Of a DNA stretch of 64,000 nucleotides, positions 1-64,000 are shown piece by piece; position 1 is the stretch's first letter; each line of letters begins with the position of its first letter. The notes below the pieces were generated by a model. The model was not told where the DNA came from, did no database searches, and worked only from the letters and a program-made list of their open reading frames with translations. A program made the translations under genes and the position numbers. Origin of the DNA: Chloroflexota bacterium (GTDB taxonomy: Bacteria; Chloroflexota; UBA11872). The stretch is from NCBI GenBank assembly GCA_026706485.1, contig JAPOYR010000013.1, positions 248,001 through 312,000 on the forward strand, in the 5' to 3' direction.

Positions 1-4497
<4,497 letters not shown>

Positions 4498-4511
4498 GCT
4501 CGTTTTGCCTC

Positions 4512-7970
<3,459 letters not shown>

Positions 7971-7988
7971 GGAGCCTCAGCTTCTCAG

Positions 7989-8008
7989 GTCCGGCAAACG
8001 TGCCGGAC
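7989..8008 (-). promoter_or_regulatory. Leader hairpin just upstream of rpoB
   Basis: A perfect 8-bp stem (GTCCGGCA / TGCCGGAC) with a 4-nt loop ends 18 nt before the rpoB start codon. There is no U-run after it, so it is not a terminator. It could affect translation initiation or mRNA stability, or bind a regulator. The role is inferred from position only. Confidence 0.5.
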
Positions 8009-8189
8009 AAATACCGTCGTGAATCCCGCCGGCCCTGTTGCAAGACGAGCAAGCGCGCGCCGGGCCTTGGTGCACGCTCGCGGTGCAGGGTCGACATCCA
8101 CGTCCCATCAGACGCAATCGCCAAACGTCCGCTAATGGCCTCGCCTTGTCAGTTGCAAATCCAACACCCCGAATTGGGAATTTTCTGAA

Positions 8190-8232
8190 GGCAGCACAAA
8201 ACACCCAGAGCGGCCCGAAAACCGCCTGGGTG
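8190..8232 (-). terminator. Rho-independent terminator between HIT gene and rpoB
   Basis: Read on the minus strand, CACCCAG and GCGG pair with CCGC and CTGGGTG around a short loop, with one bulged base, followed directly by TTTTGTG. It would end transcripts from the HIT gene before rpoB, implying that rpoB has its own promoter in the roughly 180 bp downstream. Confidence 0.65.
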
Positions 8233-8384
8233 ATAGACCTATTCGATTCGCCCTAGCTCAAGCTGGGCGCAAAATCCCCGCACGACCTTTCGAGCTTAGC
8301 ATGCCTTCAACAGTCGTGCGACCCGGGTGGCGGGCCGCTTCAAGTCCGCCAGTCCCGCGAATGGAGAACTCTGCGTAGTCCTTC

Positions 8385-8483
8385 GTCATTCCCGCGAAGG
8401 CGGGAATCCACCCCTCATTGAATCTCGGGGCGGATAGGATTTCCCTGTCATCCGCAAGCTTCGCCGGATTCCGCAAAGCTCTC
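8385..8483 (+). repeat. 100-bp palindromic repeat, copy 1
   Basis: Begins with the REP-like hairpin GTCATTCCCGCG / CGGGAATCCA and ends with GCAAAGCTCTC. The same layout and nearly the same length occur at 53311-53410 and 55675-55774. It lies between the terminator and the HIT gene. Confidence 0.75.
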
Positions 8484-8526
8484 AGAAGGCAGAGATCGGG
8501 ACTCCTTCCCGCAGGTCACCGCCCGC

Positions 8527-8901
8527 CTACCCAAGCTCCCCTTCAAGCTGCCGGCCACCGAGCACGTGCAGGTGCACGTGGCCCACGGTCTGCGCCCCAT
8601 GGCGTCCGTGATTCACGGCCACCCGGTACCCGGTCGCATGCACGCCCTCCAGCCGCGCCACGTTCGCGGCGGCCGTGAGCAGGCGTCCCGCCAGGTCGGG
8701 ATCGTCCCGCAATCCGTCGAGACTCGACACGTGTCGACGCGGCACGACCAGAACGTGGACCGGGGCCTGGGGCGCGATGTCGCGAAACGCGAACACCGCG
8801 TCGTCCTCATAGACCTGATCCGACGGAATGGCGCCCGCCGCAATCTTGCAGAACAAGCAGTCGGCAACCGCGTCTTCCGAACCTGTCCAACTTGCCGTCA
8901 T
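8527..8901 (-). CDS. HIT family nucleotide hydrolase (HINT/PKCI type)
   Basis: Small cytoplasmic nucleotide phosphoramidase/hydrolase of the histidine-triad superfamily, 124 residues. The triad HVHLHV is at residues 108-113, preceded by the conserved NHG near residue 97 and followed by LGGRQL at the C-terminus, which places it in the Hint branch. The N-terminal part has the usual CLFCKI zinc-site start (C15, C18) and the segment DIAPQAPVHVLVVPRRH. Members act on AMP-lysine or aminoacyl-AMP type substrates; the physiological substrate is not readable. The N-terminus could begin a few codons later, because the first 12 residues are not conserved. Followed by a terminator at 8190-8232. Confidence 0.9.
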   Translation of the reverse strand: MTASWTGSEDAVADCLFCKIAAGAIPSDQVYEDDAVFAFRDIAPQAPVHVLVVPRRHVSSLDGLRDDPDLAGRLLTAAANVARLEGVHATGYRVAVNHGRHGAQTVGHVHLHVLGGRQLEGELG

Positions 8902-8942
8902 GGTGCGGCTCCCAGTGGTAGCGACTCCGGCATGACCTATCC

Positions 8943-8970
8943 GTCATTCCCGCAGAGGCGGGAATCCACC
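8943..8970 (+). repeat. Short REP-type palindrome
   Basis: CGTCATTCCCGC / GGCGGGAATCC, the hairpin head of the 100-bp repeat family without the conserved distal part. It lies in the 130-bp gap between prmA and the HIT gene. Confidence 0.65.
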
Positions 8971-9031
8971 CGTCGGTAAACCTGTTGGCCCACGAGTACG
9001 AGCGGTTCGCGAACCGCCCGAAGCTCTCTAT

Positions 9032-9925
9032 CTATAGGTCTCCCGCCGGCGGCATGCCGAGGTTAAGGCATTCCCACCCATCCCGGCGCAAGACGCTCTC
9101 GACACGCAATCCATGGTCGGCCGCCGCCGCCCGCATCTCGGCGCCTCTGGTCGCCGTGATGCCCCCCAGAATCACGCGGCCGTCGCGGCGCACGGCGGCG
9201 CGGTAGTGGTCGAGACTGCGCAGGTGCGTATCCGCCACGATGTTGGCCACCAAGATATCGGCGGGATCGGATTCGCGGAGCGGCAGCCGTCCGTGCGTCA
9301 CCGACACCCGATCGTCACAAGCGTTCTGCGCCACGTTCGCCCGCGCCGTCCGCACCGCATCCGCGTCGGTGTCAACGGCGCGCACGCGCCGCGCGCCGCG
9401 CAGCGCCGCAACGATGGCCAGGACGCCCGAGCCCGTGCCGACGTCGATGACGTCGTGCCCGGGGGCAATCGCTCCCTCCAGGGCCTCCACCGCGAGTTGC
9501 GTGGTCGGATGCAGCCCGGTGCCGAACGCCATGCCGGGATCGAGCCGAATCACTCGGCGGTCGCCGGCCGGCGCGTCCGTCCACGAAGGCGCGATCACGA
9601 AACTGCGTCCGATCGGGAATGGGCGGTAGAACGCGCGCCATTCGTTCAAGTATTCCTCGGGCCGCACCCACCGGATTTGCGGCGTGCGCAGGGTCGAGGC
9701 GCCGGTGGCGCCCAGGTGCCACAGCGCGCGCTCGATCGCCTCACGCGTCGATTGGCATGCCGGACCGTCGGCGATGTACGCCCGCAGGGTCATCTGCTCC
9801 TGCGCGTCATCCGGCGACTGCTCGACCGCCAGCGCCGATCCGACCCAGCGGGAAAGCTCCATGCGCACGTCGTCGGCGTCGGCGGGATCGGTATGAACCG
9901 TGATCTCGAGCCAGCGCTGGCTCAC
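9032..9925 (-). CDS. prmA: Ribosomal protein L11 methyltransferase
   Basis: SAM-dependent methyltransferase that trimethylates ribosomal protein L11, 297 residues, normal for the family. An N-terminal ferredoxin-like substrate-recognition domain covers about the first 100 residues. The Rossmann-type domain shows [14 protein letters not shown], the SAM-binding [14 protein letters not shown] and the ANIVADTHL motif that replaces the usual catalytic tetrapeptide in PrmA. The GTG start at 9925 overlaps the dnaJ stop codon (GTGA), so translation is probably coupled. An in-frame extension upstream lies inside dnaJ and was rejected. The dnaJ-prmA pairing is common in Gram-positive bacteria and relatives. 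Confidence 0.93.
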
Positions 9926-11028
9926 CGAAATGCGGCGCGTGCCTTCTCGACGAAGCTTCGGCCGTCGGCGTCGCGACCGGCGGGCAGCGAGTCTCGCAGC
10001 TGTTCCAACACCGCCCGCTGGTCCGACGACAGCTTCTTGGGAACCACCACCTTGACCGTGATGCGCTGATCGCCCCGCCCCGACCCGCGATATCGAGGCA
10101 CGCCGCGACCGCGCAGCTTGAGCACCGTGCCGGGTTGTGTCCCCCCAGGCACCGTCACGGTTTCCTCGCCGTCGACGGTCGGAACCTCCACCGTGGTCCC
10201 AAGGGCGGCTTCGGCGATGTTGAGCGCGAGATCGCTCACGATGTCGTCGCCCTCGCGCTCGAGCTGCGGATGGGGCTCCACCTCGATGGCCACGTAGAGA
10301 TCTCCGGGAGTGCCGCGATTGCGCCCGTGATCGCCGGCGCCCGAGAGACGCAATTCGGTACCAGGCGCCAACCCCGCGGGAATCTCGATTTCCCGGCTCA
10401 TGGCCCGGCGTTCCAGCCCGGTGCCGCGGCATCCGGAGCACGGCTCCGTGATTTCGCGCCCCTCGCCGTGGCAGCGCGGGCAGGTCGCGACGTTCACGAA
10501 CTGTCCGAAGAGCGATTGTTGGGTCCGTTGCACCTGGCCCGCGCCTTGGCACATCCGGCAGGTTGACGGCTTGGTGCCCGGCTCGGCGCCATCGCCCCCA
10601 CAGGCGCCGCACGGCTCGTGACGCTGGTAGTCGACTACCTTCGTCGCGCCAAAGACCGATTCGATGAAGTCCATCGTCACGACGGCGCGGAGATCGGCCC
10701 CACGCTGCTCCGTTCGTCGGGCGCGCGTGGTGCCGCGCCCGAAGAACGCGTCGAAAATGTCGCCCACGCCGGCAAAGTCGTCGACGCCGGCCCCGAATCC
10801 GCCGCGCGCGTCGGCGTGTCCGAATCGGTCATACATCTGCCGCTTCTCCGCGTCGCGCAACACCTCGTAGGCCTCGTTGATCTGCTTGAACTTGGCGTCG
10901 GCGTCAGACGCCTTGCTGACGTCCGGGTGGTATTCCCGCGCCAGCTTGCGGAAGGCCCGGCGAATCTCGGCTTCGGAGGCGTTTCGACTCACCCCCAGCA
11001 CGTCGTAGTAGTCGGGCTTGCTGCTCAC
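9922..11028 (-). CDS. dnaJ: Chaperone protein DnaJ
   Basis: Co-chaperone that delivers unfolded clients to DnaK and stimulates its ATPase, 368 residues. The J domain has HPD at residues 34-36. A short Gly/Phe region is followed by the complete zinc-binding domain with four CxxCxGxG repeats ([32 protein letters not shown]) and the two C-terminal client-binding domains. The start is GTG at 11028, 20 nt after the grpE stop, with GGTGG upstream. No CIRCE-type operator is visible. dnaK and hrcA are not in this cluster, so the partner Hsp70 must be encoded elsewhere. Confidence 0.97.
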
Positions 11029-11048
11029 TGGCGCGCCACCGTTCGCCG

Positions 11049-11723
11049 TCAGCCCGCGCCGTCGCCGGCCGGCGTGGCGTCACCCGCGGCCGTCGTCTCC
11101 GGTTCCGACTCCAGGCTGGCCGCCGGCGCCGATTTGACGAGCGTCGGACGCAACACCCGATCCTGCATGCGGTAACCGCGCTGCAGCTGCTCGGCCACCA
11201 CCATCGGACCGTCGCCCTCGTCCGAAATCACCACCTCGTGAATCGCGGTGTCGATGGGGTCGCCGCGTTTGCACTCGATGGGCGTGACGCCGTGTGCCTC
11301 CAGCACGCCCAGCAGTTGAGCCTGGGTCAGCGCAATGCCGTCCACCCAGCTCAGCAACCGCAGCTCGCCCGGCAGCGTCTGGAACGCGCGTTCGAAGCCG
11401 TCGATCACCCGCAGGATGTCGAACGCGATCGCCATGTTGGCGAAAAGGGCGCGTTCCCGGGCGTCGGCCTCGGTGCGCCGCCGGTAGTTGGCGAAGTCGG
11501 CCTGCACCCGCGTGAGTCGATTGAGCACGTCCCGATGTCGCCGCTCGAGATCGGGCGCATCGTCGGCCGGCGTCTCGGACGAGCCGGATTCGGCCGGCGG
11601 CTGGTCCGCGGCGCCCGAGGCTGCCCGGCGATCGGTCACGCGAATGGTCGGACGATCGTCGTCGTCGACCCGCGGCGCCTGGTCGTCCGGCGTCTCCGAT
11701 TCACGAGGTTCGGCTTCGGTCAT
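11049..11723 (-). CDS. grpE: Nucleotide exchange factor GrpE
   Basis: Adenine nucleotide exchange factor for DnaK, 224 residues. The first 80 residues are acidic and probably disordered. A long coiled coil follows (about 85-125, including the family signature [12 protein letters not shown]). The C-terminal beta-wing domain ends with the typical [20 protein letters not shown] pattern (19 residues visible). The ATG at 11723 was preferred over an in-frame ATG 25 codons upstream because conserved sequence begins only later and GAGGAG lies before it. The last 25 residues are Ala/Gly/Glu-rich. First gene of grpE-dnaJ-prmA. Confidence 0.93.
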
Positions 11724-11873
11724 GCCTATCGGTTCTCCTCGGTGTTTTCCTGAGCCGTGGCCCTCGGGCCCCATGCCTTCGGCCCAGGCATTATCCATGC
11801 CCGCGAGTCGCAGAGTGGTGAATCACCGGTCCGCAGCCGAGCCGTGGAACTCGTCGACCGGGACCGCCGACCG

Positions 11874-14666
11874 CTATCCGCCGTCGCGTTGAATTCTGAC
11901 TTCGCCCGGCACGACCACAAAATCGGCCCGGCTCACGGCCTGGTCGCCGACGAGAACCTCCACGCTCCATTGCCCCGTGGCGGCGGTCGGCGGAAGGAAA
12001 AACCAAAAGCCATACGTCGCCCGCGGCGACGCTTGCACCGGATCGGTGAGGAAGCGGCCAATCTCACGATCACCCGCGTTCCAGCGAATCCCGAGGCGCG
12101 TGCCGTCGACGATGTTGGTGAATTCGATGGAAATGCTCACCCGCTCGCCGGGATGGAATTGAAGCGTTGGCTCAACCGCCCGTTGGGCCGAGTCGAGATC
12201 GAGCGCCAGCGTCACGGACTCGATGTTGGCCGACTCGTTCGTGGCCGGCTCAATCGTCGGCGTCGGAGTCGGCGTCTCCTCCTCGGCGGCCTCCGGCGTT
12301 GCTTCCGCCTCGCCGGTCGGCGATGGCGCGGGCTCCGTGGGCAGCGGCTGTCCGGGCGGGGCAATGCGCCACACGATGCCGCGTCCCTCGAGCAAGTAGA
12401 TGCTTCCGTCACTGGCGATCGCCATGTCGATGGCCGTGAACAGCGGAATCTCGGCAGCCGCCCCCCCCGGCTGTCCGGAGCCGGTCGGGTCGCCGGCGAT
12501 CACGCGCGCGGCCCCACCGCCAACGGCCGTCACCGTCCCCGCCCCGCTCTCGACCACGTAGAACCCACCGGCCGCGTCGGCCGCAAGCCCGATGGGCGCC
12601 TCGATTCGGACCGACCCCGCCGGTCCCTCGTCGGGCGCGCTGGTATCCGACGAGCCTGCGGCGAGCTCGATGGTCCCGTCGCGGCGCAAGCGGCGCACCA
12701 CGCCCGCTTGCAGTTGGGAGATCAGCACCTCGCCGCCGGCGTCGACCACGGCGCGCTGTGGAAAACCGACCGCGGCCTCCGCCGCCGGGCCCCCGTCGCC
12801 GCCCCAGCCGAAGTTGCCGGTGCCGGCAATCGTGACGATCGTTCCATCGCGTTCCACGCGGCGCACCCGATGGTCCGGCGCATCGACCACGTACAGCCGG
12901 CCCGCCGAATCCAATGTCACGCCAACCGGCTCGGTGAGCGACGCGAAGGCCGCCGGGCCGCCGTCGCCGCCCGAGCCCGGAGCGCTGACGCCGACCATCG
13001 TGCCGATCACGCCTTCGGGCGTAACCCGCCGCACGCGGAAATTCCCGGCGTCGGCAATGTAGAGCGCGCCCTGCGCATCGACGGTTACATGGTGCGGGCG
13101 GTTCAATTGCGCCGCCGTCGCCAGGCCACCGTCGCCCGAGAATCCCGGGCTTCCGTTCCCCGCCACGGTCCGCACGGTGCCGTCAAGCTCAATGCGTCGA
13201 ATGCGGTGGTTGCCGGTGTCGGCCACGAGCACGCGCCCGGCGCTGTCCACGGCAATGCCGCGAGGCGTGGTGAACTGGGCATCCTCCCGCGAGCCGCCCT
13301 CGCCGTCATAGCCCGGCTCGCCGCGGCCGGCGAACACCTCGGCAATCAGCTCCGCGGCCACCGGCGGCGGCAGCGCCAGGGACGGCGCCGGCGGTTGATA
13401 TGGCGGGGCCGCCGGCGCTTCGGGCTCGGCGGGAATCTGCGCAATGGGAACCAGCGCCCGCAGCCGACGCGTGCCCTGTTCGACCACGAGCAGCTCACCG
13501 CGCGTGGTCACCGTCACGTCGGCCGGCAGCTCCAACCTGGTATCAACGGCCAAACGGCCGGATGCCGACGGTTGTTCAATGTCACCGGCAATCGTGGTGA
13601 TGCCGCCGCTGGGGTCAATGCGACGGACGCGCCGGTTGTTCCAATCCGCGACAAACACGTTGCCATCGGTATCCACGGCCACGGCTTGAGGCCCGTGAAG
13701 CTGGGCGCTCACCGCCGAGCCACCGTCGCCCCCCATCCCCGGCTCTCCGGTCCCGGCGAGCGTGTGGATGGCCGCGACGCTGCTCTGACCGGATACGCGA
13801 CGAATCCGGTTCCCGCCAAGCTCGGCAATCAGGATGTTGGCAAACGCGTCGACGTCCACGTCGACAGGCTGATTCAACTGCGCGTTCGCGGCGGCGCCAC
13901 CGTCCCCCGCACTGCCGGCGATGCCGGTGCCCGCCATGGTCGTCACGATGCCGTCCGGGCCGATGCGGCGCACCCGGTGCGCGGCGCGTTCGGCAATGAA
14001 CAGCGTGCCCTCCCCGTCCAGCGCCATGCCGGCGTTGCCCGCCAGTCGGGCCAGGCTGGCCGGTCCTCCATCGCCTTCGAGCCCCGGCTGCCCATCGCCA
14101 ATGACCGTGGTAATCGTGCCGTCGATCGCCACCCGGCGCACTCGGTGCAACTCCGCGATCAGCAGCACCCCGGCGCCGTCGACCAGCAGCCGGGTCGGCT
14201 CAGTGAGCTCGGCCTGTGTCGCCGGACCACCGTCGCCCGCGGACCCGCGAATGCCCGTGCCCGCCACCGTCTGAATCACGCCGTCGGCGCCGATGCGCCG
14301 CACGCGATTCGCCTGGGGGTCCGAGATGTAGACCCTCCCTTGAGGATCCACCGTCACGCCGCCGATGCTTCGAAACTGCGCCAGCGCAGCCGGCTGTCCA
14401 TCGCCGGCGTCACCGAACTCCCCGCTGCCGGCGAGATCAATGACCACCAGCGGGAGTTGCACGGCCGGCGGCAGGCTCGACACGGCGAGCGGGAGATAGG
14501 GCGTCGCAACCGGCGGGTCGGTCCGCTCCGGCGCCGCGGGCGGCGCCGGAGCTTGGCCATCGCCAAACCCGCCGAAATCGCATCCCGTTGCCGCAATGGC
14601 GGCCACGGCCCCCACGAGCATCTGCCGTCGTGTCAACCGGCGCCTTCGCTGGGTTCTACGCCACAT
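11874..14666 (-). CDS. Double NHL-repeat beta-propeller lipoprotein
   Basis: Predicted exported protein of 930 residues and unknown function. The N-terminus has a twin-arginine-like LTRRQMLVG, a hydrophobic stretch and a Cys at residue 29 (ATGC), suggesting a Tat-exported lipoprotein. Two runs of NHL blades follow. Each blade carries the hallmark GDGGPA, a VDxxG turn and a final RVRR...TVAGTG pattern. A Pro/Ala-rich linker near residues 395-420 separates the two propellers. A Thr/Pro-rich linker near 750-790 leads to a C-terminal beta-sandwich-like domain. It is the last gene of the polysaccharide operon, overlapping the sugar transferase by 11 nt, so coupled expression is likely. A role in binding or organising the exported polysaccharide is a guess from context. 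Confidence 0.8.
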   Translation of the reverse strand: MWRRTQRRRRLTRRQMLVGAVAAIAATGCDFGGFGDGQAPAPPAAPERTDPPVATPYLPLAVSSLPPAVQLPLVVIDLAGSGEFGDAGDGQPAALAQFRSIGGVTVDPQGRVYISDPQANRVRRIGADGVIQTVAGTGIRGSAGDGGPATQAELTEPTRLLVDGAGVLLIAELHRVRRVAIDGTITTVIGDGQPGLEGDGGPASLARLAGNAGMALDGEGTLFIAERAAHRVRRIGPDGIVTTMAGTGIAGSAGDGGAAANAQLNQPVDVDVDAFANILIAELGGNRIRRVSGQSSVAAIHTLAGTGEPGMGGDGGSAVSAQLHGPQAVAVDTDGNVFVADWNNRRVRRIDPSGGITTIAGDIEQPSASGRLAVDTRLELPADVTVTTRGELLVVEQGTRRLRALVPIAQIPAEPEAPAAPPYQPPAPSLALPPPVAAELIAEVFAGRGEPGYDGEGGSREDAQFTTPRGIAVDSAGRVLVADTGNHRIRRIELDGTVRTVAGNGSPGFSGDGGLATAAQLNRPHHVTVDAQGALYIADAGNFRVRRVTPEGVIGTMVGVSAPGSGGDGGPAAFASLTEPVGVTLDSAGRLYVVDAPDHRVRRVERDGTIVTIAGTGNFGWGGDGGPAAEAAVGFPQRAVVDAGGEVLISQLQAGVVRRLRRDGTIELAAGSSDTSAPDEGPAGSVRIEAPIGLAADAAGGFYVVESGAGTVTAVGGGAARVIAGDPTGSGQPGGAAAEIPLFTAIDMAIASDGSIYLLEGRGIVWRIAPPGQPLPTEPAPSPTGEAEATPEAAEEETPTPTPTIEPATNESANIESVTLALDLDSAQRAVEPTLQFHPGERVSISIEFTNIVDGTRLGIRWNAGDREIGRFLTDPVQASPRATYGFWFFLPPTAATGQWSVEVLVGDQAVSRADFVVVPGEVRIQRDGG

Positions 14667-16065
14667 CGCCCCGCATCACGATTCGCAGCGTCCGCATCAG
14701 GATTCTGAGATCGAACAGCAAGGACCAGTTTTCCACGTAGTACAGGTCATAGCGCGTGCGCTCGTCGATTGACGAATTGCCCCGCAATCCATTGACCTGT
14801 GCCCAGCCGGTCATCCCGGCGCGCTCACGGTGACGGACCATATAGCGAGAATACTCGCGCTCGAACTGGCGCACGTAGGAAGTCCGTTCGGGCCGCGGGC
14901 CCACCAGGCTCATATCCCCGCGAATCACATTGATCAACTGCGGCAGTTCATCGATCCAGTAGCGCCGGAGCAGGCGACCAACGCGAGTGATTCGCGGATC
15001 GTTGGCAATGGTCCATGTCTGGCCGCTGAGCTCCGCGTTCCGGTGCATCGTCCGAAACTTGATGATCGGAAAACGCCGCTGATCGCGACCCACGCGCTGC
15101 TGGATGTAGAACACGGGCCCGGCCGAGTCCACGCGGATAGCCATCGCGACCAGCAGCATCGGAAGCGACAAGACGACCATTCCGAACATGGCGCCCGCGA
15201 GATCCAGCGAGCGCTTGGTGAAGCGGCTCAGCCCCTGGAGCCGAACGTCGTTGACGGCCATCAGCGGCAGCCCGCGAATTCCGCCCGCTGTCACCGGCGA
15301 CACCATGAGCTGGAACAGGTCCGGCAGCAGCCACACGTCCGTGAACGACGCTTCGGTCTGTTCGAGAATCCCGAGCAGCGCGTCGTGCGAGAGCGACGGG
15401 ATTGCCACCACGACCTTGTCGACCTGGTGCTCGCTCAGCACGCCCGCCAGCGAGTCCACGCGTCCCAGCACCGGCACTTGCTGGCCGCGGGCGGTCACCG
15501 AAGTGGCAAAGTCGTCCACAAAGCCGACCACTCGGAATCGCCGCGTGCGCTCGTCGAACAGCCGCGCGAGCACCTCGGTCCCCTCGGTGCCGGCCCCGAC
15601 CACGATGACGCGCGTGACCCCGATTCCGAAGCGATTCAGCGCCTGGCGCACTCCGACGAGCAGTGACCGTCCGACAACCACCAGCACGATGCCGGACAGC
15701 CACATGTACGCCACGAGCAGGCGCACGAATTCGAGCCGGTCCTGAATCACGAAAAACGTCGCGGCCACCGTGAGCAGCGCGCCGACGGTGACGGCCCCGG
15801 CAGATCGCACCACCCGATCCAGCGGGCCCGCCGTGCGATGCCGCGTATACAGGCCGAGGGCGAGCCCGGCCAGGACGCTCGCAACCGTGAAGGTGAGGTT
15901 GACCGGCACGAAGAAGAGAAACCGGTTCGACGCCACCTCGGGTCCCCACCCCAACCGGAATCGCACCACGTACGCGACGGCGGTCGCCGCCAGCAACGCG
16001 GCAACGTCCAAGGCCACCGTTCCCGTGGCCTCGAGTCCCTGCCAGTTGCGTCGAACCCAGGTCAA
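14656..16065 (-). CDS. Polyprenyl-phosphate sugar-1-phosphate transferase (WcaJ/EpsE-like)
   Basis: Initiating enzyme of exopolysaccharide synthesis. It transfers a sugar-1-phosphate from a nucleotide sugar to undecaprenyl phosphate at the inner membrane. 469 residues, usual for the long form: about four N-terminal membrane segments (to residue 125), a Rossmann-like CoA-binding domain (VIVVGAGTEGTEVLARL, near 145-260), a fifth hydrophobic segment, and the catalytic bacterial sugar transferase domain. That domain shows KFRTM, DELPQLINVIRGDMSLVGPR and RERAGMTGWAQVNG. It starts with TTG in a TTGA overlap with the preceding glycosyltransferase. The sugar is not predictable; glucose or galactose are the most common. 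Confidence 0.92.
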   Translation of the reverse strand: MTWVRRNWQGLEATGTVALDVAALLAATAVAYVVRFRLGWGPEVASNRFLFFVPVNLTFTVASVLAGLALGLYTRHRTAGPLDRVVRSAGAVTVGALLTVAATFFVIQDRLEFVRLLVAYMWLSGIVLVVVGRSLLVGVRQALNRFGIGVTRVIVVGAGTEGTEVLARLFDERTRRFRVVGFVDDFATSVTARGQQVPVLGRVDSLAGVLSEHQVDKVVVAIPSLSHDALLGILEQTEASFTDVWLLPDLFQLMVSPVTAGGIRGLPLMAVNDVRLQGLSRFTKRSLDLAGAMFGMVVLSLPMLLVAMAIRVDSAGPVFYIQQRVGRDQRRFPIIKFRTMHRNAELSGQTWTIANDPRITRVGRLLRRYWIDELPQLINVIRGDMSLVGPRPERTSYVRQFEREYSRYMVRHRERAGMTGWAQVNGLRGNSSIDERTRYDLYYVENWSLLFDLRILMRTLRIVMRGDVA

Positions 16066-16952
16066 CCTACGGCCCCCTTGCGACGACCCAGCGCCAACAC
16101 CCGGAGCGCGCCCTGGCGGGCAACGGCGCCAAGCGCCAGGACGACGATCGCGGTGGTGACGACCGTCCGTAGCCAGAGGCCGTCACGCTGCCGGTGCTTC
16201 CGATAGTAAAGCCAAATGGCCCGATAGAATTCCACCCGCGCACGGATGGCGCGCTGCCGCGTCGACTGCCGCTTGAGGTGCCGCACCACGACCGAGGGCA
16301 CAAAGAGGGTCGGCCAGCCGGCCTGTCGGATGCGATAGGCCAAGTCGAGGTCTTCGCCGTAGGTGAAAAACTGCGGATCGAAGCCGCCGACCCGACGAAA
16401 GGCCTCGGCGCGCACCAGCATGCACGCGCCGGAGACCGCGTCCACCGTCGCCTCGCATCCGGTGGACGGGGCAATGTTGTAGGGCCGCACACCTCTGGGC
16501 GGCAGGCTGCGGGGCCAGCGAAGCAGGCGCATTGCCGCGGAGGCGGGGGTCGGAAATGTGCGGCACGCCGCCGGATCCAACGTTCCATCGGCCAGCTCGA
16601 GCCGCGGCCCCAGGATGCCCAACGCGGGATCGGCATCGCCGCGCTCCACCAGGCGCCGCAGCGCGAGCGGCGTGAGCTCCGTATCGGGATTGAGGAACAG
16701 CAGCCAGCGTCCCCGTGCCCGCGAGGCGGCGAGATTGTTGCCCCGGCCGAACCCCAGCTCGCGGCTGCCTCGAATCGCCTGCACGTCCGCCCGGGACACG
16801 ATGCTGTCCCAGGTGCCGTCGCCGGAACCGTTGTCCACCACCAAGACTTCCGTCGACAGTCCATCGGTCGATTCCGGAATGGTCGCCAGGCATCGCTGCA
16901 GGAGCTCGGGCACGTTGTACGTGACGATGATGATCGAGACATCCATGGTCAT
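16062..16952 (-). CDS. Glycosyltransferase family 2 (rhamnosyltransferase-like)
   Basis: GT-A fold transferase of 296 residues acting on the cytoplasmic side on the growing lipid-linked repeat unit. It begins with the family start VSIIIVTYNVPELLQRCL. The nucleotide-binding VVDNGSGDG is near residue 40, the DxD-type FLNPDTEL near 90 and the acceptor-site YGEDLDLAYRI near 205. The arrangement resembles dTDP-rhamnosyltransferases of the WbbL type, consistent with an RmlD-like gene in the same operon. The C-terminus has one hydrophobic segment that may anchor it to the membrane. It overlaps the next gene by 4 nt. Confidence 0.9.
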   Translation of the reverse strand: MTMDVSIIIVTYNVPELLQRCLATIPESTDGLSTEVLVVDNGSGDGTWDSIVSRADVQAIRGSRELGFGRGNNLAASRARGRWLLFLNPDTELTPLALRRLVERGDADPALGILGPRLELADGTLDPAACRTFPTPASAAMRLLRWPRSLPPRGVRPYNIAPSTGCEATVDAVSGACMLVRAEAFRRVGGFDPQFFTYGEDLDLAYRIRQAGWPTLFVPSVVVRHLKRQSTRQRAIRARVEFYRAIWLYYRKHRQRDGLWLRTVVTTAIVVLALGAVARQGALRVLALGRRKGAVG

Positions 16953-16956
16953 CGTC

Positions 16957-17883
16957 CTAGCCCCTCAGCCGACGCCAACAGCCCGCCGCATAGCCCAGCA
17001 TCTTGGCTGCGTCCCCGACCACCCGCACGAGCGGAACCAGTGCCGGCGCAGCCGCCCCGCCGCCGGGCGCCCCCCGCGCCCGAGCAATCGGGCGGCGCAG
17101 GTAGCGATAGCCCAGGAAGGCCAGAAGCGCAACACGGCCCCAGGATGGCCGCCGGGCCAGGGATAGACCCACGGCGTAGGCCGCGAAGCGCGCGGCATGG
17201 CGTTTCCCGAGCATTCCGGCCCGGCCATCGCCCGAGGCGTAGTGAAAATACTGGCGGAAGAAGGCTGGCAGGCTCGAACGCGGTCGATTCCACACGTCGG
17301 CGCCGGGAGCGTGGACGAACCAACCGCCCTCGGCCCAGATCCTCCGATCGAGCCATAGATCCTCGCCGTAGTCGAGCCATTCGGGAAAGCCGCCGACTTG
17401 ATCGAACCATTGCCGTCGCAGCAGCACCGACCCACCGCTCGGGGGATAGTGCGCCGGATCGATCTCGTCCGCGAAAGGAAGTCCAACCGCGCCAATGGCC
17501 GTCTCGACGGTGCTGCCGGGCGCGGCCAGGATGTAGCCAAACGTCCCGGCGGCGAGCGGCGCTTCCTCCGCGCCATCCACCAGCGCCCCAAGCCATTCCG
17601 GCGACCGGACGATTCCCGCATCGGTGAAGGCGATCAGGTCGGACGTCACCGAGCGCGCCGCCAGGTTTCGACCGGCGGCTATGTTGCTGCCAGGCGCTTC
17701 AATGACCTGGGCGCCCTTCGTGCCGGCCAGGGTTTCCCGCAGAATCTCGACGGTCCCGTCGCTCGATCCACCGTCGACGATGACAAGTTCGTCCGGCTGC
17801 CGGCGCTGCGACCGCAGACTCTCGGCCAATGCTTGGGCGTCGCGGGCCTCATTGAGAACCGTCGCGCACACGGCCACCGTCAT
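16957..17883 (-). CDS. Glycosyltransferase family 2
   Basis: Second GT2 enzyme of the operon, 308 residues. Visible motifs are the N-terminal VAVCATVLNEA, the nucleotide-binding IVDGGSSDGT near residue 45, the metal-site region AFTDAG near 95 and the late GEDLWLDRRI. The C-terminal third is Arg/Ala-rich with a hydrophobic stretch, suggesting peripheral membrane association. The ATG at 17883 overlaps the stop of the upstream GT4 gene (ATGA). A longer in-frame reading upstream lies inside that gene and was rejected. The donor and acceptor sugars are not predictable. Confidence 0.88.
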   Translation of the reverse strand: MTVAVCATVLNEARDAQALAESLRSQRRQPDELVIVDGGSSDGTVEILRETLAGTKGAQVIEAPGSNIAAGRNLAARSVTSDLIAFTDAGIVRSPEWLGALVDGAEEAPLAAGTFGYILAAPGSTVETAIGAVGLPFADEIDPAHYPPSGGSVLLRRQWFDQVGGFPEWLDYGEDLWLDRRIWAEGGWFVHAPGADVWNRPRSSLPAFFRQYFHYASGDGRAGMLGKRHAARFAAYAVGLSLARRPSWGRVALLAFLGYRYLRRPIARARGAPGGGAAAPALVPLVRVVGDAAKMLGYAAGCWRRLRG

Positions 17884-19088
17884 TCCCGCCCTCCATCGAG
17901 ACCCGAATCTCGCAGGCCGCCGTACACGTCCAGCAGTGCCCGGCCCGTTACCGCCGGCGCATGGTGCTCGGCGATGTAGGCATGGCCGCTCCGCCCCATC
18001 TCGCGCCGCCGCTCGTGGTCCTGCAGCAGATCGACGATGGCGTCGGCAAACGCCGTGGCCGAGTCCGCCGCGGCAATGCCGTTGAGCGACCCATCCAGCC
18101 CCGCAAGCCCCGAGGCTTGAACCACGACGGGGCGCGCCTGGGCGAGGGATTGCAGCACCTTCAGCGGCGCCCCCGACCCCACGGGCGCGGGCGATGTGCT
18201 CAGCCAAGCCGCCCGCTGCTCCCCCTCGAAGTCATCAACCAAACCGCCCACGCTGCACCGCGCCGGGGCAATCGCGCGCAGGCCCAGCGAGCCCGGACCC
18301 ACCACTCGCAGCTCGGCCTCCGGCACGCGTCGCAGCACCGCGGGCCACACCGTGCCAAACAGCCACTCGGCCCCAAGGATGTTGGGCCGGTAGGCGAAAT
18401 TGGCGGCCAGCAGCACGCGCGGCTGATCGGCTTCTTCATCGGTGCCGGGCAGGTCCGCCGGCGCCGGAACCGGATGTGGAATCGCCGCCACGGAGCGATT
18501 GCCGAGCGTCACCAGAGACGCGGCGTCGGCCGCCGACGAGGCGGTCACGGCGTCAGCCGCACCCACGACCCACCGTTCCACGCCGTACAGCAGCGCCGCC
18601 TGCCGCCGCGAGTGCCAGGCGCGTGCGCCCCGCGCGAGATTGGCGAGCTGGCTCTGCAGGCGCCACTCCACGTTGTGCGCGTCATAGACCACGGGCGGAC
18701 GTCGCCGCTCGCCTTCGGTGGAGGCAGCCACGTCGTGCACGATGTGCGCCAGCTGCAAGCCTTCCACCTGCACCGCCTCGACCCCGCCGGCGCTGAGTCG
18801 CTGCTGCACGGCGGCCCGAAGCTCCGGCGTGCGGTGGCGAAACACGAGATCCGGCGCCGGTCCTAGCGCGGCGTTGGCCAGTCGTCGCCACAACGGCGCC
18901 CGCCGCAGGCGGACGGCGGCTGTGCTGCGCGCATCCGGGTGCGGGCGCACGCGCTCACGCGCGCCGGCAAGAGTGATCACGTCAACGTCGTGCTGCTCGG
19001 CAAGCGCCGTGATGAACGCGCTGTTGCGCACCGCCGCGCCGTGCGTCGGCGGCCACGGGACCGACGGCGTGACGACGAGAACGCTCAC
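17880..19088 (-). CDS. Glycosyltransferase family 4 (GT-B fold)
   Basis: GT-B glycosyltransferase of 402 residues. The N-terminal acceptor domain begins VLVVTPSVPWPPTHGAAVR, a pattern shared with sugar transferases of exopolysaccharide clusters. The C-terminal donor domain contains VLLAANFAYRPNILGAEWL and the conserved stretch GSGAPLKVLQSLAQARPVV. In that stretch Gln stands where most GT4 enzymes have the second Glu of the E-x7-E motif. Whether this changes catalysis is unknown. It starts with GTG in a GTGA overlap with the preceding gene and overlaps the next by 4 nt. Confidence 0.85.
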   Translation of the reverse strand: MSVLVVTPSVPWPPTHGAAVRNSAFITALAEQHDVDVITLAGARERVRPHPDARSTAAVRLRRAPLWRRLANAALGPAPDLVFRHRTPELRAAVQQRLSAGGVEAVQVEGLQLAHIVHDVAASTEGERRRPPVVYDAHNVEWRLQSQLANLARGARAWHSRRQAALLYGVERWVVGAADAVTASSAADAASLVTLGNRSVAAIPHPVPAPADLPGTDEEADQPRVLLAANFAYRPNILGAEWLFGTVWPAVLRRVPEAELRVVGPGSLGLRAIAPARCSVGGLVDDFEGEQRAAWLSTSPAPVGSGAPLKVLQSLAQARPVVVQASGLAGLDGSLNGIAAADSATAFADAIVDLLQDHERRREMGRSGHAYIAEHHAPAVTGRALLDVYGGLRDSGLDGGRE

Positions 19089-20146
19089 GTGAGGCGGTCG
19101 TAGACGGTCAGGGTGGCCGCGGCGGCCCGCTCCCAGGAAAACTCGGCGGCCCGGTCGCGTCCGGCTGATCGCAGTTTCGCGCTCAGCGATGGATCGCCTG
19201 CGACTTTATCGATTGCGTCCGTCAGCGCCTCGGGATCTTGCGGGTCGACGTACAGCGCCGCCTGGGCCGCCACCTCCCGCAGGGCGCCAATGTCGGAGAC
19301 GACGCAGGGCGCCCCGGCTCGCATGGCCTCGAGCACCGGCAACCCAAACCCTTCGTCCAGCGATGGCTGCAGCACCAGGCTCGCATGCCGATACAGCCGT
19401 CCCAGCATCGCGTCCGACACCGAGCCGATGAACCGCACCCGTGCCTCGGGATCCAGCGTCCGTACGGTTCGCACGATATCGACGCCCTGGTAGCCGAGGC
19501 CGCCCGCAACCAACAGCGGCATGTCGCGCGCCGCCTTGGAGCGCACCCACGCGCGCGCCGCATGCACGTGGTTCTTGCGGGGTTGCAGCGTCCCCACCAT
19601 CAAGGCATAGCCGCTTCGGGGCGGCGTGGAATCGGCCGCCGCGTCCAGCGCCGTCGTCGGGGCCTCGTGAATCACGCTGATCCGGTCGCCCGGAACGAGC
19701 TTTCGGTCGGCGAGCTGGTCCCGGACGTGCGCGGACACGGCGATGACCTGTGACGCCCGCGAAAGCCGCTGGCTGGCGGCGCGGTAGAAGTCGAGGCTGC
19801 GCGGCTCGTATGCCGCCGGATGCGTCAGAAAGGACACGTCGTGCACCGTCACCACGCTGGGCGCCCGCACGCCGGGCGGCACGGCATGGTCGGGAAAATG
19901 CGCCGCGCCGAACGTCCGCAGGCCCCAGCCCAACGTCGCCCGTTCCAGGCGATGCCGCGCCGGCGTCGGCGCCGATCGGACGGGCAGCGCGGCGCCGCGG
20001 TGGCGCCGGTCGCGTGGGTCGAGCAGGAGCGTGACCTCGTGGCGGGAATCGCCCAACTCGGCCATCGCCTGCTGGAGTTCCCAGATATAGCGGCCGATCC
20101 CCGCGCGGTCGCGATACAGCATCCGGCCGTCGAGAGCGACACGCAC
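19085..20146 (-). CDS. Glycosyltransferase family 4 (mannosyl/rhamnosyl type)
   Basis: GT-B transferase of 353 residues with a well-preserved donor site: GTLQPRKNH, then the E-x7-E motif in DEGFGLPVLEAMRAG, then CVVSDIGALREVAAQAALYV. The N-terminal domain has the usual RVALDGRMLYRDRAGIGRYI start. This protein looks like the WbdA/WbpY group that transfers mannose or rhamnose. The start is a GTG 1 nt after the stop of the Wzy-like gene. An in-frame extension into that gene has low-complexity shadow sequence and was excluded. Confidence 0.9.
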   Translation of the reverse strand: MRVALDGRMLYRDRAGIGRYIWELQQAMAELGDSRHEVTLLLDPRDRRHRGAALPVRSAPTPARHRLERATLGWGLRTFGAAHFPDHAVPPGVRAPSVVTVHDVSFLTHPAAYEPRSLDFYRAASQRLSRASQVIAVSAHVRDQLADRKLVPGDRISVIHEAPTTALDAAADSTPPRSGYALMVGTLQPRKNHVHAARAWVRSKAARDMPLLVAGGLGYQGVDIVRTVRTLDPEARVRFIGSVSDAMLGRLYRHASLVLQPSLDEGFGLPVLEAMRAGAPCVVSDIGALREVAAQAALYVDPQDPEALTDAIDKVAGDPSLSAKLRSAGRDRAAEFSWERAAAATLTVYDRLT

Positions 20147-20147
20147 G

Positions 20148-21518
20148 TCAGGGGCTGCGCCGAGCGACCACCAGCGTGGCGCCGACAAGGACGCCGCCCA
20201 GCACGGCCAGGTGCTGGAAGCTCGCCAGGTGGTGATCGACCATGGAGGCCGCGAGCAGCGCCGCCAGCCCCGCCACGCACGCGCGCGCCATGGGATCGCG
20301 GCGAACGAAACGAGCGGCCCGCGCCACCGTGGCAACGACCACGCCCAGCGCGGCAGCCGCCGCGAGCACTCCGGCGCGCTCCGCGATCCACAGCCACGTA
20401 TTGGAGACTCCGACAAACACGTCCACGTCCGGCGAGGCGCCGTAACCCACGCCAAACCAGGGATAGCGCCCAATCACGTGGACTGCCTCCCGGAGCTCGC
20501 CCAGCCGCAGAGCGTCGGACAGGTCGCGCTGCACCACTGCCGCACGAATTGCCTCCCCCAATCCCCCCGACCACGGCACGATCAGACCAAGCGCACCGGC
20601 CAGCGCGAGCCCGGCGCCCAGTCGCGGGCGCGTGCTCGCGATGACGACGAGCGCCGCCACCGCCGCGCCCACCCAGGCGCCCCGCGACAGCGTGAGCACC
20701 AGCGCCGCCGCGATCAGGCCAATGGCCGTGGCCTGGAGCGCGAACCGACGCGCCGATCCGGTGCAACCAACCATCGCGAACGGCAGCGCCATGGCCAGCG
20801 TGACGCCCAGGACGTTCGGATCGACGAGCAGCCCCGTGGCGCGCGGCGTCACCTCGTCGGGCAGGAACCGCTGAATGTCGGATGCGGGATAGCCGGCCGG
20901 GGACAGCGCCTCCAGGAAGCGGATGCCGGCGTCGCCGGCCAGGTGCAGCACCACGGCCAGCGCGGCCTGGATCGCCGCGGCGCCCACGATCACGCGCTGC
21001 CCATGCCGGCGAATGACCGACCGCGGCAGCCACATCACCACCAGCAGGGGGGCCGCCGCGGCCATCGCCAGCTTCAGGCCCGTCTGCAGCGCCTCGAAGT
21101 CTCGGTTGACGGGCCAGGCAATCGCCGCGGCCAGGAGGATCAGCAGCAGGTAAAGACCCTGGACGATCAGGATGCGGTCGCGGGAGAGCGATCGGGCGCC
21201 TCGGATCACGGCCAGCGCCGAGACGCCGATCAGAAGGGCCACCAGCACCGCGATCACGGGCGGCTGGGCGCCCACGCGCACCGGCACGATCACGAACGGC
21301 GCCAGGATCGCCAAGGCCGTCAGTCCGCCCAGCCCGAGCGCGGGTCGCCGCAGGGCCGCCAGGGCCCCGACGACCAAGACCCCGCCGGCAATCGCGGCGG
21401 CCGGCGGCAAGCGCGCGGCCATCCACCCGGCAAGCACGGCGGCCAGCGCAACCGTCGTCGCCACCGCCCATCGCGCCGACGCTCGTCGCGCAGCCGCTTC
21501 TAGTCCAGCAGCGACCAC
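20148..21518 (-). CDS. O-antigen polymerase/ligase-like membrane protein (Wzy/WaaL type)
   Basis: Polytopic inner-membrane protein of about 456 residues with roughly 11-12 hydrophobic segments. The large periplasmic loop between late helices contains the conserved type of sequence found in the O-antigen ligase family (RLGELREAVHVIGRYPWFG, followed by GVSNTWLWIAERAG). It would polymerise or ligate the lipid-linked repeat units made by the neighbouring glycosyltransferases. The exact start is uncertain. GTG at 21518 gives a 19-nt overlap with the preceding gene, which fits the rest of the operon; later starts near the first membrane helix are possible. No Wzx flippase is present in the window. 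Confidence 0.82.
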   Translation of the reverse strand: MVAAGLEAAARRASARWAVATTVALAAVLAGWMAARLPPAAAIAGGVLVVGALAALRRPALGLGGLTALAILAPFVIVPVRVGAQPPVIAVLVALLIGVSALAVIRGARSLSRDRILIVQGLYLLLILLAAAIAWPVNRDFEALQTGLKLAMAAAAPLLVVMWLPRSVIRRHGQRVIVGAAAIQAALAVVLHLAGDAGIRFLEALSPAGYPASDIQRFLPDEVTPRATGLLVDPNVLGVTLAMALPFAMVGCTGSARRFALQATAIGLIAAALVLTLSRGAWVGAAVAALVVIASTRPRLGAGLALAGALGLIVPWSGGLGEAIRAAVVQRDLSDALRLGELREAVHVIGRYPWFGVGYGASPDVDVFVGVSNTWLWIAERAGVLAAAAALGVVVATVARAARFVRRDPMARACVAGLAALLAASMVDHHLASFQHLAVLGGVLVGATLVVARRSP

Positions 21519-22447
21519 ACGTATGCCTCGCTGACCGTCCGGGTTCGCTGGCGACGTCGGCGCTTGCGCAAGGCGCGGCCCAGTTGCGGGATCGCCGCCA
21601 GCTGGCCGTTCAGGGTTGCCCGCGCCGCGCGCCCCTGAAAGTTGCGCAGCGCATCGAGCGCGATCTGACCCTGGGCCCGCAGGATGGACCACCACCGGCG
21701 GCGCAGCACGTATCCCGGAACATTCATCGCCGCGACCAGCGGTCGGTTTCGCCCGACCAGAAAACTTTCAAATTCGCTCGTGGCGCTCGCGCCGCGACGG
21801 TGCCGTACACGCGCCGTCGGGACGTAGCGGCACCGGTGGCCGGCAAGCTGAGCCCGCCAGCTCAGGTCCACGTCCTCGCAGTACATCATCAGGTCTTCAT
21901 CCAGCCCGCCAACCGCGTCGAACAGCGTCTTCCGGTAGGCCGAGGCGGCGGCGCACGCGCCAAACACCTCGCACGGCTCGTCGAATTCCGCGCCGTCCCG
22001 CTGCCACACGCCGCGATTGCCCGGCAACCCGCTGGCGGTGAAGAAATCTCCGGCGGCGTGCAACCGGTCCGGCGTCGCGTAGAGCAGAATCCGTGAGGCC
22101 AACATGCTGGCGTTGGGATGCTCGTCAAAGGCTCGATCCAACTCGCCCAGCCACTCGGGCTCGGGCACGGCGTCGTTGTTGAGAAACGCGATGCGCTCGG
22201 CGCGGGCAACGGCCAGTCCTTGGTTGATCGCGTGCGCCAGGCCGCGTCGCTGGGCAAGCTCGACGGAAACCACGTCGGGTTGGTGCTGCCGCAGCCAGTG
22301 GCACGTGTCGTCGTCGGAGTCGTCGTCGACCACGATGGTCTCGAAGTCGTGCAGCGTTTGCCGGCTCAGCCCGTCCAGCGCCTCGGCCAGGAGGTGCCGG
22401 CCGTTCCACGTCGGGATCACCACGCTCCAGCGCGGCGCGTCAGCCAC
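21500..22447 (-). CDS. Glycosyltransferase family 2
   Basis: Third GT2 enzyme, 315 residues. Motifs are WSVVIPTWNGRHLL at the N-terminus, IVVDDDSDDDT near residue 40, FLNNDAVPEPEWL near 95 and the late MYCEDVDLSWRAQLAG. The C-terminal 60 residues are very Arg-rich and may bind the membrane surface. The start is GTG at 22447, overlapping the RmlD-like gene by 8 nt. Sequence upstream in the same frame is a shadow of that gene. Confidence 0.9.
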   Translation of the reverse strand: MADAPRWSVVIPTWNGRHLLAEALDGLSRQTLHDFETIVVDDDSDDDTCHWLRQHQPDVVSVELAQRRGLAHAINQGLAVARAERIAFLNNDAVPEPEWLGELDRAFDEHPNASMLASRILLYATPDRLHAAGDFFTASGLPGNRGVWQRDGAEFDEPCEVFGACAAASAYRKTLFDAVGGLDEDLMMYCEDVDLSWRAQLAGHRCRYVPTARVRHRRGASATSEFESFLVGRNRPLVAAMNVPGYVLRRRWWSILRAQGQIALDALRNFQGRAARATLNGQLAAIPQLGRALRKRRRRQRTRTVSEAYVWSLLD

Positions 22448-23303
22448 GATCGGCCACCCACTGCCGCACGAACTCCTCGAGGGCCTCGTGCCAGGGCCGC
22501 AGCGTGATACCCACCGCTCGCGCCATCTCGTTCGCCAGCTCGCTATTCGCCGGTACACGCGCTTCGCGTTGGAAGTCCCCGGCCGAGATTTCTTCCAGCT
22601 CCACGTCGTCGCGTCCGGCGGCTCGCAGCACCGCGGTCGCCCAGCCATACCAACTGGTCGCGCCCTCGTTGACGAGGTGGTGCACCCCGTACGCCTGCGT
22701 ATCGATGAGCCGAACAATGGCCGCCGCCAGGTCGCCCGCAAACGTTGGGTTGGCAACCTGGTCGCCCACGTAGCGCACGTCGGATGCGTCGTCGGCCAAG
22801 TCAAGCAACCGGGCCACGAAGCCTCGGGTCCACCGGCTGTACACCCATCCCGAGCGCACGACATAGAGGCGGTCCAAGGCCTGTCGGGCGGCGCGTTCGC
22901 CGCCAAGCTTGCTCACGCCGTAGGCGTTGATCGGGCCGGGCTCGTCGTATTCCCGGTACGGTCCCAGCTTGTCGCCGGCGAAGACGTAGCTGGTGCTCAG
23001 ATAGACCATCTCCGCACCGGCGCGGGCAACCGCGCGCGCGACGTTCCAGGCGCCCACGACATTCACTCGCTGCGCGGCGCCCCGGTCGCGCTCACAGGCC
23101 TCGGGATCGGTCATCGCCGCGGCATGAATCACCACGTCGGGCTTGATCTCGCCCAGCGCGCGGTCCATGGCCGCTCCGCTGGTCACGTCCAGGGCGCTGC
23201 GTCCCAGCGCCGACACGTTGGCCTCGTCGAGTTGCCGCGCAAGCTCGATGCCGATCTGGCCGCCGCCGCCGGTGATGAGGATGCGCGGCGGACGGCTAGC
23301 CAT
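22440..23303 (-). CDS. rmlD: dTDP-4-dehydrorhamnose reductase (RmlD-like)
   Basis: Short-chain/extended dehydrogenase of 287 residues that would reduce dTDP-4-keto-rhamnose to dTDP-L-rhamnose with NAD(P)H. The Rossmann motif ILITGGGGQIGIELARQL is at the N-terminus. The catalytic pattern has STSYVFAGD, then Y-x3-K in INAYGVSKLGGE. The C-terminal substrate domain contains VGDQVANPTFAGDLA. The ATG at 23303 overlaps the preceding small gene by 8 nt. The other rml genes (A, B, C) are not in this window, so either they are elsewhere or the enzyme acts on another nucleotide-4-keto-sugar. Confidence 0.85.
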   Translation of the reverse strand: MASRPPRILITGGGGQIGIELARQLDEANVSALGRSALDVTSGAAMDRALGEIKPDVVIHAAAMTDPEACERDRGAAQRVNVVGAWNVARAVARAGAEMVYLSTSYVFAGDKLGPYREYDEPGPINAYGVSKLGGERAARQALDRLYVVRSGWVYSRWTRGFVARLLDLADDASDVRYVGDQVANPTFAGDLAAAIVRLIDTQAYGVHHLVNEGATSWYGWATAVLRAAGRDDVELEEISAGDFQREARVPANSELANEMARAVGITLRPWHEALEEFVRQWVADRG

Positions 23304-23508
23304 CGAACTCGGGATCGTCACTCCGGCTGAACGTGAGCGCCACGCTGAGTCCCGCAATGGCAATCGCCACGGCGCTCAGGCCGATGTATTGCCAAACGTC
23401 AAGCTCGCGACCCAGGGACACGACGAGAATCAATACGACGAAGACGGCGGACATTGCGGCCCAGGCTGCAAGGCGCGGATGCCGCGACGCCTGACGTAGA
23501 AGCTTCAT
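23296..23508 (-). CDS. Small two-helix membrane protein
   Basis: Probable first gene of the polysaccharide operon, 70 residues from the ATG at 23508. An alternative ATG at 23544 would give 82. Two hydrophobic segments (about residues 17-32 and 40-58) flank a short polar turn containing GRELDVWQYIG, and the C-terminus is acidic (SRSDDPEFDG). No family is recognised. It overlaps the RmlD-like gene by 8 nt, which supports it being translated. It could be a small regulatory or scaffold subunit, but no function can be assigned. Divergent from miaB. Confidence 0.6.
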   Translation of the reverse strand: MKLLRQASRHPRLAAWAAMSAVFVVLILVVSLGRELDVWQYIGLSAVAIAIAGLSVALTFSRSDDPEFDG

Positions 23509-23610
23509 GGGCGAATCTCGGGAATCATCACCGGCCGAGGACATGGCCAGCGTATGATGCAGGGTAGGTTGCGGCGACGGTGCGTCGCGACATTCTCCCC
23601 CAGGTCGAGT

Positions 23611-24945
23611 ATGCCTGCCACCAATTCTGGCCATCGGTTCTTCATTTGGACGATCGGCTGCCAGATGAACAAGGCCGACGGCGAGCGAATCTCGCGCGAC
23701 CTGATGAGCGCCGGACATGCGCCGGCCCACAGCCTCGCGGACGCAACCGCCGTCGTGGTGAACGGTTGCGCCGTGCGCGAAAACGCGGACCGCAAGGTCT
23801 GGGGCATGCTGGGCCTGCTGCAGGGTGCCAAGCGGCAGCGGCCCGAGCTGTTGGTGGGTCTCACCGGCTGCACGGTTCACGCCGACCGCACCGAGCTCGA
23901 GCCGCATCTCCGGCCGGTCGACGTGCTCTTCGATTCGCTCAACATCGAGCCCATGCTCGCCCGCATGTCACGGCAGATTCCCGGCACCGAGGCATACGAG
24001 GATGTCGAGGCCGCGCCGCCTCCCGGCGTAGGCTCGGTCTCGCGTTATGTCAACATCATCTACGGCTGCGACAAGCGCTGCACCTACTGCATCGTGCCGT
24101 TTCGGCGCGGCGCCCAGCGCAGCCGCCCGCTCGACGAGATCGTCGCCGAGGCGCGGCAATGGATCGACGAGGGCGCGCGCGAAATCGTCCTCGTCGGCCA
24201 GATCGTCAACGCCTACGGGTTCGATCTTGACGGCCACCGCCTGCCCGACGCCCTGGCCGCCGTCGACGCGCTTCCCGGCGTCGAGCGGGTGCGCTTCGTC
24301 ACCGCCCATCCGCAGTTCATGACCGAGCCTCTCGCCCTGGCGATGCGTGATCTGCCGAGCGTCTGCGAGGAAATAAACCTGCCGGTGCAGGCCGGCGACG
24401 ACGCCGTGTTGCGTCGCATGGCGCGCGGCTACAGCGTGGCGCACTACCGCGAAACAATCGGCATGTTGCGGTCGATCGTGCCGGGGGTCGCCGTCACCAC
24501 CGACGTCATCGTGGGATTCTGCGGCGAGACCGAGGCGCAGTTCGAGAACTCGCGCGACCTCGTCGCCGACCTGAGATTCGACCAGGTCCACGTCGCCGCC
24601 TTCAGCCCGCGGCACGGCACGGTGGCCGACCAGTGGGCCGACGACGTTCCTCAGGACGAAAAACTGCGGCGCCTGCACGAGATTGAACGCGTGCAAACGC
24701 CCATCGCGCGGGAGATCAACAGCGCCCTGGTTGGCTCGGTCGAGGACGTGCTGCTGGAGTCGCTGGAAAGCGGCAAGGCGCCGGGACGCCCACCCACGTG
24801 GCGCGGTCGAACCCGCACGAACAAGCTGGTGTTCAGCGCCGACCGGGCGGGGTTGGCCGCCGGCGACACCGTGCCCATCGAGCTTACGGACGCGACCCCG
24901 TGGTCGCTCCGCGGGGCCGTGCAGCCGGCCGCGGTGCCCGTCTAG
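23611..24945 (+). CDS. miaB: tRNA-2-methylthio-N6-dimethylallyladenosine synthase
   Basis: Radical-SAM methylthiotransferase that modifies position 37 of tRNAs, 444 residues. The N-terminal UPF0004 domain contributes three cysteines for the auxiliary cluster (FIWTIGCQMN, VVVNGCAVREN, GLTGCTVHA). The radical-SAM domain has the CxxxCxxC motif in YGCDKRCTYCIVPFRRG. A C-terminal TRAM domain for RNA binding starts near residue 370. The ATG at 23611 was chosen because conserved sequence starts at once after it and AGG lies 7 nt upstream. A TATGAT at 23553-23558 could be a -10 element. MtaB-like relatives are less likely given the motif set. Confidence 0.92.
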   Translation: MPATNSGHRFFIWTIGCQMNKADGERISRDLMSAGHAPAHSLADATAVVVNGCAVRENADRKVWGMLGLLQGAKRQRPELLVGLTGCTVHADRTELEPHLRPVDVLFDSLNIEPMLARMSRQIPGTEAYEDVEAAPPPGVGSVSRYVNIIYGCDKRCTYCIVPFRRGAQRSRPLDEIVAEARQWIDEGAREIVLVGQIVNAYGFDLDGHRLPDALAAVDALPGVERVRFVTAHPQFMTEPLALAMRDLPSVCEEINLPVQAGDDAVLRRMARGYSVAHYRETIGMLRSIVPGVAVTTDVIVGFCGETEAQFENSRDLVADLRFDQVHVAAFSPRHGTVADQWADDVPQDEKLRRLHEIERVQTPIAREINSALVGSVEDVLLESLESGKAPGRPPTWRGRTRTNKLVFSADRAGLAAGDTVPIELTDATPWSLRGAVQPAAVPV

Positions 24946-24950
24946 CGGCT

Positions 24951-26753
24951 ATGGCATCCCCCGCTGGTCGTCGCGTGCTGACGCGGCGGATGGCTCTGGC
25001 GGCCATCTTGATTGGTGGTGGCGCCGTCGCCTGCGGCGAGCCGCAGCCCCAACCGCTCGCTGGCCGCTTGCGGCCCTACTGGGAACCCGCGCTCGAGGTC
25101 GCGACCGGATCGCTCGACGTGCTGCGCGCGCTCTCAATCAATTCCAACGCCTTCGCCCGCGGCTCCCTCTCGACCGACCAATTTCTCCTGAGCGTCGAGG
25201 CGCAATGGCCGTCGATCTCCGCGCTATCGCAACAGGTCATCCCGCTCGATCCGTCGCCTGACGACCAGGAGTCCCACACGGCCCTGGTCGCCATGGTGGA
25301 CACCCTCGTCGAGATCGGCCCGACTGTCCGCGGCTACCGCGAGACCGAGCAGCCCGAGCGCCTGATGCACCTGGTGACCTTGCAGCAACAGGTGCGCGAG
25401 CAGCTTGGCGCCTTCATCGAGGGCATCGGACCGGGACTGGCCCAGGATGGGCTGCGGGCGCGGCTGGACGCCATCGGGGAATCGACCATCGAGGCGTGGC
25501 GCGTGCGCAAGCGCGCCGTGCTGGTGGGCCCCTACGAGGACGAGGCCGCCGCGCGCGCTTCGCTGGCCCACATCGTCGACGATCTCCGCCTTTCGCCCAC
25601 CAACCCCGGATGGGTCGAGGTTGCCCGATTCGCCGACCCCGCCACCGCCGACGCCGCCGCCGGGGAGTGGCTGGCTCGCGGCGTGCAGGTCCGCGTCGAG
25701 GACGTCATCGACCTCACGTTCAACGTGACCACGCATCGTGCGCCCGAGCGTCAATCTTGGCGTGAGCTGCTGTGGCTGGAGCGGCTGGACTTCGACCCCA
25801 AGGATTTGGCCGCCTCGGAGCTCGGGGAGCAAGTCGTGGCCGTGGCTCGCGCCGGCAAGGTGGCGTCGTTCGGAGCGGACGGCGGCCTGCGCTGGGCACG
25901 CGACATGCGCATGCCCCTGGCGCACGTATCCATGCAAAGGCAGGGCGACCTTTTGGCCATTCACGGGTTCGACGTGCAACTGCTCGATGCCGTTGGGAAT
26001 CAGGTATGGCCGGCTCCAGTCCGCCCGGACAATCAGCTCCTCGAGCAGGCGCTGTTCGACGACGAGGGAACCCGGCTCGTGGTTCGCAGCACGAACGCCA
26101 GCGGCGTCGGACGGGTGTTCGCCTTCACTCGGCAGGGTCCGGATTGGGGTCCCACCAAGAGCTACATCTCGGCCGCGTCAATCGATCTGGATAAGCGAAG
26201 CGGCGCCGTGGCCGTGGGTTCGTCCAATCGTGGCGAGAACCAGGTCGTGCTGATTCGACCCGACGGCAATTTGCAGCAGCGCTTCGGTGTCGACGGCGAC
26301 ATCCTACAAGTCATCTTCACGCAGGAAGGCGACCAGGTCATCACCCTCACCAGCGCCGGTCTGCAAGTGTTCGAGGCCGAGAGCGCCAATATCCGGACCC
26401 AGCTGCGCTTTCCGGCCACTGCCGCCGCTCGCGCCACGCGCGACGACATCCTCATTCTCGCCGGCGAGGCCGGCGTCGGCTCGTTCACGCTCGACGGCAC
26501 CGAAGTCTGGTTCACGCCGCGCGTGCGCGCCCGCGCCGTCTATCCCATGGACGACTACGTGGCCGCGCTGGTGGATGACATGACCATCACCGTCATCCGC
26601 TCCGACGGCGCGGTGCTCGGCGACGCCACCACGCTCGCCGCCATCCGCGGCGTCGCGGTTGCGCCGGGCCTCAACCGGCTATTCGCCGTCAGCGCCGAGC
26701 GCCAACTCCAGGCCTGGCAGCTGCCGCCGGTTGCAATCCCGCCCCAAGGCTAG
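24951..26753 (+). CDS. Lipoprotein with SPOR-like segment and beta-propeller
   Basis: Predicted exported lipoprotein, 600 residues, no named family recognised. The start at 24951 is 5 nt after miaB. The N-terminus has a twin-arginine-like LTRRMALAA and Cys28 in a lipobox-like AVAC. Residues about 35-165 look helical. About residues 175-255 resemble a SPOR or sporulation-related repeat (VLVGPYEDEAAARASL, then VARFADPATADAAAGEWLA), a peptidoglycan-binding fold. The rest consists of repeated beta-strand blades resembling PQQ/WD40 propellers (WARDMRMPLAHVS, VFAFTRQGPDWG, LQVFEAES). It may link the envelope to a sensing or scaffold function. The function is unknown. Confidence 0.75.
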   Translation: MASPAGRRVLTRRMALAAILIGGGAVACGEPQPQPLAGRLRPYWEPALEVATGSLDVLRALSINSNAFARGSLSTDQFLLSVEAQWPSISALSQQVIPLDPSPDDQESHTALVAMVDTLVEIGPTVRGYRETEQPERLMHLVTLQQQVREQLGAFIEGIGPGLAQDGLRARLDAIGESTIEAWRVRKRAVLVGPYEDEAAARASLAHIVDDLRLSPTNPGWVEVARFADPATADAAAGEWLARGVQVRVEDVIDLTFNVTTHRAPERQSWRELLWLERLDFDPKDLAASELGEQVVAVARAGKVASFGADGGLRWARDMRMPLAHVSMQRQGDLLAIHGFDVQLLDAVGNQVWPAPVRPDNQLLEQALFDDEGTRLVVRSTNASGVGRVFAFTRQGPDWGPTKSYISAASIDLDKRSGAVAVGSSNRGENQVVLIRPDGNLQQRFGVDGDILQVIFTQEGDQVITLTSAGLQVFEAESANIRTQLRFPATAAARATRDDILILAGEAGVGSFTLDGTEVWFTPRVRARAVYPMDDYVAALVDDMTITVIRSDGAVLGDATTLAAIRGVAVAPGLNRLFAVSAERQLQAWQLPPVAIPPQG

Positions 26754-26810
26754 GCCGCGAGCCTCCGCCAGCCGCAAGCCCGCGTCAACGAGATCTCGGT
26801 CTCGGCATGC

Positions 26811-27659
26811 CTAGCGGTCGGAGTCCATGGACGACTTGCCGCCGATCGCCCCGAGCAGTTGGGTGAATTCCAGCGGGAAGATGAACTTCGACGAAGGACT
26901 CTCACCGAGCGACTTCAGCGTGTCCAGGTATTGGAGACTCATGGTGTTCGAGTCCACGCCCTTGGCGACGTTGAAGATCCGCTCGAGGGCCTCGCTGAAA
27001 CCCTGCGCCCGCAGCACCGCCGCCTGCTGGTCGCCTTCGGCGGACAGAATCTCGGCCTGCCGGGCGCCTTCAGCCTTGAGGATCGCCGCCTGCTTTTCAC
27101 CTTCGGCGACCGTGATGTTCGACTGCCGCGTGCCGTCGGCTTCCAGGATCACGGCGCGGCGCAGCCGCTCCGCCGACATCTGGCGATTCATCGCTTCCTG
27201 GATCTCTCGCGGCGGGTCGATTTCCCGGATCTCGACGTTGGTGACCTTGATGCCCCAACGCGCCGTCTCGGTGTCGAGCTTCACTCGAATCGACTCGTTG
27301 ATGCGCTCGCGCTGCGAGAGCACATCGTCCAGGTCGATATCGCCAACCACCGCCCGCAGTGTCGTGGTGGCCAGACCGACAACCGCCGCGCGGTAGTCCT
27401 CGACCTCCAGCACCGCCCGCTGCGCCTCGTTGATGTCCACGCGCATGTACACCAGGAAGTCGATGTCGATCGAGGCGTTGTCTTTGGTGATGTTGGTCTG
27501 CCGCGGAATGTCCAGCACTTCGGTGCGCGTCTCCACGCGGCGAATCTGGTGCAGGATCGGGATCGCGAAGACGATGCCGGGGCCCAACATGCCCTCGAAC
27601 CGCCCAAAGCGGAACCGGGCGATCCGCTGGTAGTCACGCACGAAATTGATGATGGCCAT
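26811..27659 (-). CDS. SPFH/Band 7 (stomatin-like) protein
   Basis: Membrane-microdomain scaffold protein of the stomatin/prohibitin superfamily, 282 residues. The Band 7 domain covers about residues 15-190 (ILHQIRRVETRTEVLDIPRQ, then the family signature TNVEIREIDPPREIQEAMNR). A coiled-coil repeat rich in AEG follows (EGEKQAAILKAEGARQAEIL). There is no clear N-terminal membrane helix, only a moderately hydrophobic stretch at residues 24-37, so membrane association may rely on the NfeD partner. It starts 13 nt after the nfeD-like gene; this pairing is a known conserved operon. Confidence 0.92.
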   Translation of the reverse strand: MAIINFVRDYQRIARFRFGRFEGMLGPGIVFAIPILHQIRRVETRTEVLDIPRQTNITKDNASIDIDFLVYMRVDINEAQRAVLEVEDYRAAVVGLATTTLRAVVGDIDLDDVLSQRERINESIRVKLDTETARWGIKVTNVEIREIDPPREIQEAMNRQMSAERLRRAVILEADGTRQSNITVAEGEKQAAILKAEGARQAEILSAEGDQQAAVLRAQGFSEALERIFNVAKGVDSNTMSLQYLDTLKSLGESPSSKFIFPLEFTQLLGAIGGKSSMDSDR

Positions 27660-27672
27660 GGTGAAGCCTCCT

Positions 27673-29073
27673 TCAGCCGGTCACCGTCGGCGCCTCTGAC
27701 GCTGACTCTTGCACGATCTCGACCCTCAGTCGTAAGCCTTCGACATCCCGCACCATAACGCGCTCGCCCACATCCGCGTGGCGCCCCGCCGGCAACTCCG
27801 CTTCCCAGCGCTCGCCCGCGAGCCGAACTTCGCCGCGTGGATCGAGCCTGTGCGTCACCTCCGCCAGTTGGCCAACCAGCGCAGTCTCTGACGTCGGACT
27901 GACGTACGACGAGGCGGCTCGTCCCCGATCGGATCGCAGCGCCCAGGCGATCACCGCGATCACCGCCGCGAACACGCCGCCGAGCACTCCGATCAACCAC
28001 GGATTCACGCCAATCTCGATCTCGGGGACATCGATCTCCGGCACTCGAAATGCATCGCCACCCAGGAGAAATGCCCCCACGACGAACGCCGCGACGGCGC
28101 TCGCTCCGAACACGCCAAAGCCGGCCGCCTGAATCTCCAGCACGGCCAGCCCCAGGGCCGCGAGAATCAGCAGCACGCCCAGCCAGTTCACCGGAAGCTG
28201 CCCCAGCCCGGTGAACGCCAGGGCGAAGGCCACCACGCCCACGATCCCCGGCACGCCGAGCCCCGGTGCCGAAAACTCCACCAGCAGACCGAATCCCCCG
28301 ACGACCAGCAGGACCAGCGCCAAACCGGGATTCGCCAGCACGGCCAGAAATCGCTCGACGCCCGACGGATCGAGCGGCCGCACCTGGAGTCCGGCCACGC
28401 TCACCTGTTGCGTGCCCCTTGTCGTGGTGACTTCCGCGCCGTCGGCTTGCCGCAGCAAATCGTCGAGGTCCTCGGCGATGAAGTCCACGATGCCCGCGAC
28501 TTCGGCCTCGCCCGCGGTGTAGGAGCGCGCTTCGGTCACCGTGGCCTCGAGCGCTGCCGCGTCGCGCCCGCGCCGCTCGGCAATGCTGCGAATGAAAGCT
28601 CGCGTGTCCTCGCTGATCTTGTCGGAAAGCGTGGCCGGGACATCTTCGCCGCTAGCTGTCACCGGCGACGCGGCCCCGATGTTGGTGCCGGGCGCCATCA
28701 CCGCAAAGTGAGCGGCCGCGGTAACGAAGGTGCCCGCGGACGCGGCCTGCGAGCCGGCGGGCGACACGTAGACCGCCACCGGCACGCGCGACTCGAGAAT
28801 GAGCCCCACCATGTCACGCGTGCTCTCGGCCAGCCCGCCCGGCGTGTTGAGCCGCACCACCAGCAACGCGGCGTCGGTGTCCCACGCCTCCTCGAGCACT
28901 CGCTCGAGATAGCGCGTGGCGACGATGTCGATCGGTCCGTCGATGGTTGCAACCGCGACATACGGCGACTGGCCGCCAGCCGTTGGATAGATGCTCGCGA
29001 GCGCCAGCCACGCGACGCCGAGTGCCAGCAAAACGCCGATACACCAGCGTCTGAGTAACTGCCGCCGAGCCAT
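27673..29073 (-). CDS. NfeD-like membrane-bound serine protease (ClpP class)
   Basis: Long-form NfeD protein, 466 residues. An N-terminal signal anchor (residues 11-28) precedes a ClpP-like protease domain (about 38-235). By comparison with the archaeal 1510-N protease, Ser112 (in QAASAGTFV) and Lys152 (in LSDKISED) form the catalytic dyad; their spacing of 40 fits. Several membrane helices follow (about 245-390). The C-terminal OB-fold NfeD domain (about 400-460) has LVGQLAEVTHRLDPRGEVRL. The ATG at 29073 has GGAGGG upstream. The family cleaves stomatin-like partners, and the SPFH gene follows immediately. Confidence 0.92.
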   Translation of the reverse strand: MARRQLLRRWCIGVLLALGVAWLALASIYPTAGGQSPYVAVATIDGPIDIVATRYLERVLEEAWDTDAALLVVRLNTPGGLAESTRDMVGLILESRVPVAVYVSPAGSQAASAGTFVTAAAHFAVMAPGTNIGAASPVTASGEDVPATLSDKISEDTRAFIRSIAERRGRDAAALEATVTEARSYTAGEAEVAGIVDFIAEDLDDLLRQADGAEVTTTRGTQQVSVAGLQVRPLDPSGVERFLAVLANPGLALVLLVVGGFGLLVEFSAPGLGVPGIVGVVAFALAFTGLGQLPVNWLGVLLILAALGLAVLEIQAAGFGVFGASAVAAFVVGAFLLGGDAFRVPEIDVPEIEIGVNPWLIGVLGGVFAAVIAVIAWALRSDRGRAASSYVSPTSETALVGQLAEVTHRLDPRGEVRLAGERWEAELPAGRHADVGERVMVRDVEGLRLRVEIVQESASEAPTVTG

Positions 29074-29087
29074 TGGGCACCCTCCGC

Positions 29088-29110
29088 GCCGCCGACTCCG
29101 CCTCGGCGGC
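29088..29110 (-). promoter_or_regulatory. Hairpin in front of the NfeD gene
   Basis: Perfect 8-bp stem (GCCGCCGA / TCGGCGGC) with a 7-nt loop, ending a few bases before the GGAGGG ribosome binding site. There is no U-run after it. It may act as an mRNA processing or stability element between the Nudix and NfeD genes. Confidence 0.45.
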
Positions 29111-29167
29111 ACCCTACCCCGCCGTCGGTTCAAGTATGCGCTATTCGCCCGCGACGCTCTGGTCGAA

Positions 29168-29686
29168 TCACTCCGGTTCAGCCCACGTTCGCCCGCTCGG
29201 GCCGTAGATGCGAAAGGTGTCGGGGCCGTAGGGCGACGGCGCGAAGTCCTCGTTCCGCGCCAGCCGCGTATAGGTCCCATCGAGCACGGGCAGCGCGATC
29301 TCGGGCACCAGCGCAACAAAAAGCTCGGGCGATTCCCGCAGGTCGGCGGCGCTGAACACACCCACCTCGTCGGCCTCCGGCGAAACTGCACGCGGACGGC
29401 CGCTCACGTGCCGCATTTCGAAAATCACGAAGGTGTTCAGCTCGTCGGCATCGACGCGATGACGCACGGCCACGATGCCCTCGGGCTCCGCCTCGATCCC
29501 CGCTTCCTCTCGTACTTCGCGCACCAGCGCCGCTTCGAGCGATTCACCGGGATCGACTTTGCCGCCGGGGAACATGAACTTGCCGCGGTGGCGGCTATAG
29601 GTCAGCCGCACCAGCACGATGCCGTCGCCGAGACGCACCACGCCGCCAACGGCGATCACTGCGCGATGGCCGGAACGTCGTGCCAT
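29168..29686 (-). CDS. Nudix hydrolase
   Basis: Hydrolase of nucleoside-diphosphate-linked compounds, 172 residues. The Nudix box is complete at residues 42-64 (G42, E48, R56-E57, E60-E61, G63). The N-terminal strand VIAVGGVVRLGDGIVLVRL is typical. The C-terminal 40 residues (from about DGTYTRLARNEDFAPSP) are not part of the core fold and may contribute specificity. It lies upstream of NfeD-SPFH on the same strand, separated by 94 bp with a hairpin. The substrate is not predictable. Confidence 0.92.
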   Translation of the reverse strand: MARRSGHRAVIAVGGVVRLGDGIVLVRLTYSRHRGKFMFPGGKVDPGESLEAALVREVREEAGIEAEPEGIVAVRHRVDADELNTFVIFEMRHVSGRPRAVSPEADEVGVFSAADLRESPELFVALVPEIALPVLDGTYTRLARNEDFAPSPYGPDTFRIYGPSGRTWAEPE

Positions 29687-30019
29687 GGCCCCAAGCCTAG
29701 CGAGCCGTCGAACAATGGGACGCGCAGACTCCGGGCTGCTTGGGGTCCGTCACTCCCGCGACGGGGTGCCTTCGTGTAACCCGTCCGTCATTCCCGCCAA
29801 GCCCCTCCGTCATTCCCGCGAAGGCGGGAATCCACCCCTGCCGGGGCAACCAACGATTGGAGGGTGCCCGCCGGGGGTCGGGACACCGTGTGGCGCTCAG
29901 ATGTGAACGCAGCCCACCACCGCCGAGCAGAGTCGACGCGGTGAGGTCCGTGCCAGTCGTTGTTGCCTGGCACTCCCGTAGGCCACAATCAGCCACTTCG
30001 CCGCCAATGGTCACCGCCC
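29687..30019. other. Intergenic region with repeat remnants
   Basis: Divergent gap between the Nudix and CocE-like genes. It holds a REP-type palindrome preceded by a partial second copy (29787-29834). No gene was seen, and no strong promoter hexamers could be identified. Confidence 0.6.
29787..29834 (+). repeat. REP-type palindrome with duplicated 5' end
   Basis: The complete hairpin head GTCATTCCCGCG / CGGGAATCCA is at 29809-29834. Directly before it is a truncated copy of its first half (CGTCATTCCCGC). The same duplicated start is seen at 55.66-55.70 kb. Confidence 0.7.
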
Positions 30020-31915
30020 ATGCCTGATGCAGCGGCGCCGTTCCAAGGCTCGCACCGCGCCTACGACTCCATCGTTCGTCCGAACGTGCTCATTCCCGCC
30101 CGCGACGGTGTGCCGCTGGCCGCCGACATCTACCTGCCCGCGCGCAACGGCGTGGCGGTGGAGGGAGCATTCCCTGCCATCGTCGAGCGCACGCCCTATC
30201 TCAAGGACGGCACGAACTACGCGCGTCGCGGCCATTGGTACGCCCGGCGCGGCTACGCCACGGTCATCAACGACGTCCGCGGACGCGGGCAATCGTCCGG
30301 CGAGTGGTATCCCTTCGCCCTCGAAGCGCCCGACGGCTTCGACGTGGTCGAATGGGTGGCCGCGCAGCCGTGGTGCAACGGGCGCGTGGGCACCATGGGG
30401 GCCAGCTACGCCGGGTCGGACCAGAGCGCGCTGGCCACGCTCAATCCACCGCACCTCGCGTGCCAGGTCGTCGGGCAGGGCACCAGCAACTATCACGTCT
30501 CGTCGCTGCGGCAGGGCGGCGCGCTCGAGCAACGCTTCATCCGCTACGCCTTCCGCATGGCGCGCACCAGTCGCGAAGCCCTGGCCGACCCCGACCTGAA
30601 GCGCACCTTCGACGCGGCCGATCTCCAGATCCCCGAGCTGTTCGGCCCGCCGCTGCGATTCCGTCCCGGGCGGACGGCCCTGCGCCTGCTCCCCACCTAC
30701 GAGCAATGGGCCTGGGACATCCTGACCCGCGGCCTCTACGACGAATACTGGATGCAGCGCGGCTACACCATCGACCGCTACTGGGACGAGCACTCCGATG
30801 TGCCCGTGCTATTCCAGAGCGGCTGGTACGACACCTATCCACGCGGCGCGATCGCCAACTACCTCGCCCTCAGCGAGCGCAAGTCCAGCCCCATGCGGCT
30901 GGTGATGGGTCCCTGGCGGCATGGCGAGGGCACGGTCGAGGAGAGCACCGCCGGCGACGTCCAGCTCGGCATCGACGCCGCCGCACCGGCCTACGACGAC
31001 ATGCGGCTGCGCTTCTTCGACGAGCACTTGAAGGGGCTCGACACCGGGTTGCGCGGCGCGCCGCCGGTGCGCTACCTCGTCATGGGCGGCCGCGCAGGGC
31101 GCCCACCCGCCGACCTCGACGCCTCCCTGTGGCACGGCGGCCGCTGGGAGAGCGCGGCCACGTGGCCCCCGCCGGAATACGAGGAACGGTCGCTGTACTT
31201 TCATCCGGACGGCTCACTCCAGCCGCAGGCGCCCGCGGGCCGGCACGAGCCCAGCCGCTATACCTACGACCCGCGTGATCCCGTGCCCACCGCCGGCGGG
31301 TCGATCAGCGCCTCGGAGGACATCCTGCCCTCCGGTGGATTCGACCAGCGCGGACAGCCCGGACGCTTCTTTGGACATCACGACACGCTGTCGCTGGCCT
31401 CGCGCCCCGACGTTCTGTCGTTCGAGACGCCGCCGCTGGACGCCGACGTCGAGATCGCCGGTCCCGTAGAGGTGCGGCTTTTCGCCGCGACCACGGCGGT
31501 CGACACCGACTTCACCGCCAAGCTGCTCGACGTCTACCCCCACGACCGCGACGCGCCCGGTAGCACGCCCGGGGGCTACGAGCTGAATCTCTGCGACAGC
31601 ATCATCCGCGCGCGCTTCCGCAACGGATTCGAGTCGGAGGAGTTCCTCACTCCCGGCGAGATTTGCGAGTTCCGCATCATCCTGTATCCAACCGCCAATC
31701 GCTTCGCCCGCGGGCACCGCATTCGGGTTGACATCTCGTCGAGCAACTACCCTCGTTTCGACGCCAATCCCAACACCGGTGAGCCGCTGGGGCACGCCCG
31801 CCGCGTCACGACGGCTGACCAGTCGATCTTCCACGACGCCAGTTGGCCGAGCCGCCTGCTCATTCACGCGCACGCCGATTCGGCCGGCGCGTCGTCGGGC
31901 GATTCCGGAGGCTGA
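30020..31915 (+). CDS. CocE/NonD family hydrolase (X-Pro dipeptidyl-peptidase S15 type)
   Basis: Alpha/beta-hydrolase of 631 residues, normal for the CocE/S15 family that cleaves esters, acyl amides or X-Pro peptides. The nucleophile Ser129 is in GTMGASYAGSDQ. NDVRGRGQSSGEWYPF just before it is a family signature. The C-terminal jelly-roll domain starts near residue 410 (FETPPLDADVEIAGPVEVRL, then HRIRVDISSSNYPRFDANPN). No signal peptide was seen, so it is probably cytoplasmic. An in-frame upstream extension was rejected because the conserved N-terminus begins at VLIPARDGVPLAADIYLP. Followed after 3 nt by the macro-domain gene. Confidence 0.9.
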   Translation: MPDAAAPFQGSHRAYDSIVRPNVLIPARDGVPLAADIYLPARNGVAVEGAFPAIVERTPYLKDGTNYARRGHWYARRGYATVINDVRGRGQSSGEWYPFALEAPDGFDVVEWVAAQPWCNGRVGTMGASYAGSDQSALATLNPPHLACQVVGQGTSNYHVSSLRQGGALEQRFIRYAFRMARTSREALADPDLKRTFDAADLQIPELFGPPLRFRPGRTALRLLPTYEQWAWDILTRGLYDEYWMQRGYTIDRYWDEHSDVPVLFQSGWYDTYPRGAIANYLALSERKSSPMRLVMGPWRHGEGTVEESTAGDVQLGIDAAAPAYDDMRLRFFDEHLKGLDTGLRGAPPVRYLVMGGRAGRPPADLDASLWHGGRWESAATWPPPEYEERSLYFHPDGSLQPQAPAGRHEPSRYTYDPRDPVPTAGGSISASEDILPSGGFDQRGQPGRFFGHHDTLSLASRPDVLSFETPPLDADVEIAGPVEVRLFAATTAVDTDFTAKLLDVYPHDRDAPGSTPGGYELNLCDSIIRARFRNGFESEEFLTPGEICEFRIILYPTANRFARGHRIRVDISSSNYPRFDANPNTGEPLGHARRVTTADQSIFHDASWPSRLLIHAHADSAGASSGDSGG

Positions 31916-31918
31916 GGC

Positions 31919-32467
31919 GTGCACCGCACCTTCGGCGGCACGAGTGTTGTTTGCGTCCGCGGCGACATCACCGAACAGCAGGTCGACGCGATCGTCAACG
32001 CGGCCAACGCGCAACTCGCCGGCGGCGGGGGCGTGGACGGCGCCATTCATCGGGCCGGCGGCCCCTCGATCATGGAGGAATGCCGCGCCATTGGCAGCTG
32101 CCCTACGGGCCAGGCCGTGCGCACCGGGGCCGGCGACCTGCCGGCCGAGCACGTCCTCCACGCGGTTGGGCCAATTTGGCGCGGCGGTGCGCAGGGTGAG
32201 GCTGACCTGCTCGCCTCGGCCTACGAGTCGAGCCTCCGGGCCGCCGCGGAGGCCGGTGCGCGCACGATCGCCTTTCCCTCCATCAGCACCGGCGCCTACG
32301 GCTACCCGAAGCCGGACGCCGCCGCCATCGCCTTAGCCACCGTGGCCTCGCACGCTCCGGCGCTCGAATTCGACGAAGTCCGCTTCGTGCTCTTCAGCGA
32401 CGCCGACCTGCAGGTCTATCAGCAGGCGCTAAGCCAGGTCGCGGCGTCCGACGCGGGTGGCCCTTAG
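31919..32467 (+). CDS. Macro domain protein (ADP-ribose / O-acetyl-ADP-ribose deacetylase-like)
   Basis: Single macro domain, 182 residues, cytoplasmic. It carries the MacroD-type signature: GDIT with D16, the NAAN motif (N27, N30), the GGGGVDGAI loop (residues 35-43) and the second loop STGAYGYPKPDA. These residues position ADP-ribose for removal of mono-ADP-ribose or for O-acetyl-ADP-ribose hydrolysis. It starts with GTG 3 nt after the CocE-like gene, so the two are almost certainly co-translated; their functional link is unclear. Its stop codon overlaps the stop of the opposing PhyH gene. Confidence 0.92.
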   Translation: MHRTFGGTSVVCVRGDITEQQVDAIVNAANAQLAGGGGVDGAIHRAGGPSIMEECRAIGSCPTGQAVRTGAGDLPAEHVLHAVGPIWRGGAQGEADLLASAYESSLRAAAEAGARTIAFPSISTGAYGYPKPDAAAIALATVASHAPALEFDEVRFVLFSDADLQVYQQALSQVAASDAGGP

Positions 32468-33219
32468 GACAGAGTCGGTTTCCCCATGCGTCGCGGGTCT
32501 CTCGTTGGCGGCTGCAAGATCTGTCGCTGGGCTTCGGTGAGCCCCTCCACGCCCTCACCGTCCGGATAGGGCATCCACCACGCCAGCGGCCGCGGGCTGT
32601 ATTTGTAGAAGATCGTGCGGCGTTCGGCCGCGCCGTGCCACGGCAACGGCCCGTGCGTCAGCGCCTCGGTGAAGAACACCGCCGTCCCCGCGGGTCCGAC
32701 CACCCGCTCGACGAACGGCTGAGCCTCTTCGAGGTCCTTCCAGTCGGCGGGGAAGGGCAGATTGCTCTTGTGGCTGCCGGGCACGCAGGCAAAGCCGCCG
32801 TCGCCGGGATTGACGTCCATGAGGTTGATCGCCACCACGCACAGGCCGTTGTAGAAGCGGCCGTCGGCAAACTCGAAATACTGCGCCGAGTCATAGGGCA
32901 CGCGCCCGCCGTGCAGCGTGGCGCCGATGGGGCTGAGCCCTCCACGAATTATGTCAAGATAGGTGTGGTCCAGGCGCACATGCGGCCCCACCATGTCGAC
33001 GACGTACGGCAGCAGCTTGGGATGATCGATCAGATCCCGGTACGGCGCGCCCCACGCCAGCAACTCCAAAAAGCGATACGTGGACCAGTCGGGGTCGGGA
33101 AGCGCCGCGATTTGCTCGTCGAGAACCTCGTTGAGCGCTTCCACTTCGGCGGCATCCAGCGCGTTCGGGACCGCCAGAAACCCCTGCAGGTCAAAGAGAT
33201 ACCGCTCGTGCTCAGTCAT
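32464..33219 (-). CDS. Phytanoyl-CoA dioxygenase (PhyH) family protein
   Basis: Predicted Fe(II)/2-oxoglutarate-dependent oxygenase fold, 251 residues. Visible landmarks are the N-terminal FDLQGFLAVPNALDAAEVEAL, TLHGGRVPYDS (H103), LMDVNPGDGGFACVPGSHKS and the late THGPLPW (H189) with R200/R201. The usual H-x-D iron motif is not evident, because H103 is followed by Gly-Gly. Some marine PhyH-like proteins appear to share this, so iron binding may differ or be lost. It lies downstream of importer module 1 on the same strand, 223 bp after it, and could modify an imported compound. The substrate is unknown. Confidence 0.83.
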   Translation of the reverse strand: MTEHERYLFDLQGFLAVPNALDAAEVEALNEVLDEQIAALPDPDWSTYRFLELLAWGAPYRDLIDHPKLLPYVVDMVGPHVRLDHTYLDIIRGGLSPIGATLHGGRVPYDSAQYFEFADGRFYNGLCVVAINLMDVNPGDGGFACVPGSHKSNLPFPADWKDLEEAQPFVERVVGPAGTAVFFTEALTHGPLPWHGAAERRTIFYKYSPRPLAWWMPYPDGEGVEGLTEAQRQILQPPTRDPRRMGKPTLS

Positions 33220-33330
33220 TGAACGATTCACCCGGCATCTGCCGCGGCCCATGCTGGCACATCCGGCTGCCGCGGGACACACCTCGACCGCAACGGAGGG
33301 GTCTGAATGAGGAAATTGGCTTCGCCCCAA

Positions 33331-33369
33331 TCCGTTCGCCCTGAGATTGTCGAAGGGGTTTCGAACGGA
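33331..33369. repeat. Short inverted repeat (TCCGTTCG type), copy 1
   Basis: Arms TCCGTTCG (33331-33338) and CGAACGGA (33362-33369) enclose GCCCTGAG...GTCGAAGGGG. The same arrangement, longer, occurs at 55882-55955. It lies in the 223-bp gap between the PhyH gene and the permease gene of module 1. Confidence 0.65.
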
Positions 33370-33442
33370 CTGGACTCCAGGGACGCAGTGAAACTCTGCG
33401 TGTTCAGGCGCTCTCGAGCTGGTGGTGGACCGGCGTGGGGCG

Positions 33443-34435
33443 CTAGGACCCCGTCGTTTCGAGACGCACTCGCGGGTCGATATAGGTATAGAGCACGTCG
33501 ACGAGCAGGTTTGCCACGGCATAGATGACGGCAGACAGCAGCACCAGACCCTGCACCACCGGATAGTCGCGGTCGATGATGGCGTCGATCAGGCGGAGAC
33601 CCAGTCCCTGGCGGTGGAACACGGCCTCGATGATCACGGCGCCGGCCAGCAAGCCACCGAACTCGAGGCCGATGACGGTGACTACGGGAATCAGGGCGTT
33701 GCGCAGCGCGTGCCCCATCACGACCACGCGCTCCTTCAGTCCTTTCGACCGCGCCGTGCGCACGTAGTCGCGGGACAGCACGTCCAGCATCGAGGAGCGG
33801 GTGAGTCGCGCCAGGATGGCGGATGCGGCCGTCCCTAGCGTCAGCGCCGGCAGGATCAGTTCCTTGCCATAGCCGTTGGAAACCGCCGGCAACATGCCTA
33901 CGCCGTCATCCGTCTGCCACTTGATGGCGAACACCAGGATCAGGAGCAAGCCAACGAAGAAGGGCGGGAACGAGATGCCAAGGATGGCGAACATCTGCGC
34001 GCCGTAGTCAACAAAGGTGTGGCGTTTGATGGCCGATATCACGCCCGCTCCGACGCCGATGGTGATGGCCACCGCCATGCTCGCCATCGTCAGCGCAAAC
34101 GTCGCCGGCCAGTGACTCGCAATCATGTCCACGACCGGGCGCCGGTAGGCAATCGACGTCCCGAGGTCCCCGCGCAAGACATCCCAGACGTAGAGGACGA
34201 ACTGGTGCGGCGGCGATTTGTCCAGGTTGTAGCTCTCCCGCAGCCTCTCGAGCGCCTTCCGGCTGACTTCGCCGCCCTCGCGGCTGGTCGCGCCGGAGCC
34301 GCCGATTTCGCCCGATTGGAAAAAGATCTCGATCGGGTCGCCCGGGATCAGCCGCATGAGCACGAACACCACGATCAGCACGCCAAAGAGGACGGGGATC
34401 ATGTAGAGGACGCGGCGGATGATGTATCCAACCAT
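33443..34435 (-). CDS. ABC importer permease, DppB-like (module 1)
   Basis: Inner-membrane permease of the dipeptide/oligopeptide/oligosaccharide class, 330 residues, about six helices. It starts with the family signature MVGYIIRRVLYMIPVLFGVL. The cytoplasmic EAA loop that docks to the ATPase is SRDYVRTARSKGL, followed by HALRNALIPVVTVIG. It ends with LYTYIDPRVRLE. The loop after the first helix carries a Gly/Ser/Glu-rich insertion (about residues 38-60). Third gene of module 1, after a DppC-like permease and a binding protein. No ATPase gene is adjacent. Confidence 0.93.
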   Translation of the reverse strand: MVGYIIRRVLYMIPVLFGVLIVVFVLMRLIPGDPIEIFFQSGEIGGSGATSREGGEVSRKALERLRESYNLDKSPPHQFVLYVWDVLRGDLGTSIAYRRPVVDMIASHWPATFALTMASMAVAITIGVGAGVISAIKRHTFVDYGAQMFAILGISFPPFFVGLLLILVFAIKWQTDDGVGMLPAVSNGYGKELILPALTLGTAASAILARLTRSSMLDVLSRDYVRTARSKGLKERVVVMGHALRNALIPVVTVIGLEFGGLLAGAVIIEAVFHRQGLGLRLIDAIIDRDYPVVQGLVLLSAVIYAVANLLVDVLYTYIDPRVRLETTGS

Positions 34436-34466
34436 GGCTACGTCATTCTAACGGTGGAATCGGACG

Positions 34467-34504
34467 GCAGGCGCCCGACCGCCGGTTGACGGTCGGGCGC
34501 CTGC
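34467..34504 (-). promoter_or_regulatory. Intercistronic hairpin, importer module 1
   Basis: Perfect 15-bp stem (GCAGGCGCCCGACCG / CGGTCGGGCGCCTGC) with an 8-nt loop, placed between the binding-protein stop and the permease start. No U-run follows. Such a structure could protect the upstream mRNA from 3' exonucleases and so raise binding protein over permease. Confidence 0.7.
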
Positions 34505-34520
34505 GGCATTCCGAGAGTCG

Positions 34521-36512
34521 CTACTCCTGGGTGCTGTAGAACTGCCCGTAGCTGGGCAGGTAGTCAATACCCAAGTGCAGCACGCCGCCGATGCGGTCCG
34601 GGTTGGACAGCCACGGCAGGTAGTCGTGCACCAACGGGATGGCGACCGCGTTCTCCATGAGGTAGAGCTCGGCTTCCTCCCAGATGGCTCGCTGCTCGTC
34701 CGGATCGAAGCTGGCCCGCGCGGCGTCCAGCAGACCGTCGATCTTCGCGCCCTCCGTCGCGGTGGCCGGAACGCCGTCCCACTCGAAGAACGAGTAGGCG
34801 CGACCCGGTCGACCGTAGAAGGACGTGTGGAAGCGGTCGTACAGCACGTCGCCGTTCGGCCCCGCCACGCCGATCCACGTGGTGTGGAAGGCGCCGTCCT
34901 GGGCCTGCTCGCGGTGCGTGGCCTCATCCATCTTCGGGATGTTCACCTGGATGCCCAGGCTCCGCTCGACATCCAGCTTGAACAGCTCGACCACGGGATC
35001 GCCGCGGTCGGGGTAGCTGATTTCAAGCTTGCGGCCGTCCGGCGCATAGCGGAAGCCGTCGTCGCCCATGGCGTAGCCGGCCTCGTCAAGCAGCGCGCTG
35101 CCCTTGGCCGGGTCGTACGTGTAGAGCTGACCGGCCTCGGCGCTGCGGCCCACGGTGCCCGGCACCAGCAGGTTGCTGATGTTGGTGGGAGCCGTGCCGC
35201 CGTTGGCGCGCACCGTCACGGTTCGCCGGTCGACGCCGAACAGCAGCGCCTTGCGCACCGCCAGGTCGTCCAGCGGCCAGAGCTGCGTGTGCAGCGGCAT
35301 GTACTGACCCATGCCCGGCGCGGCGAATCCGATGACGTGGTACTTCGGGTTCTCGGACACCCGCTTGTAGTCGGCGAACGACCAGTTCAGCAGGATGTCG
35401 ACTTCGCCCGCCTCGAAGGCCTGGGCGTTGTCGGTCATGTTGAAGCCGAAGATCTGCGACCGCATGCGGTCGGGATACGCCGGACCCTGGTTCGGCAAGT
35501 ACGACGGGCCCCAGGCCCACTTGTCGAACCGCTCGCCGACGATCTTCACGTCGTCTTCCCACTCCAGCATCTTGAAGGGGCCGGTGCCGACCGGATGTCG
35601 GTCGAGGTCCTCGCCCATCTCCGTAATGGCCTTCGGCGAAGCGAACACCACGTGCTGGTGAGCGATGAACTTGAGGAAGAATGCCTGCGGCTGGTCCGTG
35701 TGGAACCTGACCGTGAAGTCGTTGACCTTCTCGACGCCGGAAATGCCGGCGATGTCACGCACCACGTGACCGCGCGGCAGCTCCTCGTCCAGGAACCGAT
35801 CGAAGTTGAAAAGCAGGGCGTCCGCGTCGAACGGCGTCTCGTCGTGGAAGAGCACGTCGTTCCGCAGCGGCACCGTCCAGCTCAGCTTGTCGTCCGAAAC
35901 CTCGGGCAGGTCGGAGGCCAGCGTCGGCAGAATCGCGTTCCCCGGGCCGTAGTTGTACAGCAGCTCGTAGAACATGTTCGCCGGCTCGGCGGTGCGTCCG
36001 CCCCACGTCGCCGGGTCGAAGTTCGTCGGGTTGCCGAAGGTCATGTAGCTGACCTCGCCGCCAACCTTGGGGTCCCACGGCTTCAGGCCGATGTTGACCG
36101 CCGAGTCGAGATTGTGGATGTCGATGCCCGGCGCGCGCTCGGCGGCCTGCTCGACGATCTTCTCGACGACTCGCTCGACGACCTTCTGGACTTCAACCTC
36201 GCGGACCACGTCGCGGGTGACGACCTTCTCGACCTCGACCTCTTTGATGGTCTCGACCGGGACTTCCTTGATCACCTCTTTGGTGACGACCGTCTCGACC
36301 GGGACTTCCTTCACCACTTCCTTGGTGACGACCGTCTCGACCGGAACTTCCTTCACCACCTCTTTGACTTCGGTGACCGTGACCGTGACCGTCCGCTCGA
36401 CGACCTCGGCCTCGCCGCACGCGGCCAGAGCGGCAACTCCAACACCGCCCGCCAGCGCCGCCGCCCCACCGCGGAGCAGCTTGCGACGACTCAAAGACTT
36501 ACTCGGACCCAT
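34521..36512 (-). CDS. ABC importer substrate-binding lipoprotein, SBP family 5 (module 1)
   Basis: Extracytoplasmic solute receptor of the DppA/OppA class, 663 residues. The N-terminus SLSRRKLLRGG is twin-arginine-like, and the lipobox LAAC ends at Cys32. Residues about 37-115 form a low-complexity Val/Lys/Glu linker built from repeats such as KEVPVETVVTKEVV. The binding domain follows (from VGGEVSYMTFGNPTNFDP to the C-terminus), with family landmarks WTVPLRNDVLFHDETPFDADA and NPKYHVIG. The ATG at 36512 was preferred over one two codons upstream because GGAGG lies at the right distance. The linker probably holds the receptor away from the membrane. The ligand may be a peptide or oligosaccharide. 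Confidence 0.93.
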   Translation of the reverse strand: MGPSKSLSRRKLLRGGAAALAGGVGVAALAACGEAEVVERTVTVTVTEVKEVVKEVPVETVVTKEVVKEVPVETVVTKEVIKEVPVETIKEVEVEKVVTRDVVREVEVQKVVERVVEKIVEQAAERAPGIDIHNLDSAVNIGLKPWDPKVGGEVSYMTFGNPTNFDPATWGGRTAEPANMFYELLYNYGPGNAILPTLASDLPEVSDDKLSWTVPLRNDVLFHDETPFDADALLFNFDRFLDEELPRGHVVRDIAGISGVEKVNDFTVRFHTDQPQAFFLKFIAHQHVVFASPKAITEMGEDLDRHPVGTGPFKMLEWEDDVKIVGERFDKWAWGPSYLPNQGPAYPDRMRSQIFGFNMTDNAQAFEAGEVDILLNWSFADYKRVSENPKYHVIGFAAPGMGQYMPLHTQLWPLDDLAVRKALLFGVDRRTVTVRANGGTAPTNISNLLVPGTVGRSAEAGQLYTYDPAKGSALLDEAGYAMGDDGFRYAPDGRKLEISYPDRGDPVVELFKLDVERSLGIQVNIPKMDEATHREQAQDGAFHTTWIGVAGPNGDVLYDRFHTSFYGRPGRAYSFFEWDGVPATATEGAKIDGLLDAARASFDPDEQRAIWEEAELYLMENAVAIPLVHDYLPWLSNPDRIGGVLHLGIDYLPSYGQFYSTQE
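36255..36370 (-). repeat. 42-bp tandem repeat inside binding-protein linker (module 1)
   Basis: Two full 42-bp units (36255-36296, 36297-36338) and a partial third encode the 14-residue repeat KEVPVETVVTKEVV. The related genes at 38934 and 52119 have similar but less regular repeats, so the linker length can change by slippage or recombination. Confidence 0.8.
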
Positions 36513-36622
36513 AGACATTCCCCTCCCATTTGGGGTGATCGTGCATGCACGCGGCGCGCATCCTACACGACTCTTGTGAATCAGGCACACGTTTTTCTAT
36601 TGCTGGTACGAAGTCGGCGCGC

Positions 36623-37537
36623 TCAGTGGGACCACGCCCCCGCTTGCGGATCGAGCGCCTCACGCAACCCGTCGCCCAGGAGATTGATCGAGAGCACCGT
36701 GATGGCGATCGCCAGGCCGTTGAAGGTCGAGATCCACCACGACGACCGCAGCAGATGCCGGCTCGACGACAGCTCCAGGCCCCACTCGGGCGACGGGCGC
36801 TCGGCGCCCAGGCCCAGGAAGCTCAAGCCCGCGGCGGCCAGGATGGCCCCGCCCAATCCCAGCGTGGCCATGATCAGGATCGGACTGACGATGTTCGGCA
36901 AAATGTGGCGCAGCATGATGCGCGTGTCGGACATGCCCACGGCGCGTGCCGCCCGCACATACACCAGCTCTCGGGCGGCGAGCGTCGTCGAACGCACCAC
37001 GCGCGCATAGAACGGGATGCCGGCCACTCCCAGCGCGATCATGGCGTTGTTCAGGCCAGACCCGAGAGCGGCGACGACCGTCATCGCCAGCAGCAATCCC
37101 GGAAACGCCAGCATCACGTCGATGATCCGGCTGATCACCATGTCCACCCAGCGCCCGAAATAGCCCGCCGACAACCCAATCAGCGTGCCGACGATGGCCG
37201 AAATCGTCACCGCCGAGAACCCGACGCGAAGCGAAATCCGGGAGCCGCGCACGATGCGGCTGAAGACATCGCGCCCGATGTCATCGGTGCCCAGCGGATG
37301 GCCTTCCGAACCCGGAGGCAGGTTGGCCGCCAGAATGTCGAAATGGTTCTCCGGTTCGGTCGCGATCAAATCGGCAAAGATCGCCGCAAGCGAGATGACG
37401 ATCAAAATGCCCAGCCCCGCCAGGGCCGCCTTGTTCCGTCGCAGCCGCCGCCACGCCATCGTCCACTCGCTGCGCGGTTTGGGCGCAGCAGCGGCCTCGA
37501 GCCCGGATTCGCCCTCAGCCAGCGTGTCGGTGGTCAA
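36623..37537 (-). CDS. ABC importer permease, DppC-like (module 1)
   Basis: Second inner-membrane permease of module 1, about 304 residues. It begins with a cytoplasmic segment PKPRSEWTMAWRRLRRNKAAL, then the first helix, then the periplasmic motif HPLGTDDIGRDVFSRIVRGS. The EAA loop is YVRAARAVGMSDTRIMLRHI, and the end is LGDGLREALDPQAGAW. A TTG at 37537 is proposed as start because AAGGAG lies 5 nt before it and the length then equals the module 3 homologue; GTG at 37543 is the alternative. First gene of the minus-strand module 1, divergent from module 2. Confidence 0.9.
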   Translation of the reverse strand: MTTDTLAEGESGLEAAAAPKPRSEWTMAWRRLRRNKAALAGLGILIVISLAAIFADLIATEPENHFDILAANLPPGSEGHPLGTDDIGRDVFSRIVRGSRISLRVGFSAVTISAIVGTLIGLSAGYFGRWVDMVISRIIDVMLAFPGLLLAMTVVAALGSGLNNAMIALGVAGIPFYARVVRSTTLAARELVYVRAARAVGMSDTRIMLRHILPNIVSPILIMATLGLGGAILAAAGLSFLGLGAERPSPEWGLELSSSRHLLRSSWWISTFNGLAIAITVLSINLLGDGLREALDPQAGAWSH

Positions 37538-37917
37538 CCTCACTCCTTCGCGTGAAATACCGACCAAATCGCAGCAGTAGCTGCGTCCGCCCCAGCGGTC
37601 GCCCGCCAACGCTACCACTTTGGAAATGCCGGCCCGTCGGACGATTCGAACCACGTGTGCGTCGAGCCGTGGAACGCACAAACCGGCGCAGCGTCCCAAA
37701 TAGTCGCTCACCCGTGCAAGCGCGCCGCCTGCCAGATTGACACGACGGCGCGCCACGCCTTACGTTCCGCCTTGAGGTGACGGCTCGCCTCCGGCGAGTC
37801 GTTCGGATGCATCTCGCTTATCGGTGCATCCGTGGCGTTGTCCGGCCCGAGCCGCCTGGAACCATTGACGGTCTCCGAGGCGGAGCCCACCTCGCGCAGA
37901 CAGGCGGGGGAGCGGGT
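37538..37917. other. Divergent control region between importer modules 1 and 2
   Basis: 380 bp separating two divergent DppC-like genes. No gene is supported. It should hold both promoters. The clearest structure is an 8-bp inverted repeat at 37804-37832. A smaller hairpin (CTCGCC / GGCGAG) lies nearby at about 37785-37800. Confidence 0.6.
37804..37832. promoter_or_regulatory. Inverted repeat, possible shared operator
   Basis: Perfect 8-bp arms CGGATGCA and TGCATCCG separated by 13 bp, midway between the two divergent importer modules. Size and symmetry fit a dimeric regulator site. No regulator gene is present in the window. Confidence 0.4.
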
Positions 37918-38853
37918 GTGTCGACGGACGCCCTAAGAGAGCCGACCAGCGCAACAGCGCAAGACCCACTCGAACTGCGTCCGCCGCGCAGCGAGTGGCA
38001 GATGTCCTATCGCCGCTTTTACCGCCACAAAGCAGCCGTTCTCGGCCTTTCGATCCTCATCATCATCAGTATCGGCGCGATCTTCGCGGACGTGATCGCC
38101 ATCGAGCCCGAGGAGACGTTCTACAGCTTCGATGAGTTGCAGACCAAGAAATGGCTGCCGCCGTTGACCGACGGCCACCTCATGGGCACGGACGACATCG
38201 GGCGCGACGTGTTCAGCCGCGTGGTCCGCGGCTCCCGAGTCTCGCTGCGCGTCGGATTCTTCGCGGTCGGCATTGCCAGCATCGCCGGCACGCTGTTCGG
38301 TCTCGCCGCCGGCTACTTCGGCGGGTGGGTCGACCAGGTGGTCAGCCGAGCCATCGACGTGATGCTGGCCTTCCCCGACTTGCTGCTGGCGATTGCGATC
38401 TTGGCGGCGCTCGGGCCCAGTCTCGTAAACGCCATGGTGGCGCTGGGCCTGGCGGGGATCCCCGGCTATGCGCGCGTCGTTCGAGGCGCCACGCTGGCCG
38501 CGCGCGAGCTGGTCTACGTGCGGGCCGCGCGCGCCGTGGGTATGTCGGACACCCGCATCATGCTGCGCCACATCCTGCCCAACGTGCTCAGCCCGATCCT
38601 GATCATGATGACCCTGGGCCTCGGCGGCGCCATCCTCGCCGCTTCCGCGCTGGGATTTCTCGGCCTGGCCGCCGACCCGCCGACCCCGGAGTGGGGCAGC
38701 GAGCTCAACCTCTCGCGCGCCTACCTGCGGACCGCCTGGTGGGTGTCCACGTTCAATGGAGCGGCCATCGCCGTCACGGTCCTGTCGGTCAACATGGTCG
38801 GCGACGGCCTGCGCGAGGCGCTCGACCCGCAGGCCAGCTCGTGGGCACGCTAA
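37918..38853 (+). CDS. ABC importer permease, DppC-like (module 2)
   Basis: Inner-membrane permease, about 311 residues, close homologue of the other two DppC-like proteins. Conserved parts are PPRSEWQMSYRRFYRHKAAV, DGHLMGTDDIGRDVFSRVVR, the EAA loop YVRAARAVGMSDTRIMLRHI and the end GDGLREALDPQASSWAR. GTG at 37918 was chosen because GGGGGAG lies 5 nt before it. A longer in-frame reading has no conserved sequence and would extend into the control region. First gene of plus-strand module 2. Confidence 0.9.
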   Translation: MSTDALREPTSATAQDPLELRPPRSEWQMSYRRFYRHKAAVLGLSILIIISIGAIFADVIAIEPEETFYSFDELQTKKWLPPLTDGHLMGTDDIGRDVFSRVVRGSRVSLRVGFFAVGIASIAGTLFGLAAGYFGGWVDQVVSRAIDVMLAFPDLLLAIAILAALGPSLVNAMVALGLAGIPGYARVVRGATLAARELVYVRAARAVGMSDTRIMLRHILPNVLSPILIMMTLGLGGAILAASALGFLGLAADPPTPEWGSELNLSRAYLRTAWWVSTFNGAAIAVTVLSVNMVGDGLREALDPQASSWAR

Positions 38854-38933
38854 AATGCCGTCACCGAAAGGGTCTATGCCTGAATCACGATTTCAGCCGG
38901 CAATAGACGTGTCGTGCACAGGGGAGGTGTCCG

Positions 38934-40913
38934 ATGGGGAGTAAAGGATTGGTAACCCGGCGCAAGGTCATGCGCGGGGGGTTGGCCGCCTTGGCCGGCG
39001 GCGTCGGCGCGGCCGCGCTTGCCGCGTGCGGCGAAGCCGAGGTCGTCGAGAAGACGGTCACGGTGACGGTCACCGAAGTCAAAGAGGTGATCAAGGAAGT
39101 TCCGGTCGAAGTCCCGGTCACCAAGGAAGTCGAGGTCGAGCGGGTCGTCGTCAAGGAAGTCCCGGTCGAAACCATCAAGGAAGTGCCCGTCGAGACGATC
39201 AAAGAGGTCGAGGTCGAAAAGGTCGTCGAGAAGGAAGTCGTCAAAGAGGTCTTTGTCGAGAAGGTCGTCATCGAAGAGAAGCTGGTCGAGCGCGCCAAGG
39301 AGTTGGTGCCCGGCATCAACATCTTCAGCTACCCCGACGTCATTCCGCTGGGGCCCTACAACCCAACCGTCGGCGGCGAGGTGAGCTACCCGACCTTTGG
39401 CAATGCCAACAGCTATCACCCGCTGCGCGCGGCCAGCCGAGCGTCGGTTGAGATCGGCAACATGATCCACGAGCCGCTCTACGTGCTTGGCGCGGGCAAT
39501 GACTTTGCCCCGCTCCTGGCCGCGGGCTCCGAGGTTCAGGACGACCGCACGCAGTGGCGCATTCGCCTGCGCAACGACGTGGTCTTCCACAACGACGAGC
39601 CGTTCAACGCCGACACCGTGATCTCGAACTTCGAAGAAATCTTCGACGAGAGCATCGTGCGCGGCGGCATCGTCGGCTTCGCCAACGAGCTCAACAAGGT
39701 CGAGAAGGTCGACGACTTCACGGTCGACTTCTTCACCAAGATCCCGAACGCGCTTTTCCACAAGCCACTCACCCGCGGCTATCGGCCGTGGCCGTTGGTG
39801 GCCAAGGAAATGGGCGATGACTTCGACTTCAACCCGATCGGGACCGGTCCCTTCAAGTTCGAGAGTTGGACCGACAACGTCGAGCTCGTCGGCACGCGGT
39901 TCGACAAGTACGGCTGGGCGCCGTGGTACTCCGCGAACCAGGGTCCGGCATACGCGGATCGAGCCGTCGGCAAGGTCCTGTCGAACGACAGCACGGCGCG
40001 GATCAACGCGATGGAGGCGGGCGAGGTCAGCTTCCTGCTCCACTTCGTGTTCCCGCACGTGCAGCGCATCTCGACGAACCCGAGCTTCCGAGTGCTGGGC
40101 ATCCTGAACGAGGGCATGCCGCAGTACATGCCGATCAACACGCAGCTGTTCCCGACGGACGACGTCGAGGTTCGCCGCGCGATGATCGAAGGCATCGACC
40201 GGCGCACGGTCACCGTGCGCGCCAACGGCGGCGTTCCGCCGGTAGTCGTCAGCAACTGCCTCACGTCGGAGGCGGTCAAGGGCTACAACCCGGAGGTCAA
40301 CAACCTCTACACCTTCGACGTGCAGAAGGCGCAGGCGCGGCTCGACGCCGCCGGCTGGACGCTGGGCGACGACGGCTTCCGCTACAACTCGGACGGCGAG
40401 CTGCTCGAGATCGTCTTCCCGGACACCGGCTTCCCGGTGCGCGAGCTGTTCAAGCTCGACGTCGAGAAGTCCCTCGGCATCTCGGTGCAGATTCCGAAGA
40501 TGGAAGGCAGCACGTTCAACGAGCAGATGCAGAACGGCGCCTTCCACGCGGCGTACGTGGGTGTCGGCGGACCGGACGGCGACGTGCTGTGGGACCGCTT
40601 CCACACGTCCGTCTACGGGCTGCCGGGGCGCGCCTACTCGCGCTGGATGTACACGGACCCGCCCGGAGAGGCCACGCCAGGCGTGGAGCTGGATGCGCTG
40701 CTCGACGGCGCGCGGGTCGAGTTCGACGAGGCCAAGCGGATCGATCTGTGGCAGCGGGCGAGCCACATCATCATGGACAACGCCTTGATGATTCCGTTCG
40801 TCACCGAGTTCCTCAGCTGGATCGCCAACACCGACATCGTCGGCGGGAACCTCTACGTCGGGAACTTCGCGTTGCCGATTTGGAGCGACTGGTACGACAA
40901 GCGGGTCGGCTAG
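38934..40913 (+). CDS. ABC importer substrate-binding lipoprotein, SBP family 5 (module 2)
   Basis: Solute receptor of 659 residues, homologous to the module 1 and 3 receptors. It has a twin-arginine-like VTRRKVMRGG and lipid-anchored Cys32 (LAAC), as in the other two. The KEV linker spans about residues 36-120 (KEVIKEVPVEVPVTKEVEVE and similar). The binding domain starts at VGGEVSYPTFGNANSYHPL. The start is supported by GGGGAGG 6 nt upstream. It lies 80 nt after the DppC-like gene. Divergence of the binding domain between modules suggests different ligands. Confidence 0.93.
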   Translation: MGSKGLVTRRKVMRGGLAALAGGVGAAALAACGEAEVVEKTVTVTVTEVKEVIKEVPVEVPVTKEVEVERVVVKEVPVETIKEVPVETIKEVEVEKVVEKEVVKEVFVEKVVIEEKLVERAKELVPGINIFSYPDVIPLGPYNPTVGGEVSYPTFGNANSYHPLRAASRASVEIGNMIHEPLYVLGAGNDFAPLLAAGSEVQDDRTQWRIRLRNDVVFHNDEPFNADTVISNFEEIFDESIVRGGIVGFANELNKVEKVDDFTVDFFTKIPNALFHKPLTRGYRPWPLVAKEMGDDFDFNPIGTGPFKFESWTDNVELVGTRFDKYGWAPWYSANQGPAYADRAVGKVLSNDSTARINAMEAGEVSFLLHFVFPHVQRISTNPSFRVLGILNEGMPQYMPINTQLFPTDDVEVRRAMIEGIDRRTVTVRANGGVPPVVVSNCLTSEAVKGYNPEVNNLYTFDVQKAQARLDAAGWTLGDDGFRYNSDGELLEIVFPDTGFPVRELFKLDVEKSLGISVQIPKMEGSTFNEQMQNGAFHAAYVGVGGPDGDVLWDRFHTSVYGLPGRAYSRWMYTDPPGEATPGVELDALLDGARVEFDEAKRIDLWQRASHIIMDNALMIPFVTEFLSWIANTDIVGGNLYVGNFALPIWSDWYDKRVG

Positions 40914-40965
40914 CCGAAAGGACTTGGCGCACGCAACTGGGTAGCTAAAGGGATCAGGCGCAGGC

Positions 40966-41937
40966 ATGGGTGGCTACATCATCCGACGCGTCCTCTACAC
41001 GATTCCCGTCGTGTTGGGAGTGTTGGTGACGACGTTCATCCTCCTGCGCCTGATCCCGGGCGACCCGGTTGATCTGTTCTATCTCGGCGGCCAGGACCCG
41101 TCAGGCACCGTGTCGTTCGTCGTTACGCCCTCGCAGCAGAGCGCCTACGACGCCCTGCGCAAGGAATTCAATCTCGACAAGCACATCGTCCACCAGTTCT
41201 TCATTTACCTCTGGGACTTCATTCGGTTCGACTTCGGCAAGTCAATTCGGTCGCAGCGTCCGATCAACGAGATCATCGGGGACCACTGGCCGGCCACGAT
41301 TCAGCTCACCTTGGCCGGGATGGGCCTCGCGCTGTTCATTGGCATTGGCGCCGGCGTGATCTCAGCGATCCGCCACCACACGTGGATCGACTACGCCTCG
41401 CAGAGCTTTGCGGTCTTCGGCGTATCCATCCCGAGCTTTTTCCTCGGCGTCATCCTGGTCATGATCTTCAGCGTCGCGCTCGGGTGGCTGCCGGCGATCT
41501 CCAACGGCCACGGCAAGGAGCTCATCTTGCCGGGGATCACCCTGGGTACGGCCGCGTCGGCGATTCTTGCCCGCTTGATGCGGTCCTCCATGCTCGACGT
41601 GCTGTCGCGTGACTACATCCGCACCGCGCGCGCCAAGGGTCTGCGCGAGCGCGCCGTCATCTGGCTGCACGCGCTGCGAAACGCGCTGATCCCGGTGGTC
41701 ACGGTCGCCGGCCTGGCCTTCGGCGGTCTGCTCACCGGCACGGTCATCATCGAGTCGGTCTTTACTCGCCAGGGTCTCGGACTCCAGCTCATCTCCGCCA
41801 TCACCCAGCGCGACTATCCGGTCGTTCAGGGCCTCGTGATGCTCGCCGCGCTCCTCTACGCCGGCATGAACCTCGTCGTCGACATCCTCTACACCTATAT
41901 CGACCCGCGCGTCCGGCTCGTCCGCGCATCCGTCTAA
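40966..41937 (+). CDS. ABC importer permease, DppB-like (module 2)
   Basis: Inner-membrane permease of 323 residues. It starts MGGYIIRRVLYTIPVVLGVL, has the EAA loop SRDYIRTARAKGLRERAVI, and ends LYTYIDPRVRLVRASV. It follows the receptor gene after 52 nt. Unlike modules 1 and 3 there is no strong hairpin in this gap. It converges on the enolase-superfamily gene, whose stop is 28 bp away. Confidence 0.93.
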   Translation: MGGYIIRRVLYTIPVVLGVLVTTFILLRLIPGDPVDLFYLGGQDPSGTVSFVVTPSQQSAYDALRKEFNLDKHIVHQFFIYLWDFIRFDFGKSIRSQRPINEIIGDHWPATIQLTLAGMGLALFIGIGAGVISAIRHHTWIDYASQSFAVFGVSIPSFFLGVILVMIFSVALGWLPAISNGHGKELILPGITLGTAASAILARLMRSSMLDVLSRDYIRTARAKGLRERAVIWLHALRNALIPVVTVAGLAFGGLLTGTVIIESVFTRQGLGLQLISAITQRDYPVVQGLVMLAALLYAGMNLVVDILYTYIDPRVRLVRASV

Positions 41938-41965
41938 CGCGCAAACACCCTAAGCGTCCGCCGGG

Positions 41966-43147
41966 CTAGAAGTTCGTGTACGAGCCGTCGCGGCGGTGGA
42001 GCAGCGTCGAATTCCAGGGGCGAAGCTCCTGGCTCGCGGCAATGTCCTCGTCGACCTCGATGCCCAAGCCAGGCTCGGTCGGCAGCGGGTACCACGTCCC
42101 GTCCAGCTCGACCTGCTCGGGATAGATCGCACGCCGCTCGGGCGTCGTGTCGGAATTGTCCGCGCCTCCGCCCCCGCGCGGCGGGGTGCGCACCTCCAGC
42201 CAGGCGCAGTTGGGAATGGCCGCCAGGAAGTGCACCGACGCGGCGGTGCACAGCGGGCCGACCGGGTTGTGCGGCATGAGGTCGATGTAGTGCGCCTCGC
42301 ACCAGGCGGCGACCTTCATCGCTTCCGTGAATCCGCCGACATTGCAGATGTCGATGCGCATGAAGTTCGCCAGCCCGCGCTCGATATACGGCAGCGCTTG
42401 CCACTTGCTTTCGAACTCCTCGCCGATCGCGAATGGCACTTCGGTCATCGAACGCAGGGTTTCATAGGCCTCGGGCGTCTGGTCGCGAATCGGCTCCTCC
42501 AGGAAGTCGAGCGCCGCGCGAGGCAGCCGCTGGCAGAACGACGCCGCTTCGGCCACCGTCAGTCGGTGGTGATAGTCGATGCCCAGCACCGGCGCCTGGC
42601 CGAGGGCTTCGCGCACACGAATCACCCACTCCGCGGTCAGGGCAATCGACTCGCGCGGTTCGAAAAGCCGCCCATCCTCACCGGCATCGGCAGTACCCAG
42701 GCCCAGCCGGATGGCCGGCCAACCCTCCCCGTGCAGGTGCAGGACGTCATCGACCAGCTCGGGGCCATACGGCGCGTGCGCGGTCGCGAAGCCGGGGACG
42801 AAATCGCGATGTCTTCCGCCCAGCAGCTCATAGACCGGCACGCCCAGCGCCTTGCCCTTGAGGTCGTACAGGGCGATGTCGATGGCCGAGATCGCCGCGG
42901 TGAGCACCCGCCCGCCCTCGAAGTACTGGCTGCGGTAGAGCTCCTGCCACAGGGCGCCGATTTGCATTGGATCGCGCCCGATCAGGAAGTCGCGGTAGTG
43001 CCGCACGGCGCCCTCGACCGCCCACTCGCGCGCCGACATCCCCGAGCAACCCCAGCCCACGAGGCCTGAATCAGTCTCGACCTTGACGATGGTCTCCGCG
43101 CGCGGACCGCCCCACGGCAGATAGGTCTTCACGTCGGTGATGGTCAT
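41966..43147 (-). CDS. Enolase-superfamily sugar acid dehydratase, galactonate dehydratase-like
   Basis: Mandelate racemase/muconate lactonizing enzyme family, 393 residues. Predicted residues match E. coli D-galactonate dehydratase in both identity and spacing. Metal ligands are D191, E217 and E243 (26 residues apart each time). Catalytic His193 lies in DYHHR, His293 in MPHNPVGP and Glu318 nearby (DgoD: D183, H185, E209, E235, H285, E310). It would dehydrate a sugar acid to a 2-keto-3-deoxy sugar acid. The exact acid cannot be told, since relatives act on several. It lies between importer module 2 and the glycosidase-like cluster, which fits sugar catabolism. Confidence 0.87.
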   Translation of the reverse strand: MTITDVKTYLPWGGPRAETIVKVETDSGLVGWGCSGMSAREWAVEGAVRHYRDFLIGRDPMQIGALWQELYRSQYFEGGRVLTAAISAIDIALYDLKGKALGVPVYELLGGRHRDFVPGFATAHAPYGPELVDDVLHLHGEGWPAIRLGLGTADAGEDGRLFEPRESIALTAEWVIRVREALGQAPVLGIDYHHRLTVAEAASFCQRLPRAALDFLEEPIRDQTPEAYETLRSMTEVPFAIGEEFESKWQALPYIERGLANFMRIDICNVGGFTEAMKVAAWCEAHYIDLMPHNPVGPLCTAASVHFLAAIPNCAWLEVRTPPRGGGGADNSDTTPERRAIYPEQVELDGTWYPLPTEPGLGIEVDEDIAASQELRPWNSTLLHRRDGSYTNF

Positions 43148-43224
43148 GACGAGGTCGCTCTCCTATCGCCCGGCGGAGACTCCGAGACCACGCCGCCGGT
43201 TCAGCATCGAACGTAGCGCGTTTT

Positions 43225-43357
43225 GAGACCTTTGCGTAACTCCGGTAGGGGCGGGTCTCAGACCCGCCCGACGCCCAAGCATCCGGCGCGCCTCCAGATT
43301 CGGTCGAACTGGATTCCGGCCTCCGCCGGAATGACGGAGGCATTGCGCAAAGGTCTC
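43225..43357. repeat. MITE-like composite repeat with terminal inverted repeats, copy 1
   Basis: 133 bp bounded by 15-bp inverted ends GAGACCTTTGCGTAA and TTGCGCAAAGGTCTC (one mismatch). Inside are a 21-bp palindrome (43249-43269, GGGCGGGTCT / AGACCCGCCC) and a REP-like stem (GGATTCCGGC / GCCGGAATG) at about 43311-43334. A related copy in opposite orientation lies at 63627-63736. It encodes nothing. Confidence 0.75.
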
Positions 43358-43403
43358 GTTTTGGGAGATGCCGCGCCCAGGCCGATGCAAATGAGACCCG
43401 GAC

Positions 43404-44009
43404 CTACCGACTGGCAATGCCCTGCCGCCAGCAGTCGGGAAGGGAATCTCCCACATTGATCGCGTCGAATGTGCTTCGCCGTCGCAAGACCGAACCCAGG
43501 TAGACGCCCCGCGACCAGCCATGGCACGAGAGGAAATCCGTGGGTAGCGGCTCGTTGTCGGCGTATCCCGCCAGGTCTTCTTGCAGACGGAAACAGGTCT
43601 CCGATTCCTCGTCGGCGGATATCCGATAGCTCACGCACCCCAGGTCCTCATCGTCGGGGTGGATGCGCTTGGCCGTCACGACGTACTCGGACCGCGACCC
43701 GAAGATGTTCTGGTACCAGCCGCGCCCCCAGATGGTGCGCTCCGGGTGGTCGGTGTCGATGGTCACGAAAAACGCCAGCGGCAACGCCAAACCCAGCGCG
43801 GCACCCAAGAGGCCCGTCGCCACGTGAAGCGGCCAGGATGCTCGCAAGCGCCTCGCCACACCCACGGCCAGGATCATCCCCACCAGCCCGGCCACGATCA
43901 GGAAGATGGGCACGACCCAGCCGGCCGACCGCACGCCAAACGTCAGCAGCGCCGCGATCGCCGCGGCCACGAACCCCCAGGCGATCCAGACGAACCGCTC
44001 GCTGGTCAC
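43404..44009 (-). CDS. Membrane protein of unknown function
   Basis: Predicted inner-membrane protein of 201 residues, not matching a family I recognise. Three hydrophobic segments occupy about residues 5-25, 28-50 and 60-83. A soluble, probably extracytoplasmic domain of about 115 residues follows, with three cysteines (in LGCVSYRI, ETCFRLQ and FLSCHGW) that could form a disulfide. It starts with GTG, 21 nt after the first propeller-protein gene on the same strand, so the two probably share a transcript. Confidence 0.65.
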   Translation of the reverse strand: MTSERFVWIAWGFVAAAIAALLTFGVRSAGWVVPIFLIVAGLVGMILAVGVARRLRASWPLHVATGLLGAALGLALPLAFFVTIDTDHPERTIWGRGWYQNIFGSRSEYVVTAKRIHPDDEDLGCVSYRISADEESETCFRLQEDLAGYADNEPLPTDFLSCHGWSRGVYLGSVLRRRSTFDAINVGDSLPDCWRQGIASR

Positions 44010-44030
44010 GGTTTCGCCAAGGGAGGCGGC

Positions 44031-45596
44031 TCAGCCGTCCGAGCTGGTGATCTGAAACGAGTAGAGCTGCGCGTCGTGCATGTAGAACCGCAGGTGGCGG
44101 TGCGGGATGAAGGTCGAATACACCGTCCCCGAGTCGATCCCCTCCGGCAGCGGCAGCGTCGCGTCCCCGCCCCAGGTCACGACGTGGGAAATCGAGTCTC
44201 CCGTGAACACGTCGCAGTCGTCCGCGGACCGACCCTCCATCACCCGGTAGGTCACGTCCGACGCCTCCACCTTGATGTAGCCCTGTGGCCCGCAGGACGC
44301 GTTGATCACCAGCCGGTCGCCCGGCGCGATGAACGCCTCCGTCAGCAGCATGCCCACGTGCTTGTCGTTCGTCCCGACCGACACGAAGCCATGCCGCCGC
44401 AGCTTGCCCAGCCCTAACCCGTAGGGCTGGCGCTGCTGCGGCGACTTGGCGCCGGCGCCTCCGTAGTAGAACCACGACTCATCACCCACGTCCACCATGT
44501 GCGGCGCCGCCACGACCAGCTCGTCGAACGAGCCGGGGCCGCCTCCGGGAATCCACGTGTGGGTCGGTCGCAGACGGTCCCAGTTGCGCGCGTCCCGGCT
44601 GAAGGCCAGCTGCGGATGCAGCTTGTACTCCGTCATGGCGAGCACGCCCAGGAACGCCACCCAGTGGCTCCCCAGCCGGTAGGGCCGCATGCTATAGAAC
44701 GAGTCGTCCAGGTTGTCCAGTTCCGGGTCCGGCGCCAGCGCCAGCCGCGGCTCGCTCCAGTGCTGGAAGTCCCGGCTCTGCGACTGGAAGATGCGGCGCA
44801 TTCCGCGCCGGTTCGACAATCCGTGCGCCGGGTCCGTGGTCGAGCCGCCGGCGATGGCCTTCTCCACCAGGCCGACCCGCGGCCGCGGCGCCATCTCCAT
44901 CCACGGGTGCCGCGTCAGGATGTTGTACGTGCGCGTCTCGGGGTCGAAGAACGGGTAGATGCTGTCGCCTTGCTTCGCGCCCAGGCCCTCGAACGTGTGA
45001 GGCTCGTCGTAGGTCGTCCAGTGAATGCTGTCCGCCGAATAGGCCCGCCGCACATTCGCCCCGGGCAGCTCGTCCGCCACCCGAAAGCCCGGCGGCCCGA
45101 TCTCATAGATCGCCTTGTAGCGGCGCGCCGGATCCGTCTCCAGCGGGTCGTCCAGCGGCGCCAGTCCCCAGACATTCCCGTGCGTGCGGTCGCCCATCAC
45201 GATGTTGGTGTCGTGCCCGTCCTCGTGCACGATCCCCATGGGCGGCTTCACCCACGTGTAGCCGTCTTCCGAGCGCGCGTAGCAGACGCGAAAGCGGGAT
45301 ATGTCGTAGTCGATCAGGGTGCCGCCGGTGCGGGCGGCCTTCTCCTGGTCGATGTCGAAGTCGGAGTAGAGGAGGTGAAAAACGCCCTCGTCGTCGCGCC
45401 ACACCTTGTAGTCGTCGGCGTGCATGTTGACGTGGTGCTCCCACGGCTTGTCCTGGATCAGGATTGGGTTGCCCTCGTGCATCTCCGGCGTATGCACCGT
45501 CCGGGAGATGTTCTGGATCTCCTCGATCATCCCGGTGTCGAAGAAGTACTGCGGCGTATCGCGGATGTGAAGCTCGGTCGAGTCGAGGTCGGCCAT
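44031..45596 (-). CDS. GH32/GH43-like five-bladed propeller protein, copy 1
   Basis: Predicted cytoplasmic glycosidase-like protein, 521 residues, no signal peptide. Repeated sequence signatures (YARSEDGYTW, AYSADSIHW, SQSRDFQHWSEP, AFSRDARNWDRL) mark successive blades of a GH32/43/68-type propeller. A C-terminal region of about 130 residues (from FIAPGDRLVINASCGPQGYI) resembles the beta-sandwich appended to GH32 enzymes. The catalytic residues are not certain; HADDYKVWRDD near residue 55 is a candidate for the first-blade Asp. A near-identical gene of the same length lies at 47465-49030, and the two flank the GH32-like gene. Start ATG at 45596; upstream in-frame sequence is not conserved. 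Confidence 0.75.
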   Translation of the reverse strand: MADLDSTELHIRDTPQYFFDTGMIEEIQNISRTVHTPEMHEGNPILIQDKPWEHHVNMHADDYKVWRDDEGVFHLLYSDFDIDQEKAARTGGTLIDYDISRFRVCYARSEDGYTWVKPPMGIVHEDGHDTNIVMGDRTHGNVWGLAPLDDPLETDPARRYKAIYEIGPPGFRVADELPGANVRRAYSADSIHWTTYDEPHTFEGLGAKQGDSIYPFFDPETRTYNILTRHPWMEMAPRPRVGLVEKAIAGGSTTDPAHGLSNRRGMRRIFQSQSRDFQHWSEPRLALAPDPELDNLDDSFYSMRPYRLGSHWVAFLGVLAMTEYKLHPQLAFSRDARNWDRLRPTHTWIPGGGPGSFDELVVAAPHMVDVGDESWFYYGGAGAKSPQQRQPYGLGLGKLRRHGFVSVGTNDKHVGMLLTEAFIAPGDRLVINASCGPQGYIKVEASDVTYRVMEGRSADDCDVFTGDSISHVVTWGGDATLPLPEGIDSGTVYSTFIPHRHLRFYMHDAQLYSFQITSSDG

Positions 45597-45733
45597 GGGT
45601 GTGCTCCCGTGACTCAGACCTAGCGACCGTAGCACCTTGGCGGGCAACCCAGGCTGCAGGGCGAGATGAGGCTCCACCGCCAGGCGCGCCGCAACTGGCG
45701 TCGCGTGCGGCCCTTGCGAATTGCGCGCCCATC

Positions 45734-45739
45734 TATAGT
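45734..45739 (+). promoter_or_regulatory. Possible -10 element for the GH32-like gene
   Basis: TATAGT in the 197-bp gap between two divergent glycosidase-type genes, 54 nt before the start codon. No well-spaced -35 hexamer was found (TTGCGA is only 14 nt upstream), so the call is tentative. Confidence 0.3.
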
Positions 45740-45793
45740 GGCCGCCAGGTGCCGGGGCCGGCTGGCGCCAAGAGAGCCGCACGCGAGAAACCA

Positions 45794-47341
45794 ATGCCCA
45801 ACTACAGATCGCGCGTACCCAGCTACACCTTCCCGACCACGCTCGAAGCCCAGGAGGCGGCGCTCGCCACCAATCCACTCATGCGGCGCTTGCAGGCCTC
45901 GCGGGCGGCGCTCGCCGACGACCCGTACCGCCCGATCTATCATTATGTCAATCCAGAGGCCACGCTCAATGATCCCAACGGCCTGTGCTTCTGGCAGGGC
46001 AACTGGCACCTCTTCTATCAGGCCTATCCGCCCGAAGATCCGCGTCAACATTGGGGCCACGCCGTGTCGAGGGACCTCGTGCATTGGCGCGACCTTCCCT
46101 ACTGCATCTATCCCGACCCCGAAGAGAAGTGCTTCTCCGGTTCGACCCTGGTGGAGGACGACCGGGTCATTGCCATGTACTTCGGCACGCAGGTCGGCAA
46201 CATGGTGGCCACGTCGAGCGATCCGCTGCTGCTCAACTGGACGAAAGTTGCCAACCGGGCGGTGATTCCGATTGCCGCGTCCGACGGATCGCCCCTGCCA
46301 TACACCGTTTACGACCCGTGCATCTGGATGAAGGACGGCGTCTACTACTCCCTTTCGGGCTGGGCCAGACCCGGCGGTCCCGCCGGCAAGCCGATCCGCG
46401 CGAATTTCCTGTTTCGCTCCACCGACCTGGAGCATTGGGAATACCTGCACCCGTTCGTCGAGGACGACCGCTACACCTTGGTCGGCGACGACGGCTCGGT
46501 GCCCTATTTCTGGCCGATCGGCGACCGGCACATCCTGCTCTTCGCCAGCCACATGACCGGCGCCCAATACTTGCTGGGGGACTACGACACGGCGCGGGAC
46601 AAGTTCGTGGCCACCCACGGGGGACGGTTCAATTTCGGCGCCATGCGGCCCGCCGGCATCCACGCACCCTCCGCCACGCCGGACGGCCGGGGCGGCGTCA
46701 TCGCCATCTTCAACATGAACGAGGGCAAGCCGACCGAGGGTTGGAATCAAATCATGTCGCTGCCGCGACGCCTAACGCTCGACGGTGACGACCTGTTCAT
46801 GGAACCGGTGCCGGCGCTCGCGGCGCTGCGGGACGCTCACATCCGAGTGGATACGACCCTGTTACCCGCAAACGCGGAGCACGTGTTCGAGTCGGTCCAG
46901 GGCCGTGCGCTCGAGCTCGTGGCCGTACTCAATCCCCAGGACGCACCCATGGTCGAACTGAACGTCCTGCGCTCGCCGGGCAAAGAGGAGTTCACACGCA
47001 TCGCCTTCTACAAGAACCGCGGACATTTCGAGCGCGTCTTGGGTACCGGGCGGCATTTCAGCCTGGTCACCATCGACACGTCGTACGCGTCGGGGGCGCC
47101 GGACGTCCTGTCACGAGCTCCGGAAACGGCGCCGGTGAATGTCGAGCCGGACGAGCCCGTCGAGCTGCGGATATTCGTTGACCACAGCGTCGTCGAAGTG
47201 TTTGTGAACCAGAAGCAGTGCGCCGCGGTTCGCGTCTATCCGGAGCGGGCCGACAGCATTGGGGTATCGCTGCGAGCGCAAGGGGCCGACGCCGTGCTCA
47301 AATCGCTCGATGCGTGGACTATGCGGTCGATCTGGCCTTGA
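45794..47341 (+). CDS. Glycoside hydrolase family 32-like protein (atypical catalytic motif)
   Basis: Beta-fructosidase-like protein of 515 residues, no signal peptide. N-terminal propeller motifs are clear: the nucleophile motif LNDPNG near residue 56, FSGSTLV near 115 and VYDPCIW (RDP-type) near 172. At the place of the usual E-C-P acid/base motif the sequence reads DDGSVPYFWPIGD, so Ser-Val-Pro stands for Glu-Cys-Pro. A C-terminal beta-sandwich follows, with LRIFVDHSVVEVFVN typical of GH32. Either another residue serves as acid/base or the protein has changed function. It is divergent from copy 1 and convergent with copy 2 of the 521-residue propeller protein. Confidence 0.87.
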   Translation: MPNYRSRVPSYTFPTTLEAQEAALATNPLMRRLQASRAALADDPYRPIYHYVNPEATLNDPNGLCFWQGNWHLFYQAYPPEDPRQHWGHAVSRDLVHWRDLPYCIYPDPEEKCFSGSTLVEDDRVIAMYFGTQVGNMVATSSDPLLLNWTKVANRAVIPIAASDGSPLPYTVYDPCIWMKDGVYYSLSGWARPGGPAGKPIRANFLFRSTDLEHWEYLHPFVEDDRYTLVGDDGSVPYFWPIGDRHILLFASHMTGAQYLLGDYDTARDKFVATHGGRFNFGAMRPAGIHAPSATPDGRGGVIAIFNMNEGKPTEGWNQIMSLPRRLTLDGDDLFMEPVPALAALRDAHIRVDTTLLPANAEHVFESVQGRALELVAVLNPQDAPMVELNVLRSPGKEEFTRIAFYKNRGHFERVLGTGRHFSLVTIDTSYASGAPDVLSRAPETAPVNVEPDEPVELRIFVDHSVVEVFVNQKQCAAVRVYPERADSIGVSLRAQGADAVLKSLDAWTMRSIWP

Positions 47342-47351
47342 CGCCGATTGA

Positions 47352-47373
47352 ACCGGCCCCGAGCCGGTCTTTG
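47352..47373 (+). terminator. Possible terminator after the GH32-like gene
   Basis: A 6-bp stem ACCGGC / GCCGGT with a 5-nt loop lies 11 nt after the stop codon and is followed by CTTTG. The T-run is short, so it may be weak. Confidence 0.35.
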
Positions 47374-47464
47374 CCTCACAGCCTCCGGGCGCCACGATGC
47401 GTCGGCACACTTCGAGTGGCTTCGTTGCCGTGGCCGAGCCATCCTGGCCATTTCCCCAGCCTGG

Positions 47465-49030
47465 TCAGCCGTCCGAGCTGGTGATCTGAAACGAATAGAG
47501 CTGCGCGTCGTGCATGTAGAACCGCAGGTGCCGGTGCGGGATGAAGGTCGAATACACCGTCCCTGAGTCGATCCCCTCCGGCAGCGGCAGCGTCGCGTCG
47601 CCGCCCCAGGTCACGACGTGGGAAATCGAGTCGCCCGTGAACACGTCGCAGTCATCCGCGGATCGACCCTCCATCACCCGGTAGGTCACGTCCGCCGCCT
47701 CCACCTTGATATAGCCCTGCGGCCCGCAGGACGCGTTGATCACCAGCCGATCGCCCGGCGCGATGAAGGCCTCCGTCAGCAGCATGCCCACGTGCTTGTC
47801 GTTCGTCCCGACCGACACGAAGCCATGCCGCCGCAGCTTGCCCAGTCCTAACGCGTAGGGGCTGCGATCCCGCGCGGATAGGGCGCCGGCGCCCCCGAAG
47901 TAGAACCACGACTCATCGCCCACGTCCACCAGGTGCGGCGCCGCCACGATGAACTCGCCGAACGAGCCCTTCCCCCCGCCCCCGATCCACGCGTGCGTCG
48001 GCCGCAGGCGGTCCCATTTGCGCGCGTCCCGGCTGTAGGCCAGTTGCGGGAACATCGTGCGCGTGGTCATGTTGAGCACGCCCAGAAACCCGACCCAATG
48101 GCTGCCCAGCCGGTAGGGCCGCATGCAGTAGAACGAGTCGTCCAGGTTGTCCAGCTCCGGGTCCGGCGCCAGCGCCAGCCGCGGCTCGCTCCAGTGGTGG
48201 AAGTCTCGGCTCTGGGCAAAGAAGATGCGCCGCATCCCCCTCCGGTTCGACAGCCCGTGCGCCGGGTCGGTGGTCGAGCCGCCCGCGACGGCCTGTTCGA
48301 CCAGACCCACCCGCGGCCGCGGCGCCATCTCCAACAACGGATGGCGCGTGAGGATGCAGTACGTGCGCGTCTCGGGGTCGAAGAACGGGAAGATGCCGTC
48401 GCCCTGCTTGGCGCCCAGCCCCTCGAACATGGGCGGCTCGTCATAGGTCGTCCAGTGGATGCTGTCGGCGGAATATGCGCGCCGCACGTTCGCCCCGGGA
48501 AGCTCGTCCGCCACCCGAAAGCCCGGCGGTCCGATCTCGTAAAACGCCTTGTACCGACGCGCCGGATCCGTCTCCAGCGGGTCGTCCAGCGGCGCCAGGC
48601 CCCACACATTCCCGTGCGTGCGGTCGCCCATCACGATGTTGGTGTCGTGGCCATCCTCGTGCGTGATCCCCATCGGCGGCTTTTCCCAGGTGACGCCGTC
48701 CTCCGAACGCGCGTAGCAGACGCGAAAACGGGCAATGTCGTAGTCGATCAAGGTGCCGCCCGTGCGGCGCGACTTCTCGTGGTCGATGTCGAAGTCGTTA
48801 TAGAGGAGGTGAAAGACGCCATCGTCGTCACGCCAGACCTTGTAGTCGTCGGCGTGAAGGTTGACGTGGTGCTCCCACGGCTTGTCCTGGACCAGGATCG
48901 GGTTGCCCTCGTACAGCTCCGGCGTATGCACCGTCCGGGAGATGTTCTGGATCTCCTCGATCATGCCGGTGTCGAAGAAGTACTGCGGCGTGTCGCGGAT
49001 GTGCAGTTCGGTCGAGTCGAGGTCAGCCAT
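47465..49030 (-). CDS. GH32/GH43-like five-bladed propeller protein, copy 2
   Basis: 521 residues, the same length as copy 1 and about nine in ten residues identical by eye. The C-terminal third is almost unchanged, even in DNA. Differences cluster in one blade (copy 1 MTEYKLHPQLAF, here MTTRTMFPQLAY) and in a loop near residue 400. The duplication includes part of the 5' leader (shared CCGTAGCACC). It lies 82 bp after the module 3 DppB-like gene on the same strand, so it is probably expressed with that importer. This suggests the module 3 ligand is a saccharide handled by this protein. Confidence 0.75.
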   Translation of the reverse strand: MADLDSTELHIRDTPQYFFDTGMIEEIQNISRTVHTPELYEGNPILVQDKPWEHHVNLHADDYKVWRDDDGVFHLLYNDFDIDHEKSRRTGGTLIDYDIARFRVCYARSEDGVTWEKPPMGITHEDGHDTNIVMGDRTHGNVWGLAPLDDPLETDPARRYKAFYEIGPPGFRVADELPGANVRRAYSADSIHWTTYDEPPMFEGLGAKQGDGIFPFFDPETRTYCILTRHPLLEMAPRPRVGLVEQAVAGGSTTDPAHGLSNRRGMRRIFFAQSRDFHHWSEPRLALAPDPELDNLDDSFYCMRPYRLGSHWVGFLGVLNMTTRTMFPQLAYSRDARKWDRLRPTHAWIGGGGKGSFGEFIVAAPHLVDVGDESWFYFGGAGALSARDRSPYALGLGKLRRHGFVSVGTNDKHVGMLLTEAFIAPGDRLVINASCGPQGYIKVEAADVTYRVMEGRSADDCDVFTGDSISHVVTWGGDATLPLPEGIDSGTVYSTFIPHRHLRFYMHDAQLYSFQITSSDG

Positions 49031-49112
49031 GGGGCGGCTCCTGGAGCCGTGATTCGGTCACCGTAGCACCGGAGATGCCGGGCGCCGCGCTGGCCGCGCT
49101 GCCGGCCCGATG

Positions 49113-50087
49113 CTAGGCGCCGCTCGATCCTTCGAGACGCACGCGCGGGTCGATGTAGGTGTACAACACGTCGATCACGAGATTCATAACCGCGTAGACC
49201 AGCGCCGCCATGACGACGAGACCTTGAGCGATGGGATAGTCGCGCTGGTTGATGGAATTGATGAGCTGAAATCCCAGTCCCTGGCGTGTAAACACCGCCT
49301 CGATCACCACCGCCCCGCCGAGAAGGCCGCCGAACTCGAGCCCGATCACCGTCACCACGGGAATCAGCGCATTGCGCAGCGCGTGGAGCCAAATCACCGC
49401 GCGCTCACGCAGACCCTTGGCCCGCGCCGTGCGGATGTAGTCCCGGGACATCACGTCCAGCATCGACGACCGGGTCAGCCGAGCCAGGATGGCGGAGGCC
49501 GCCAGGCCCAAGGTGATCGACGGCAAGATCAACTCCTTGCCGTGACCATTGGAAATCGCCGGCAGCCAGCCCAACGTGATGCTGAATATGAAGATCAAGA
49601 CGAGCCCAAGCAGGAATTGCGGCACCGACACGCCGATAATCGCGAACATCTGGGCCGCGTAGTCGATGATGGTGTGGTGCTTGATCGCGGATAGGATGCC
49701 GGCGGTCAGCCCCACCACGATGGCGACCGACATCCCCACCAACGTGATCTGCATGGTCGCAGGCCAATGGTCGCCAATGATATGCAGCACCGGCCGCTTC
49801 TTGCGGATGGAGATCCCCAGGTCGCCCCGCACCAGGTCCGCCAGATACAGCACGTATTGGTGGGGCATCGACTTGTCGAGGTTGTAGGCCTCGCGCAGCC
49901 GCTCGAGCGTGGACTCCGATTCGAGGCCGGCGGCCGACGCGCTGGCTTGCCCTGGCTGATCCTGGCCGAAGTAGTAGAGGGTGATCGGATCACCAGGCAC
50001 CAGGCGCAGCAGCACGAACGCCACCGTGACCACTCCGAGAGTGACCGGAATGATGTAGAGCACCCGTCGCAGGATGTAGGCGCCCAT
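49113..50087 (-). CDS. ABC importer permease, DppB-like (module 3)
   Basis: Inner-membrane permease of 324 residues. It starts MGAYILRRVLYIIPVTLGVV, has the EAA loop SRDYIRTARAKGLRERAVI, and ends LYTYIDPRVRLEGSSGA. It is very similar to the module 2 permease. Third gene of module 3, after a 121-bp gap that holds a strong hairpin. No ATPase gene is nearby. Confidence 0.93.
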   Translation of the reverse strand: MGAYILRRVLYIIPVTLGVVTVAFVLLRLVPGDPITLYYFGQDQPGQASASAAGLESESTLERLREAYNLDKSMPHQYVLYLADLVRGDLGISIRKKRPVLHIIGDHWPATMQITLVGMSVAIVVGLTAGILSAIKHHTIIDYAAQMFAIIGVSVPQFLLGLVLIFIFSITLGWLPAISNGHGKELILPSITLGLAASAILARLTRSSMLDVMSRDYIRTARAKGLRERAVIWLHALRNALIPVVTVIGLEFGGLLGGAVVIEAVFTRQGLGFQLINSINQRDYPIAQGLVVMAALVYAVMNLVIDVLYTYIDPRVRLEGSSGA

Positions 50088-50100
50088 GGCTATGCCAAGC

Positions 50101-50128
50101 GGGCGCGGCGCCGCAAGGCGCCGCGCCC
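50101..50128 (-). promoter_or_regulatory. Intercistronic hairpin, importer module 3
   Basis: Perfect 12-bp GC-rich stem (GGGCGCGGCGCC / GGCGCCGCGCCC) with a 4-nt loop between the binding-protein gene and the permease gene. No T-run follows. It is in the same relative place as the hairpin at 34467-34504, although the sequence is different. Confidence 0.7.
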
Positions 50129-50208
50129 AGCTTCAAGCCGACCGATACCGTTTCCCGGCAATTCGGCCCCCGAGGCTGTCTTCATCGACAACGATGCGAC
50201 TGGCGCTC

Positions 50209-52119
50209 CTAGTCCTTGCTGTAGAGGTCGCCGAAGTAGGGATGCGACGCTCCGCTGCCGATGAACATCCGCCCGCCAACGGTGGACGGATTCGTCAGCC
50301 ACGCCAGGAGCGACTGCACCAGCGGGACGCCCACCGCGTTCTCCATCAGGAGATACTCGGCATCCTTCCACATCTGCACCCGCTTCTCCGCGTCGAACTC
50401 GGTGCGCGCGCCGTCCAACAGCGGGTCGATGCGCGAGTCGGGGTTGGGCACGCCCGGCTCGCCCGAGTACTCGAAGAACGTCCACGCGCGACCGGGCTTG
50501 CCCAGCAGCGACGTGTGGAATCTCGTGTACAGCGCATCGCCGTTGCGACCGCCCACGCCGTTCCACGCGTGGTGATAGAGCCCCTGGCTCATCCCCTCGG
50601 CAAACGTCGGGAAGTCGATATTTGGCACGTCCACGAAGATGCCGATGTTGGACTCGATGTCCAGCTTGAACAGCTCGCAAATCGGATTCGGGGTGTTCGG
50701 GAAGATCACCTCGAGCCGCTTGCCCTCCGAGTCGTAGCGGAAGCCGTCCTCGCCTCTCGGGTAGCCGGCCGCGTCCAGGATCTCGTTGGCCTTGGGAACG
50801 TTCCAGTCGTAGAGCTTGGACGCCTCTTCGCTGAAGCCGATGGTGCCCGGTGCCAGCAGGTTGCTCACCAGGGTCGGCGCCAGGCCGCCGTTTTGCCGCA
50901 CGGTCGCGGTCCGCCGGTCCAGCGCGTGAATTAGCGCCTTGCGCACGTTGATGTCGGTCAAGGGCCACTTGATCGTGTTCATCGGCACATACTGGATGTC
51001 GTTGAACAGCAGCCCGATGACGTGGAACGCGGGATTCTCGGAAACCCGCTGCACGTCCGGGAACGTGAACTGCAGGGAGATGTCGATCTCACCGGCCTCG
51101 AACGCCTGCGCCCGGGCGGCGAAGTCCATCGACAGCTGGAGAATCCTCGCCGTGTCGGCCAGGCCCGGCCCCTTGTTCGTCGCAAACGGCGGACCCCACG
51201 TGTAGTCGTCGAACCGCTCGTAGAGCAGATCAACGTCGTCGGTCCAGCTCACGAAGCTGTAAGGGCCCGTTCCAACCGGATTGCGCTCGAAGTCCTGTCC
51301 CATCTCCGTGATGGCCTTCGGCGACCCCATCACGAGCGACGCGGTCGTCAGGAACTCCGGCAGCAACGGCTGCGGTCCGTTGGTGTTGAACCGCACGGTG
51401 AAGTCGTCGATCTTCTCCACGTTGGCAAACGCGCCAACCTCACCCGCGACCGAGCCGCGCACGGCGCTCTCATCGAGATAGCGCTCGAAGTTGAAGACCA
51501 CGGCATCGGCGTTGAACGGGGTGCCGTCGTGGAACTTCACGTCGTTGCGCAGCGGAAGCGTCCATGACATGTGATCGTCCGCGACCTGGGGAAGATCCGA
51601 GGCCAGGTGCGGCTGCAGGACGTTGTTCTCGCCGAACACCACGAGGCGCTCGAACATCGGCGACGTCGCCTCGGGCCCGCGCGTAATCCAGGACAGCGGG
51701 TCTAGCGAATTCGGATTGGTGAACGTGAAGTAGCTCACCTCGCCGCCCACGATGGGGTTCCACGGCTCGCCGCCGATATCCACGATCTTGCTGAGCAGGT
51801 GGGCGTCGACGCCGGGAGCTCGTTCGCGGGCCTTCTCGACGATCTTCTCGACGATGACCTCGCGGACGACTTCCTTCTCGACGATCTGCTGGACCGGGAC
51901 TTCCTTGATGACCTCTTGGGTCACCACCGTCGCGACCTCGACCTCTTTGATCACCTCCTGGGTGACGATGGTCTGGACCGGGACTTCCTTGATCACTTCC
52001 TTGGTGACGATCTTCTCTTCGCCGCACGCGGCGAGTGCGGCCGCTCCGACACCGCCGGCTAAGGCAAGGGCTCCACCGCGCAACGCTTGACGGCGCGAGA
52101 GCGAAGATTTCGTACCCAT
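50209..52119 (-). CDS. ABC importer substrate-binding lipoprotein, SBP family 5 (module 3)
   Basis: Solute receptor of 636 residues. Twin-arginine-like LSRRQALRGG precedes lipid-anchored Cys32 (LAAC). The KEV linker spans about residues 35-100 (VTKEVIKEVPVQTIVTQEV and similar) and is shorter than in modules 1 and 2. The binding domain starts at VGGEVSYFTFTNPNSLDPL, with the landmark WTLPLRNDVKFHDGTPFNADA. GGGAGG lies 6 nt before the ATG. It follows the DppC-like gene after 93 bp. The ligand is unknown, but the downstream propeller protein suggests a saccharide. Confidence 0.93.
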   Translation of the reverse strand: MGTKSSLSRRQALRGGALALAGGVGAAALAACGEEKIVTKEVIKEVPVQTIVTQEVIKEVEVATVVTQEVIKEVPVQQIVEKEVVREVIVEKIVEKARERAPGVDAHLLSKIVDIGGEPWNPIVGGEVSYFTFTNPNSLDPLSWITRGPEATSPMFERLVVFGENNVLQPHLASDLPQVADDHMSWTLPLRNDVKFHDGTPFNADAVVFNFERYLDESAVRGSVAGEVGAFANVEKIDDFTVRFNTNGPQPLLPEFLTTASLVMGSPKAITEMGQDFERNPVGTGPYSFVSWTDDVDLLYERFDDYTWGPPFATNKGPGLADTARILQLSMDFAARAQAFEAGEIDISLQFTFPDVQRVSENPAFHVIGLLFNDIQYVPMNTIKWPLTDINVRKALIHALDRRTATVRQNGGLAPTLVSNLLAPGTIGFSEEASKLYDWNVPKANEILDAAGYPRGEDGFRYDSEGKRLEVIFPNTPNPICELFKLDIESNIGIFVDVPNIDFPTFAEGMSQGLYHHAWNGVGGRNGDALYTRFHTSLLGKPGRAWTFFEYSGEPGVPNPDSRIDPLLDGARTEFDAEKRVQMWKDAEYLLMENAVGVPLVQSLLAWLTNPSTVGGRMFIGSGASHPYFGDLYSKD

Positions 52120-52196
52120 GGCTTACCTCCCCCAGACATTCGGACAGCAGATACTTTTACAGCGTTGCATCGTACGCGTTGCGCACTCCGGTGACA

Positions 52197-52212
52197 ACGC
52201 GGCGAACCGCGT
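52197..52212 (-). promoter_or_regulatory. UUCG-loop hairpin at the end of the module 3 DppC-like gene
   Basis: Six-bp stem ACGCGG / CCGCGT closing a TTCG tetraloop (minus-strand reading), immediately after the stop codon. UUCG loops are unusually stable. No T-run follows. It may be a processing or stability element before the receptor gene. Confidence 0.5.
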
Positions 52213-53127
52213 CTAGCCGGTCCAGGCCGACGCCTGCGGATCGAGCGCCTCGCGGAGGCCGTCGCCAAACAGATTGATGGCGAACACGGTGATCGCCAGC
52301 GCCAGACCGTTGAACGTCGGAATCCACCACGCCGTGCGGAAGTAGTTGCGATTCAAGGAGAGTTCGAGTCCCCATTCGGGCTCGGGTGGGCCGGCGCCCA
52401 ATCCGAGAAAGCTCAGGCCGGCCGCCGACAGCATGTTGGTCCCCAGCCCAAGCGTCGCCAGGATCAGAATGGGGCTGACCACGTTGGGGAGGATGTGGCG
52501 AAAGATCACTCGCAGATCGCGCATTCCGACCGCACGCGCCGCCCGCACATAGGTGAATTCACGCGCCGACAGCGTGGTGCCTCGCACCACGCGGGCATAC
52601 CCGGGAATCCCGGCGATCCCCAGCGCGATCATGGCGTTGTTCAGTCCGGGACCCAGACCCGCCACGATGGTGATGGCCAGCAGCAGGCTGGGAAACGCCA
52701 GCATGATGTCCAGCACGCGGCTGATCAGCATGTCCGGCCAGCGGCCGAAGTAGCCCGCGACCAATCCCAGGATGGACCCGAAAAACGCCCCAATCGCAAC
52801 CGCCGTGAATCCGATGCGCAAGGAGATGCGCGCCCCTCGCACCACGCGGCTGAACACGTCGCGTCCGATGTCGTCCGTGCCGAAGACGTGGCCATCCGTG
52901 CCCGGCGGCAGCAGCGCCCCCGGAACGTTGTAGTAGTCCAGTCCTTCAGTCGCAATCACGTCGGCGAAAATCGCCCCGGTCGCCATCACGATGAGCACCG
53001 CGCCGCCGACCAGCGCGCCCTTGTTGCGGTAAAGACGACCCCACGCCAGCGACCATTCGCTGCGCGGCTTGGCCTGAACGGCGCCTTGGAGCGCCGTATC
53101 GCCCGCCACCTGAGATTCCAAGCTCAA
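52213..53127 (-). CDS. ABC importer permease, DppC-like (module 3)
   Basis: Inner-membrane permease of 304 residues. Conserved parts are AKPRSEWSLAWGRLYRNKGA, DGHVFGTDDIGRDVFSRVVR, the EAA loop YVRAARAVGMRDLRVIFRHI and the end GDGLREALDPQASAW. It starts with TTG at 53127; the ribosome binding site is weak. It heads a transcript that probably runs through receptor, permease and propeller-protein genes down to 47465. Confidence 0.9.
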   Translation of the reverse strand: MSLESQVAGDTALQGAVQAKPRSEWSLAWGRLYRNKGALVGGAVLIVMATGAIFADVIATEGLDYYNVPGALLPPGTDGHVFGTDDIGRDVFSRVVRGARISLRIGFTAVAIGAFFGSILGLVAGYFGRWPDMLISRVLDIMLAFPSLLLAITIVAGLGPGLNNAMIALGIAGIPGYARVVRGTTLSAREFTYVRAARAVGMRDLRVIFRHILPNVVSPILILATLGLGTNMLSAAGLSFLGLGAGPPEPEWGLELSLNRNYFRTAWWIPTFNGLALAITVFAINLFGDGLREALDPQASAWTG

Positions 53128-53609
53128 CGGCCGCCCCTATCCAGTGCAGATTCGCCTCGCGGCGCGAACGTCCGGGCAGACGGACGGTAAGCGCACCATG
53201 GGACGGAGTCGACGATCCGCCCACCGGCCGCAACTGCCGCTGGAACCTAAACCGCTCGACCAAGAAGCGTCAATCCCGCGACAAGCCCGGCAATGGGTCA
53301 GGTTCAGTCTGTCATTCCCGCGGAGGCGGGAATCCACCCGTCATTGACCCCGGGGGCGGACAGGGTTCGCCCGGTCATCCCCAAGCATGGCGAGGTTCTG
53401 CAAAGGTCTCTCGGTGGGAGAGAGATCTGTAGTGAGCAAGTGAAGAACGCCACCGCCGGATGCCTGCGACAGGAAACTGAGTGCCGGGGCGATACGCTCA
53501 CCACCGTGATACGCCATAATGTCGCCGCCGCCACCGGTTCGCCGCCGGCGCCCCGAGGCTCTGTTTCCGGAGTTGCCGTGAAAGCCCACCACCAGCGCCC
53601 GAGCCTCTC
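53128..53609. other. Divergent intergenic region with 100-bp repeat
   Basis: 482 bp between importer module 3 and the TIM-barrel genes. It contains one full 100-bp palindromic repeat (53311-53410), followed by a small TCTCTC / GAGAGA inverted repeat. No gene is supported, although both flanking operons must start here. Confidence 0.6.
53311..53410 (+). repeat. 100-bp palindromic repeat, copy 2
   Basis: Starts GTCATTCCCGCG / GGCGGGAATCCA and ends CAAAGGTCTC, with conserved internal blocks TCATTGA, GGGCGGA and GGTCATCC. Same orientation and length as the copies at 8385 and 55675. Confidence 0.8.
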
Positions 53610-54557
53610 GTGAAACTCTGCATCTCCATCGCGTGCTACCGCTGGGCCTTTCAGCCCTCGATTCGACGCGACGGCCCCGACTACCGCGCGAACGGCGGGC
53701 CGTTGGCCTATTTGCAGTCCTTCACCGCCCCGCCGCCGGAAGACAACCGCTTCTTCTGGATGGTCGACAAGACGGCCGAGCTGGGACTCCAGGGCCTGTA
53801 CGCCCACCCCGGCGAATACGTCGATGACCGGGCCGGAGCCGAAGCCATGCGCCGCAAGGTTGAGGACCGGGGATTGATCTGGAACGGCGGACTCACGGTC
53901 AACATGGCCGCCACCGACGACGAGTGGGAAAGCTTCGAGTACGACAACGCCGTGCGCCAGCTCAAGCTCAACCATTGGGCCGGCCTCAACATCGGCACCA
54001 TGACCCACCGGCTGCCCAACGTGCACAACCATTTCTCGAGCGACCCGCCGATCGACGAACAAATGGCCCGCGCCGCCAAGCATCTCCCCACGCTGACGCC
54101 GGTAGCGGAAGAGCTTGGCGTGATCATGGCCTGGGAAAACCACATGGACTACCGCGTCTCCGAGGTCGCCGGGGTCGTCGACGAGGTCAACTCGCCCTGG
54201 CTGCGGATCACCCTGGATACCTCCAACCCATTTCCCAGCCTCGAAGACCCTTTGGAGGGTGCGCGCATCGCCGCCCGCAACGTCGTGGCGGTGCACTTCA
54301 AGGACTTCCGCGCCCAACCGCTGCGGGCAACCTGGGAGCCGCACTTCCACTACTCGCCCGTGGGGCACGGCGATTCGCCCATCGGCGAGATTCTCAAGGT
54401 GCTCCAGGCCGAGGCGCCCGACCCCGACAACTTGCTCGCCAATATCGAGATCTCACCGCCACCGCAGCACGACCCCGAAACCTGGGTGCTTGAGAGCAAG
54501 CGCTGGTTGCTGGAAGAACAGGGCCAATACTTTGAGCCCCATCTCTCCGCCCAATGA
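53610..54557 (+). CDS. Xylose isomerase-like TIM-barrel protein (sugar isomerase/epimerase family), first of pair
   Basis: AP-endonuclease-2/xylose-isomerase-like barrel, 315 residues, cytoplasmic. Barrel landmarks are the N-terminal KLCISIACYRWAF, ELGVIMAWENHMDYRVSE (a Glu metal ligand in the middle of the barrel), WLRITLDTSNPF (Asp ligand) and NVVAVHFKDFRAQ (His and Asp). These fit a divalent-metal site as in sugar phosphate isomerases and epimerases. It starts with GTG at 53610. Its stop overlaps the start of the next gene (ATGA). The substrate is unknown, probably a sugar or sugar acid. Confidence 0.85.
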   Translation: MKLCISIACYRWAFQPSIRRDGPDYRANGGPLAYLQSFTAPPPEDNRFFWMVDKTAELGLQGLYAHPGEYVDDRAGAEAMRRKVEDRGLIWNGGLTVNMAATDDEWESFEYDNAVRQLKLNHWAGLNIGTMTHRLPNVHNHFSSDPPIDEQMARAAKHLPTLTPVAEELGVIMAWENHMDYRVSEVAGVVDEVNSPWLRITLDTSNPFPSLEDPLEGARIAARNVVAVHFKDFRAQPLRATWEPHFHYSPVGHGDSPIGEILKVLQAEAPDPDNLLANIEISPPPQHDPETWVLESKRWLLEEQGQYFEPHLSAQ

Positions 54558-55570
54558 AGCTCGGGCTCTCGCACGAGACCTACCGCTGGGTCGCGTTCCC
54601 GTGGATGCGGTCCGACGACCCCGAGTTCGTCGGCGAGATGCAGGCGCCCATCTACCTGCGCGGCATCGACCCTCCGCCGCCCGGGGAATTGCCGATCGAT
54701 TGGATGGTCGAACGCGTCGCGGCGCACGGGCTCTCGTCACTGGCCATGGACTGCGGCTGGTTCCAGGACGCGAACCGCGCCCGCGCCTTCCGCGACCGGA
54801 TGACCCAGCGCAACCTCACCCATCTCGCGTCCGCATCAGTCGACCTGGCCGCACCACCACACGAATGGGGCAGAGGGTCCTACGACCCGTCGTGGAGCAG
54901 CCGCCAAATCCCGACGTTCGACATGTCGCAGGCAACCGCCGTGCGGACCGGCTGGACGGGCGGCGCGCCGTTCGACATCGCGGTAAGGGCCATGGAGCTC
55001 GCGCAGGCCGCGGGCGCCCGCGTCCTCAGTCTCGTCCACGGGCAGCCCGGCCGCCTCAACCACTACGCCAAGGACCCACCCATCGACGAGCAGATCGACC
55101 GGATCATCGGCAACCTCAAAACCCTGCTGCCCATCGCCGACGACATGGGCTTGACGCTGGCGACCGAAAACCACATGGACTACCGCTGCTCGGAGTTCGC
55201 CCTGGTCCACGAGGGCGTGGGCGCGACGACCCTGCGCCACGTGTTCGACTTTGCAGACTCCATGGCCGTCAACGAAGACCCGCTCGACGGCCTCCGTCAC
55301 GTGGCCCGCTTCACCGTCGCCACGCACTTGCGGGACATGCGGGCGCAGCCCATCACCCAGGTAGCCACCGGCGCCTTCTATCACACGCCCATCGGCCTCG
55401 GCAGCGTGCCGATTCAGTCGATGCTCGACATCTTGCGGGCCGAGGCGCCGGATTCCGACGACCTGCACCACTATGTCGAGGTCGTCCCGCGGCCCGACTA
55501 CGACACCGAGCACTGGCTCACCGAGAGCCTGGACTGGCTGCGCACCGAGTGCGCGGCCTCCTGGACCTAG
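54554..55570 (+). CDS. Xylose isomerase-like TIM-barrel protein, second of pair
   Basis: Paralogue of the preceding gene, 338 residues. It shares PPIDEQ followed by LATENHMDYRCSE, then LRHVFDFADSMAVNEDPLDG and TVATHLRDMRAQPI, which again place Glu, Asp and His in barrel-strand positions. Where the first protein has DTSN, this one has DFADS, so the metal site may differ a little. The overlapping ATGA suggests both are made in equal amounts, possibly as a heterodimer or as consecutive steps. No signal peptide. Confidence 0.83.
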   Translation: MKLGLSHETYRWVAFPWMRSDDPEFVGEMQAPIYLRGIDPPPPGELPIDWMVERVAAHGLSSLAMDCGWFQDANRARAFRDRMTQRNLTHLASASVDLAAPPHEWGRGSYDPSWSSRQIPTFDMSQATAVRTGWTGGAPFDIAVRAMELAQAAGARVLSLVHGQPGRLNHYAKDPPIDEQIDRIIGNLKTLLPIADDMGLTLATENHMDYRCSEFALVHEGVGATTLRHVFDFADSMAVNEDPLDGLRHVARFTVATHLRDMRAQPITQVATGAFYHTPIGLGSVPIQSMLDILRAEAPDSDDLHHYVEVVPRPDYDTEHWLTESLDWLRTECAASWT

Positions 55571-55674
55571 CCGAACTGGGCTCCACACCGCCTGAATGCA
55601 CGTAGCCGACATCGCCTCGGAGACCAGCGCGTAGGGAAGCCCATGCGCAGCCCTCCGTCACTCCCGCGCCCTCC

Positions 55675-55774
55675 GTCATTCCCGCGAAGGCGGGAATCCA
55701 CCCCTCATTGAATCTGGAGGCGGAAGGGATGCTCCCGGTAATCCCCACTCCCGGCTGAGATTCGCCAAAGTCTC
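55675..55774 (+). repeat. 100-bp palindromic repeat, copy 3
   Basis: Head hairpin GTCATTCCCGCG / CGGGAATCCA, then CCCCTCATTGAATCT exactly as in copy 1, ending CAAAGTCTC. A truncated duplicate of its head (CCGTCACTCCCGCG) stands just upstream, as at 29.79 kb. Confidence 0.8.
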
Positions 55775-55881
55775 CGTCGGCGGGAATCTAGCGAAAGCTG
55801 GGCCTGTCCTCGTGCAGTCGGGGGCGGTTCGCGAACGGCCCCGAGACCTTTGGAATGCTCTGAAAAAGCCTATTGACCCGA

Positions 55882-55955
55882 CCCCGATCCGTTCGCCCTG
55901 AGCGAAGTCGAAGGGCCTTTCATGGTTCGACAAGCTCTCCACGAACGGATTGGGG
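55882..55955. repeat. Inverted repeat (TCCGTTCG type), copy 2
   Basis: Fourteen-base arms CCCCGATCCGTTCG (55882-55895) and CGAACGGATTGGGG (55942-55955), 13 of 14 paired, enclosing CCCTGAGCGAAGTCGAAGGG and GGTTCGACAAGCTC. A shorter relative lies at 33331-33369. Confidence 0.7.
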
Positions 55956-56049
55956 CGCGGTTCAGGGATTTGTTCAGAAATTCCTTAGATCACGAATCTC
56001 CCTGCGGAGTACGCTTTGTCGACCCACGCCCCTCACGCCAAGTGCCCAA

Positions 56050-57636
56050 ATGGACTACGACGCGATCATCATCGGCTGCGGCCACAACGGCCTCGTGGCG
56101 GCGTTCTACCTCGCGCGGGCCGGATTGCGGGTGCTGGCGCTGGAGCAGGGGCCCAAGGTCGGCGGCGCGGCCACCACCGACGAGCTCATTCCCGGCTTCC
56201 GCTTCTCCACCTGCGCCCACAGCTTCGTCCTGTTCCATCCGCAAATCCTGGACGACATGCGGCTCGTGGACCTCGGCCTGCGCGTGTTTCGCCGCGATCC
56301 CCCGCAGTTCCACCCGTTTGCCGACGGCGAGTATCTGCTCAGTTGGAACGACCTGGAGCGAACCAAGGAATCCATCGCCCGGGTCTCGCGTCACGATGCC
56401 GAAGCCTACGATGATTATGTTAAGTTCTGGGCGGACGCCGCAGCGCTGTTCGCCCCCTACCTCTTGACCCCGCCGCCGACTCTCGGCGAGTTTCTCCGCA
56501 CCGCCGAGGACGGTCCGCACGCCGCCATCGCCCACACCCTCGTCACCGGCACCCGACGCCAACTGCTCGACGACTACTTCGAGTCGCCGCGCGTCAAGGC
56601 GTCACTCGGCACCACCTTTGACGCCGGCACCACTGACAACGCCGGCGGCTTGCTCTACTTCGCCTTCGCTGCTGCGCTCTCGTCCCAGCTGGGTCAACGC
56701 GGGCTCGTGGGGTTCCCCCAGGGCGGCATGGGTGCCGTCACGCAGCTCCTGCGAAAGGCGGCCGAAGCCGCCGGGGCCGAGGTGCGCACGTCATCGCCTG
56801 TCGCCGGCGTGCATGTGGCCGACGGACGCGCCCGCGGCGTCATTCTCGCCGACGGAACCGTCGTGACCGCCCGGGCCGTCCTCTCCAACGCCGACCCGCA
56901 ACGAACGCTGGCCCACCTGGTCCCGCCCGAGCACCTGCCGCAGCCGTTCCTCCGCTCGATTCGCCGCCTACGGATAAACGCGGGCTACCTGAAGCTGCAC
57001 TGCGCCACGACCGGTCTTCCCGACTGGCGCGCCCTGCCGGGCGACGGTCCGCAGCACGGCGCCAACGTGCGCATCTGTGAATCGCTGGACCACATCGACC
57101 AGGCCTGGAACCAGGCCCGCGCCGGCCACATGCCCAACGAGCCCGTCCTCGGGCTGGTCTGCCCTTCCGCCTACGACCGCTCGGCCGCGCCTCCCGGTCA
57201 TCACACGATCTCTATTTGGGTGGAATACGCACCCGTCGGCCTTGCACCGAATGCCTGGGAATCCCAGCGGGCTCGAATCACCGACGCGCTGATCGCACAG
57301 GTGGCGCGCTACGCCCCCAACTTCCCCGACCTCGTCCTCGACGCCTACCTCCACGGACCGCCCGAGATCGAGGCCCGCGCCGGCATGACCCGCGGCAACA
57401 TGCACCACGTGGACATGACCATCGATCAGATGCTGGGGGCGCGTCCGCTGCCCGGCTGCGCGGCTTATCGCACGCCGCTCGGCGGGCTCTATCTGTGTGG
57501 GTCGGGGTGCCATCCGGGAGGCGGGGTCAGCGGCGCGCCCGGCCACAACGCCGCCGAGACGGTGATCCGCGACCTGAACGCGGTTCCGGCGGCACATCCA
57601 CCACGCGCTACCATCGGCGCCAGCCGATCCGCCTAG
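56050..57636 (+). CDS. FAD-dependent oxidoreductase, phytoene dehydrogenase-like
   Basis: Amine-oxidase/phytoene-desaturase-type flavoprotein, 528 residues. The dinucleotide-binding IIIGCGHNGLVAAFYLARAG is at the N-terminus, followed by the conserved VGGAATTDELIPGFRFSTC. The second FAD contact region is GLVGFPQGGMGAVTQLLRKA, and the C-terminal signature is LYLCGSGCHPGGGVSGAPG, with PGHNAAE. This is the group that includes human PYROXD2 and bacterial CrtI-like proteins of unknown substrate. No carotenoid genes are nearby, so pigment synthesis is unlikely. ATG at 56050 was chosen because the FAD motif begins at once. The aminotransferase gene follows after 30 nt. Confidence 0.87.
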   Translation: MDYDAIIIGCGHNGLVAAFYLARAGLRVLALEQGPKVGGAATTDELIPGFRFSTCAHSFVLFHPQILDDMRLVDLGLRVFRRDPPQFHPFADGEYLLSWNDLERTKESIARVSRHDAEAYDDYVKFWADAAALFAPYLLTPPPTLGEFLRTAEDGPHAAIAHTLVTGTRRQLLDDYFESPRVKASLGTTFDAGTTDNAGGLLYFAFAAALSSQLGQRGLVGFPQGGMGAVTQLLRKAAEAAGAEVRTSSPVAGVHVADGRARGVILADGTVVTARAVLSNADPQRTLAHLVPPEHLPQPFLRSIRRLRINAGYLKLHCATTGLPDWRALPGDGPQHGANVRICESLDHIDQAWNQARAGHMPNEPVLGLVCPSAYDRSAAPPGHHTISIWVEYAPVGLAPNAWESQRARITDALIAQVARYAPNFPDLVLDAYLHGPPEIEARAGMTRGNMHHVDMTIDQMLGARPLPGCAAYRTPLGGLYLCGSGCHPGGGVSGAPGHNAAETVIRDLNAVPAAHPPRATIGASRSA

Positions 57637-57666
57637 TCAGATCGTGATGAGAGGCAGAGGTCTGTG

Positions 57667-58965
57667 ATGTCCAAGGCCGCGACGTCGTCCGAGCAACTCC
57701 TGGGAAGAGCCAAGCGTGTGCTCACCGCGGGAGCGTTGGGGCGGTTCAGCATTCCGGACGAGGTCAGCGTGGTATTCGAGTCCGGCTCGGGCAGCCGCCT
57801 GCGCACCGTCGACGGCGATGAGTACATCGACTATCTCCTCGGCTCCGGCCCGGTGCTGCTAGGCCACGCGCATCCGGACGTGGAAGCGGCCGTGCAAACC
57901 CAGTTGAGCCGCGGCACGACCTACTTCTTCCTCAACGTCCCGGCGATCGAGTTGGCCGAAAAGCTGATCGACGCCGTGCCCTGCGCCGACCAGCTGCGGT
58001 ACACCAGCACTGGTACCGAGGCCACCCACCTGGCGCTGCGCGGGGCGCGGGCCTTCACCGGCCGCTCCAAAATCCTCAAGTTCGAAGGCGCCTGGCACGG
58101 CATGCACGACTACGCCTTGTGGGGCACAGTGCCGACCGACGCCAGCGACTACCCGCATGCCGAGCCTGACTCGGCCGGAATTCCAAGCGTTCTCGGCGAC
58201 GAGGTGCTCGTGGCCCCCTTTAACGAGCTTGAGATCACGCAGCAGCTCATTGAATCGCACGCCGACGAGTTGGCCGCCGTGATCGTGGAGCCGCTGCAGC
58301 GCGTGCTCAAGCCCGAGCCCGGCTTTCTCGAAGCCCTCCGCGAGCTCACCACCCGCCACGGCATCGTGCTCATCTTCGACGAAATCGTCACCGGATTTCG
58401 CATCGCCTGGGGCGGCGCGCAGGAGCGCTACGGCGTCGTGCCCGACCTGGCAACCTATGGCAAGGCCATGGCCGGGGCGTTTCCGCTGGCCGCCATCATG
58501 GGCCGCGCCGACGTCATGGACGTCTACGCGCGCCAATCACGCTCGACGCGCGACGTGGCCTGGGCCAGCGGAACCTTCAGCGGCAACCCCGTCGCCGCCG
58601 CTGCCGGGGTCGCCGCCCTCGACGTCCTCTCGTCAGACGGTGTCTACGATCGCCTGCAAGCCACCGGATCCCGGCTGCGCCGGGGCATCGAGGACTTGGG
58701 CCGCAAGCACGGCGTCCCCACGCAGGCGTTGGGCGAAGACCCGGTCTTTGGCGTCCGGTTCATGGAAAACGCGCACCCCAAGACCTGGATGGACCTTCAG
58801 GAACACGACGGCGACTTCGGCCACCGCTGGAGCGTCGAGTGCATCCGCGGCGGCCTGCTGCTCAATCCCAACGAAAAGTGGTACGTCTCGATCACCCACG
58901 ACGACGCCGATCTCGACCGCACCTTCGAGATTCTCGATGGGGCGTTCCGGCGGGCATTGGGTTAG
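57667..58965 (+). CDS. Class III aminotransferase, glutamate-1-semialdehyde 2,1-aminomutase-like
   Basis: Pyridoxal-phosphate enzyme of 432 residues. The cofactor lysine is K266 in LATYGKAMAG, close to K265 of E. coli GSAM. The PLP phosphate region is TSTGTEATHLALRGARA, and the Asp contacting the pyridine ring is in IVLIFDEIVTGFR. It resembles HemL paralogues outside heme synthesis, because it has a different C-terminal part and no hem genes nearby. ATG at 57667 (AGAGG upstream) is preferred to the GTG one codon before it. Co-transcribed with the oxidoreductase; perhaps both act on an amino sugar or amino acid. Confidence 0.85.
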   Translation: MSKAATSSEQLLGRAKRVLTAGALGRFSIPDEVSVVFESGSGSRLRTVDGDEYIDYLLGSGPVLLGHAHPDVEAAVQTQLSRGTTYFFLNVPAIELAEKLIDAVPCADQLRYTSTGTEATHLALRGARAFTGRSKILKFEGAWHGMHDYALWGTVPTDASDYPHAEPDSAGIPSVLGDEVLVAPFNELEITQQLIESHADELAAVIVEPLQRVLKPEPGFLEALRELTTRHGIVLIFDEIVTGFRIAWGGAQERYGVVPDLATYGKAMAGAFPLAAIMGRADVMDVYARQSRSTRDVAWASGTFSGNPVAAAAGVAALDVLSSDGVYDRLQATGSRLRRGIEDLGRKHGVPTQALGEDPVFGVRFMENAHPKTWMDLQEHDGDFGHRWSVECIRGGLLLNPNEKWYVSITHDDADLDRTFEILDGAFRRALG

Positions 58966-59025
58966 CGAACACACCACAACGCCGCATACGGCCGGCGAAA
59001 ACTCAGTGAAGAAACTCACCCCAGC

Positions 59026-59055
59026 TTGCCTCTGATTGGCTTTGAGCCGTACCAT
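59026..59055 (+). promoter_or_regulatory. Possible promoter of the amino-acid importer operon
   Basis: TTGCCT and TACCAT separated by 18 bp, each matching four of six consensus bases, about 113 nt before the binding-protein start. It lies in a 202-bp gap otherwise without features. Confidence 0.3.
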
Positions 59056-59167
59056 GCTTCCGGTCTGCCGGGGGCGACAAACACGGAACCCCTAAATGCG
59101 TGTTTGAGCACGCGACATGCGTATGCGGTGGGCATTGAGGTCCGCCGTTACGGCTCAGGAGCGGCTG

Positions 59168-60250
59168 ATGCGTTGGAAGCTGGGGTTGATCCTAATGATG
59201 GTGGCGGTCTTCGTCGTCGCCGTCGCCGCATGCGGCGAGGACGCCGAGGAAATGGTGGAAGAGGAGCCGATGGTCAGTCGCCTCGCCACCGTACAGGAGC
59301 GCGGACACGTCATCTGCGCCAGCCGCAACGACGTTCCCGGCTACGGCTCGCTGGACGCCAACGGTCGCAACGTCGGCTTTGACATTGATCTGTGTCGCGC
59401 CGTTGCCGCCGCCGTGCTCGGTGACGCCGAAGCGATCGAAATCGTACTGATCACGGCAGCTGAGCGTGGCCCGACGATCCAGTCCGGCGACGTGGACCTG
59501 CTGGTCCGCACCGTGACCTGGACCACCTCCCGCGACGCCGGGTGGGGCAACTACATCCACACCACGTTCTACGACGGCCAGGGCTTCATGGTCTCCAAGG
59601 ACCTTGGGGTCAACTCCGCCTATGAGTTGGGCGGCGCCTCGGTCTGCGTCACCAGCGGTACGACCACTGAGCTGAACATGGCCGACTTCTTCCGCCAGAA
59701 CAACCTCGAGTACAACCCGATCGTGTTCGAGGACACCGATGTCGTGCTTGACGCCTACCAGGAAGGCCAGTGCGATGTCTTCACCAACGACCGCTCGCAG
59801 CTGGCTGCGCTCCGCAGCGCGCTGCCGAACCCGGGCGACCACGTGATCCTTCCGGAGACCATCTCCGAGGAGCCGCTTGGTCCGGTCGTCCCCCACGGTG
59901 ACGAGCAGTGGTTCGACCTGGTGAAGACGGTGATCGCCGGGATCATCTACGCCGAGGCCTACGGCGTGAACAGCGGCAACGTCGCGGCCATGGCCGCCGG
60001 CGACAACGTCAAGGTCAAGCGCCTGCTGGGTACCGAGGGCAGCTTCGGTCAGGAAACCCTCGGCCTGAGGGAGACCTTCATGCAGGACGTGATCAACAGC
60101 GTCGGCAACTACGGCGAAATCTACAACCGCAACCTCGGTCCCGAGGGCATTGACCTCCCGCGGGAGGGCGGTCGGAACGCGCTGTGGGCCAACGCCCCTT
60201 GCACGGATTGCCCGAAGGGCGGTCAGATCTACGCGCCGCCGTTGCGCTAG
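59168..60250 (+). CDS. aapJ: General amino-acid ABC importer binding lipoprotein (AapJ-like)
   Basis: Solute-binding protein of SBP family 3, 360 residues. A hydrophobic signal ends in the lipobox AVAAC (Cys22). Unlike the Dpp-type receptors it has no twin arginine and only a short acidic linker. Family landmarks are RGHVICASRNDVPGYGSLDA, GFDIDLCRAVAAAVLGD, VTWTTSRDAGWGNYI and the end GGQIYAPPLR. The segment before that end contains CTDCPKGG, a CxxC pair I do not expect in proteobacterial AapJ. ATG at 59168 has AGGAG 6 nt upstream; longer in-frame starts lack one. First gene of aapJQMP. Confidence 0.9.
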   Translation: MRWKLGLILMMVAVFVVAVAACGEDAEEMVEEEPMVSRLATVQERGHVICASRNDVPGYGSLDANGRNVGFDIDLCRAVAAAVLGDAEAIEIVLITAAERGPTIQSGDVDLLVRTVTWTTSRDAGWGNYIHTTFYDGQGFMVSKDLGVNSAYELGGASVCVTSGTTTELNMADFFRQNNLEYNPIVFEDTDVVLDAYQEGQCDVFTNDRSQLAALRSALPNPGDHVILPETISEEPLGPVVPHGDEQWFDLVKTVIAGIIYAEAYGVNSGNVAAMAAGDNVKVKRLLGTEGSFGQETLGLRETFMQDVINSVGNYGEIYNRNLGPEGIDLPREGGRNALWANAPCTDCPKGGQIYAPPLR

Positions 60251-60254
60251 ATCG

Positions 60255-60306
60255 ATCCCGCGAGAAACGGGATGCAATCCGGGGGGATGCGCCAGCATCC
60301 CCCCGG
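60255..60306 (+). promoter_or_regulatory. Double hairpin between amino-acid receptor and permease genes
   Basis: A 6-bp stem (ATCCCG / CGGGAT, 60255-60273) is followed by a perfect 12-bp stem (CCGGGGGGATGC / GCATCCCCCCGG, 60279-60306) with a 4-nt loop. No T-run follows. It has the same position relative to receptor and permease as in importer modules 1 and 3. Confidence 0.7.
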
Positions 60307-60369
60307 CTGCTATCCGGCCTCCGAAGCCGTTGCCCCCCCGCTAATCGCACCTTCCTGTAGGCTGCCCTC

Positions 60370-61542
60370 GTGAACCGGCTGCTCTACGTCCAAGGCGTCC
60401 CGTTCTGGCGCAACGTGGTTGTGTTGCGCTGGGCGGTGCAGATCGTCTCTGCCGTCCTGGTCATTGCGGTGATCGCCGGGTTCTTCGGCAACGTGTCCAG
60501 GGAAATTGCCGCGCGGGACATTCCCTTCGGCTATGGCTTCCTCGACCGCGAAGCCCAGATTCCCATCGGCGAATCGGTCATCGGCTACCACCCGTCCGAC
60601 AGCTTTGCCTACGGTCTGCTCGTCGCCGCGCTCAACACCGTCAAGGCCTCGGTATTGGGCGTGATTCTTGCCACCCTATTCGGCATCGCGGTCGGCGTCG
60701 CGCGCCTCTCGCCGAACTGGCTGCTCAACCGGATTGCCCTCGTCTACATCGAGATCTTTCGCAACGTCCCGCTGCTGGTTCAGTTGCTGTTCTGGTTCCT
60801 CATCGTGCTGAGCCTGCCCACCGTGCGCGAGGGCTACGTCGCGTTTGACGCCTTCTATCTCAGCAACAGCGGCGTCAACCTGCCCTGGCCGGTGCCGCAA
60901 GACGGATTCTGGCCCTGGGCGCTGGCAACCGTCATCGGCCTAATCGTTGCCGTGATCGTGGCCCGTCGCCTGCATTGGCGCGAAACCGAGACGGGCAAGC
61001 CCAGCTATCCCGTTCTCGCCGGGCTCGCGATCGCCATCGGCGTGGGCGCGATCGCCCTGCTGATCCTCGCGCCGATGACCATCGAGGTTCCCTCCCCCGA
61101 AGGCCGGTTTGGACGACTGCAAGGCGGCGCCGAGCTCAGCGGCAGCTTCACGGCGCTGCTCGTCGGATTGGTGATGTATACGTCGTCGTTCATTGCCGAG
61201 ATCGTCAGAGCCGGCATCCAGTCCGTCAGCAAGGGTCAAACGGAAGCGGCGCGCTCGGTGGGGATGTCGGGCATCCTCACGCTGCGGCACGTCACCTTTC
61301 CGCAGTCCCTGCGGGTCATCATCCCGCCGACCATCAGCCAGTACCTCAACCTCACCAAGAACTCGAGCCTGGCGGCAGCCATCGGCTACCCCGACCTCGT
61401 GAGCGTGGCGAGCACCATGACGCAAACCGCGCCGGCCATCTCGCTGATTCTGGTCGTGATGCTCACCTATCTCGCCATGAGCTTGACCTATTCGCTAATC
61501 GGCAACCTGTATAACCGCGCCATCAGGTTCAAGGGCACATGA
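60370..61542 (+). CDS. aapQ: General amino-acid ABC importer permease (AapQ-like)
   Basis: Inner-membrane permease of the polar amino-acid class, 390 residues, longer than simple HisM-type permeases as is usual for AapQ. It has an N-terminal helix, a periplasmic segment, then the permease core (LLVAALNTVKASVLGVILAT, IEIFRNVPLLVQLLFW) and the EAA loop EAARSVGMSGILTLRHVTFP. It starts with GTG 119 nt after aapJ, beyond the hairpins. It ends in an ATGA overlap with aapM. Confidence 0.92.
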   Translation: MNRLLYVQGVPFWRNVVVLRWAVQIVSAVLVIAVIAGFFGNVSREIAARDIPFGYGFLDREAQIPIGESVIGYHPSDSFAYGLLVAALNTVKASVLGVILATLFGIAVGVARLSPNWLLNRIALVYIEIFRNVPLLVQLLFWFLIVLSLPTVREGYVAFDAFYLSNSGVNLPWPVPQDGFWPWALATVIGLIVAVIVARRLHWRETETGKPSYPVLAGLAIAIGVGAIALLILAPMTIEVPSPEGRFGRLQGGAELSGSFTALLVGLVMYTSSFIAEIVRAGIQSVSKGQTEAARSVGMSGILTLRHVTFPQSLRVIIPPTISQYLNLTKNSSLAAAIGYPDLVSVASTMTQTAPAISLILVVMLTYLAMSLTYSLIGNLYNRAIRFKGT

Positions 61543-62756
61543 GCGCCGTCACCGCAGGGGCCATGGACCGCCCGCCGCCCCCTCCGCCTATGACCGTGGG
61601 CTTTCTGGGGTGGCTGCGCCAGAACCTCTTCAGCTCGTGGGGCAACAGCTTGGTGTCGATTGTCCTGGCCGTGGTGCTGGCCTGGGCATTGATCGGGCTC
61701 ATCAGCTGGGTGATCGTCACCGCCGACTGGTTGGTCATCACCAGCCGGGTGCAGCTCTACCTGGTGGGGCTCTACCCGCAGGAGGACGCCTGGCGGCCTC
61801 AGGTCGCCGTGCTGCTGCTCAGCGCCTTGCTGGGAATCTCCTGGCGCTCGTGGGGCGGCACGGCTCGCGGATTCGCCGTCGGCTTGAGCGCCGTGGCCCT
61901 GATCGTCGGCGTGATCCCACACGGATTGCAGCCAATCAATCGGATCTTGGTGCTGGCGATCCCGGTGGCCGTCGGCGTTGGCTATTTCCTGGCGGCAGGT
62001 TTCTTCGCCGGACGCCCCAGACGCATCGTCGCCGCCGCGTTCCTGGCCGTGTTTGTCGCCTTGCTGATCATCCGAGGCATCGAGGGTGTGCCCGGCCTTG
62101 AGCCCGTCAACACGAATGACGTCGGCGGGCTGTTGCTCAACCTGCTGCTCGCCCTCTTTGGCATTGGCGCCTCGATGCCCATCGGCATTGGGTTGGCGCT
62201 GGGACGGCAGAGCAATCTGCCGGTTGTCAAATGGGCCTGCGTCGCGTTCATCGAAGTTATCCGGGGCGTGCCGCTCATCACTCTGCTCTTCATGTCCCGC
62301 CACATCCTGCCGCTGACGTTCCCCGAGAACATCAAGATCGACACGCTCTACATCACGGGCATCACCATCATGCTGTTCAGCTCGGCCTATATGGCCGAGA
62401 ACGTGCGCGGCGGCATGGCCGCGGTCGCCCCCGGACAGACCGAGGCCGCCCGGGCGCTGGGCCTGCGCGGCTGGCAGACCACGCTGCTCATCACGCTGCC
62501 GCAAGGTCTCAGAAACATCATTCCGGCCATCGTGGGGCAGTTCATCAGCCTGTTCAAAGACACCAGCCTCGTCTTCATCATCGGCATGCTGGACCTCGTC
62601 GAGATGGGCCGTGTGACCATTCAGTCGAATCTGGAATTCGTCGACAACGGCCGGGAGGTCTATCTATTCATCGCCGTCGTCTTCTGGATTTTCTGCTTCT
62701 CGATGTCGTATGTCAGCCGGCGCATCGAACGCGCGCTTGGCGTGGGCAGACGCTAG
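61539..62756 (+). CDS. aapM: General amino-acid ABC importer permease (AapM-like)
   Basis: Second permease, 405 residues. The N-terminus is Pro-rich (MDRPPPPPPMTVGFLGWLRQ). About eight hydrophobic segments follow, of which the last five form the core (VIRGVPLITLLFMSRHILPL). The EAA loop is EAARALGLRGWQTTLLITLP. It is coupled to aapQ by overlapping stop and start and followed after 24 nt by the ATPase gene. Confidence 0.92.
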   Translation: MSAVTAGAMDRPPPPPPMTVGFLGWLRQNLFSSWGNSLVSIVLAVVLAWALIGLISWVIVTADWLVITSRVQLYLVGLYPQEDAWRPQVAVLLLSALLGISWRSWGGTARGFAVGLSAVALIVGVIPHGLQPINRILVLAIPVAVGVGYFLAAGFFAGRPRRIVAAAFLAVFVALLIIRGIEGVPGLEPVNTNDVGGLLLNLLLALFGIGASMPIGIGLALGRQSNLPVVKWACVAFIEVIRGVPLITLLFMSRHILPLTFPENIKIDTLYITGITIMLFSSAYMAENVRGGMAAVAPGQTEAARALGLRGWQTTLLITLPQGLRNIIPAIVGQFISLFKDTSLVFIIGMLDLVEMGRVTIQSNLEFVDNGREVYLFIAVVFWIFCFSMSYVSRRIERALGVGRR

Positions 62757-62780
62757 AGCGGCCCGCGGGGGAGATAGACC

Positions 62781-63593
62781 ATGGCCGAAACGAGTCAGAC
62801 CAACGGTTCCAACGGCATGCCCGAAGACAAAGCGGCGATCCTCGAGCTGCCGCTCGAGCAGCGCGACGACATCATCGTCTGCGAGGGCGTTCACAAGTGG
62901 TTCGGCGATTTCTGCGCCGTCCGCGACGTGAGCATGCGCGTCAAGCGGGGCGAGGTGGTCGTCATCTTCGGTCCCTCGGGATCGGGCAAGTCCACCTTCA
63001 TTCGCATGATCAACCGCCTCGAAGAGCACCAGCAGGGCCGGATCGTGGTCGACGGCATCGAGATGACCAACGACGTGCGCAACCTCGACGCCATCCGCCG
63101 CGAAGTCGGCATGGTGTTTCAGCAGTTCAACCTCTTCCCCCACATGACCGCCATCAACAACATCATGCTGGCGCCGCAGCGGGTGCGGCACCTCCCCAGG
63201 GAAAAGGCCCAAAAGTCCGCGCTTCAGTTGCTCGAGCGCGTCGGCATCCCCGAGCAGGCGGACAAATATCCAGCCGAGCTATCCGGCGGCCAGCAGCAGC
63301 GCGTCGCCATCGCCCGCGCCCTGGCCATGCAGCCGCAGATCATGCTGTTCGACGAGCCGACGTCCGCGCTCGACCCGGAAATGATCAAGGAAGTGCTGGA
63401 CGTGATGCGGGAACTGGCCGCCTCGGGCATGACCATGCTCTGCGTGACCCATGAGATGGGGTTCGCCCGCGAGGTCGCCGACCGCATGGCCTTCTTCGAC
63501 GAGGGCGCGCTGGTCGAGCTGGGCCCGCCATCCCAAATCTTCAACAACCCGCAGGAAGAACGCACCCAACTCTTCCTCGACCAGATCCTGTAG
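62781..63593 (+). CDS. aapP: General amino-acid ABC importer ATPase (AapP-like)
   Basis: ATP-binding subunit of 270 residues, cytoplasmic face. The Walker A motif GPSGSGKST is at residues 64-72. The Q-loop is in [14 protein letters not shown], the signature LSGGQQQR near 167, Walker [15 protein letters not shown] near 187-200 and the switch His in [16 protein letters not shown] lies before the ATG. It is the only importer ATPase encoded in the window. Its polar amino-acid class makes it an unlikely partner for the three Dpp-type modules. Confidence 0.95.
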
Positions 63594-63626
63594 CAGACCT
63601 CCGGTCGGGTCTCTTCGCGCTGCAAG

Positions 63627-63736
63627 GAGACCCTTGCGCAACCTTTCAGTCATTCCGGCGAAAGCCGGAATCCAGTCCGGCCAAATCTGGCGGCGCGCCG
63701 GGACGTTCGGGTAGGGGCGGGTCTCAGACCCGCCCT
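63627..63736 (+). repeat. MITE-like composite repeat, copy 2
   Basis: Starts GAGACCCTTGCGCAA, then a REP-like stem (CATTCCGGCG / GCCGGAATCCA), then ATCTGGCGGCGCGCCGGG, then a 21-bp palindrome (63715-63735). The order of blocks equals the reverse complement of the element at 43225-43357. The far inverted end is degenerate. With GGGTCTC at 63607 it can also form a small hairpin after aapP. Confidence 0.7.
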
Positions 63737-63882
63737 CAGGCAACTCTGAAAGGGGAGCACCCGGTTGCGAATCGGCGACTGGAGTTCCCCGTGGGGACAT
63801 TCGGTCGCTCAGTCGCGGTTTGTCGCAGGCCTCGCCCTATCGCGCGGAGTTGCTCAGACCTTCCCCGAGCGCCTTCGACCGG

Positions 63883-64000
63883 CTACGCCCCTCCGCCCGG
63901 CATCTCGCGCACCTGCGTGGCACTAGCGGCGCGCAGCGTGACCACGTTTGCCGCGTCCATCGATTCGTTGTCGGGCAACGGCGTCTGGCCCTTCTGCGAG
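63883..64000 (-). CDS. C-terminal end of an unidentified protein (partial)
   Basis: Open minus-strand frame entering from the right edge and ending at a TAG at 63883-63885. The visible 38 residues include DNESMDAANVVTLRAASATQ and a Gly-rich end. The composition is protein-like and the frame is the only plausible one here, but the piece is too short to identify. It would converge on the amino-acid importer operon. Confidence 0.35.
   Translation of the reverse strand, partial: SQKGQTPLPDNESMDAANVVTLRAASATQVREMPGGGA

Follow-up and report, generated by a model that had tools for sequence, protein, structure and literature searches.

A gene for a predicted lipoprotein carrying two NHL beta-propellers lies, in the 64-kb window (the whole stretch of DNA that was analysed), between a polysaccharide cluster and heat-shock genes, and judging from genome comparison it is real and constrained. 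The best explanation of its function, held tentatively and at somewhat less than an even chance, is that the product serves as an envelope scaffold or binding lipoprotein specific to one bacterial order, co-expressed with the polysaccharide and not dependent on it. The locus also illustrates clearly that conservation of a gene pair, even one with a base-exact overlap, is insufficient to assign a function.

The earlier note described a 930-residue gene at 11874-14666 and gave no strand; the frame (930 codons and a stop) runs on the minus strand, from 14666 down to 11874. It is not a chance reading frame, since it is kept in 23 of the 24 genomes of the order, with a dN/dS of 0.083–0.118 in five same-genus comparisons and substitutions located mostly at third codon positions (e.g., 85, 56, and 332 by codon position in genome G001). 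The preference of minus-frame substitutions for position 3 marks the plus-strand ORF opposite the gene (11757-14708, 983 aa) as an antisense artefact. The sugar transferase encoded next to it evolves under similar purifying selection (dN/dS of 0.077–0.090). The features of the locus are collected in Table 1.

Table 1. Features of the NHL lipoprotein locus (positions in the window)
Feature	Positions	Strand	Basis or remark
Twin NHL-propeller lipoprotein, 930 aa	11874..14666	minus	ORF/translation, Pfam, orthologs, dN/dS
N-terminal signal (residues 1-29) with RR pair and lipobox-like Cys29	14580..14666	minus	alignment, motif reading
NHL propeller 1 (predicted), residues 72-415	13422..14453	minus	AlphaFold model, VIA-align to NHL structures
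NHL propeller 2 (predicted), residues 437-770	12357..13358	minus	AlphaFold model, VIA-align to 9ifo
Low-complexity Pro/Thr/Glu linker, residues 771-816	12219..12356	minus	sequence; low pLDDT
C-terminal beta-sandwich-like domain, residues 817-920	11907..12218	minus	predicted strands, alignment; f1 orthologs only
Overlap of transferase stop and NHL ATG, 11 nt	14656..14666	minus	same -11 ATG across f1
grpE, heat-shock cochaperone	11049..11798	minus	PF01025; next gene downstream, neighbour outside the proposed function
dnaJ	9922..11028	minus	Pfam; neighbour
WcaJ-type undecaprenyl-phosphate sugar phosphotransferase, 469 aa	14656..16065	minus	TIGR03023, TIGR03025
Glycosyltransferase family 2	16062..16952	minus	Pfam
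Glycosyltransferase family 2	16957..18207	minus	Pfam; true start possibly ~17880, within ORF
Glycosyltransferase group 1	17880..19088	minus	Pfam
Glycosyltransferase group 1	19085..20473	minus	Pfam; true start possibly ~20140, within ORF
Wzy_C / O-antigen ligase-like polymerase	20148..21695	minus	PF04932, 1.2e-11
Glycosyltransferase family 2	21500..22906	minus	Pfam at residues 161-330; true start possibly ~22440
RmlD-like dTDP-4-dehydrorhamnose reductase	22443..23363	minus	PF04321, 3.2e-80

The prediction of a lipoprotein is borne out by the N-terminal signal, where Cys29, the sole Cys of the protein, is conserved in 21 of 21 aligned orthologs. Its context, downstream of an RR motif, is lipobox-like, so that by motif reading Cys29 corresponds to the lipobox Cys of bacterial lipoproteins; position -3 is occupied by Ala, the lipobox consensus usually having Leu there. 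The RR pair at residues 13-14 is present in all 17 f1 rows of the alignment and in none of the four f2 rows with the starts chosen there. TatC is encoded in all 24 genomes of the order and Lgt was detected in 22 of them. Hence, the protein may be exported folded via Tat and lipid-anchored through Cys29 at the outer face of the cytoplasmic membrane. Together with the structural matches of both propellers (see below), these signal and export features speak for the scaffold reading.

Both NHL propellers proposed in the earlier note were recovered by structure prediction. The AlphaFold model has a mean pLDDT of 69.6 and a pTM of 0.46, with pLDDT < 50 across residues 771-834; aligned with VIA-align, its regions 72-415 and 437-770 each match solved NHL propellers at Z > 30. 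The first resembles the teneurin NHL propellers (Z of ~31–35); the second is close to the designed Pizza6 (Z of ~32) and, above all, to the NHL domain of a bacterial Teneurin-Like Protein (9ifo; Z 41.2, rmsd 2.5, 39% identity over 335 residues). The teneurin NHL domain is described as six-bladed (PMC13018210), and by structural alignment of the model both predicted regions appear to conform to a six-bladed propeller fold. Roughly 12 blades in total were counted by eye from the sequence repeats. Membership of the NHL beta-propeller family is also indicated by Pfam, where NHL (PF01436; 125.5 bits, cut-off 20) and TEN_NHL (PF25021, the best family; 182.2 bits, cut-off 27.1) both exceed their curated cut-offs. 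Acidic residues of the blades resemble the general NHL consensus and, hence, indicate no particular ligand.

Two further families raise the question of whether the protein is a propeller enzyme, a lyase of the Vgb kind or a lactonase of the SMP-30 kind, with envelope sugars as its substrates: the SGL family (SMP-30/gluconolactonase region) scores 58.1 bits over the whole protein (cut-off 26.3), with no single stretch passing, and Vgb_lyase scores 47.6 bits, just below its cut-off of 50. However, the TEN_NHL and NHL scores are far above both, the NCBIfam model VgbA reaches 21 bits where its cut-off demands 600, and most of the PDB entries listed for sequence or fold similarity have propellers that are NHL-type or designed (teneurins, TRIM proteins, NHLRC2, SOQ1, Pizza), making catalysis the least probable of the readings weighed here.

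The likeness to Teneurin-Like Proteins (9ifo, 9pt5) extends to the best Pfam family and, possibly, to anchoring, since Gram-negative representatives are described with predicted lipoprotein domains (PMC13018210). However, the protein studied here has two propellers instead of one and 930 residues against 2144–2237, and no YD/RHS-repeat family is found among the eight Pfam families it matches at 1e-3. Membership of the teneurins or Teneurin-Like Proteins was thus rejected, only the NHL part being shared.

The beta-sandwich suggested earlier for the C-terminus is probably correct as well, albeit with modest confidence: eight strands are predicted at 818-918, where ten-residue blocks have a pLDDT of 36–76 and the first strand, poorly modelled, is below 40. 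The domain is absent from the four f2 rows of the alignment. No Pfam family exceeds its cut-off there (MG2, with an E-value of 0.076 and 13.8 of the required 32.8 bits, was taken as a non-match). Against PHROGs, the only match was a functionally uncharacterised family (20.9 bits, with none of its stretches passing), and viral contigs yielded no confirmed relative.

The overlap with the initiating sugar transferase, noticed from the sequence at the outset, proved exact, and the same ATG at -11 recurs in all 17 measurable genomes of family f1, across ~56% protein identity. Taken with the dN/dS of ~0.1, this identity indicates a genuine gene under constraint, with probable translational coupling to the transferase. 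Such exact conservation suggests that transferase-coupled dosage matters, which favours a role connected with the polysaccharide. The transferase itself is a polyprenyl glycosylphosphotransferase (TIGR03025, 426 bits with a cut-off of 295.55; TIGR03023, WcaJ, 418.3 bits with a cut-off of 410.75). Three of the glycosyltransferase ORFs farther upstream may start internally: ortholog alignments begin at residues 52-109 outside the genus for 16957..18207, whereas those with genus g2 begin at residues 71-112 (mostly 105-112) for 19085..20473 and mostly at residue 155 for 21500..22906.

The conserved pair underlies the reading of the protein as a dedicated polysaccharide accessory, in which the propellers would capture the polymer on the exterior of the membrane, during or after its synthesis, and either hold it there or direct it to the cell surface, the coupling setting the dosage. 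Within the order, the two genes adjoin in all 20 genomes (of the 24) with a transferase ortholog found at 1e-80, so the orthologs do not lie mostly away from polysaccharide genes, the distribution that had been named as speaking against such a role. The shared overlap and the similar selection on both genes point in the same direction, and the lipoprotein-like signal would site the protein where the polymer emerges. Still, this reading is possible rather than likely. The ATG overlap is not kept in the three measurable f2 genomes (first ATG at +14, +25, and +56; one has a GTG at -11), and the distribution outside the order, genome G019, and the retention of the heat-shock genes described below all weigh against it.

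Outside the order, 29 genomes gave a transferase match at 1e-60, and the transferase locus was read in 20 of these over 4.8–19.5 kb, 12 of the loci being chosen for grpE nearby. No NHL match was found at any of the 20, of which 17 have two or more glycosyltransferases of the cluster. The next recognised gene is hrcA at 13 of these loci, with a CIRCE-like operator in between at 11. Since the outside loci lack the NHL gene and often pass from the transferase to hrcA, the gene was probably inserted at the transferase/heat-shock boundary in the ancestor of the order. For more distant NHL homologs, the flanks read at 14 loci from further orders and phyla gave no BLAST match to the glycosyltransferases or the transferase of the cluster.

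The converse situation is represented by G019, a single genome, 96% complete and in ~20 contigs. It has an open, intact NHL frame at the usual site ahead of grpE, and the interval from miaB to this frame lacks the cluster. The best transferase match (35% identity) is located on a different contig, and a search with the glycosyltransferase GT2a gave nothing at 1e-15. A different polysaccharide could be the ligand in this organism. A dedicated component of Wzx/Wzy assembly would occur wherever the cluster occurs and vice versa; neither the outside loci nor G019 follow this pattern. Of the suggestion that the protein binds, anchors, or senses the polymer, the conserved pair and overlap stand, but a part in handling the polymer is no more than possible.

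As far as polysaccharide genes are concerned, the gene is rightly called the last of its operon, but 75 nt further along that strand come grpE and dnaJ. Both follow the NHL gene at 21 of the 22 in-order loci (the 22nd ends at the contig end), and the polysaccharide cluster has heat-shock genes as neighbours outside the order too, in other orders as well as in certain genomes from other classes. As genes of unrelated function are retained there, adjacency alone proves little and, as far as gene order tells, is kept synteny as well as possible function. Between 9800 and 24000, no sigma-70-like promoters (0.9 expected) and six terminator-like sites (6.6 expected) were found, both counts being weakly informative, given that the genome is GC-rich and its promoters are uncharted.

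The same neighbourhood admits a reading in which the NHL gene is functionally part of the grpE-dnaJ unit, having been inserted into its promoter region. It sits where relatives have the CIRCE and hrcA, no terminator-like site is listed in the gap to grpE, and grpE of G019 has a possible GTG start that shares 4 nt with the end of the NHL gene. Yet the overlap in f1 is with the transferase, an exported lipoprotein has no evident role alongside the cytosolic GrpE-DnaJ, and no CIRCE-like site was found in the 64-kb window or at the 22 in-order loci, so a stress-related function appears very improbable.

In the preferred scaffold reading, the two propellers would act as non-catalytic docking discs for envelope protein or glycan ligands. 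Ribosomes finishing the transferase would start the NHL protein via the overlap, and its amount would track the synthesis of the cell-surface polysaccharide. Because relatives have the cluster without the NHL gene and G019 has the gene without the cluster, the protein is presumably not required for making the polymer, and its ligand is not this polymer alone. The polymer-specific alternative, in which the protein is a translationally dosed, lineage-specific accessory that docks the Wzy-type polymer as it emerges, or the proteins assembling it, on the outer side of the membrane, is rather doubtful; no description of such a job for NHL proteins was found in the literature searched. If a polymer role is true, NHL propellers would join the parts handling exported polysaccharides in a poorly studied group including sponge-associated bacteria.

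The sponge connection suggests another possibility, that a eukaryotic-like NHL surface protein helps symbionts to contact or evade host cells, the operon position reflecting co-expression only. Those near relatives that have names are MAGs bearing the codes COS3, RHO3, and jk18x (two), COS and RHO presumably being sponge codes in MAG names. The code jk18x belongs to MAGs from Ircinia sponges, in whose symbionts NHL is among the domains reported as enriched (PMC9531527), and NHL is named among eukaryotic-like families (PMC10947273). Still, a host-related function is improbable: the gene is also carried by genomes of genus g2 and f2, which may come from other habitats. Moreover, NHL proteins are present in other bacteria not tied to hosts.

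Several known systems partially resemble the one described here. ScyE and ScyF of the cyanobacterial scytonemin clusters are likewise NHL-type propeller proteins encoded with the machinery for an extracellular product, ScyF being described as a non-essential adjuvant (PMC4870267). However, the cluster is different, no PEP-CTERM is found among the Pfam matches of the NHL lipoprotein, and membership of these families was rejected at 86.7 of 350 and 57.3 of 80 bits, respectively (NCBIfam cut-offs). Lepto_SBBP_lipo (LipL53) similarly carries a beta-propeller on a lipoprotein anchor, but the score for this family is 16.7 bits against a cut-off of 400. In Geobacter, the NHL repeat protein GSU0989 is listed two loci from the glycosyltransferase GSU0991, in a table stretch that includes phage-tail genes (PMC10599522). 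The genome studied here also encodes stand-alone lipoproteins with the C-terminal domain, e.g., a 237-aa protein (L003, 1234-1947) with a lipobox-like signal, a Thr/Pro linker, and a homologous domain (33% identity over 94 residues). Unlike the NHL lipoprotein, it has no propellers and is encoded away from the NHL locus, flanked by two genes that, read from their translations, are DHH-like and enolase-superfamily-like.

The predicted NHL lipoprotein gene overlaps the adjacent sugar phosphotransferase gene by exactly 11 nt (14656–14666), as the earlier note had stated, and the conservation check proposed there came out in favour of the pair: in a sample of 24 genomes of the order, the NHL gene was found at E ≤ 1e-40 in 22 and lies next to the transferase in all 20 genomes with a transferase ortholog (E ≤ 1e-80). 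The remaining four are G007, where the transferase is cut by the contig end; G023, a 23rd genome with the NHL gene, present in pieces at the edge of a contig with hrcA and grpE after them, the cut leaving the presence of the cluster not judgeable; G016, incomplete (76%), the sole genome without an NHL match and also missing a grpE match; and G019 (see below). Several of the listed cluster ORFs probably begin too early, with shorter genes indicated by ortholog alignments. A 983-aa open frame antisense to the NHL gene (11757–14708, plus strand) can probably be put down to high GC.

Features of the NHL locus and of a related stand-alone gene in the same genome
Feature	Position	Strand	Length	Remark
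NHL gene	14666 to 11874	minus	930 codons	
Polyprenyl glycosylphosphotransferase	14656-16065	minus		upstream of NHL gene; passes WcaJ equivalog cut-off (418.3 vs 410.75 bits)
GT2, GT2, GT1, GT1, Wzy_C polymerase, GT2, RmlD-like reductase		minus		in this order upstream of the transferase
grpE, dnaJ, HIT gene, rpoB				downstream of NHL gene; grpE 75 nt away
Stand-alone lipoprotein	locus L003, 1234-1947		237 aa	Thr/Pro linker, related C-terminal domain

In one family of the order (f1), the NHL ATG is positioned exactly at -11 from the transferase stop in all 17 genomes where both ends are measurable, despite only ~56% identity of the NHL protein between its genera g1 and g2. In family f2 (three measurable genomes), the first ATG lies at +25, +56 and +14; one of these genomes has a GTG at -11. 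Within g1, dN/dS amounts to 0.083–0.118 for the NHL gene and 0.077–0.090 for the transferase (five comparisons each). The base-exact overlap exceeds what kept gene order alone predicts, which speaks for a dedicated polymer-binding accessory of the polysaccharide system; still, of the 22 in-order loci, 21 also retain the unrelated grpE and dnaJ next to the NHL gene (a contig end cuts the 22nd), and such a dedicated role is less likely than not. The position of rpoB is less fixed (18/22; missing in loci L051 and L056 though the contig continues).

Pfam assigns TEN_NHL and NHL repeats to the protein; SGL and SBBP, two other propeller-type families, likewise exceed their cut-offs. Both propellers suggested earlier were recovered by VIA-align (residues 72–415 and 437–770). 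The top match, that of the second propeller, is to a bacterial Teneurin-Like Protein over its NHL region (Z 41.2, rmsd 2.5, 335 residues, 39% identity). In the AlphaFold model, built on a 7-row alignment (mean pLDDT 69.6, pTM 0.46), the predicted propellers are locally good and their relative placement is unreliable. The proposed C-terminal beta-sandwich stands less firmly: residues 818–918 contain eight predicted strands of modest confidence, the first one poor. The lipoprotein anchor is likewise putative, the N-terminus being read by motif as Tat plus lipobox: an RR motif occurs within residues 1–29 in 17/17 f1 rows and 0/4 f2 rows of the alignment, C29, the sole cysteine, is kept in 21/21 rows, and TatC and Lgt are encoded in 24/24 and 22/24 genomes of the order, respectively.

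The C-terminal domain is present in f1 only, the four f2 rows stopping after propeller 2. Since a related domain stands alone in the same genome, in the lipoprotein listed in the table (33% identity over 94 residues, E 5e-15 in that single comparison), fusion is its likely origin. Open frames of 167–549 aa in 21 of the 24 genomes match query residues from ~767–805 to 920, partly through low-complexity linker. The parts of the protein and locus are of known kinds; no case of their arrangement (two TEN_NHL-type propellers, a lipoprotein anchor and overlap with a WcaJ-type gene) turned up in the portions of open-licence literature searched.

The pairing did not hold in the loci read outside the order. 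Among 37 related genomes outside it, 29 had a transferase match at 1e-60, and loci of 20 were read (4.8–19.5 kb, the first 12 picked for a nearby grpE): none contained an NHL match at 1e-4. The relatives of the glycosyltransferases GT1b, GT1a, GT2b and GT2a occur together with the transferase in 13 of these loci, and at least GT2b, GT2a and the transferase in 17, so these genomes carry the cluster without an adjoining NHL gene, which counts against a dedicated polysaccharide role. So do 14 loci of distant NHL genes (L040–L045, L068–L075), which lack BLAST matches to the cluster's glycosyltransferases and transferase, a test detecting only relatives of this cluster's own enzymes.

The same argument is made by G019 (96% complete), where no cluster gene was found in the stretch from miaB to the NHL gene, which is kept and followed by grpE and dnaJ. 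The NHL frame is open for 730 codons from the first start, and the lipobox Cys is kept. The sole transferase match at 1e-60 in this genome is a 35% relative on a different contig, and a GT2a protein search returned nothing at 1e-15, as against 7.8e-65 to 2.1e-72 in three f2 genomes with the cluster. Because the cluster is present in the remainder of f2 and in relatives outside the order, its loss is the simplest reading; at the G019 locus (L063, contig C4, ~10700–11400), the whole operon appears to have been cleanly lost. The NHL stop there overlaps a possible grpE GTG by 4 nt.

Taken with the overlap, these observations are best accommodated by an envelope scaffold or binding lipoprotein whose expression may be tied to that of the surface polysaccharide through translational coupling and which would not be confined to the polymer, a reading we favour tentatively, at somewhat under even chances. 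Host contact, an improbable alternative, draws on four named relatives, which add no extra evidence of NHL gene conservation; two of them bear what we take to be sponge codes. The other two bear the code used for Ircinia MAGs in PMC9531527, where NHL is listed among enriched domains.

In 13 of the 20 outside loci (L076–L088; 11/14 from other orders of the class and 2/6 from the rest of the phylum), the transferase is followed by hrcA as the next recognised gene, the polysaccharide cluster abutting the hrcA-grpE-dnaJ region. In L090–L092, an enolase-superfamily-like gene (named by reading its translation) takes this place, and hrcA is likewise missing there in the other four. A CIRCE-like operator (0–2 mismatches to the motif) separates the transferase from hrcA in 11 of the 13, so in those loci the operon for the polysaccharide and that for heat shock seem to be distinct units. 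This neighbourhood of polysaccharide and heat-shock genes, seen in the window at 9922–23363, is old.

Inside the order, hrcA follows the NHL gene in G006, G020 and G023, scoring ~90–93 bits vs 115–188 bits for other unbroken matches; the remaining 21 genomes gave no HrcA (PF01628) match, and no CIRCE-like site (up to 3 mismatches) was found in the window or in the 22 in-order loci (L046–L067). HrcA/CIRCE control of the heat-shock operon hence appears lost in most of the order. The simplest history would be insertion of the NHL gene between the two operons in the ancestor of the order, with the CIRCE site gone and hrcA later lost in most lineages. A second grpE-like gene of the window's genome (G000 C13:143764-144219) outscores the grpE of the window.
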